Positions 1 to 33,315 of a DNA stretch of 33,315 bases are shown here, piece after piece. The stretch's first letter is position 1. Each line of letters opens with the position of its first letter. A program made the translations under genes and the position numbers. Source of the DNA: Gammaproteobacteria bacterium (GTDB taxonomy: Bacteria; Pseudomonadota; Gammaproteobacteria; Steroidobacterales; Steroidobacteraceae); contig VBNH01000054.1 of assembly GCA_005878095.1 (NCBI GenBank), positions 1 to 33,315 on the forward strand. Direction: 5' to 3'. Below the pieces are notes generated by a model. That model was not told where the DNA came from and did not search any database. It saw only the letters and a list, made by a program, of their open reading frames with translations.

Positions 1-1
1 C

Positions 2-763
2 AGCTTCACGAGCATCCGCCTGGTCGCGGGCGCCATCACGCTGTGGATACTCGTGCAGGCCAGCAGCAAGCGTAGAGCTCCCGGAGGGAGCTGGCCGTCG
101 GCATTCGCGCTACTCGCTTACGCCATTGCGTTCTCGTTCGCCTATGTGGGACTGACGACCGGCACGGGAGCGCTGCTCCTCTTCGGGGCGGTACAGATCG
201 TGATGATTGCGGCGGGATTCTTCGGCGGCGAGCAAATTGACCGGACGCTGGTTCTCGGCTGGCTGCTCGCCGTCGCGGGACTGATCCTTCTTCTGCTTCC
301 TGGCATCACCGCGCCCCCAGCACTCGAAGCGCTTTTCATGCTGATCGCAGGCGTCGCCTGGGGAGTCTATTCGCTGCGTGGACGAGGATCGAGGGACGCG
401 CTCGGAGACACGGCGGGAAATTTTGTGCGCTCAGTTCCCGGCGTGCTGCTGATCAGCGCTCTCTTCTGGACGCATCGCTCCGCGGATCTGGAGGGCACGG
501 CTCTCGCCGCACTATCGGGCTCGCTCGCCTCTGGCCTCGGATACGCCGCCTGGTACACCGCCATGCCCAGCCTCGGAGCGATTGTCGCTGCCAACGCTCA
601 ATTGAGTGTCCCCGTAATCGCGGCTCTGGCAGGCGTTGTGTTGTTTGACGAACCTATTACGGCACGCCTCGCGATATCCTCCGCGCTGGTGCTCGGCGGA
701 ACCGCCCTCGCGGTGCGGCGCAAGCTGACTCCGCAGGGGGCGCGGAGCTCGATTGGGACGTAG
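2..763 (+). CDS. DMT-superfamily (EamA) permease, 5' truncated
   Basis: This is an inner-membrane transporter of the drug/metabolite family; the substrate cannot be told. The frame is already open at base 2, where it reads S-F-T-S-I-R-L-V-A-G-A and continues without a stop, so the gene starts left of the window. A GTG at 53 would be only an internal codon. About 253 residues remain of a usual ~300. They are almost entirely hydrophobic helices, and the second half has the EamA pattern of a G-x-G-Y-x-x-W-Y-x-A-M-P segment, then a conserved ALAGVVLFDEP stretch and a final helix. The gene ends 27 bases from the convergent thioesterase gene. Family call is secure; function beyond metabolite transport is not. 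Confidence 0.85.
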   Translation, partial: SFTSIRLVAGAITLWILVQASSKRRAPGGSWPSAFALLAYAIAFSFAYVGLTTGTGALLLFGAVQIVMIAAGFFGGEQIDRTLVLGWLLAVAGLILLLLPGITAPPALEALFMLIAGVAWGVYSLRGRGSRDALGDTAGNFVRSVPGVLLISALFWTHRSADLEGTALAALSGSLASGLGYAAWYTAMPSLGAIVAANAQLSVPVIAALAGVVLFDEPITARLAISSALVLGGTALAVRRKLTPQGARSSIGT

Positions 764-790
764 GCCGTCACAGGTCCGATGCTACGGCCG

Positions 791-1183
791 CTATTTGTCC
801 TGATTCAGCCGCTCGACGAACCGCACCATATCGATGACCATTCGCTCATGCGTGCCGGCACCAATAGGCGCGACGCCATCGGTCGCTTCGATATTGAACT
901 CGATGCGGCGACCCTCGACTTTGGTTACTTGCGCTCCGGCGACGACCTTCCTGCCGATCGGCGTGGCCGCAAGATGAAGGACGTCGACGCGCGTTCCTAC
1001 CGCACTCTCCTGCGCTCCGAGGTAGGGCTTGATGGCGTTGAGAGCAGCGTTCTCCATGGCCATGATCATGACCGGCGTCGCCAATACGGGTGGCAAAGTA
1101 GCGTCCTTGAAGCGATTGGCAAGGTGTTCAGCGGTCACCACCAGCGTGAATGAGCCTCTGGCTCCTACCGGTATAGACGCCAT
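791..1183 (-). CDS. FlK-like thioesterase (hot-dog fold), 130 aa
   Basis: This resembles the fluoroacetyl-CoA thioesterase (FlK) family, small hot-dog proteins that hydrolyse acyl-CoA esters. Visible family features are T36 and E44 in a PVLATPVMIMAMENAA segment and H70 in VLHLAATPIG, which correspond to the Thr/Glu/His catalytic set of FlK, followed by an IGAGTHERMVID stretch. The open frame runs further upstream, but ATG at 1183 is chosen because AGGAG lies 7 bases before it and the upstream extension is arginine-rich and unlike the family. The gene is divergent from the MFS-led cluster at 1318. Substrate is unknown; most homologues are housekeeping acyl-CoA thioesterases and not fluoroacetate-specific. 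Confidence 0.8.
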   Translation of the reverse strand: MASIPVGARGSFTLVVTAEHLANRFKDATLPPVLATPVMIMAMENAALNAIKPYLGAQESAVGTRVDVLHLAATPIGRKVVAGAQVTKVEGRRIEFNIEATDGVAPIGAGTHERMVIDMVRFVERLNQDK

Positions 1184-1222
1184 GCGATTGCTCCTATGCA
1201 CTTGTCGCGCCGCAAGAACTAT

Positions 1223-1239
1223 GCATCCTACCTGGATGC
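1223..1239. promoter_or_regulatory. Inverted repeat in divergent promoter region
   Basis: GCATCC and GGATGC form a perfect 6-base inverted repeat with a 5-base centre (TACCT). It sits in the 134-base gap between the divergent thioesterase gene and the MFS gene, a typical place for an operator. No regulator gene is adjacent, so its role is inferred only from position and symmetry. Confidence 0.3.
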
Positions 1240-1317
1240 TCGTCGACCGCCCGCTATCGTGTCCCACGCCGTGACCCTTCGATCGATGCCCTCCTGTCTG
1301 GCAGCTCGGGGCGCCCG

Positions 1318-2610
1318 GTGAGCGGCGATGATCGCGCCACATCGCCCCTGCGCTGGGGGGTGCTGGGGCTGGCGGCTGTCGCCATCTTCAGCAGCTACTA
1401 CGAGTCCGATGCGATAGGCCCGATCGCGGATCTGCTCGGCCGCCAACGCGGTTTCACGCAGTCTCAGATCGGCGACCTCACCGCAGTCATCAGTCTGCCG
1501 AACATTCTGCTGGCGGTATTGAATGGACTGCTCATCGATCGCTACGGTCCAGCGCGCGTCACCCTGTGGGCCGCCGCTATCGGTTTCGTGGGCGCCGTAC
1601 TGACCGCGATCGGCACGCCCTATGAGCTCATGTGGACCGGCCGCCTCGTGTTCGGGGTCAGCGAGGGCGCGATCTTCATCTCCCTCGTCGCGGGTGTGGC
1701 ACGATGGTTCTCGCGCAGCGGCATCGCGCTCGCCACGGCGCTGTTCCTCTGTCTTGCCCGGGTTGGATCGTTTTCGCTCGACACCTCACCCTCCTGGGCG
1801 CGACCTCTGTACGACGCGGGCTGGCAGCCGCCCTTATGGCTGGGCGCGGCGCTCACCGGTGCCGGCCTCGTTGCCGCTGTCCTCTTTCGCCTGCTTGATT
1901 CAGCGCACGCGCCGGCGATGTCCACGCGCCCCGCCGAATCCGGGCACCTCAGCTGGCGGGGGATCTGGACATTCGACCTGTCGTATTGGTACATCCTCGG
2001 CCTGCACGTGCTGTACGCGGCGGTCTTCTTTCCGTTCCGTCAGACCTATGCGATCGAGTACCTGCAGCACGTCAAGGGCCTCACGCTGCAGCAGGCCGGC
2101 AACGTGAACTCCGGGGTGTTTGCGGCGGCGGTATTCGCCACACCACTGTTCGGCCTGCTCGCGGACCGCTTTGGACACCGTGCCATGATGCTGACCGTCG
2201 GGACGCTGCTGCTGCCGATCACTTTCATCGTCTTGGGCCTCACCAATCTGACTCCGTGGGCCTCCACCGTGCTGATGGGCGTGAGCTTCGCGCTGGTGCC
2301 GGCGATCATCTGGCCGGCGACAACTCTCATAGTCGAGCCGCGCCGCCTGGGAACTGCACTCGGTGTCATCACGCTGCTGCAGAACGTCGGTCTGTGGGGC
2401 TCCAACCGCATCGCCGGCTGGCTGGCCGACAAGGCCGGAGCGGGTGCGGCGCACCCCGAGGGTTACGCCACGATGATCTGGTTCTTCGGCCTGCTGAGTC
2501 TTGCAGCCCTGACTTCAGTGCTGCTCCTGTGGCAGCGCGAGAGCGGGCCGCACGGTCATGGACTGGAAGTCGCGCGAGTGTCGCCGACGCCGCGCGCGGG
2601 AACGGCCTGA
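1318..2610 (+). CDS. MFS transporter, about 430 aa
   Basis: This is a major-facilitator-superfamily carrier in the inner membrane, of normal length with about twelve hydrophobic segments. The MFS loop motif between helices 2 and 3 is visible as G-L-L-I-D-R-Y-G-P-A-R, and a second copy appears in the C-half as G-L-L-A-D-R-F-G-H-R. The chosen start is GTG at 1318, because no ATG in this frame lies before the first helix; ribosome-binding support is weak. The stop overlaps the start of the next gene (TGATG, shared base 2610), which implies translational coupling. The partner is an enolase-superfamily acid-sugar enzyme, so a sugar acid or related organic acid is a reasonable substrate guess, unproven. 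Confidence 0.85.
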   Translation: MSGDDRATSPLRWGVLGLAAVAIFSSYYESDAIGPIADLLGRQRGFTQSQIGDLTAVISLPNILLAVLNGLLIDRYGPARVTLWAAAIGFVGAVLTAIGTPYELMWTGRLVFGVSEGAIFISLVAGVARWFSRSGIALATALFLCLARVGSFSLDTSPSWARPLYDAGWQPPLWLGAALTGAGLVAAVLFRLLDSAHAPAMSTRPAESGHLSWRGIWTFDLSYWYILGLHVLYAAVFFPFRQTYAIEYLQHVKGLTLQQAGNVNSGVFAAAVFATPLFGLLADRFGHRAMMLTVGTLLLPITFIVLGLTNLTPWASTVLMGVSFALVPAIIWPATTLIVEPRRLGTALGVITLLQNVGLWGSNRIAGWLADKAGAGAAHPEGYATMIWFFGLLSLAALTSVLLLWQRESGPHGHGLEVARVSPTPRAGTA

Positions 2611-3716
2611 TGAAGATAGCCTGCCTCGAGACGTTCGCCAGCGAATTCGTGTGCTTCGTGCGGCTGAGCACCGACACCGGTGCCGTCGGCTGGGGCCAGA
2701 CGTCTACCTACAATGCCGACATCACGGCAACCATCTTCCACCGCCAGGTCGCCCCCTGGGCTCTCGGCGCCGACACGTTCGACATCGACGCGCTCGTCGC
2801 TCGCATCGAGGAGCGTGAGCACAAGTTCCCGGGCAGCTATCGCTGCCGGGCACTGGCCGGCCTCGATACTGCGCTGTGGGACTTGCGCGGCAGGCTTGCA
2901 GGCAAGCCCGTAGTCGAACTCCTCGGCGGTCAGCCGCGATCCCTGCGAGCGTACGCCTCGTCAATGCGGCGCGACATCACTCCCGAGCGGGAAGCCGAGC
3001 GGCTGGTGCGGCTGCGCGACGAGAAGGGCTTCGACGCGTTCAAGTGGCGCGTCGGGGCGGAGTGCGGCCGGGACGTCGATGAATGGCCCGGCCGGACGGA
3101 GGCGATCGTGCCGCAGGTGGCGCGCGCGCTCGGTGACGACGTGGCGAGGCTCGTGGATGCGAACAGCGGCTTCTCTGCGCGTCGAGCCCTCGAAGTGGGA
3201 CGCTTGCTCGAGGCGGAAGGCATCAGCCATTACGAGGAGCCCTGTCCTTACTGGAAGCTCGCGGAAACCAAGCTCGTCACCGATGCGCTCGATCTGGACG
3301 TCGCCGGCGGAGAACAGGACTGGGATCTTGCAACCTGGGAACGCATGATCGACATGCACGCCGTCGACATCGTCCAGCCCGATGTCATGTATATGGGCGG
3401 GATATCAAGGACACTGAAAGTCGTGAATATGGCGGCTGCGGCAGGCATGCCCTGCACGCCGCACAGCGCCAACCTCTCCCTGGTCACGCTCTGCACGATG
3501 CACCTGTTGGGCGCCATTGCGAACGCCGGCAAGTATCTGGAGCTCTCCATCGAGGGCTCGGAGTACTACCCGTGGCAGGACGGCCTGTTCAGTGTCGATC
3601 CCTACGTCGTGAAGGACGGCTGCGTAACCATTCCTTCCGCGCCCGGATGGGGTGTGGAGATCAACCCCGCCTGGCTGCGGGGTGCTGCGTATCGGTGCAG
3701 CAGACATGGAGGGTAG
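2610..3716 (+). CDS. Mandelate racemase/enolase-superfamily enzyme, 368 aa
   Basis: Members of this group abstract a proton alpha to a carboxylate and act as dehydratases, racemases or cycloisomerases on sugar acids, amino-acid derivatives or aromatics. The N-terminal capping domain spans roughly residues 1-115 and the barrel 120-350. Visible are K145 in F-K-W-R (the KxK-type base site, with Arg as the second residue), metal ligands D183 (VDANSG), E209 (HYEEP) and E235 (AGGEQ), then D257 (QPDVMYMGG) and H285 (TPHSANLS), a set compatible with a sugar-acid dehydratase. The ATG overlaps the MFS stop. Choline-sulfatase follows after 51 bases. The substrate is not identifiable from sequence alone. 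Confidence 0.85.
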   Translation: MKIACLETFASEFVCFVRLSTDTGAVGWGQTSTYNADITATIFHRQVAPWALGADTFDIDALVARIEEREHKFPGSYRCRALAGLDTALWDLRGRLAGKPVVELLGGQPRSLRAYASSMRRDITPEREAERLVRLRDEKGFDAFKWRVGAECGRDVDEWPGRTEAIVPQVARALGDDVARLVDANSGFSARRALEVGRLLEAEGISHYEEPCPYWKLAETKLVTDALDLDVAGGEQDWDLATWERMIDMHAVDIVQPDVMYMGGISRTLKVVNMAAAAGMPCTPHSANLSLVTLCTMHLLGAIANAGKYLELSIEGSEYYPWQDGLFSVDPYVVKDGCVTIPSAPGWGVEINPAWLRGAAYRCSRHGG

Positions 3717-3767
3717 GACACCTCAGCATTCTGCATACCGGGTGCGGGTTTCGTGCAACAATTACGC

Positions 3768-5285
3768 ATGCCCGCCCGTCCGAATCTGCTGATCCTGATG
3801 GCCGACCAGCTGACCGCCGGCGCCCTCCCGGCCTACGGCGGCAAAGTAGCCAAGACGCCGCATCTGGATGAGCTGGCCGATGCCGGGGTGGTGTTCGAGT
3901 CCTTCTATTGCAACAGTCCGCTGTGCGCGCCCTCGCGCTGTTCGTGGCTTGCCGGACAGTTGCCGTCGAAGATCGGTGCCTATGACAACGCCGCCGAGCT
4001 CGCCGCGCAGGTGCCAACCTTCGCGCACTACCTGCGCCGCGCCGGCTATCGGACGGTGTTGTCCGGCAAAATGCACTTCTGCGGTCCGGACCAGCTGCAT
4101 GGTTTCGAGGAGCGGCTGACGACGGATATCTACCCGGCCGACTTTGGCTGGACGCCGGACTGGACGCGCTTCGACGAGCGCCCCGGCTGGTACCACACCA
4201 TGGACTCGGTCATCAAGGCAGGGCCGTGCACGCGCACCAACCAGACCGACTTCGACGATGAGGTCGTGTTTGCCGCGCGCCAGAAGTTGTTCGATATCGC
4301 GCGTGGCAAGGACCGGCGTCCGTTCTGCCTCGTGGTGTCGATGACGCATCCGCACGATCCCTACGTGATCCCGGAGCCGTACTGGAATCGCTATCGAGAC
4401 AGCGAGATCGACCTGCCGCGCGTTACGGAGCGCGAGCTCGACGAGGACCCGCATTCACGCCGGCTGCGCCACGTCATCGGCCTGACGCTCGCGCAGCCGA
4501 ACGAGACGCAAATCCGCGCGGCCCGCCGAGCGTATCTCGGCGCGCTATCGTATGTCGACGATCAGATCGGCTCACTGCTGGCGACGCTGCGCCAGGCTCG
4601 ACTCGCTGCGAACACCGTGATCATGGTGCTCGCCGACCACGGCGATATGCTCGGTGAGCGCGGCCTCTGGTACAAGATGAACTTCTTCGAGAATGCCTGC
4701 CGCATCCCGCTGATCGTGCACGCACCTGAGCGTTTCCTGCCGCATCGGGTGTCGGAATCGGCGTCGCTCCTCGATATCCTGCCGACCCTGGTGGATCTCG
4801 CCAGTGAGGGTGAGGCGCTTGCGTACGCCGCGCCGATCGATGGCCGTAGTCTGCTGCCGGCACTCGAAGGCGGTGCGGGACCCGGGCAGGTGGTGGGCGA
4901 ATATCTCGCCGAGGGCGCGGTCGCACCGATCGTGATGATTCGCCGCGGCCGCTACAAGTTCGTGCACTCGGCGGCCGATCCAGACCAGCTCTACGACCTG
5001 ACGGCCGATCCCGATGAACGGGTCAACTTGAGCTCGCGCGCGGACTGCGCCGCGATCGTCGCCGAATTTCGCGCCGAGGTGGCGCGGCGCTGGGCCCTGG
5101 ACGAGATCCATCAGGCGGTTCTCGCGAGCCAACGCCGCCGTCATTTGGTCTATGCCGCCCTGCGTGAGGGGTGCTATCGACCCTGGGACCATCAGCCATT
5201 ACGGGACGCGAGTCGCCTTTACATTCGCAATGACCAGGAACTCAACGATCTCGAAGCGCTGGCGCGTTTTCCGCCCCTGGCCTGA
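3768..5285 (+). CDS. betC: Choline-sulfatase BetC
   Basis: This enzyme hydrolyses choline-O-sulfate to choline and sulfate (EC 3.1.6.6), giving sulfur, carbon or the betaine precursor choline. The sulfatase signature C-A-P-S-R begins at C53, the residue converted to formylglycine. Metal and active-site residues D13 (MADQ), K101 and H103 (SGKMHF), and D290-H291 (LADHGD) are present. The family-specific C-terminal tail (a DASRLYIRN-x4-LNDLE-x-LARFP pattern near the end) separates BetC from other sulfatases. The 505-residue length fits. ATG at 3768 is preferred over an in-frame GTG at 3753 because it puts the first strand at the usual distance. The end overlaps the ChoX-ChoW start by 56 bases. 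No formylglycine-generating enzyme gene is in the window. Confidence 0.93.
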   Translation: MPARPNLLILMADQLTAGALPAYGGKVAKTPHLDELADAGVVFESFYCNSPLCAPSRCSWLAGQLPSKIGAYDNAAELAAQVPTFAHYLRRAGYRTVLSGKMHFCGPDQLHGFEERLTTDIYPADFGWTPDWTRFDERPGWYHTMDSVIKAGPCTRTNQTDFDDEVVFAARQKLFDIARGKDRRPFCLVVSMTHPHDPYVIPEPYWNRYRDSEIDLPRVTERELDEDPHSRRLRHVIGLTLAQPNETQIRAARRAYLGALSYVDDQIGSLLATLRQARLAANTVIMVLADHGDMLGERGLWYKMNFFENACRIPLIVHAPERFLPHRVSESASLLDILPTLVDLASEGEALAYAAPIDGRSLLPALEGGAGPGQVVGEYLAEGAVAPIVMIRRGRYKFVHSAADPDQLYDLTADPDERVNLSSRADCAAIVAEFRAEVARRWALDEIHQAVLASQRRRHLVYAALREGCYRPWDHQPLRDASRLYIRNDQELNDLEALARFPPLA

Positions 5286-7074
5286 GGCGCTCGCGCTGGC
5301 GATGCTGGCAGCGACGCTCGCCAGCACCACCGCGCGCGCGGCCGCGGTGAGTGAGCCGGCCAGCTGCCGCGCCGTGCGGTTGGCGGATGTCGGCTGGACT
5401 GATGTAACGGCGACCACCGCGGTGCTCAGCGCCCTGCTGCGTGATCTCGGCTACGACGCACACACCACGCTGCTGTCGGTGCCGGTGACATTCGCGTCGA
5501 TGAAGCGCGGCAATATCGACGTGTTTCTCGGCAACTGGATGCCCGCCCAGACCAGCGATCGCCGTCCCTACCTCGAGGATCGATCGATCGAGGTGGTGCG
5601 CGAGAACCTCAGCGGTGCGAAATACACGCTGGCGGTACCGGCATACACCTACGCCGCCGGGCTCAGGGACTTCGCCGACATCCAGCATTTCGGCGCCGCG
5701 TTGCATCACACGATCTACGGCATCGAGGCCGGCAACGACGGCAACCATCACATTCTGAGGATGATTCAGAACAACGACTTCGGTCTCGGGGACTTCCGGC
5801 TGGTCGAGTCGAGCGAGCAAGGCATGCTCGGGGAGGTGGCACGGGCCTATGCCGCACACGCGCCGATCGTGTTCCTGGCCTGGGATCCGCACCCGATGAA
5901 CATCCAGTTCGATCTGCGCTATCTCGCGGGTGGGGATTCGGCGTTTGGGCCGAACTACGGCGGCGCCTCCGTGCTGACGCTCACCCGCGCGGGCTATCTC
6001 GCACAGTGCCCGAATGTCGGGCGCCTGCTGCAGAACCTGCAGTTCACGACCGGGGGCGAGAGCGAGATCATGCAGGCGATGGTGGCCGGTGGGCAGCCGC
6101 CGGAAGTCGCCGCGCGCGCCTGGCTGCGCGCCCATCCGACGACGGTCGCACTCTGGCTGCAAGGGGTCGCGGCGAGCGGCGGCCGCACGGCCGGTGACGT
6201 GCGCAGCGGCAGATCCGTCGGTGGCATCGGCGCACAATTCGAGCCCTGGGTGGCCGCGCACAAGCTGCCGGTGGGCCAGGCCATGGAGCGCGGCATCGAC
6301 TGGATAAAACGGCACGCCGGCAGCCTGTTCGCCCTCATCGCCGCGGGCGTCGGCGTGATGATCGCCGCGGTCAGCGGTCTGCTGCACGCGCTGCCCGCGC
6401 TGCCGGTCATCCTCGGCGCGGCCGGGCTGGCCTGGCTATTGCAGCGCTCCTGGTGGCTCACGAGTTTCGTCGCGGCGGCGCTGCTGTTCATCATGAACCA
6501 GGGCTACTGGCAGCAGACCATCGACACCCTGTCGCTGGTGTTTGTCTCGACGCTGCTGTCGATCCTCATCGGCGTGCCGCTCGGAATCGCAGCCGGCCAC
6601 CATCCGCGGCTCAATGCGGCGCTGCGCCCGGCGCTGGATCTGATGCAGACCTTGCCGACCTTCGTCTACCTGATTCCAACCCTGGTGCTGTTTGGCCTGG
6701 GCGTGGTACCGGCGCTGATTTCGACGGTCATCTTCGCTCTGCCGGCCGCGATCCGGCTCACGCAGCTCGGCATCGCCTCCGTGCCGCGCGCGCTGCTCGA
6801 AGCGGGCGAAGCCTTCGGCGCCACGCGCTGGCAGCTGCTCCGCAAGGTGGAGCTACCGAGCGCCGCACCGCTCATTCTGGCCGGAATTACCCAATGCATC
6901 ATGCTCAGCCTATCGATGGTGGTGATTGGCGCGCTCGTGGGCGCCGGCGGCCTCGGTGTGCCGGTGGTACGCGCACTCAATACGGTGCAGGTCGGCACGG
7001 GGGTCGAAGCGGGATTCGTGATCGTGCTGCTGGCCGTGATCCTCGACCGTGTCATGCGTATCAGACGGGCTTGA
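5230..7074 (+). CDS. choXW: ChoX-ChoW fusion: choline-binding domain plus ABC permease
   Basis: One 614-residue chain seems to combine a periplasmic choline receptor and the membrane channel of an osmolyte-type ABC importer. After a signal-like segment (about 18-38), residues 46-310 match ChoX. The aromatic cage W56, W103, Y132, W218 and the contacts D58 and N169 have exactly the spacing known for Sinorhizobium ChoX (W43, W90, Y119, W205, D45, N156). Residues 365-610 are a ProW-like permease with an EAA loop near 524-553. OpuA-type fusions normally put the receptor after the permease; here it comes first. ATG 5230 is chosen for its basic n-region; 5305 is an alternative. No ProV/ChoV ATPase gene follows. 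Confidence 0.88.
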   Translation: MTRNSTISKRWRVFRPWPEALALAMLAATLASTTARAAAVSEPASCRAVRLADVGWTDVTATTAVLSALLRDLGYDAHTTLLSVPVTFASMKRGNIDVFLGNWMPAQTSDRRPYLEDRSIEVVRENLSGAKYTLAVPAYTYAAGLRDFADIQHFGAALHHTIYGIEAGNDGNHHILRMIQNNDFGLGDFRLVESSEQGMLGEVARAYAAHAPIVFLAWDPHPMNIQFDLRYLAGGDSAFGPNYGGASVLTLTRAGYLAQCPNVGRLLQNLQFTTGGESEIMQAMVAGGQPPEVAARAWLRAHPTTVALWLQGVAASGGRTAGDVRSGRSVGGIGAQFEPWVAAHKLPVGQAMERGIDWIKRHAGSLFALIAAGVGVMIAAVSGLLHALPALPVILGAAGLAWLLQRSWWLTSFVAAALLFIMNQGYWQQTIDTLSLVFVSTLLSILIGVPLGIAAGHHPRLNAALRPALDLMQTLPTFVYLIPTLVLFGLGVVPALISTVIFALPAAIRLTQLGIASVPRALLEAGEAFGATRWQLLRKVELPSAAPLILAGITQCIMLSLSMVVIGALVGAGGLGVPVVRALNTVQVGTGVEAGFVIVLLAVILDRVMRIRRA

Positions 7075-8061
7075 GTGCGGCGGCCCTACTCCGTGAAAGC
7101 AGCGGCAAGCATCAGCGTCGATAATCCGGCCGTGTCGTCACCGATCGTTACGGTGACGGGTGTGAGCAAGACATACGCAAGTGGCCTGCAGGCGCTCAAG
7201 CGCATCGACCTGACGATTCGGCGCGGCGAAATTCTGGCACTGCTGGGCCCGAACGGCGCTGGCAAGACCACCTTGATCAACATCATCTGCGGCATCGTCA
7301 CACCGAGCGCGGGCAGCGTCGTGGCGGACGGTCACGATATCGTGCACGACTACCGCGCTGCGCGCAGCAGGATCGGACTGGTGCCGCAGGAGCTCCACAC
7401 CGATGCGTTCGAGAGCGTCTGGGCGACCGTGCGCTTCAGCCGCGGCCTGTTCGGCAAGGCGCCCGATCCTGCGTACTGCGAGAGAGTGCTGCGGGATCTG
7501 TCGCTGTGGGACAAGAAGGACTCGAAGATCCTGACGCTATCCGGTGGCATGAAGCGCCGGGTCATGATCGCCAAGGCGCTGTCGCACGAGCCCCAGATCC
7601 TGTTCCTCGACGAACCGACCGCCGGCGTCGACGTCGAATTACGCCGCGACATGTGGCAGATGGTGCGTCGGTTACGCGAGAGCGGAGTCACCATCATTCT
7701 GACCACCCACTACATCGAGGAAGCCGAGGAAATGGCCGACCGCATCGGCGTCATCAACAGGGGCGAGTTGATCGTGGTCGAGGACAAATCCCTGCTGATG
7801 CGCAAACTCGGCAAGAAGCAGCTGACACTGCAACTGCAGAATCGACTGGTGCAGATTCCGCCAGGGCTGTCCGCCTATCCCCTCGAACTGGCCGATGACG
7901 GGCATGCGCTCGTGTTCACGTTTGATGCGCAGCGCAAGGAAACCGGCATCGCCACGCTGCTGAAGCGCCTCGGCGAACTCGATATCAACTTCAAGGACCT
8001 GCATTCCAGCGAAAGCTCACTCGAAGAGATCTTCGTCAACCTGGTGAGGACCCGGACGTGA
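7075..8061 (+). CDS. ABC-2-type transporter ATPase (YadG/DrrA-like), about 328 aa
   Basis: This is the ATP-binding subunit of an export-type ABC transporter. Walker A (GPNGAGKTT) starts near residue 58, the signature LSGGMKRR and Walker B ([12 protein letters not shown]) follow, and the switch His is in [10 protein letters not shown]. The C-terminal ~90 residues are the accessory domain usual for DrrA/YadG ATPases; there are no CBS domains as in ProV. GTG 7075 abuts the stop of the upstream fusion gene; GTG 7093 or 7132 are possible later starts that remove a non-conserved N-terminus. The end overlaps the permease start (GTGA), so the two are a pair. Cargo is unknown. Confidence 0.88.
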
Positions 8062-8819
8062 ACGTACCTGCGATCGGCGCAATCTACCGCTTCGAGATGG
8101 CACGGACCTTCCGTACGCTGATGCAGAGCATCGCGGCGCCCGTGCTGTCGACATCGCTGTACTTTGTCGTGTTCGGAGCCGCAATCGGCAGCCGCATGGG
8201 CGCCGTCGATGGCGTCAGCTACGGGGCGTTCATTGTTCCGGGCCTCATCATGCTGTCGCTCCTCGGCGAGAGCGTATCGAACGCATCCTTCGGGATCTAC
8301 CTGCCGAAGTGGTCGGGGACGATCTACGAGCTCCTGTCCGCTCCGGTGTCGTATGCCGAAGCGCTGATCGGCTACGTCGGTGCCGCAACCACCAAATCAG
8401 TGATGCTGGGAGTGCTGATTCTCCTCACCGCACGTGTGTTCGTGCCGTATGGAATCGCGCACCCCGTATGGATGGTAACCTTCCTGATACTGACCGCTGT
8501 GAGCTTCAGCCTGCTCGGTTTCATCATCGGCCTCTGGGCCGACAACTTCGAGCAGCTACAGGTTGTGCCGCTGATGATCGTCACGCCACTCACCTTCCTC
8601 GGCGGCGCGTTCTACTCGATCAGCATGCTGCCCTCGATCTGGCAGAAGATCACCTTGTTCAATCCGGTGGTCTACCTGATCAGCGGCTTCCGCTGGAGCT
8701 TCTACGGCGTGTCGGATGTGAATGTCGTCGCGAGCGCCGCCGCGACACTGGGCTTTCTTGCGTTGTGCCTGGTGGTCGTGAGCTGGATATTCAAGACCGG
8801 CTATAAGCTCAAGACTTAG
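8058..8819 (+). CDS. ABC-2-type transporter permease (YadH-like), 253 aa
   Basis: This is the membrane partner of the preceding ATPase. It has six hydrophobic segments and the ABC-2 pattern, including a central [15 protein letters not shown] region and a [16 protein letters not shown] motif before a conserved [16 protein letters not shown] segment. Length is normal for YadH-like proteins. The GTG start at 8058 overlaps the ATPase stop by four bases. Such pairs export hydrophobic or envelope molecules, but substrates are mostly undefined. It is the last gene of the forward cluster; copC converges on it with 65 bases between and no clear terminator hairpin. Confidence 0.88.
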
Positions 8820-8884
8820 ACATCAGCGGGCAAACGTAGCGAGCCGGCGCCGCCCATCCCAGGGGCGTGTTCCAAATCGGGTGG

Positions 8885-9262
8885 TCAGTGCTGTGTCGGG
8901 TGCTCTGCCGCGCGCTCGGGGGCCAGCGTGAAGCGCAACGTACCTGACATGACGTGCCCGTCGGCACTCACCACGCGCCAGCTGACCGAGTAGCTGCCGG
9001 GCGTCAATCGAGGCAGCGGGACGGAGAGCTGCTGCGCGGCGCTGGCGGGCAATGGCTTCAGGTTCTGGCGCGGCTGCTCGCCTTTCTGGATCGACGCGCC
9101 GGTCAAACGCGCCGCTTCCGAGAAATTCAGCACAATCCTGGACGGGGACGTCGTGACCACGCTGCCATCCGCCGGGCTCGCTTTTTGCAGATGAGCGTGG
9201 GCGCTTGCGGTGACCCCAACGGCCGCCAAGGCCAGGCCGGACACGAGCGACGGGATCTTCAT
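8885..9262 (-). CDS. copC: CopC-type periplasmic copper-binding protein
   Basis: A signal peptide (about residues 1-23, cut after A-H-A) leads into a CopC beta-sandwich of about 100 residues. Cleavage would expose H24 as the mature N-terminus. With D101 and H103 of the S-A-D-G-H-V-M-S-G motif this builds the Cu(II) site typical of CopC. A Met-rich Cu(I) site is absent, so this looks like a Cu(II)-only form. ATG at 9262 is chosen because the signal peptide starts there; the frame extends upstream without family resemblance. No CopD gene is next to it. It likely carries or buffers copper in the periplasm, which matches the cupredoxin gene 3.3 kb to the right. Confidence 0.9.
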   Translation of the reverse strand: MKIPSLVSGLALAAVGVTASAHAHLQKASPADGSVVTTSPSRIVLNFSEAARLTGASIQKGEQPRQNLKPLPASAAQQLSVPLPRLTPGSYSVSWRVVSADGHVMSGTLRFTLAPERAAEHPTQH

Positions 9263-9689
9263 GGTCAACAGCGTACACCCCCCGCTGGCACGAGAGAACC
9301 CGCCACGGCCGAGAACGGGCTCGTGTGCGCTATTCAATCGCCGCGCATTAAACTGCCCCGGCCCCAGCGCAATTCGCACGGCTGTTGGAAAGTTTGCCCG
9401 AGCTGCAATCGCTGTTGCCGGAGCCGTGTCGATTGTCCGGGGTTTGGGGTGTTACCTGGGTTCGCAGCCGCGCTCGGCTACCGAACCCGCTGCCGCACGT
9501 ACACCTCCCCGCATCGCTTGCGGTTTGCGCCTCGAGGGGCCGCTTTCACCAGATAACATATCGAGCCTGGGCTTCAACCTGGCTTTTATATGCTTGCGGT
9601 GTCCTACAGCAGAACCAGCCGCCGGCCTACTCTACCGTTGGCGAGTTTCCCTAAGCATGCAAGCGTTGTTGGAGCCGACGAGGAAACCC
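9263..9689. other. Intergenic stretch with no convincing gene
   Basis: These 427 bases upstream of copC (reverse) and of the 68-residue gene (forward) hold open frames but none with family resemblance, a ribosome-binding site or plausible composition. The one clear structure is the two-tier hairpin at 9458-9488, listed separately. A TATATG-like box occurs near 9587 but no good -35 box at standard spacing was found. No tRNA or known riboswitch pattern was recognised. Confidence 0.5.
9458..9488. repeat. Two-tier perfect hairpin in intergenic DNA
   Basis: GGGTTCG (9458-9464) pairs with CGAACCC (9482-9488). Inside it AGCCG (9466-9470) pairs with CGGCT (9475-9479) around a CGCT loop, with one unpaired base on the left and two on the right. 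The result is a 12-pair structure in 31 bases. There is no T-run on either strand, so it is not a standard intrinsic terminator. It could be a small-RNA element, an extragenic palindrome or an untranslated-region structure. Confidence 0.5.
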
Positions 9690-9896
9690 ATGGCGACTGC
9701 ACGCGAGCGGTCGTTCAAGATTCTCACCGAGAAAGAGATTGGCGAGATTCTGGCGGATAGGGCGGGACGGACACCGCGAGAGGTCGGTGGCTTGCCCGGC
9801 GTCGACCACGGATTGCATTCGGGCGCCGCATCTTCGCTCACCGACGAGGAGCTCGAGAGCGGGACGCCGTACTGGGGGACGTGGGGAACGGACTGA
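9690..9896 (+). CDS. Small hypothetical protein, 68 aa
   Basis: Not recognised as a member of a known family. A good ribosome-binding site (GAGGA, five bases before the ATG at 9690) supports the start; an in-frame ATG at 9657 lacks one. The product is soluble and charged, with acidic and basic residues mixed. A helix-prone first third contains TEKEIGEILADRAGRTPREV, then comes a Gly/Ser-rich middle, and it ends in G-T-P-Y-W-G-T-W-G-T-D. There is no signal peptide and no Cys. It lies between copC and the ECF cluster on the forward strand, with a 16-base palindrome 53 bases after its stop. It could be a small stress or regulatory protein; this is not established. Confidence 0.5.
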   Translation: MATARERSFKILTEKEIGEILADRAGRTPREVGGLPGVDHGLHSGAASSLTDEELESGTPYWGTWGTD

Positions 9897-9948
9897 TAGA
9901 GCTCCGCAGAGAGCGTCCCACCAAACCCATTCATCAGCACCCCTCCCC

Positions 9949-9964
9949 GCCTGCCCGGGCAGGC
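9949..9964. repeat. Perfect 16-base palindrome
   Basis: GCCTGCCCGGGCAGGC reads identically on both strands. As RNA it would fold into a 6-pair stem with a CCGG loop, 53 bases after the stop of the 68-residue gene. It lacks a T-run, so terminator function is uncertain; a dimeric protein-binding site is an alternative. Confidence 0.45.
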
Positions 9965-10120
9965 AAAGGCGCCCTGCCGGCGGCTGGGACGGTGCAACTG
10001 GCGAGCGCAACCCCCTCGACTCAGCTAGATTGTGAGTGAGCGATCACTGGCGCGCGCCTGTCGGCGCCAACCCGCCGTGGCGACCCGGACCTTTCTCTCG
10101 AGGCCGTGGCGCCTCATCCG

Positions 10121-10150
10121 GGGAATAAAACGAGTGTTCCGTGAGTCTTA
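10121..10150 (+). promoter_or_regulatory. Candidate ECF-sigma promoter, autoregulatory
   Basis: GGGAATAAAAC (10121-10131), then 13 bases, then GTCTTA (10145-10150). This has the layout of an extracytoplasmic-function promoter: a GGAA-type -35 element, about 16 bases, then a GTC-type -10 element. It lies about 50 bases before the sigma gene ATG at 10204. The same 11-base -35 block with the same 13-base gap and GTC recurs at 11517-11543 in the same gene cluster, which is the main support. Confidence 0.7.
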
Positions 10151-10158
10151 CCTCATTG

Positions 10159-10188
10159 GTGAGGGTTGGTTGAGCACCGTGAGGGTTG
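10159..10188 (+). repeat. Direct repeat GTGAGGGTTG, 20-base period
   Basis: Two perfect copies of GTGAGGGTTG start at 10159 and 10179, exactly two helical turns apart. They lie downstream of the candidate ECF promoter and just before the sigma gene start, so they would fall in the 5' untranslated region. A tandem protein-binding site is possible, and so is chance. Confidence 0.4.
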
Positions 10189-10203
10189 CATTCGGTCGCG
10201 TCA

Positions 10204-10749
10204 ATGGATGACAAGCGCGGTCGATTCGAGGCGGAGGTGTTGCCGCATCTGAACGCCGCGTACCGCTTTGCACGATGGTTGTCGCATTCGCCCGGCGATG
10301 TGGATGACGTCGTGCAGGAGGCGCTCCTGCGCGCTTTTCGCGGGTTTGACGCCCTGCGAGGCTCCGATGTGAAAGCGTGGCTGCTGGCGATCGTGAGAAA
10401 TTGCCATGCGACGGCTCTCAAGCAACAGCAGCGGCGCGCCTTTGTGCCGCTCCCGGAAGAACACGATCCACGGGATGGCTACGCCATGATCGCGGCGACG
10501 ACCGATCCGGAGAGCGCCTCCATCCGCCGGGACGATGCACGCTCGCTCGAGCGGCTGCTGTCGGCGTTGCCCGAGGAGCATCGCGAGGTCTTGGTGCTGA
10601 GAGAAATCGAGGACCTGGATTATCGGGCGATTGCCACGATCACGAACGTACCGATCGGCACGGTGATGTCGCGGCTGGCGCGCGCCAGGGCTGGCCTCAA
10701 GGCACGATGGCTGACAGAGGTCGAGGGAGAGCGGCGTGGAGTGCGCTGA
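10204..10749 (+). CDS. ECF-family RNA polymerase sigma factor, 181 aa
   Basis: This factor directs RNA polymerase to stress promoters. Region 2 occupies about residues 10-80 (core-binding and -10 recognition, with D-V-D-D-V-V-Q-E-A-L-L-R-A and A-W-L-L-A-I-V-R-N). Region 4 occupies about 112-168, with LPEEHREVLVLREIEDLDY, then AIATITNVPIGTVMSRLARAR, the helix-turn-helix that reads the -35 element. There is no region 3, as usual for ECF factors. ATG 10204 is preferred; a TTG at 10186 is possible. The stop overlaps the anti-sigma start by 14 bases, so the two are coupled. A candidate self-activated promoter lies upstream. Confidence 0.92.
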   Translation: MDDKRGRFEAEVLPHLNAAYRFARWLSHSPGDVDDVVQEALLRAFRGFDALRGSDVKAWLLAIVRNCHATALKQQQRRAFVPLPEEHDPRDGYAMIAATTDPESASIRRDDARSLERLLSALPEEHREVLVLREIEDLDYRAIATITNVPIGTVMSRLARARAGLKARWLTEVEGERRGVR

Positions 10750-11524
10750 ATCGTTGCGCGTGCAGGCTTACTTCGACGGCGAGGTCGACGCGCTCTCGGC
10801 TGCCGATATTGAACGGCATGTCGAGCACTGCGCCGAGTGCCGCGCCCTGCTCCAGGATCTCGAGCAGACGCGCACCGCGATCCGTCGGGACTTGACACCT
10901 GGCCGCGCTCCGCCAGAGCTGCATGCCCGCATCAGGCAGGCGCTTGATCAGGAAACGGCAGTAAACACTCCGCGGCCCAACCGCTGGGGCCGAACGACCT
11001 GGCGCACGCAGCCGTTCTGGGTGGGTGCCCTCGGCGGCATTGGCAGCGCAGCGGTCGCGGCAACCCTCGCGTTCCTGGTCCTGTCCCCATCTATCACCAA
11101 TCCATTGCTCGATGACCTCGTGGCCGCACACGTGCGCTCGCTGATGCCATCGCATCTGACCGACGTGGTGTCCACCGACCGGCACACGGTGAAGCCCTGG
11201 TTTGCCGGTCATACCGATGTTTCGCCGGTGGTCGCCGACTTCGCGCAGCAGGGCTACCGCCTCATTGGCGGGCGCGCGGACTACCTGGATCACCAACGCT
11301 CGGCGGTGGTCGTCTACCAACACGGTGCGCACGTCATCAACGTATTCAGCTGGTCGGCCAGTCGAGGCGCCTTGCCCGGGAACACGACCCGCGGCGGTTA
11401 TCACCTGGCCTTTTGGAAGGCAGGGGATCTGGAGTATTGCGCCGTCTCGGATACCGGCTGGGACGAACTGCTGGGGCTGGCACGCTTGTTGAGGGATCTG
11501 AGCTCTCGCGACGACCGGGAATAA
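10736..11524 (+). CDS. Zinc-type membrane anti-sigma factor, 262 aa
   Basis: It should hold the preceding ECF factor inactive at the membrane until a periplasmic cue arrives. The cytoplasmic N-terminus carries the zinc anti-sigma motif H28-x3-C32-x2-C35. A single membrane helix spans about 94-118. The remaining ~144 residues are a periplasmic sensor-like domain with conserved-looking segments VKPWFAGHTDVSP and QGYRLIGGRADYL, a single Cys (C235) and several His (149-163, 186, 196). GTG 10736 is supported by GGGAG just upstream. A second ECF-type promoter overlaps the stop codon. The signal sensed is unknown; the His content and the cupredoxin gene make metal or redox stress plausible. Confidence 0.9.
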   Translation: MECAESLRVQAYFDGEVDALSAADIERHVEHCAECRALLQDLEQTRTAIRRDLTPGRAPPELHARIRQALDQETAVNTPRPNRWGRTTWRTQPFWVGALGGIGSAAVAATLAFLVLSPSITNPLLDDLVAAHVRSLMPSHLTDVVSTDRHTVKPWFAGHTDVSPVVADFAQQGYRLIGGRADYLDHQRSAVVVYQHGAHVINVFSWSASRGALPGNTTRGGYHLAFWKAGDLEYCAVSDTGWDELLGLARLLRDLSSRDDRE

Positions 11525-11546
11525 AACCATCCGCTCCGCAGTCCTC
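11517..11546 (+). promoter_or_regulatory. Second candidate ECF-sigma promoter
   Basis: GGGAATAAAAC (11517-11527), 13 bases, then GTC (11541-11543). The 11-base block and its spacing are identical to the site before the sigma gene. It overlaps the TAA stop of the anti-sigma gene and lies about 30 bases before the phosphoesterase GTG, so the phosphoesterase and cupredoxin genes could be transcribed separately from the sigma/anti-sigma pair. Confidence 0.68.
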
Positions 11547-11575
11547 TCTCCTGAACTCAAACAAGGGAGACGGCC

Positions 11576-12517
11576 GTGCCGGATGATAGATCACTGCAAG
11601 CGCGTCGCAACGCCCTGAAATGCATGGCCTATGGCGGGGCCGGCACCCTGTTCGCCCTGGCGGGCGGTGTCTTCACGCCGATCGAGCTGGCGGTGGCGGC
11701 CGCGGACAAACACGGTGCCGCCCGGCTGGGAAAACCGCTGTTCGTTCAGATCAGCGACACTCACATTGGCTTCAACAAGGACGCCAATCCCGACGTCAAC
11801 GGGACCCTCACGCACAGCATCGACCTCGTGAACGGCATGTCCGAGCAGCCTGCGCTCATCATCCATACCGGCGATATCACTCACCTGTCGAAGCCTGCCG
11901 AATTTGACCTGGCGCAGCAGATGTTCTCCCGCCTGCGCACGACCGAGTTACACACGGTACCGGGTGAGCACGACACCACCGATGCGACGGTCACGGAATA
12001 CTTCAACCGCTTCGGCAGAGTCTCCGACAACAAGGGGTATTACAGCTTCGACCATGCGGGCGTGCACTTCGTGGCGCTCATCAATGTGCTGCAATTCAAG
12101 CCCGGTGGCCTCGGCACCCTGGGCACGGAGCAGCTCGCCTGGCTGGCGGCCGACTTGAAGGGACGCTCGGACAGCACTCCTGTCGTGGTCTTTGCCCACA
12201 TGCCGCTGTGGACCATCTATGAACCCTGGGGCTGGGGCACGGGTGACGCGGATCAGCTCATGAGCCAGCTGCGCCGTTTCGGCTCGGTGACCGTACTGAA
12301 CGGGCACATTCATCAGATCGTTCAGAAGGTGGAAGGCAACATGACGTTCCACACGGCCCGCTCGACCGCCTACCCGCAACCGACCGCCGGTACCGGCGCG
12401 GGCCCGGGCCCTCTCAAGGTCCCGGTGGATCAACTACCCGGGATGCTCGGCATCACCAGCGTGTCCGTCGTGAAGCATCCCCGCTCACTGGCGCTCACTG
12501 ACACCACGATTGCCTGA
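11576..12517 (+). CDS. Exported metallophosphoesterase (calcineurin-like), 313 aa
   Basis: This is a two-metal phosphoesterase, probably periplasmic. The N-terminus has a Tat-like motif (R10-R11-N-A-L-K) and a hydrophobic stretch to about residue 44. Catalytic blocks are D61-T-H63, G99-D100, G130-E131-H132-D133, a later V-F-A-H-M-P-L and N-G-H-I-H-Q. In the usual third block (GNHD) the metal-bridging Asn is here Glu. The GTG start at 11576 has AAGGGAGA at good spacing. Family relatives include cyclic-nucleotide and lipid phosphoesterases; the substrate here cannot be named. The cupredoxin gene follows after 38 bases, and an ECF-type promoter precedes the gene. Confidence 0.9.
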   Translation: MPDDRSLQARRNALKCMAYGGAGTLFALAGGVFTPIELAVAAADKHGAARLGKPLFVQISDTHIGFNKDANPDVNGTLTHSIDLVNGMSEQPALIIHTGDITHLSKPAEFDLAQQMFSRLRTTELHTVPGEHDTTDATVTEYFNRFGRVSDNKGYYSFDHAGVHFVALINVLQFKPGGLGTLGTEQLAWLAADLKGRSDSTPVVVFAHMPLWTIYEPWGWGTGDADQLMSQLRRFGSVTVLNGHIHQIVQKVEGNMTFHTARSTAYPQPTAGTGAGPGPLKVPVDQLPGMLGITSVSVVKHPRSLALTDTTIA

Positions 12518-12555
12518 CAGATCCTCGGGGGCTTCCGCACTATGAGAACACTCAC

Positions 12556-12900
12556 ATGACTCTGCGAGGATACCGATCGCCGCTCGCGGCTGTCGGCGTG
12601 GCCATGCTGTGGTGGGTTGCGGCCTGCAGCGCAGCGACTGCCGACACCCCGGATTCGACCAGGATCGTGGTGAAGGATTTTATGTTCGTGCCGGTGGCGT
12701 TGACCGTCAGAGCCGGCTCGACCGTGACCTGGGCCAACATGGACGATGAGCCGCATACCGTGGTCAGCGACACCGGGCTGTTCCGCTCGGGTGCCATGGA
12801 TACGAACGAAAGCTTCTCGTTCAAGTTCGACAAGCCCGGCACCTATCGCTTCACCTGTTCGATTCACCCCCGCATGGTCGGAACGATCGTCGTTCAGTAG
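12556..12900 (+). CDS. Cupredoxin, probable lipoprotein, 114 aa
   Basis: This is a small type-1 copper electron carrier. The ligand set of plastocyanin/amicyanin-like proteins is complete: H67 (D-D-E-P-H-T-V-V), C101, H104 and M107 (F-T-C-S-I-H-P-R-M). The N-terminus has a hydrophobic segment ending in V-A-A-C24, which fits a lipobox, so the protein may be membrane-anchored; plain signal-peptidase cleavage after A-T-A is the alternative. It is the last gene of the ECF cluster. The ATG at 12556 overlaps the stop of a five-codon reading frame beginning at 12542, which may be chance. It likely passes electrons to or buffers copper for an unknown partner. Confidence 0.9.
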   Translation: MTLRGYRSPLAAVGVAMLWWVAACSAATADTPDSTRIVVKDFMFVPVALTVRAGSTVTWANMDDEPHTVVSDTGLFRSGAMDTNESFSFKFDKPGTYRFTCSIHPRMVGTIVVQ

Positions 12901-12992
12901 ATCTCATTTGTGCGCAAAATGCCGGCGATGACTCCGCAAGCGTACCAGCACCTCTCACGCGGGCACTCGGGGTAGGCCGCGTCGCATCGACA

Positions 12993-13007
12993 GCCCGCAG
13001 CGCGGGC
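12993..13007. terminator. Short GC hairpin after cupredoxin gene
   Basis: GCCCGC and GCGGGC pair around an AGC loop, 92 bases after the cupredoxin stop and 50 before the next gene. There is no T-run, so an intrinsic terminator is only a weak possibility. Confidence 0.25.
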
Positions 13008-13056
13008 GATCTGCGCTATAAGACGCTGATCGCGGATGCGATCAAGGAACGCCGCT

Positions 13057-16000
13057 ATGCACCGTCATGAGGGCGCGAGGATCCTGCTGTCGTTCTTTGC
13101 GGTGTTGCCCGCCGTCGTTCCGGGGGTGCTTGCCGGGGCGGTCGCAAACGCGGGGGACGAGGCGCTGCCGCCGCGCGCCCAGTGGCGGGCGAGCAGCTCC
13201 TCGGGCGTGCAACCGGCCATGGAGCCGGCGTCGGCGATCGACGGCGATGAGTCGACGAAATGGGGCGGTGCGTTCTCGCCCGGCCAATGGCTGCAGGTTG
13301 ATTTGAGTCGGACGGCCACGATCGGCGGCGTCCTGATTCACTGGGACAGCGCGTTCGCAGCCGCGTACCTTATCAGCAGCTCGCAGGACGGGCAGCACTG
13401 GCAGACCGCATTCGAAACCGCTGATTCGCAGGGCGGACGGGACTACGTGCTCTTCCCCGCCGTGCGCGCGCGTTACCTGCGGTTGGTCAGCGCGCCCGGT
13501 ACCACCGATTGGGGGGTGTCGGTATTCGAATTCGAGCCCCTGGCGGCGAGCGAGTCGCCGCGGATCGCAGGCCTTGAGACAAGCGACGATCCGGCAGCAT
13601 TGTGGAGGGCGGCGACCGGCACGATCGTCGGCCCGGGTCCGACCGCTGGCACGCGCGAGCTTCACGTGACGCTGCCGCGGGCACTGCCCGTTTCCGGGCT
13701 CGAGGTGTTCTGGGCCTCGGCCCGTCGCGACGCGCGCCTGGAGGGTCGCGGCGTCTCCGGCCAGTGGCGGCTGCTGGCGGATGATCCGGGCTCGCTCGGA
13801 GACAGCTCGTATCTCGCCGCGCGAGAGCCCCGCACCGTGAGCGAGTTGCGCCTGAGAGTGCGCGCGGCGCCAGAGCATCTGCCTGCGATCCGACGGCTGC
13901 GGCTGCTGAGTCCGACGCAGCCGATGACGACGATGAAGCGCTACCAGATCGTTGCATCGCGCGCCCGGCACGACCTCTTTCCGTCGTCATTGCGTGGCCA
14001 GCAGGTCTACTGGACGGCCGTGGGCGTGCCGGCGGGGCGCCGCAAGAGCGTGCTCGACGAATACGGCGACCTGGAAGCATTCAAGGGTGCGCCGCTCGTG
14101 CAGCCGCTGTGGCGTGACCGCTCGGGTCGCACGGCCGCCGCATACGAGGCGAGCGCCACACACTCTCTGCGCAACGGCTGGATGCCGATGCCCGCGGTGC
14201 AGTGGTCGCCACAACCGGGGCTGCAATTGCGCAGCGAGGCCATCGCCGCCGCTCAGGCTGCAGGTCCGGTAACGCTCGTGCGCCACCGGCTGGTGAATAC
14301 GGGCGCCAGCCGTGTCGACGGGCGGCTGGCGATCGTGATCCGGCCGCTGCAGGTCAATCCGCCCTGGCAGCACGGTGGCGTATCGCCGATACGCACGGTG
14401 CAGATCGCAGGCACGGGTGCGCGCCCCGTTGTGAAGGTCAATGGTCGCGCGCTGCTGAGGTCGCTCACGCCGGCGATGGCGCGTGGCGCGGCGCCTTTTG
14501 GCCTGCACGGCGAGACCGAAATCACGCGCTACCTGGCGGCAGGCCGCGTGCCGAACCGGCTCAGCGCCCGGGATGACGAGGGACTCGCGGCCGCCGCGCT
14601 CATCTACGACGTGCACCTTGACCCCGGCGCCCAGCGCGACGTGATCCTCGCCTTCCCCTTGGGTGATCCGCCGGCAGACACCGCATCGCAAGCGATGCAT
14701 GAGGCGGAGCCTGGGGCCGCCTTCGATGCAATAGCCACCCGCGTCGAGCAGCAATGGCAGGCGCGCTTCGCTCACATCGGTCTCGCACTCCCGGACTCTT
14801 CGCTCGTCGACATGCTGCGCGCACAGGGCGCGTACATGCTGATCAACCAGACGGGTCCGGCGATGCAGGCGGGTCCGCGCAATTACGATCGGTCGTTCAT
14901 TCGCGACGGCTCCGCGACCGCTGCCGTTCTGTTGCGCATGGGCCTGGCGAGTAGCGCGCGCGGATATCTGCGCTGGTACGCCGATCACGCGGTACACGGA
15001 AATGGCCTCGTGTCGCCAATTCTCAACGACGACGGCACCGTATACAGAGGCTTTGGCTCCGATGTCGAATATGACAGCCAAGGTGAATTCGTCGCGCTCG
15101 TCGCGGAAGTGGCGCGACTCGACGGTGGCGCGGCGAGCGTGCGTGAGTACCTGCCCAAGGTGCGGCTGACGCTTCAGTTCCTGCAGCAGCTGCGCGAGCG
15201 CACCCTGGTGCCCGGCTACATGGCTACCAGCGAGGCGCCGGAACGGTTTCGCGGCATCATCGCCCCGTCGATCAGTCACGAGGGTTACGCGACGCCGACC
15301 CACAGCTATTGGGACGACTATTGGGCACTGAAGGGATGGCACGACGGTGCGTGGCTCGCCCAGGAGTGGGGCGATCAGGACATGGCACGATGGGCCCTCA
15401 ATCAGTACGCGGCCTTGCGCGACTCGGTGGCGGCGTCCATCCGCGCGACCATGCGCTGGAAAGCGATCGACTACATTCCGGCCTCGGCCGACCTCGGGGA
15501 CGCCGACCCCACCAGCGTGTCGATCGGGCTCGATCCCTGCGGCCAGAAAGATCTGCTGCCGGTAGAGGCGCTCGATCACACATTCGGGCGTTACCTCGAT
15601 GAGGTGCAGCAGCGCGAGGCACCGGGTGCCTTGTACGCCTACTCCCCGTACGAGTTCCGCAACGTGCTCACGCTGGTGCGTCTCGACAGACCGGGGGACG
15701 CCGGGCAGCTGCTGGGCAGGCTCCTTGCGGGTCGCCACCCCGTACGATGGCAGGTGCTCGCCGAGGTCGTACGCTCGCAGCCCCGCCACCCCTTCTACCT
15801 CGGCGACATGCCCCATACCTGGGTCGGGGCGGAGTATGCCCGGGCATTGTTCGGCATGCTGATGCACGAGGCAGATGACCGGCTCGATCTGCTTCCGGGC
15901 GTACCCCCTGCGTGGGTGGCTGGCGCAGGACTGCGGATCAGCAGTCTGCCCACTGCGTTTGGCACATTGTCGATGTCGGCACGACAGGAAGGGCCGGTGA

Positions 16001-16170
16001 TGCGCGTCCTCCTGGAGCCAGGATTGCGAGAGAACACCCCGCTCGAGGTCGACTGGCCGGCCCGCCGACTGCCGCTGGGGGTCACCGTCGACGGGCGCTC
16101 ACGCGTCGACTACAGCGCTGACGGAATCCGGCTCGAGCGGCCGTTTCGGGAGCTCGTGGCCCGGTGGTGA
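13057..16170 (+). CDS. Secreted F5/8-type (discoidin) protein with six-hairpin glycosidase-like region, 1037 aa
   Basis: This is a likely exported carbohydrate-active protein. ATG 13057 is chosen over 13036 because AAGGA sits 8 bases upstream and a signal peptide (about 1-33) follows directly. Residues about 35-160 are a discoidin/F5-8-type module (A-S-A-I-D-G-D-E-S-T-K-W, then Q-W-L-Q-V-D-L). Residues 165-285 look like a second, diverged one. The C-terminal half resembles alpha/alpha-toroid glycosidases, with N-Y-D-R-S-F-I-R-D-G and H-S-Y-W-D-D-Y-W-A-L-K-G motifs and acidic residues that could be catalytic, and ends in a small beta domain. No GH number is assigned with confidence. It converges on a GH31 lipoprotein gene 46 bases away. 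Confidence 0.82.
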   Translation: MHRHEGARILLSFFAVLPAVVPGVLAGAVANAGDEALPPRAQWRASSSSGVQPAMEPASAIDGDESTKWGGAFSPGQWLQVDLSRTATIGGVLIHWDSAFAAAYLISSSQDGQHWQTAFETADSQGGRDYVLFPAVRARYLRLVSAPGTTDWGVSVFEFEPLAASESPRIAGLETSDDPAALWRAATGTIVGPGPTAGTRELHVTLPRALPVSGLEVFWASARRDARLEGRGVSGQWRLLADDPGSLGDSSYLAAREPRTVSELRLRVRAAPEHLPAIRRLRLLSPTQPMTTMKRYQIVASRARHDLFPSSLRGQQVYWTAVGVPAGRRKSVLDEYGDLEAFKGAPLVQPLWRDRSGRTAAAYEASATHSLRNGWMPMPAVQWSPQPGLQLRSEAIAAAQAAGPVTLVRHRLVNTGASRVDGRLAIVIRPLQVNPPWQHGGVSPIRTVQIAGTGARPVVKVNGRALLRSLTPAMARGAAPFGLHGETEITRYLAAGRVPNRLSARDDEGLAAAALIYDVHLDPGAQRDVILAFPLGDPPADTASQAMHEAEPGAAFDAIATRVEQQWQARFAHIGLALPDSSLVDMLRAQGAYMLINQTGPAMQAGPRNYDRSFIRDGSATAAVLLRMGLASSARGYLRWYADHAVHGNGLVSPILNDDGTVYRGFGSDVEYDSQGEFVALVAEVARLDGGAASVREYLPKVRLTLQFLQQLRERTLVPGYMATSEAPERFRGIIAPSISHEGYATPTHSYWDDYWALKGWHDGAWLAQEWGDQDMARWALNQYAALRDSVAASIRATMRWKAIDYIPASADLGDADPTSVSIGLDPCGQKDLLPVEALDHTFGRYLDEVQQREAPGALYAYSPYEFRNVLTLVRLDRPGDAGQLLGRLLAGRHPVRWQVLAEVVRSQPRHPFYLGDMPHTWVGAEYARALFGMLMHEADDRLDLLPGVPPAWVAGAGLRISSLPTAFGTLSMSARQEGPVMRVLLEPGLRENTPLEVDWPARRLPLGVTVDGRSRVDYSADGIRLERPFRELVARW

Positions 16171-16216
16171 CGACACCGTTGAAATGAGCTCCTCGTCAAT
16201 GTGGTGTTGGCCAGCC

Positions 16217-19042
16217 TCACCGCCACGCCACGCTGATCCTCTCCCGGATTGGCTGGCTGGGCACCGCCACGACCGCCGTTGCACGCTCGGCCTCCCACCT
16301 CCAGGAGCCGGCATCCCGGCCATTGACCGATATCGAAGACGGTTTGTCAGTTGCGTGGATGCGCAGCTCGTATGAGCGTGCCTGCACCTGGCCCTGAAAC
16401 GCACCCCTGGTCGGTTCGATCACGAGCTGATGGGAACCGTCGCTCCCCGAGGCATATGTCATCGCCGTGTGCGCGTACTGGCCCTCGGCGTAGGCCAGCG
16501 AGATCCCGTCGTCCTCGTAGAGATCGAAGCTGCTCTTGCCCGATCCGTAGACATTGAGGATCAGGGTATCCAGCGGCTTGGCGTCCGAGTATTCGCTTAC
16601 GCTCTGCTCGGGGATGACCGCTCCTTCGCGAACGAACACCGGCGTTTCATCCACGGCATAGTGCGCCGTGAACGTGGTGCCACCCTGGTAGCGCTTGCCG
16701 GTAAAGAAATCGATCCACTGACCGGGAGGAAGATAGATGGTCCGATTGCCGCTCGGGTCGAGCACCGGAGCAACCAGCATCTCCTCACCGAAGAAGTACT
16801 CATGGGAGTGCTGGTAGGCTTCTTCCAGTTGCGGGTACTGCAGGTACAGCGGCCGCAGGAGGGGCAGGGACTCGTTGTGCGCCAGCCAGGTGTAGGTATA
16901 CAGGTAAGGAAGCAGCTGCGTACGCAGAGTGAAGTATTTCCTCATCAACGCTATGCCCTGACTGCCGTAGACCCAGGGCATGCGCATGTTTCCCTCGCGC
17001 GGGTTGGCATGGGCGCTGTGCATCCGCAGGATCGGGCTGAAAGTGCCGAACTCGATCCAGCGCGCGTACAGGTCGAAATCGATCTTGGCGCCGTGGAATC
17101 CACCGATGTCGTGACTGATGTAGGGAACCAGCACGTTGCCGCCACGAGCGCTGAACGCGACCTCGTAGGCAAGCACCGGCCACTGCGAATATGCGTCGCC
17201 GGTAAAGAACGCCGGATAGCGTTCGCTTCCCCAGTCACCGTAGCGGCTCAGGATGAATCCGCGCCGGCCGGTTTGCTGCTGCGTGTAATCGTAGAAGACC
17301 TTGTTCGTCCATAGCTGCTTGTTCAGGCCGGGCATGTCGACGGCGCCGCCGCCGCCATCGACCCACCAGACGTCCACCCCCTGCTGCATCAGCGGCCGGT
17401 GCAGCTCGCGCATGAAGACCTCGGCCTGCTCGCGGTTTGACAGATCGAAATAGATCCGCTGCGGCGGCTCGACATCCCTGATCGCGACCGGGCCGCCTAC
17501 GATTCCGCCAGCGCGCTCGCCGGGCTCGACGCGCAGCACGATCTCGTTCCGCCGGCCAGCCATGACGTAGGCCGCAATGTCGGTATAGGTCAATCGTCGC
17601 GGCCAATGGACCCGGCTGTGCGTCGCTTCCTTGCCGTTGACGAATATCCGATAACTCTTGTCGACCTCGCCCAGATACACATACAGCGCCTCAGGGAGCT
17701 TCGCCGGCAGTTGCACCGAGGTCCGATACCAGCCAATGCCCTGATAGCTCCGGTAGCCCTGCTCTTGCCAGGGCAGCCCGATGCGGATCGGCTTCCAGCG
17801 CGCCGCGTCGTGATCGGTCGCGTACCAGTGATGCTTCAGGCCCTGATCGTGAGGATCGGTGGAAAAGCTCCACAGCTTCGAGATATCCATGTCGAACGAC
17901 GGCTGCGGGGGCAGCGGCCGACCCAGGGCTCTCAACACCTGTGGTGCGTGGCTGTCGTTGAACGACAGGATGCTCTCGTCGGTGTTGGCGTAACCCGGAT
18001 GATCGTTGAGGCTGAGCTTGACGCCTCGGCCATGCAGCCACTCGAGGAGCTCATCGGGGTGCGGAATGAGCGGGCTCCAGTCATAACCGCCCTGCCATCC
18101 GTAGTTGTGCCAGGCGAAATCCAGCACCAGCGTATCGAACGGAATGAGGTTCTGGCGCAGCCGTGAGACCTCAGCCTCGAGGTAGCGCTGATCGTAGCGC
18201 TTGAACTCGGGCTGCTGGGACTGCACCGTGCCGGGAAAGTATTCGAAATTGAAATCCGTGATCCAGGGGCCGAGCACGTAGCGCGGAATCATCGGGATCG
18301 GTCCGCACAGCGCCGCGTACTCGTTGAGCACCTTGTGGTAATCGCGGTCGTAGGTGAAGAGGTACCAGTCCTGGCCGTCCTGCCGCTGGCGCGCCTCTAT
18401 CCAGGTTCGCTGCGCATTCCACACCGGGGTCTGGCTATCATCGATGAACGCGTAACCAGCGCGGCTCAACAACCCGGGCCGCGCCTTCTCGAGCAGCACG
18501 TCGATCCCCGGAATCATGTCGTTGACCGGGCTCTCGAGATCCATCTGCCCTGCAGGAAGGTTGGCTTTGCTGATGTTGTCCAGGGAATAGGTGAGTCCCC
18601 CCAGGTTCAGCGTGTCGAGGTCGCCGGGATGCCAGGCGTGTGCCGCGCCGGCCGGATCGTTCCAGGTCACACTGAGGTTGGCCGCGGTAAACGGACCGGA
18701 TTGCAGCCGGTACCGCAGGGTCATGGCGCTGGTGGCGGCGATAAGCCAACCTTGCCTGTGCGTCGATCGGACCTGGACCACCGGCCAGTCCCTCTTCTGC
18801 ACGACCGCAGTGGGCGCATCGATAAATCCCCCGGCAGGCGAGTACTCCATGCGCACCAGCGACGGCGTCAGAAACTCGAAGCGTGCGTTTCCGGCACGGA
18901 TGGTGGGCTGGCTGTGCCTTTTGGCACCGCACGCCAGGAGTGTCGGAAGGAGCCCGATGAACAGCCAGCTCGCGGCCTTGGCGCGGCTGCGAGCCGGGGC
19001 CGTTCCCCGCAATGCGTATGCCTGCGATTCGAGCCTGGGCAT
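16217..19042 (-). CDS. GH31 family glycosidase lipoprotein with inserted jelly-roll domain, 941 aa
   Basis: GH31 enzymes act on alpha-glucosides, alpha-xylosides or related sugars. A lipobox L-L-A-C38 after a hydrophobic segment suggests outer- or inner-membrane anchoring. An N-terminal beta-sandwich (about 48-235) precedes the barrel, which begins near P-R-Y-V-L-G-P-W (253-260). The probable nucleophile is D562 (W-W-V-D-G-G-G-G) and the acid/base D616 (F-F-T-G-D-A-Y-S-Q-W). Residues about 403-525 interrupt the barrel with a GH2-like sugar-binding jelly roll (W-Y-R-T-S-V-Q-L-P, then F-V-N-G-K-E). C-terminal beta domains follow. It is transcribed downstream of the SDR gene, 15 bases apart. Exact substrate unknown. 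Confidence 0.9.
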   Translation of the reverse strand: MPRLESQAYALRGTAPARSRAKAASWLFIGLLPTLLACGAKRHSQPTIRAGNARFEFLTPSLVRMEYSPAGGFIDAPTAVVQKRDWPVVQVRSTHRQGWLIAATSAMTLRYRLQSGPFTAANLSVTWNDPAGAAHAWHPGDLDTLNLGGLTYSLDNISKANLPAGQMDLESPVNDMIPGIDVLLEKARPGLLSRAGYAFIDDSQTPVWNAQRTWIEARQRQDGQDWYLFTYDRDYHKVLNEYAALCGPIPMIPRYVLGPWITDFNFEYFPGTVQSQQPEFKRYDQRYLEAEVSRLRQNLIPFDTLVLDFAWHNYGWQGGYDWSPLIPHPDELLEWLHGRGVKLSLNDHPGYANTDESILSFNDSHAPQVLRALGRPLPPQPSFDMDISKLWSFSTDPHDQGLKHHWYATDHDAARWKPIRIGLPWQEQGYRSYQGIGWYRTSVQLPAKLPEALYVYLGEVDKSYRIFVNGKEATHSRVHWPRRLTYTDIAAYVMAGRRNEIVLRVEPGERAGGIVGGPVAIRDVEPPQRIYFDLSNREQAEVFMRELHRPLMQQGVDVWWVDGGGGAVDMPGLNKQLWTNKVFYDYTQQQTGRRGFILSRYGDWGSERYPAFFTGDAYSQWPVLAYEVAFSARGGNVLVPYISHDIGGFHGAKIDFDLYARWIEFGTFSPILRMHSAHANPREGNMRMPWVYGSQGIALMRKYFTLRTQLLPYLYTYTWLAHNESLPLLRPLYLQYPQLEEAYQHSHEYFFGEEMLVAPVLDPSGNRTIYLPPGQWIDFFTGKRYQGGTTFTAHYAVDETPVFVREGAVIPEQSVSEYSDAKPLDTLILNVYGSGKSSFDLYEDDGISLAYAEGQYAHTAMTYASGSDGSHQLVIEPTRGAFQGQVQARSYELRIHATDKPSSISVNGRDAGSWRWEAERATAVVAVPSQPIRERISVAWR

Positions 19043-19057
19043 CGTAAGCCTGCGCGG

Positions 19058-19759
19058 TCAGAACCGCTCTACCCACGGCCTGAGCTCTATCTCCCAGGTC
19101 CACGCGCTTCGTGGCTGTCGAAGGACGTCGAGATAACTCTGTGCAATGGCATCGGGGTCGAGCATCGAGTCGGGCTTGTCCGGCGGCTCGATTCTGCCCG
19201 GATTACGGATCGCGCCGTCGATCACGAAATGGGCGACGTGAATGCCCTGGGGCGCGAGCTCGCGTGCCATGCTCTGCGCAAGTCCACGAAGAGCGAACTT
19301 GCCCATCGCGAAGGGTGCCGACTGAGCATAGCCCTTGACGCTCGCGGATGCGCCCGTGAACAGGATCGCGCCGGATCCCTTCGGGAGCATGCGTCGCACC
19401 GCTTGCTGAGCGACCAGGAATCCTCCGAAGGCGCTCACGCCGAGAGCGCCTGCGACCTCCGCGGGGTTGAGTTCGATCAGCGGGCCGCGCAACCGTCCAC
19501 TCGCGTTATAGACAACGACGTCGGGCGCGCCGATGCGGCCTTCCACTTCCTCGAAGAGGCGCGCCACCTGATCGGGGTCGACGACATCGCAGGCGAAAGT
19601 CTGCGCCCCGGTCTCCGCCGACAGGGCCGCGAGTTTCCCGGTATTGCGAGCTGCGGCGGCGACGCGCATGCCTTCGCGGGAAAAGAGTCGTGCGAGACAG
19701 GCGCTGAGTCCCGAGCCGGCGCCTGCGATCAACGCGATTTGATTTCGCAGTGTTGTCAT
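19058..19759 (-). CDS. Short-chain dehydrogenase/reductase with altered motifs, 233 aa
   Basis: This is a Rossmann-fold SDR. The cofactor motif reads G13-A-G-S-G17-L-S19, so the third Gly of the classical GxxxGxG is Ser. D58 and the N-A-S-G segment (85-88, normally NAG) are present. The catalytic YxxxK is F150-A-M-G-K154: Tyr is replaced by Phe while Lys is kept. Relatives ending in K-F-A-L-R-G-L-A-Q-S-M-A-R-E-L often show the same change, so this may be a subfamily trait. ATG 19759 fits the fold start; the frame runs open far upstream without resemblance. It precedes the GH31 gene on the same strand, 15 bases away, suggesting one transcript. Confidence 0.85.
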   Translation of the reverse strand: MTTLRNQIALIAGAGSGLSACLARLFSREGMRVAAAARNTGKLAALSAETGAQTFACDVVDPDQVARLFEEVEGRIGAPDVVVYNASGRLRGPLIELNPAEVAGALGVSAFGGFLVAQQAVRRMLPKGSGAILFTGASASVKGYAQSAPFAMGKFALRGLAQSMARELAPQGIHVAHFVIDGAIRNPGRIEPPDKPDSMLDPDAIAQSYLDVLRQPRSAWTWEIELRPWVERF

Positions 19760-19983
19760 TGGATGCCGCCGTACGCTTTCGGGTCGGTCGGAAGCTGGGA
19801 TAGCGTCGTGCGCAAAGCATGCCGCCCTTGCCGCGCTGAAACAAGCGTCGCGCCCGGAGTCGACCAAATTCTCCTTTGCCTTAGGCGCGAATCCCTCGCG
19901 CGAAACGCCGGGCGATATATCGTCAGTGCAGATAGAGCCTATCCAGAGAGGTAGGTTCGCGCCGGAAGTCACCCCGCTAGCCT

Positions 19984-20655
19984 ATGTCAACCATGGGCGG
20001 GAAGCGTCGCGAACGAATCAAGATCGGCCTGGCGCTGTTACTTGCCTGCGCACCCTACGCGCCGCGGTCCGCAGATGCGCAATCCCTGTGCAAAAGCTGT
20101 GAGGTACAGATCGGGCTGGGCGGGACCTATCACTACTGGGGTGCGACCGGCGGCGTGGTCCTGCCGGTGGCTGTGACCTGGAGCGAGAATCGCTACGAGC
20201 TCGAATTCGTTCGCGTGACGACCCAACAGACACTGCGCGAATCCAGGTCGCGCGACAATCGGCTGATGGCGGCTCCCTACTGGGGAGCTTCGCTGTCACG
20301 CCGGTGGCAGCTGTTCGAGCGCGGTCCGGTGAAGGGATTCTTCGGCTTCGGGATGGCGGGAAAAACCAAGTCGGACGCCCTGAGCACGACGCGCTGGGAC
20401 TTTGCCTCGCAGTTGGGGCTGCGCTTTCGCTTGCCTGGCAACCGCGTGACAGGCGAGCTCGCCATGCGTCACTGGTCGAACGGTGGCATCCGCGTGCCGA
20501 ACCACGGTCAGGATTTTGCGACTCTGACGGTCCACCTCAATTCGGGATTTTTCGGCATCAGCCGAGCGGATCAATACCCCATCGATCCGACATTCGATAC
20601 CGGTCGGACGCTGGCCGCCAACAACGCCGGAACGGAAAGGCAACTGCTGCCATGA
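19984..20655 (+). CDS. PagL-like lipid A deacylase (acyloxyacyl hydrolase family), 223 aa
   Basis: This is an outer-membrane beta-barrel that would remove the 3-O-acyl chain from lipid A. A signal peptide covers about residues 1-32. The strand-rich body carries the PagL signature near the C-terminus: H163-W-S165-N-G-G-I, then P-N-H-G-Q-D-F, where His and Ser are the catalytic pair. The final residues after ~195 are a non-barrel tail, unlike classical PagL, which ends at a C-terminal Phe. ATG 19984 and 19993 are both possible starts and neither has a strong ribosome-binding site. The stop overlaps the ATG of the following small gene. Confidence 0.82.
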   Translation: MSTMGGKRRERIKIGLALLLACAPYAPRSADAQSLCKSCEVQIGLGGTYHYWGATGGVVLPVAVTWSENRYELEFVRVTTQQTLRESRSRDNRLMAAPYWGASLSRRWQLFERGPVKGFFGFGMAGKTKSDALSTTRWDFASQLGLRFRLPGNRVTGELAMRHWSNGGIRVPNHGQDFATLTVHLNSGFFGISRADQYPIDPTFDTGRTLAANNAGTERQLLP

Positions 20656-20903
20656 TTGAAGACGATTTGCAACAGATAGTCGGCAAAGCGCGCAAACTGT
20701 ACGAGCTGCGGCGCGCGAAGGACCGTGTGCGGCAATTGGAGCGGGAACTGCGGGGCGAGCCTGTAAAGGCCGAGGAGCCAGACTACGTCCCTGAATTCCT
20801 GCGCGCGCAGGTACCGGGTGCGCTGGCAACCGTAGCTGCACGCCCGCGTGTGCCTCATGAGCTGACCGCGACCTTGGTCACGGCCAGGACCCGTCGCGCC
20901 TGA
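20652..20903 (+). CDS. Small coiled-coil hypothetical protein, 83 aa
   Basis: Not recognised. ATG 20652 overlaps the PagL-like stop (ATGA), which supports real, coupled translation. Residues about 3-40 form a strongly charged helix with heptad-like leucines, likely a coiled coil; the rest is Pro/Ala/Arg-rich and probably disordered. There is no signal peptide or membrane segment, so it is cytoplasmic. A 7-pair hairpin follows the stop by about 70 bases. Confidence 0.65.
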   Translation: MIEDDLQQIVGKARKLYELRRAKDRVRQLERELRGEPVKAEEPDYVPEFLRAQVPGALATVAARPRVPHELTATLVTARTRRA

Positions 20904-20974
20904 CCAGCCGCTCTTGCTCGCGCCCACTGTGGCAATGCCACCCGCGGCCGAGGAGCTCTCGAACTGCCTCAATT

Positions 20975-20994
20975 GATGGACGCTGCGGTCCATC
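20975..20994. terminator. Hairpin after PagL-like/coiled-coil gene pair
   Basis: GATGGAC pairs perfectly with GTCCATC around a GCTGCG loop, 71 bases after the coiled-coil gene stop and 63 before the patatin gene. The stem is strong for its size but there is no T-run, so terminator function is uncertain. Confidence 0.35.
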
Positions 20995-21057
20995 CAAAGC
21001 ATCTGGTTCTGCATAGTCGAGGAGATCTATCCTCGCACCCAAGGAGAGGGAACCGCC

Positions 21058-22362
21058 GTGGCTCATGGGATCGCCGATTGCAACCGCCCGCGGCCGCACG
21101 GCCTGCTCTTGCCTGGCATACTTCTCTTGAGTTGCGTGCTGCTGAGCGGTTGCGCCGGCGTGCCGCGTCGTGGCGCCCCGGCCGTCGACTACGCCAACGC
21201 TACCCTGCCGGGGTTTCCGCCCGACATTCGATGGTCGGCCCAGACGCGGCGCGACTTCGACGGGCGCCGCGCGCGTCTGCTGCGGCAGGTCCAGGCGGCC
21301 GCCCGCGGCGGGCCGATCAACGTCCTGGTGCTTTCAGGCGGCGGCGCCGGGGGTGCGTTTGGCGCCGGGGCACTCGCTGGCTGGAGCCGATCGGGCACGC
21401 GTCCTGAGTTTCAGATTGTCACCGGTGTGAGCGCCGGTGCGCTGATTGCGCCGCTCGCGTTCGCAGGTCAGGACTGGGACCCCGAGCTGACCGAGGCGTT
21501 CTCAGGAGGGCAAACGCAACACCTGATGCACGCCCGCTGGGCAGGCGCAATCTTCGGCGCGAGTGTCTATCGGGGCGAACCCCTCGCACAGTTGGTCGAT
21601 CGGTATGTGACCGACGACCTATTGACAGCGATCGCGCGCGAAGCGGAAAAGGGCCGCCTGCTGCTGGTGGCAACCACGGATCTCGATACCGAACAGACTG
21701 TAATCTGGAACCTGGGGCTGATCGCACAGCAAGGCGGAGCAAAGTCAAGGCGGCTGTTTCGCGACGTCCTGATCGCCTCGGTGAGCGTGCCGGGCATATT
21801 CCCGCCGATGATGATCCGGGTGGAACAGGCGGGCGAAGACTTCGAGGAGATGCATGTCGACGGCAGTGCGACTGCATCCATGTTCTTCATCCCCGATATC
21901 GCCGCTATTCTCCCCGATCCGCTCGAGCCCCTGCACGGCGGGCATCTTTATGTCTTGGTCAACGGTGGCTTCCGGACGCCCGAAGCGACAACCCGCAACC
22001 AGACTGTCTCCATAGTCAGGCGCAGCGCCGGGGCCACGCTGCAAGGCGGCACGCGAGCCGCGCTCGAGCTGGCCTATTCGGTCGCGCAGCGGCACCAGAT
22101 GAGCGTCGCAGTCAGCGAGATTCCCGACGCCTACCCCTTCGGCGGGACGCTCGACTTTGATCCGTCAAGGATGAGGGCGCTGTTCAGCTTCGGGGAACAT
22201 TGCGCGCTGGTCGGTCAATTGTGGACCGATCCGATCGATGCGCTGGATCAGCAGCCGGTACGGGCTCTCTCTCAGCGCCCGCACACGGTTCAGTGTCCGG
22301 GCGCCGAGGGGCACGGGCAGTACGCAGAACAGGTCTCGCTCCCCCGCAGTCCGTTACCATAG
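21058..22362 (+). CDS. Patatin-like phospholipase lipoprotein, 434 aa
   Basis: This is probably a membrane-anchored acyl hydrolase. A lipobox L-L-S-G-C32 follows a hydrophobic segment. The patatin fold begins with the oxyanion loop S-G-G-G-A-G-G-A-F-G (94-103), the nucleophile elbow G-V-S126-A-G and the dyad Asp in H-V-D269-G-S (usually DGG/DGA). The GTG start at 21058 has AGAGGGA upstream. The last ~40 residues look non-conserved. The gene ends 4 bases before the exonuclease start, so the two are likely co-transcribed. The substrate class, phospholipid or other acyl ester, is not resolvable. Confidence 0.88.
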   Translation: MAHGIADCNRPRPHGLLLPGILLLSCVLLSGCAGVPRRGAPAVDYANATLPGFPPDIRWSAQTRRDFDGRRARLLRQVQAAARGGPINVLVLSGGGAGGAFGAGALAGWSRSGTRPEFQIVTGVSAGALIAPLAFAGQDWDPELTEAFSGGQTQHLMHARWAGAIFGASVYRGEPLAQLVDRYVTDDLLTAIAREAEKGRLLLVATTDLDTEQTVIWNLGLIAQQGGAKSRRLFRDVLIASVSVPGIFPPMMIRVEQAGEDFEEMHVDGSATASMFFIPDIAAILPDPLEPLHGGHLYVLVNGGFRTPEATTRNQTVSIVRRSAGATLQGGTRAALELAYSVAQRHQMSVAVSEIPDAYPFGGTLDFDPSRMRALFSFGEHCALVGQLWTDPIDALDQQPVRALSQRPHTVQCPGAEGHGQYAEQVSLPRSPLP

Positions 22363-22366
22363 GGGG

Positions 22367-23164
22367 GTGAGGGTCGCCACCTACAATGTCAACGGCATCA
22401 GCGCGCGCCTTCCCAATCTGCTGCGCTGGCTTGCTGAGTTCGCGCCGGATGTCGCGTGCCTGCAGGAATTGAAGGCGCCTCAGGAGAAATTTCCGGACGC
22501 CGTGATTCGGGACGCGGGTTACGGAGTGATCTGGCACGGACAGAAGAGCTGGAACGGGGTCGCGATCCTCGCTCGTAACTCCGAGCCGCTGGAGATCAGG
22601 CGTGCACTTCCGGGCGATGCGGATGATGTCAACAGCCGCTACATCGAGGCGACGGTCAACGGCGTCGTAATCGGTTGCCTGTACCTGCCCAACGGCAACC
22701 CCGCTCCGGGCCCGAAGTTCGACTACAAGCTGCGCTGGCTTGAGCGGCTGATCGCTCATGCCGCCGAGCTCGTCGCCAGCGGTTCCCCGGTGGTCCTTGC
22801 CGGCGATTACAACGTCATCCCTACCGAGCGGGATGTCTACAAACCCGAGCGCTGGGTCGACGATGCCCTCTTCCGGGTCGAGGTACGTGAAGCGTTCGCC
22901 CGACTGCTCGCCCAGGGATGGACCGATGCCATACGGGTACTGCACCCCGATGAACAGATCTATACGTTCTGGGATTACTTCCGCAATGCGTATGCGCGCG
23001 ACGCCGGGCTACGCATCGATCACCTGCTGCTGAATCCCCCGGTTGCGCAGCGACTGGCGAGTGCGGGCGTCGATCGCAACGTACGAGGCTGGGAAAGAGC
23101 AAGCGATCACGCACCCACGTGGGTGGAGTTGCGGGACGGTGGCGCCCACGCGTCCAAGGGTTGA
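22367..23164 (+). CDS. xthA: Exonuclease III family AP endonuclease, 265 aa
   Basis: This DNA-repair enzyme cleaves at abasic sites and removes 3' blocking groups. The exonuclease-endonuclease-phosphatase fold is complete: T-Y-N-V-N-G (5-10), C-L-Q-E34-L-K, Y-L-P-N-G-N-P, L-A-G-D-Y-N-V-I-P, R-I-D-H-L-L-L and the terminal S-D-H-A-P-T-W. The GTG at 22367 starts exactly at the conserved M-R-V-A-T-Y-N and lies five bases after the patatin stop. The longer upstream frame is within the patatin gene. Length matches the family. Confidence 0.93.
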   Translation: MRVATYNVNGISARLPNLLRWLAEFAPDVACLQELKAPQEKFPDAVIRDAGYGVIWHGQKSWNGVAILARNSEPLEIRRALPGDADDVNSRYIEATVNGVVIGCLYLPNGNPAPGPKFDYKLRWLERLIAHAAELVASGSPVVLAGDYNVIPTERDVYKPERWVDDALFRVEVREAFARLLAQGWTDAIRVLHPDEQIYTFWDYFRNAYARDAGLRIDHLLLNPPVAQRLASAGVDRNVRGWERASDHAPTWVELRDGGAHASKG

Positions 23165-23193
23165 GCCGGAGCAGATTGCCTTTGCTGCAGTGC

Positions 23194-23214
23194 GTCCGGT
23201 CTATATTATCGGAC
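23194..23214. promoter_or_regulatory. Inverted repeat with AT-rich centre before dps
   Basis: GTCCG (23194-23198) and CGGAC (23210-23214) flank an 11-base centre containing TATATT/TATTAT, close to a sigma-70 -10 box. TTGCCT at 23176 is a possible -35 but the spacing (20 bases) is long. It may be a promoter overlapped by an operator about 85 bases before the dps start. Confidence 0.3.
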
Positions 23215-23298
23215 GGATCCCGGAAGGCTCATCGATCAGGCGAGCGCGCCTGGCGTCGGATGACCCAGTTCAGATGTCACTTCTGAGAAAGGAACGCC

Positions 23299-23835
23299 AT
23301 GAACAGTAGCAGAGAAGATCTCGTGCGCAGACAGAGCGCTCCATTGGCGACGCCCACCGACCTGAAACCCGCTGCGACCAGGGACATCGCCGCTGCCATG
23401 AATGCCATTCTGGCCGATGTATTCGCGCTTTATCTGAAGACCAAGAATTTCCACTGGCACATGAGCGGCCCGCACTTCCGGGACTACCATCTGCTGCTCG
23501 ATGAACAGGCGGATCAGTTGTTCGCGATGACCGACGCCATCGCCGAGCGGGTACGCAAGATCGGCGGATCCACGCTCAAGTCGGTCGGGCATATCGGCCG
23601 CCTGCAGCGCGTGGCGGACAACGACGTCGACTATGTGCAGCCGCAGGACATGCTCGCCGAGGTGCGCGAGGACAACAAGGAGCTCGCGGCGCGTCTGCGC
23701 GAGGCGCACAACGTCTGCGAGGAGCATCGCGACATTGCCACCGCCAGCCTGATCGAGGTCTGGATCGACGAGACCGAGCGACGCACCTGGTTTCTGTTCG
23801 AGGCTGCTCGGCAGGCGCAATCCGGCAAACCTTGA
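23299..23835 (+). CDS. dps: Dps-family DNA-protecting ferritin, 178 aa
   Basis: Dps forms dodecamers that oxidise and store iron with hydrogen peroxide and shield DNA. The inter-subunit ferroxidase residues are intact: H52, H64, D68, D79 and E83, each one residue offset from E. coli Dps H51, H63, D67, D78, E82. The N-terminal ~28 residues are basic and flexible as in DNA-binding members. AAAGGAA five bases before the ATG supports the start. It is a single gene with its own upstream region, convergent with the dehydrogenase gene. Confidence 0.94.
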   Translation: MNSSREDLVRRQSAPLATPTDLKPAATRDIAAAMNAILADVFALYLKTKNFHWHMSGPHFRDYHLLLDEQADQLFAMTDAIAERVRKIGGSTLKSVGHIGRLQRVADNDVDYVQPQDMLAEVREDNKELAARLREAHNVCEEHRDIATASLIEVWIDETERRTWFLFEAARQAQSGKP

Positions 23836-23849
23836 GCGACCCGCAGCCG

Positions 23850-23925
23850 GGCGATGACGGCCGCGCCTGAAGAGCCGGCCGCCTCTTCGATCCAGCCCCT
23901 ACGCACTTCGCGAGCAGTCATCGCC
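23850..23925. terminator. Long-armed inverted repeat between convergent genes
   Basis: GGCGATGAC (23850-23858) is repeated as GTCATCGCC (23917-23925), the right arm touching the dehydrogenase stop codon. A smaller GGCCG/CGGCC pair lies between them. The combined structure could serve as a two-way transcription end for dps and the dehydrogenase gene, but it has no T-run. Confidence 0.35.
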
Positions 23926-26399
23926 TAGCCGTGGATGCGCTTCGATCCGGGGTCGTAGAGTGGCTTGGCGGAAACGATCGCGGGATAGGATCTTGCGGCG
24001 ATATCCACCTGCCAGTTTCCGCTGTCGAGAAAGGCCTGATCGACGGGCACCTTCGGTTCGATCATCGCCAGGCCGACGGCGCCGCCCAGGGTATGGCCGT
24101 ACGATGCCGCACGAACGTAGCCGACTGGAACGCCGTCGCGGCGCACGACTTCGGCGTGGAACATGAGCGGCTCGGGATCCTTCACCAGCACCTGCACCAG
24201 GCGGCGAGTCAGGGGGCCCTTGGCCCTCTGAGCGAGCACCGCTTCCTTGCCGATGAAGCCGCCCGGCTTCTTGAGATCAAGGGCAAAGCCGAGGCCGACC
24301 TCGTATGGCACGTCGGTATTGTCGATGTCGTGGCCGTAGTCCCGGTAGCCCTTTTCCAGGCGCAGACTCGCGAGCGCCTTGAGTCCGGCGTGCGCGAGTC
24401 CGAATTCGCGCCCTGCTTCGACGATGCGGTCATAAACATGCGTCGCCTGCTCGGCGGGGATGTAGAGCTCGTAGCCGAGCTCGCCCACGTAGGTGATACG
24501 GATGCACAGTACGCGTGCGAAACCGAGGTCGATCTCGCGCGCAGTGCGGAACGGGAATGCCGCGTTCGAGAGATCCGTGGTCGTTAGCTTCTGCAGGAGC
24601 GCGCGTGAATCGGGACCCTGCACGTTGAGCTGGCCGTAGGCCGAGGTCACGTCCGTGACCAAGGCGTGCGCCTCATCGGGAATATTGCGCTTCATCCAGG
24701 TTTCGGCATGCCGCACCATGGTGTCGGTGACGACGACCAGAAATCGTTCACTGCCGAGCTTGGTCACCGTGAGGTCGGCTTCCAGTCTGCCGGCCTCGTT
24801 CATCCACTGTGTATAGGTGATCACGCCCGGCGCGGCATCGACCTGGTTACCTGATATGCGGTTGAGACAGCGCCCGGCATCGCGCCCCTGAACCAGGAAT
24901 TTCCCCATGAACGACATGTCCATGAGGATCACGTTGCCGCGCGCGGCGTGATGCTCTTGCTGCCAGCGCGAGAACCAGCTCGGCCGGCCCCAGGTCAGGG
25001 CGCCGGGGTCGGGCTGCGCGCCCGGCGTGCCGTACCAGTCCGGGCTCTCCCAGCCGCTCACCTCCTTGAAATACCCGCCCGCCGCGGCCAGGCGATCATG
25101 AAACGGGGATCTGCGCACGCCCCGCGCGCTGCTCAGCGACATCGCAGGGTAGTGGCACCTGTAAACCATGCCGAGGGATTCGACGGTACGCTGGCGACGG
25201 TACTCGGGATTGGCCTGGTAGACGTGGAGGCGGTCGATATTGAACCCCGTGACGTCGACATCGGGATATCCGGTGACGATCCAATTGGCGAGCACCCGAC
25301 CCAGACCCCCGCCCGTCAGAACACCGATGGAATTCAGGCCCGCCGCCACGAAGTAACCTCTGAGCTCGGGCGCTTCGCCCACGATGGGACGCAGATCCGG
25401 CGTAAAGCTCTCTGGGCCACAGAACAGTTTCTTCATGCCGACTTGGGAGGTGATCGGCACGCGTGACATGGCGCGCTCGAGAAACGGCGTCATACGCTCC
25501 CAATCCGGCGGCAGCTCCCCGAAGGAAAAATCCTCGGGAATTCCCGCCACCTTCCACGGCGCACACACCGGCTCGAACAATCCCACCATCAACCCGCCGC
25601 CCTCCTCGCGGTAGTAACCGTAGGCGCCCGGATCCTCGAGCACCGGCATGTTCGGCGGAAGATTCCTGATCGGCTCGGTGATCAGATAGTAGTGCTCCGC
25701 CGCTTGATTGGCGATCGTGACGCCCGCGAGCGCACCGAACTGACGCGCCCACATGCCGGCGCAGTTGACGACGATATCGGTCCTGATGTCGCCGAGCGAC
25801 GTGTGCACGCCGGTTACCTGCCCGCGGTCGTGCAAAACGCCGCTCGCCGGAAGGCCCTCGAAGATCTTCACGCCCCGCGTGCGCGCCCCCCTGGCGAGAG
25901 CCATCGTGACGTCCACCGGATTCACGCGGCCGTCCTCCTTCACGTAGAAGCCGGCTTCGATGTCATCCACCTTCGCGAGCGGAAACAACTCCTGCACCTC
26001 GCGCGGGGAGAGCTCCTGTACGTCCACGCCACAATAGCGATTGAACGCCGAGACACGCCGATATTCCTCGAGCCGGTCCTTGTCGGATGCGACTTCGATG
26101 AAGCCGATTGGCGCGAATCCCGTGGCCTGGCCGGTTTCCGCCTCGAGGCGACTGTAAAGGGCGCGCGAGTACTTGCGCATCTCGGTCGAGGTTTCGGAAG
26201 TCGACCCGAAAGTCACCATCAGACCCGCGGCGTGCCAGGTCGTCCCGGAGGTGAGCCGGTCACGTTCCAGCAGGACGATGTCCTTCCAGCCCATCACAGC
26301 GAGGTGGTATGCCACGGAGGTGCCGATGACTCCGCCCCCGACGACGACGACGCGGGCGTGGGTGGGAATGCTGGCGGGGCGCGAATTGGCGGCGGTCAT
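23925..26399 (-). CDS. Covalent-FAD/GcvT dehydrogenase, dimethylglycine/sarcosine type, 824 aa
   Basis: It oxidatively demethylates an N-methyl glycine, passing the one-carbon unit to tetrahydrofolate. Residues 16-400 are a D-amino-acid-oxidase-type FAD domain with G21-G-G-V-I-G26; H56 in S-G-T-T-W-H-A-A-G-L is the likely covalent flavin attachment, as in mammalian DMGDH. A central cap (FAO_M) precedes GcvT domains from about residue 430 to the end. Length matches DMGDH/SARDH. ATG 26399 is preferred; 26405 and 26408 are equally close. The gene is single, divergent from the GGDEF gene. BetC and ChoX elsewhere in the window make choline-betaine breakdown a sensible context, but dimethylglycine versus sarcosine cannot be decided. 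Confidence 0.85.
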   Translation of the reverse strand: MTAANSRPASIPTHARVVVVGGGVIGTSVAYHLAVMGWKDIVLLERDRLTSGTTWHAAGLMVTFGSTSETSTEMRKYSRALYSRLEAETGQATGFAPIGFIEVASDKDRLEEYRRVSAFNRYCGVDVQELSPREVQELFPLAKVDDIEAGFYVKEDGRVNPVDVTMALARGARTRGVKIFEGLPASGVLHDRGQVTGVHTSLGDIRTDIVVNCAGMWARQFGALAGVTIANQAAEHYYLITEPIRNLPPNMPVLEDPGAYGYYREEGGGLMVGLFEPVCAPWKVAGIPEDFSFGELPPDWERMTPFLERAMSRVPITSQVGMKKLFCGPESFTPDLRPIVGEAPELRGYFVAAGLNSIGVLTGGGLGRVLANWIVTGYPDVDVTGFNIDRLHVYQANPEYRRQRTVESLGMVYRCHYPAMSLSSARGVRRSPFHDRLAAAGGYFKEVSGWESPDWYGTPGAQPDPGALTWGRPSWFSRWQQEHHAARGNVILMDMSFMGKFLVQGRDAGRCLNRISGNQVDAAPGVITYTQWMNEAGRLEADLTVTKLGSERFLVVVTDTMVRHAETWMKRNIPDEAHALVTDVTSAYGQLNVQGPDSRALLQKLTTTDLSNAAFPFRTAREIDLGFARVLCIRITYVGELGYELYIPAEQATHVYDRIVEAGREFGLAHAGLKALASLRLEKGYRDYGHDIDNTDVPYEVGLGFALDLKKPGGFIGKEAVLAQRAKGPLTRRLVQVLVKDPEPLMFHAEVVRRDGVPVGYVRAASYGHTLGGAVGLAMIEPKVPVDQAFLDSGNWQVDIAARSYPAIVSAKPLYDPGSKRIHG

Positions 26400-26598
26400 T
26401 GGCATCATCGTACGGATGGCGTGGCTGGCCTGCAGTCGGTGCCGGCTGGCATCCGTTGCGGCCCCGCCTGGGCGCAAGCTTGGGCGTATTTCCAGGCAGA
26501 GCCGCTGCGGCATAAGACAGTGCTGTGCCGAGCATCACACATTCGAGCGTGACCTCGTGCTTGATTTCACGGACTCATTAGGATAGCGGAGACTAATG

Positions 26599-26615
26599 TC
26601 ATATCCCTTCATATC
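26599..26615 (+). repeat. Direct repeat TCATATC, 10-base period
   Basis: Two copies of TCATATC start at 26599 and 26609, one helical turn apart, in the AT-richer 240-base divergent region between the dehydrogenase and the GGDEF gene. They lie 25 bases before the GGDEF ATG. They may be a tandem regulator site; no regulator gene is adjacent. Confidence 0.3.
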
Positions 26616-26639
26616 ACGGGAATTTAACATTTGACGCAT

Positions 26640-28091
26640 ATGCAGTTACTGATCGTCGAAGACAACGTGCCCGACGCCGAGCTGACGGTACGCCAGTTGC
26701 GGGCGGCCGGCATTGACTGCACCTGGACGCGCGTGGCGACGGAGGATGCCTTCCGTGATGCATTGCTGTCGGCGCCCGACCTGATCATCTCCGATTGCAC
26801 GCTCCCGGCATTCGATGGCATCTCGGCATTCTCGATTGCGGCCGCCGAGACCCCGGACATCCCGTTCGTGTTCGTCTCGGGAACGCTCGGTGACGAGCGC
26901 GCTCGCGAGGCGCTCAAGCACGGAGCGGCCGGCTATATCGCCAAGGGCAATCGTGAAGAGCTGGCATGGACCGTCCGCGGTGCGTTGGCAAGGGGACCCT
27001 CGCGCCACCGCCGAGCGAGCGACCGCTGCCCGCCGAGTGCCGGCCCTGACTCCGGCACGGGCTCGGCTCAGCATCTGCTTGCGAGGCGCAGGGTTCTGGA
27101 CGAGACGCTGCAGCAGCGGGATTCCCAAGCGATGACCAGTATCATGCTGCGCAGGGCGCCGAGTCCGGCGGCGTTGCTCGTGATCGAGGCGCAGCTGACG
27201 CGGGAGCGGTTTGCGAAGCTGCTGCCGATGGCGAACCTCGAGATCGACACGGTGCAAAACATCGACGAGGCGCTCGAACGCCTCGCCGATCGCGTTCACG
27301 CTGTGCTGTTCACGGACAACATCGACTTGATACGCCGTGCGCGCCAGCTGCCCTCGGGCGAGGCGACCCATATCGTCTTCGTGAGCTCCGGCCGACTGTT
27401 GCAGCACGCGGACGCCCTCCGTGCGGGAGCCAACGACTGCGTGCCGAGCGATACGCGTGGCGAGCACTTCTGGACGCACGTGACCACCGCACGCCGCATC
27501 GCCGATTTCGCCGCCTCTCTGCAGCTTGCGGTGCGCGACACCGACCTGCTATCGACTCTTGATGAAGTCACGAGTGCCGCACGCCGGCACTACTTCGAGC
27601 AGCAGTTTCCGCGCGAGGTTGAGCGGGCAGCCCGCCTAAGCCGGCCACTGGCCATCCTGATGGCCGACATCGATCACTTCAAGCGCATCAACGACCAACA
27701 TGGGCATCAGGTCGGAGATCAGGTATTGAAGGAGTTCTGCCAGCGCATCGGTGACGGGCTGCGTCTTGGGAGAGACTGGATCGCGCGGTTCGGCGGTGAC
27801 GAGTTCGCCATCGTCCTTCCCGACACCACGGCGTCCAAAGCGCGCGCGGTGGCCGACAGGTTATGCGAGAGTATCCGCTCGCAAGCGTTCTCAGATCAAT
27901 ACCGTGAGTTCTCGATCACGGCGAGTTTCGGGGTCTGCGCGCTCGATCGCGTCCCCGGCTCCCCCGGCGATCTGGCGCAACGGCTGGTGAGAGCGGCCGA
28001 CGCGGCTCTCTATGAGAGCAAGCTCTGCGGCCGCGATCGCGTGACGGCTGGCCGCATCGCCGGTACCGAAGAGCTCGTGAGCCGCGCATAG
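26640..28091 (+). CDS. REC-REC-GGDEF response regulator (diguanylate cyclase), 483 aa
   Basis: This protein should make cyclic di-GMP in response to phosphorylation. The first receiver domain (1-118) has E7-D8, phospho-acceptor D52 (I-I-S-D-C) and K102. A second receiver-like domain (about 176-290) is degenerate, with D226 in L-F-T-D-N but without the acidic pair. The catalytic domain starts near 315, with D343 and G385-G-D-E-F389 intact. Before GGDEF the sequence is L-G-R-D, so the RxxD inhibitory site is absent. ATG 26640 is used; a TTG at 26631 with GGGAA upstream is an alternative. No histidine kinase gene is nearby, so its input is unknown. Confidence 0.9.
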   Translation: MQLLIVEDNVPDAELTVRQLRAAGIDCTWTRVATEDAFRDALLSAPDLIISDCTLPAFDGISAFSIAAAETPDIPFVFVSGTLGDERAREALKHGAAGYIAKGNREELAWTVRGALARGPSRHRRASDRCPPSAGPDSGTGSAQHLLARRRVLDETLQQRDSQAMTSIMLRRAPSPAALLVIEAQLTRERFAKLLPMANLEIDTVQNIDEALERLADRVHAVLFTDNIDLIRRARQLPSGEATHIVFVSSGRLLQHADALRAGANDCVPSDTRGEHFWTHVTTARRIADFAASLQLAVRDTDLLSTLDEVTSAARRHYFEQQFPREVERAARLSRPLAILMADIDHFKRINDQHGHQVGDQVLKEFCQRIGDGLRLGRDWIARFGGDEFAIVLPDTTASKARAVADRLCESIRSQAFSDQYREFSITASFGVCALDRVPGSPGDLAQRLVRAADAALYESKLCGRDRVTAGRIAGTEELVSRA

Positions 28092-28124
28092 GCGGCCGGA
28101 CCCACAAGCGGCATCACGCGCACT

Positions 28125-28145
28125 GCTGCGGTCGAGAACCGCAGC
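28125..28145. terminator. Hairpin between convergent GGDEF and fructokinase genes
   Basis: GCTGCGGT pairs perfectly with ACCGCAGC around a CGAGA loop, in the 90-base gap between two convergent genes. Position and an 8-pair GC-rich stem suit a two-way transcription end; the T-run of a standard intrinsic terminator is missing. Confidence 0.45.
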
Positions 28146-28181
28146 TTCAGGCCCGCTGAAGATCCGCGCCTGAATCGGCAC

Positions 28182-29126
28182 TCATGAGCGTGCCCGCGTG
28201 AACGGGCGCTTAGAGCTGCTTGAGCCAGCGTCCGCGGCCACCGCGAGGGCTCCCAGCGGGCCAGCCAGCGTGCCCAGGCCCGGCGGTACGATGTATTCCT
28301 CGAGCGGGCCGGCCGCTCGCTCGATATCCAGGTAATCGTTGATGCTGAGGCGCAGGCGCTCTCGAATTCGGGGAAACAGGTGTGTGCGCTCGCTGACCAC
28401 ACCACCGCCAATCAGGATCCGCTGGGGCGAGAGCGTCAAGACCAGATGGTGCGCCAGTTGTGCCAGCGCGTGCGCCACCGTTTCCCATACGGGACTGTCG
28501 GCCGGCAGGTTCGCCGGCAGTGTTCCGGTGCGCGCCTCGATCGCCGGCCCGGACGCGAGTCCCTCGAGGCACGCGCCGTGAAAACGGCAGTTCCCGGGCC
28601 AGTCATCCCCGGGAGCGCGCGCGATGCGAATGTGCCCGACTTCGGGAGGGTGCCAGCCGAATACGGGCTTGCCCGCTGCAATGAGACCGGCTCCTATGCC
28701 GGTGCCGACCGTGACGTACGCGTAATCGGTCAGCCCCCTGCCGGCGCCCCAACGGCCTTCGGCGAGCGCCGCGGCAATGACGTCGGTCGTCATGCCCACC
28801 GCGTCCGCAAACCGATCGGCAAAGAACCCTGCGACGTCCACATTCCGCCAGCCTTCCTTGGGCGTCATGCCGATCCTGCCGAAATCGGGCGAGTCAGGCC
28901 GCAGATCCAGCGGGCCGAAGCACGCAAGCCCGAGAGCGCTGAACGTGCCGTGTCTCATCTTCCAGTCCCGCAGGATCCCGGCGATGCGGTGCAGTGTCGC
29001 CGCCGCATCGCGCTCAGTCCTGACCGTGATTCGCTCCCGTATGTCATCGGGCGCGGTGCCGACCAGGCACTCGCACTTCGTTCCGCCCAGTTCCACTCCA
29101 CACATCAGGGGTTTCGGATGCGTCAT
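28182..29126 (-). CDS. ROK-family fructokinase, 314 aa
   Basis: It phosphorylates a hexose, most likely fructose to fructose 6-phosphate (EC 2.7.1.4), in the cytoplasm. The phosphate loop reads V-E-L-G-G-T-K. The ROK zinc site is complete (H165, C180, H183, C186), and the segment C-L-E-G-L-A-S-G-P-A-I-E is the form seen in Bacillus-type fructokinases. The catalytic Asp is D115 in T-T-D-V; the Asn that usually follows two residues later is Ile. ATG 29126 is preferred over the longer open frame. The gene is divergent from the FAH hydrolase gene, with a tandem repeat in the gap. Confidence 0.87.
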   Translation of the reverse strand: MTHPKPLMCGVELGGTKCECLVGTAPDDIRERITVRTERDAAATLHRIAGILRDWKMRHGTFSALGLACFGPLDLRPDSPDFGRIGMTPKEGWRNVDVAGFFADRFADAVGMTTDVIAAALAEGRWGAGRGLTDYAYVTVGTGIGAGLIAAGKPVFGWHPPEVGHIRIARAPGDDWPGNCRFHGACLEGLASGPAIEARTGTLPANLPADSPVWETVAHALAQLAHHLVLTLSPQRILIGGGVVSERTHLFPRIRERLRLSINDYLDIERAAGPLEEYIVPPGLGTLAGPLGALAVAADAGSSSSKRPFTRARS

Positions 29127-29160
29127 CGGCGCTGAATATCGCCTCGTCGCACGCCAAATA

Positions 29161-29196
29161 CAACGCCGACACGGCACTCAACGCCGACACGGCACT
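29161..29196. repeat. Perfect 18-base tandem duplication
   Basis: CAACGCCGACACGGCACT occurs twice head-to-tail with no mismatch, in the 140-base gap between the divergent fructokinase and FAH genes. It could be a duplicated operator or a replication-slippage product. Confidence 0.6.
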
Positions 29197-29231
29197 GCGC
29201 CGCGGTGCCCAATCGATCCATTTGGTGCACA

Positions 29232-29245
29232 ATGCCCGTGGGCAT
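29232..29245. promoter_or_regulatory. Operator-like inverted repeat ATGCCC-GT-GGGCAT
   Basis: A perfect 6-base inverted repeat with a 2-base centre lies 21 bases before the FAH start, where a repressor would block transcription or early elongation. No repressor gene is adjacent; function is inferred. Confidence 0.35.
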
Positions 29246-29266
29246 ACGGAAACCTGAGCCCCTCCC

Positions 29267-30130
29267 ATGAAACTGTTGCGCTATGGCCCGGCAGGCCGTG
29301 AACAGCCGGGGATGCTGGATCCCCACGGAATCGTCCGCTCCCTCGGCGGCCACCTCCGCGATATCGGGCCCGAGGAAATCTCCCCCGCCGGCCTGCGCAG
29401 GCTCGCCGCGATCGATCCGTCCTCGCTGCCGGCGGTCCCAGGCAGTCCGCGGCTGGGACCGCCCTGCACGGGCACCCGCAAGTTCATCGCCATCGGCTTG
29501 AACTATGCCGACCACGCGGCGGAGGCGAATGCACCCATTCCATCCGAGCCGGTGGTCTTCATGAAGGCCGTCAGCTGTCTGCAGGGACCATGCGACGACG
29601 TGATGATTCCGCGGGACTCGAGCAAGACCGACTGGGAGGTCGAGCTCGGTGTTGTGATTGGAACGACCGCGCAGTACGTCGAAGAGGATGCGGCACTGGA
29701 ACATGTCGCAGGCTATGTCCTGGTCAACGACATCTCGGAGCGCGAATTCCAGATGGAGCGCGGCGGCACCTGGGACAAGGGCAAAGGCTGTGACACGTTC
29801 GGCCCTGTTGGTCCCTGGCTCGTCACGCGCGATGAGGTGAGTGACGTACAGAATCTCGACCTGTGGCTCGATGTAAACGGCAAGCGCATGCAAACCGGCA
29901 ATACGCGCACGATGATCTTCGGTGTTTCCACGCTCGTCAGCTATGTCAGCCGCTTCATCACGCTCGAGCCCGCAGACATCATCACCACCGGCACGCCCCC
30001 GGGTGTCGGTCTCGGGCAGAAGCCGCAGCCCTTCTATCTCAAGCCCGGCGATACCATGCGTCTCGGAATCGAGAAGCTCGGCGAGCAGCAGCAGAAGGTC
30101 GTCGCCTGGCGGCCGCCGGATCGCCACTGA
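29267..30130 (+). CDS. FAH-family hydrolase, 2,4-diketo-3-deoxy-sugar-acid type, 287 aa
   Basis: This is a fumarylacetoacetate-hydrolase-fold enzyme. Metal ligands are E124 and E126 (D-W-E-V-E-L-G) and D155 (V-N-D-I-S-E-R-E). The segments FMK-x2-S-x2-Q-G-P-x-D-D, G-G-T-W-D-K-G-K-G-C-D-T-F and T-G-T-P-P-G-V-G resemble the 2,4-diketo-3-deoxy-fuconate/rhamnonate hydrolases, which split the last intermediate of the non-phosphorylated deoxysugar-acid pathway into pyruvate and lactate. Ureidoglycolate-lyase or other FAH activity is less likely but not excluded. Its 3' end overlaps opgH by 92 bases on the opposite strand. The enolase-superfamily gene at 2610 could supply such intermediates, though it is 27 kb away. 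Confidence 0.85.
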   Translation: MKLLRYGPAGREQPGMLDPHGIVRSLGGHLRDIGPEEISPAGLRRLAAIDPSSLPAVPGSPRLGPPCTGTRKFIAIGLNYADHAAEANAPIPSEPVVFMKAVSCLQGPCDDVMIPRDSSKTDWEVELGVVIGTTAQYVEEDAALEHVAGYVLVNDISEREFQMERGGTWDKGKGCDTFGPVGPWLVTRDEVSDVQNLDLWLDVNGKRMQTGNTRTMIFGVSTLVSYVSRFITLEPADIITTGTPPGVGLGQKPQPFYLKPGDTMRLGIEKLGEQQQKVVAWRPPDRH

Positions 30131-31931
30131 TGCCCGAGGAGTATGCGAGCCGGCGGTCGCGCAAGGCCGTGAGCTCACGCGGCGGTGCGGTCTCCTCTGG
30201 TATCAGCAACAGGCCCCAGCGTCGCGCGATTCTTCCGGCGCTGGTGCGACTCGTCCAGGCGCTGAGCCCTACACCGCACACGAGACCGACCAGCACCGGC
30301 GTCAGCCACCAGAAAAAGTGCGGCGCCACCCGCAGCATGATTGCGCCCCACGCCAGACCGAAGGCCAGGTGCCATTTCTGCCGCCGGAAGGCCTCCCGCA
30401 GCGTAACACCCCGGTTGCTGCGGTCCTGGGGATTCCACGACACCGCTTTGCCGAGCAGGGTCTGCGCCACGAACGTCGAGTGGAACAGCATCATCGACGG
30501 CGCCAGCAGCACGCTGAAGAACTGCTCGACGAGCAGGCTCAGGCACAGCCGCGCGGCGCCGCCGAACTGGCGGCGCAGGTGCCGGTCGCGCAGCGTCAGG
30601 AGCGTGCCGAGAATCTTCGGCAGCAACAGCACCGCCAGCGTCAGCGCAAACAGCACGGCAGTCTCGCCGGCGCGCATTTGCGGCCACTGCGGCAGAGTGT
30701 GAGGGCCCGGCAGGAAGTATTGCGGCTTCTTGGTCGTCTCGATGGCGCTCACGAGCGAGCTCACGAGCAGCAGCGCCAGCCACATGAGCGAGCTCACGTA
30801 AGACAGGATGCCCGTCAGAAAGTGCACCCTGCTCAGGGGATGCAGGCCGGGAAATCCCAGCAGGCGCGCATGCTGCAGATTGCCCTGGGTCCAACGGCGA
30901 TCGCGCGCCGCGTAGTCGATGAGGTTCGCCGGCATTTCCTCCCAGCTGCCGATGAGCTCGGGGAGCTGGCGGACCTCGTAACCTGCGCGACGCATGAACG
31001 CCGCTTCGACGAAGTCATGGCTGAGAATCTCTCCACCCAGGGGCGGTTTTCCGGGCAGATGCGGTAGCGTGCAGTGACGCGCGAAGGCTTGCAGGCGCAG
31101 GATGGCGTTGTGGCCCCAGTAGTTGCTCTCCCCCAGCTGCCAGAACGCGAGTCCGCTTGCGAGCATCGGGCTCTGCAGCCGCGCGCCAAACTGCAGGAGG
31201 CGTGCGAACAGCGTCTCGCGTCCCACCGGCAGGGGCAGAGACTGCAGAATGCCTATCTCGGGATGCGCGTCCATCACGCGCGCGAGTGTTACCAGGGCCG
31301 AACCGCTCATGATGCTGTCCGCATCGAGGACGATCATGTAGTCATAACCCGCGCCCCAGCGACGCACGAAGTCGGCGATATTGCCCGCCTTATGGTCGCT
31401 GCGGTCGCGACGGCGGCGATAGAACACCCGGCCGGCGGCCCGGTGGCGGGCGACGAACCGTTGCCACATCGCCTCCTCTTCGGCAGCGATGCCCGGATCG
31501 CGCGTGTCGGAGAGGATGAAGAAATCGAATGCCCCGCGCTGCGACTCCCGCGCCAGCGAACACCAGATCGCCTCGAGGCCCGCCGCCACGCGCCGCGGAT
31601 CCTCGTTGTACACCGGCATCGCGACGGCGGTGCGTGTGCGCAGCGGCCGTCCGGCCACTTCGCCGACCTGAACGGCCGCCGGATCGCCCCCGACCAGAGA
31701 AATCGCAAAACCCGCGATTGCGGTCCAGAAGGCGCTGGCAATCCAGGCAAACAGGGCGAAAAAGAGCAGCAAGCCCACCAGCTCGATCCCGCTCAGACTG
31801 TCGGCCTGCAGAACGTCCAGCAGCAATGCGCTCGCACAGCCAGCCGTGAGAAGGGTCAAACCGAAAAACAGCGTGCGCCGCAGGCGCACATGCGGGCGCA
31901 TCCACGAACCCGACCGCCTCAAGGCGTCCAT
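30039..31931 (-). CDS. opgH: Glucans biosynthesis glucosyltransferase OpgH, 630 aa
   Basis: OpgH builds the beta-1,2 backbone of osmoregulated periplasmic glucans from UDP-glucose and extrudes it through the inner membrane. Membrane helices lie near 20-45 and 48-80, then the GT2 domain: A-M-P-V-Y-N-E-D (104-111), D203-A-D205, S-H-D306-F, and R-R-W-T-Q-G-N (345-351). Several helices follow. The N-terminus is shorter than in E. coli (about 847 residues) and lacks the long cytoplasmic FtsZ-interacting part, as in Xanthomonas-type proteins. The last ~31 residues are Arg/Ala-rich and lie antisense to the FAH gene. The start overlaps the opgG stop by 13 bases. Confidence 0.93.
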   Translation of the reverse strand: MDALRRSGSWMRPHVRLRRTLFFGLTLLTAGCASALLLDVLQADSLSGIELVGLLLFFALFAWIASAFWTAIAGFAISLVGGDPAAVQVGEVAGRPLRTRTAVAMPVYNEDPRRVAAGLEAIWCSLARESQRGAFDFFILSDTRDPGIAAEEEAMWQRFVARHRAAGRVFYRRRRDRSDHKAGNIADFVRRWGAGYDYMIVLDADSIMSGSALVTLARVMDAHPEIGILQSLPLPVGRETLFARLLQFGARLQSPMLASGLAFWQLGESNYWGHNAILRLQAFARHCTLPHLPGKPPLGGEILSHDFVEAAFMRRAGYEVRQLPELIGSWEEMPANLIDYAARDRRWTQGNLQHARLLGFPGLHPLSRVHFLTGILSYVSSLMWLALLLVSSLVSAIETTKKPQYFLPGPHTLPQWPQMRAGETAVLFALTLAVLLLPKILGTLLTLRDRHLRRQFGGAARLCLSLLVEQFFSVLLAPSMMLFHSTFVAQTLLGKAVSWNPQDRSNRGVTLREAFRRQKWHLAFGLAWGAIMLRVAPHFFWWLTPVLVGLVCGVGLSAWTSRTSAGRIARRWGLLLIPEETAPPRELTALRDRRLAYSSGISGDPAAARRRPSAAARRASRFRDAWYRRA

Positions 31932-33315
31932 TGATAGACCCAGGTTTCCGTCAGCCCCTCGCCATACAAGGTAAGATAGCAGCGCAGATCGACCGGCTGC
32001 CTCAATTTGGGCGTCACCACGAATGTAACCCGCCAGACGCCGCTCGCCAGGCGCTGCACGGTCACTGCTTCGATCTGGCCGTTTTCCGCGCCCACGTCCG
32101 CTTTGACCGGTTGGGCACCGTCGAGTCCGTCCAGATCGCCACCGGCGAAATCCACCAGCATACGGCGCGCCCCGGCGGGGAAATGCCCCTTGTTGTCGCC
32201 CATGGCCGGCTTGCCGCTACGGGTCGCGACCACCCGGCCGCCCGGCGGCCAGTGCGGCGACTGGGTGTAGGCAGACAAGAGATAGGAGAATGACAATGGC
32301 TTGCCCGCCGCCGGAGCCTGTGCGGGCACCCAATAAGCGACCATGTTGTCGTGGATTTCCTCATCGCTGGGAATCTCCACCAGCTCCACTCCGCCCTTGC
32401 CCCAATTCCCGAGAGGCTGGACCCAGTAGCTCGGGCGCGATTGATATTGAGATTCCACATCCTGGTAATGATTGAAATCGCGCTCCCGCTGGATCAGGCC
32501 GAAGCCGCGCGGATTCTCGTCCATGAAGCGATTGACCCGCAGCTCGCGCGGATTGGCGAGCGGACGCCAGATCCATTCCCCGTGACCGGTTTCCGTCATC
32601 AAGCCGTCGCTGTCGTGAACCTGCGGGCGGTAATCGTCAAAGCGGCGGGCGGCGCCCTCCTCGCCGTAGAGAAACATGGAGGTGAGCGGCGCCACGCCGA
32701 GCTTGCCGATGGCGCGGCGCGGGTAGAGCCCGCAATGCACTTCGACCTGCGTGGTGGCGCCGGGTCGAATCTGGAATTGATACGCGCCAGCCACGCTTTT
32801 GCCGTCGAGTAGCGCATAGATCGTGAGCACCCGATCGGCTGGCTGCGGCCGCACCAGCCAGAAGTCGGTGAAGGCGGGAAATTCCTCCCCGCCGGGTGCT
32901 GCGGTATCGATCGCCAGAGCGCGCGCCGAGGCGCCGTAATGCTGATTGCGGCCGAGCACACGGAAATAAGAAGCGCCGAGGAAGACGATCAGCTCATCCC
33001 TGTACGCGGGTGAGTGCAGCGGATAGTGCACGCGGAAACCCGCGAAGCCGAGATTCGCCGCGGTCTTCGGCACCCTGAGCAGCGGCCCGAAGGTGAAGAA
33101 CTGCGGGTTGTAGGCGACCGGGCTCGCGCCGGCACCGGTTACCTCGAAGATATTGACGCGCTGCCTGACATGGTAGCCGCGGTGGAAGAACTGCACCTCG
33201 AACAGCGACTGGCCACGCCACAGCGCGCTTTCGGGGCGAAAGCGAATGTCGCGGTATTGATCGTAGCTTAGATTGGCGAGTGCCGCCGGTAGAGCATCTG
33301 GCATCGGCCGATAAT
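31919..33315 (-). CDS. opgG: Glucans biosynthesis protein OpgG, 5' truncated by window end
   Basis: OpgG is a periplasmic protein needed to branch or otherwise finish osmoregulated periplasmic glucans. About 465 residues are visible. The frame stays open to base 33315, so the signal peptide and first residues lie outside; an ATG at 33304 is internal. Family motifs are clear: N-P-Q-F-F-T-F-G, L-G-F-A-G-F-R-V-H-Y-P-L, G-A-S-Y-F-R-V-L-G, G-E-E-F-P-A-F, K-L-G-V-A-P-L-T-S-M-F-L-Y-G-E, D-S-D-G-L, and E-W-I-W-R-P-L. It is the upstream gene of an opgGH operon, sharing 13 bases with opgH. Confidence 0.93.
   Translation of the reverse strand, partial: YRPMPDALPAALANLSYDQYRDIRFRPESALWRGQSLFEVQFFHRGYHVRQRVNIFEVTGAGASPVAYNPQFFTFGPLLRVPKTAANLGFAGFRVHYPLHSPAYRDELIVFLGASYFRVLGRNQHYGASARALAIDTAAPGGEEFPAFTDFWLVRPQPADRVLTIYALLDGKSVAGAYQFQIRPGATTQVEVHCGLYPRRAIGKLGVAPLTSMFLYGEEGAARRFDDYRPQVHDSDGLMTETGHGEWIWRPLANPRELRVNRFMDENPRGFGLIQRERDFNHYQDVESQYQSRPSYWVQPLGNWGKGGVELVEIPSDEEIHDNMVAYWVPAQAPAAGKPLSFSYLLSAYTQSPHWPPGGRVVATRSGKPAMGDNKGHFPAGARRMLVDFAGGDLDGLDGAQPVKADVGAENGQIEAVTVQRLASGVWRVTFVVTPKLRQPVDLRCYLTLYGEGLTETWVYQWTP

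Follow-up and report, generated by a model that had tools for sequence, protein, structure and literature searches.

In Sinorhizobium meliloti, choline uptake through ChoXWV involves a receptor (ChoX), a permease (ChoW), and an ATPase (ChoV), whose genes are described as separate neighbors in the available part of one report (PMC3688454). According to the accessible portions of two others, ChoX encloses choline in a cage made up of W43, W90, Y119, and W205 (PMC4125059; PMC5643546), and the latter text has two carboxyl groups holding the choline hydroxyl. A receptor and a permease of the same folds share one chain in OpuA of Lactococcus lactis (OpuABC, 7ahc), where the receptor is joined via an anchor helix and an 11-residue linker, as stated in the part of PMC11065425 at hand. 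GlnPQ of the same species carries receptors fused ahead of the permease (available section of PMC8025302). Lastly, the multitask ATPases MsmX and MsmK illustrate how a single ATPase encoded at a separate locus can power importers that have none of their own; the 2020 paper describing them, in its accessible portion, reports such sharing only for CUT1 sugar importers (PMC7658222).

The locus considered here lies in a 33,315-nucleotide stretch of DNA (contig VBNH01000054.1, analyzed over its whole length and called the window below) from a soil gammaproteobacterium of the Steroidobacteraceae. On its forward strand, an open frame of 614 residues, choXW (5230–7074), encodes a choline receptor fused to its permease. 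The NCBIfam profile for ChoX (TIGR03414) matches residues 41–321 with 408.3 bits (cut-off 379.05), and that for ChoW (TIGR03416) matches residues 344–609 with 370.1 bits (cut-off 363) over positions 2–267 of its 267; Pfam concurs (PF04069 and PF00528). The receptor domain (5350–6192) aligns to S. meliloti ChoX (2reg) with 335 bits, and the permease (residues 344–614; 6259–7071), with its EAA/coupling region at about residues 517–545, aligns to residues 6–272 of OpuA. Between the two profile matches lies a linker of low model confidence (residues 322–343; 6193–6258). Ahead of the receptor, a signal peptide is predicted at approximately residues 1–38 (5230–5343) from hydropathy and a model helix at 16–36; it consists of a hydrophobic stretch followed by ARA-AA, the site being read by eye. 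The arrangement given in the initial annotation, with a signal sequence, then the receptor, and then the permease in one chain, is thus borne out. The start codon is putative, as initiation at 5152, where there is another ATG in frame, would lengthen the protein by 26 residues, and from either position the frame is open through the stop at 7074. A stop/start break concealed by a sequencing error, which the initial annotation had envisaged between residues 310 and 365, was looked for there and none was found.

A structure model of ChoXW, built from an alignment of 50 of 65 fused proteins including that of the window, has a mean pLDDT of 82. Its receptor superimposes on 2reg with a Z score of 37.4 over 288 residues (3.3 A, 54% identity in the structural alignment), the same fold scores 28.9 against 7ahd, and its permease matches residues 7–250 of 7ahc with a Z score of 18.6 over 227 residues (2.9 A). 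Of 50 aligned proteins, 33 show both a WLxGV and an HKxPV motif on either side of the linker, and the spacing between the two motifs in these is 26–30 residues with a median of 30. Since both profile matches exceed curated cut-offs and the order recurs among loci, chance is no live option, and the receptor-first ChoX–ChoW fusion at 5230–7074 is confirmed.

The initial annotation had further held that such an order demands a topology different from that of known importers. A signal sequence is indeed predicted, but the call for a new topology was overstated, given a junction that falls at residue 62 of the ProW profile and a helix count that agrees with an N-out/C-in permease. Counted by eye from hydropathy and model helices, seven spans run from about residue 388 on, provided that the helix at 364–387 is not one of them; it is hydrophobic, and the parity would reverse were it to span the membrane. 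With seven spans and with the EAA region and C-terminus inside, the permease would therefore begin outside. Escherichia coli ProW has seven spans, and its first 100 residues are periplasmic; the match of its profile (NF008196) to ChoXW begins with profile residue 62, which falls on residue 345. Receptor-less permeases in two other genomes (G036 and G603, see below) keep a signal-like start, consistent with an N-out orientation. With a ProW-type permease that begins on the periplasmic side, a signal peptide plus a tether would suffice to attach the receptor, and no anchor helix of the OpuA kind was seen in ChoXW. On this reading, the fused protein can retain the topology of separate ChoX and ChoW, the tether being the sole addition.

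The initial annotation presented the order as an exception that many proteins of like arrangement would call into question, and in genomes such proteins proved to be plentiful. A collection of 164 loci, reduced to 133 distinct ones by merging those at least 98.5% alike, comprises 66 fused X-W loci, 58 split loci, and nine with ChoW only; within 80 named loci, a set chosen by similarity to the fused query, 48 are fused and 32 are split with X before W. The window's genus is represented by 58 genomes, those around the window being mostly fragmentary bins; 16 have ChoW over the cut-off, and 19 of their 21 matches sit in frames of at least 625 residues, the other two being short frames (397 and 506 residues) with no detectable receptor. 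At the level of the order (a sample of 246 genomes), 20 genomes yielded 24 matches over the cut-off, 23 of them in frames of at least 606 residues, and 21 of 25 loci checked in the order set are fused X-W. In the class sample (369 genomes), the six genomes besides the window's that have just one ChoW match over the cut-off show it in frames of 283–304 residues, and choX is split there. The phylum sample (398 genomes) contains 73 with ChoW at E < 1e-100, and besides the window's own genome only two of the remaining 72 (G782 and G915) carry the fusion; further X-W fusions occur in Caulobacterales and Novosphingobium. Across the phylum the fused form is thus in the minority, but in the window's family it is usual, and it is an inherited group trait. 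Our literature search, of incomplete coverage, found no description of a ChoX–ChoW fusion, of its order, or of a betC-linked choXW.

A quick tree of 106 rows, built after the phylum-wide loci had been thinned by number (two thirds of them being affected), parts 41 split rows from 65 fused rows by one branch (SH-aLRT 96), and a single origin of the fusion would therefore fit. Among the 58 split loci are 20 in which choW opens right behind the choX stop and in the same frame, so the loss of one stop codon could have joined the two genes.

Upstream of choXW on the same strand is the choline sulfatase gene betC (3753–5285; TIGR03417, 797 bits, cut-off 433), the last 56 nucleotides of which overlap choXW if the latter starts at 5230. 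The overlap is conserved, but it is weak evidence for that start, because it is partly the conserved end of BetC read in another frame and because the motif also precedes an unrelated hydrolase (G048 and G049); it was dropped as an argument for the start codon. At two loci (L250, 4397–5479; L251, 4233–5315) an alpha/beta hydrolase stands after betC where choXW would be expected, overlapping the end of betC and carrying the N-terminal motif also found at the start of choXW. Further upstream in the window, an MFS carrier and an enolase-superfamily enzyme (1318–3716) precede betC, a pair seen next to betC–choXW at just two other loci, L031 and L175 (about 96% identity). No choV was found adjoining choXW in the window.

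Fused loci are of two kinds. Of the 66 distinct ones, choV lies beside 44, and betC, without choV, beside 16, the window copy among them; at no locus do the two occur together, and six show neither, their flanks being short at a contig end or locus edge. The betC-linked fusions form two groups on the free quick tree, although the AU test does not reject their grouping as one clade (p 0.54). Thirteen of the 19 betC genomes of the genus have choXW, or a ChoX fragment at a contig end, beside betC; the other six are G004 and G007, G008, G048, G049, and G051, the latter five showing no choXW in the stretch covered. Across the 58 genomes of the genus, choV and betC occur together in 15, choV alone in two, betC alone in four, and neither in 37 (p 1.5e-8 with kinship ignored).

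The window's genome carries a second fused choXW on another contig (C21; L022, 5677–7533). A choV-like ATPase gene of 291 residues (4805–5680) comes next, slightly overlapping it, and then a soxB-type gene (706 bits), while a betI-like frame lies divergently upstream. This ATPase scores 453 bits, below the cut-off of 484, and since its match is limited to positions 12–274 of the 382 in the profile, it seems to be without the C-terminal part, presumably the CBS domains. The ChoV proteins of G010, G573, G600, G603, and G555, unlike that of C21, match the profile to position 380–381.

Of the 17 genomes that carry a betC-linked fusion, 14 encode a choV-grade ATPase at another locus (10 of 13 in the genus and all four examined elsewhere in the family, namely G555, G573, G600, and G603); it was not found in G047, G001, and G042, which are 91, 82, and 62% complete. 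In seven genomes the betC-linked ChoX is the only ChoX found, and the sole choV-grade ATPase is at another locus. Four of these (G013, G045, G052, and G555) have a choV that stands apart from any ChoX or ChoW, with betI- and betA-like genes nearby, or about 6 to 8 kb off in G045; the four ATPase motifs are intact by script in G013 and G052 and readable in the translation of G045. In the other three (G033, G036, and G603), the second locus keeps ChoW and ChoV, the receptor domain is gone, and a signal-peptide-like start is left (L179 on G033:C44, L244 on G036:C85, and L243 on G603:C16). Moreover, a choV-linked fusion of G600 (L245 on G600:C6, 6457–7284), a genome that holds a betC-linked fusion as well, has a ChoX that looks decayed, with 39% identity and a score of 232 bits, under the cut-off. 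The EAA region is where ATPase and permease meet, and its similarity is 75% between the two locus types against 77% within each. Together, the lone choV genes, their intact motifs, and the likeness of the EAA regions suggest that ChoV may serve betC-linked ChoXW in trans. L032 and L055 have a further ABC cluster about 4 kb past choXW, which was set aside as an unrelated importer: it is on the other strand, its ATPase is 37–39% identical to ChoV, and by inspection it has permease-like and receptor-like frames of its own; a generic ATPase is similarly placed in G047 and G010.

The best reading, and one that we consider probable, is that choXW encodes the choline-importer half of a system using ChoV in trans. 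The protein would form the receptor-plus-channel part of a type I ABC importer, with the signal peptide exporting the receptor and the short linker tying it to the permease where the latter begins in the periplasm. Pairing of two ChoXW chains may give two receptors per channel, and ATP hydrolysis would be supplied by the ChoV of the choXW–choV–soxB locus on contig C21. The window copy may have arisen as a paralog inside the fused clade, parted from choV, and settled behind betC, a position that could place choline uptake under common expression with choline-sulfate breakdown.

As to the substrate, the 2reg alignment puts W56, W103, Y132, and W218 of ChoXW at ChoX W43, W90, Y119, and W205, and the complete cage of the initial annotation is thereby upheld; D58 and N169 occupy the places of D45 and N156 of ChoX. 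Across the 16 betC-linked receptors, W56, D58, W103, and W218 are invariant, Y132 is kept in 14 (F in two), and N169 in 13 (S in three). Because the cage tryptophans and D58 are kept throughout and the cage tyrosine in 14 of 16, choline is favored as the substrate of betC-linked ChoXW. In one genome lacking choXW beside betC (G051; L254, 6255–7760), a frame overlapping the betC end has a weak MFS match (32.9 bits, just below the cut-off) and is a possible candidate for a choline-O-sulfate carrier.

Import of choline-O-sulfate itself, the substrate of the adjoining sulfatase, in place of choline is less likely. It would account for the presence of betC beside 16 of the 66 distinct fused loci, and receptor positions 81, 93–95, and 106–109 differ between betC-linked and choV-linked types; moreover, BetC starts without an evident signal peptide, so that its substrate must enter the cell. 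Against it, every betC-linked receptor keeps D58, the counterpart of ChoX D45, and the task could fall to the MFS carrier of the window (1318–2610) or to another carrier. Transporters for choline-O-sulfate exist but are unknown according to the available part of PMC12442346, a gap that ChoXW would fill, yet the carboxyls that hold the hydroxyl in ChoX should repel a sulfate (PMC5643546, accessible portion). A broader version, speculative and itself rather unlikely, has betC-linked ChoXW as a dedicated uptake module for choline compounds encountered in the metabolism of sulfate esters, choline-O-sulfate included, that is without its own ATPase and plugs into the ChoV of the choline/betaine locus. 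This would be a case of a shared motor within the osmolyte family, where two modules would compete for, or even form mixed dimers around, one ATPase. As the choV-linked permease of G033, G036, and G603 has lost its receptor, a mixed dimer carrying a single tethered receptor can be imagined in these genomes.

The remaining alternatives concern the integrity of the protein, its function, and its partner. Cleavage after synthesis into a free receptor and permease, which would make the fusion merely translational, accords with a linker weakly ordered in the model and with split choX and choW being usual elsewhere, but an almost constant linker length in the measurable proteins and no evident second signal peptide between residue 321 and the permease make it rather improbable. 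Still less can be said for a betC-linked copy that no longer transports and is a sensor or a decaying gene: a ChoV-type ATPase gene is absent beside all 16 distinct betC-linked loci, yet the cage and the EAA region are kept, and this copy survives where the other locus has lost its receptor or its whole choXW. The ATPase encoded immediately behind choXW (7075–8061), whose frame starts with the very next base once choXW has ended, would be a partner by position; however, its best match is a drrA-like ABC-2 exporter ATPase (235 bits, below cut-off), an ABC-2 permease comes after it (the pair spanning 7075–8819), and among betC-linked loci examined the pair stands beside choXW only in the window, L031, and L175 (96–98% identity). 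It was rejected as a very improbable partner. The chance that the assembly lost a stop codon or gained a frameshift is negligible: a single base could join the two genes in the 20 split loci with directly abutting frames, but 66 of 133 distinct loci, drawn from different assemblies, have the uninterrupted frame, as does the second fused copy in the same genome, and this explanation was likewise rejected.

The receptor-first order suggests that, in the osmolyte family, the periplasmic end of a permease can itself hold the tether to the receptor, with no added anchor helix, and cooperativity of the OpuA style could thus be tested in a mirror-image layout. Copies linked to betC would be a natural case, outside the sugar importers, in which an importer half has become separated from the gene of its ATPase, and they offer seven genomes in which the partner ATPase can be guessed from gene content. 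BetC-linked ChoXW is, in addition, a candidate transporter by which Gammaproteobacteria of the soil may take up choline or choline-sulfate.

Compared with described systems, ChoXW is closest in its cage and receptor (54% identical to 2reg) to ChoXWV of S. meliloti, the X-W-V gene order of which also recurs in split relatives. It departs from the three-gene arrangement, as X and W form one frame and choV is found elsewhere, on contig C21. With OpuA it shares a receptor and a permease in one chain, but the order is reversed, as the initial annotation had rightly stated: the permease of 7ahc occupies residues 6–272 and its receptor residues 289–575, whereas the receptor of ChoXW (41–321) precedes the permease (344–609) and so is not C-terminal to it as in the OpuA type. 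Two receptors per channel are proposed for ChoXW as in OpuA, tied however at the opposite end. GlnPQ resembles ChoXW in having receptors ahead of the permease, but it belongs to the amino-acid family, has two tandem receptors, comes from a Gram-positive host, and is not a ChoX/ProW protein. The supply of ATPase from a separate locus recalls MsmX and MsmK; unlike theirs, the sharing proposed here would concern a choline importer.
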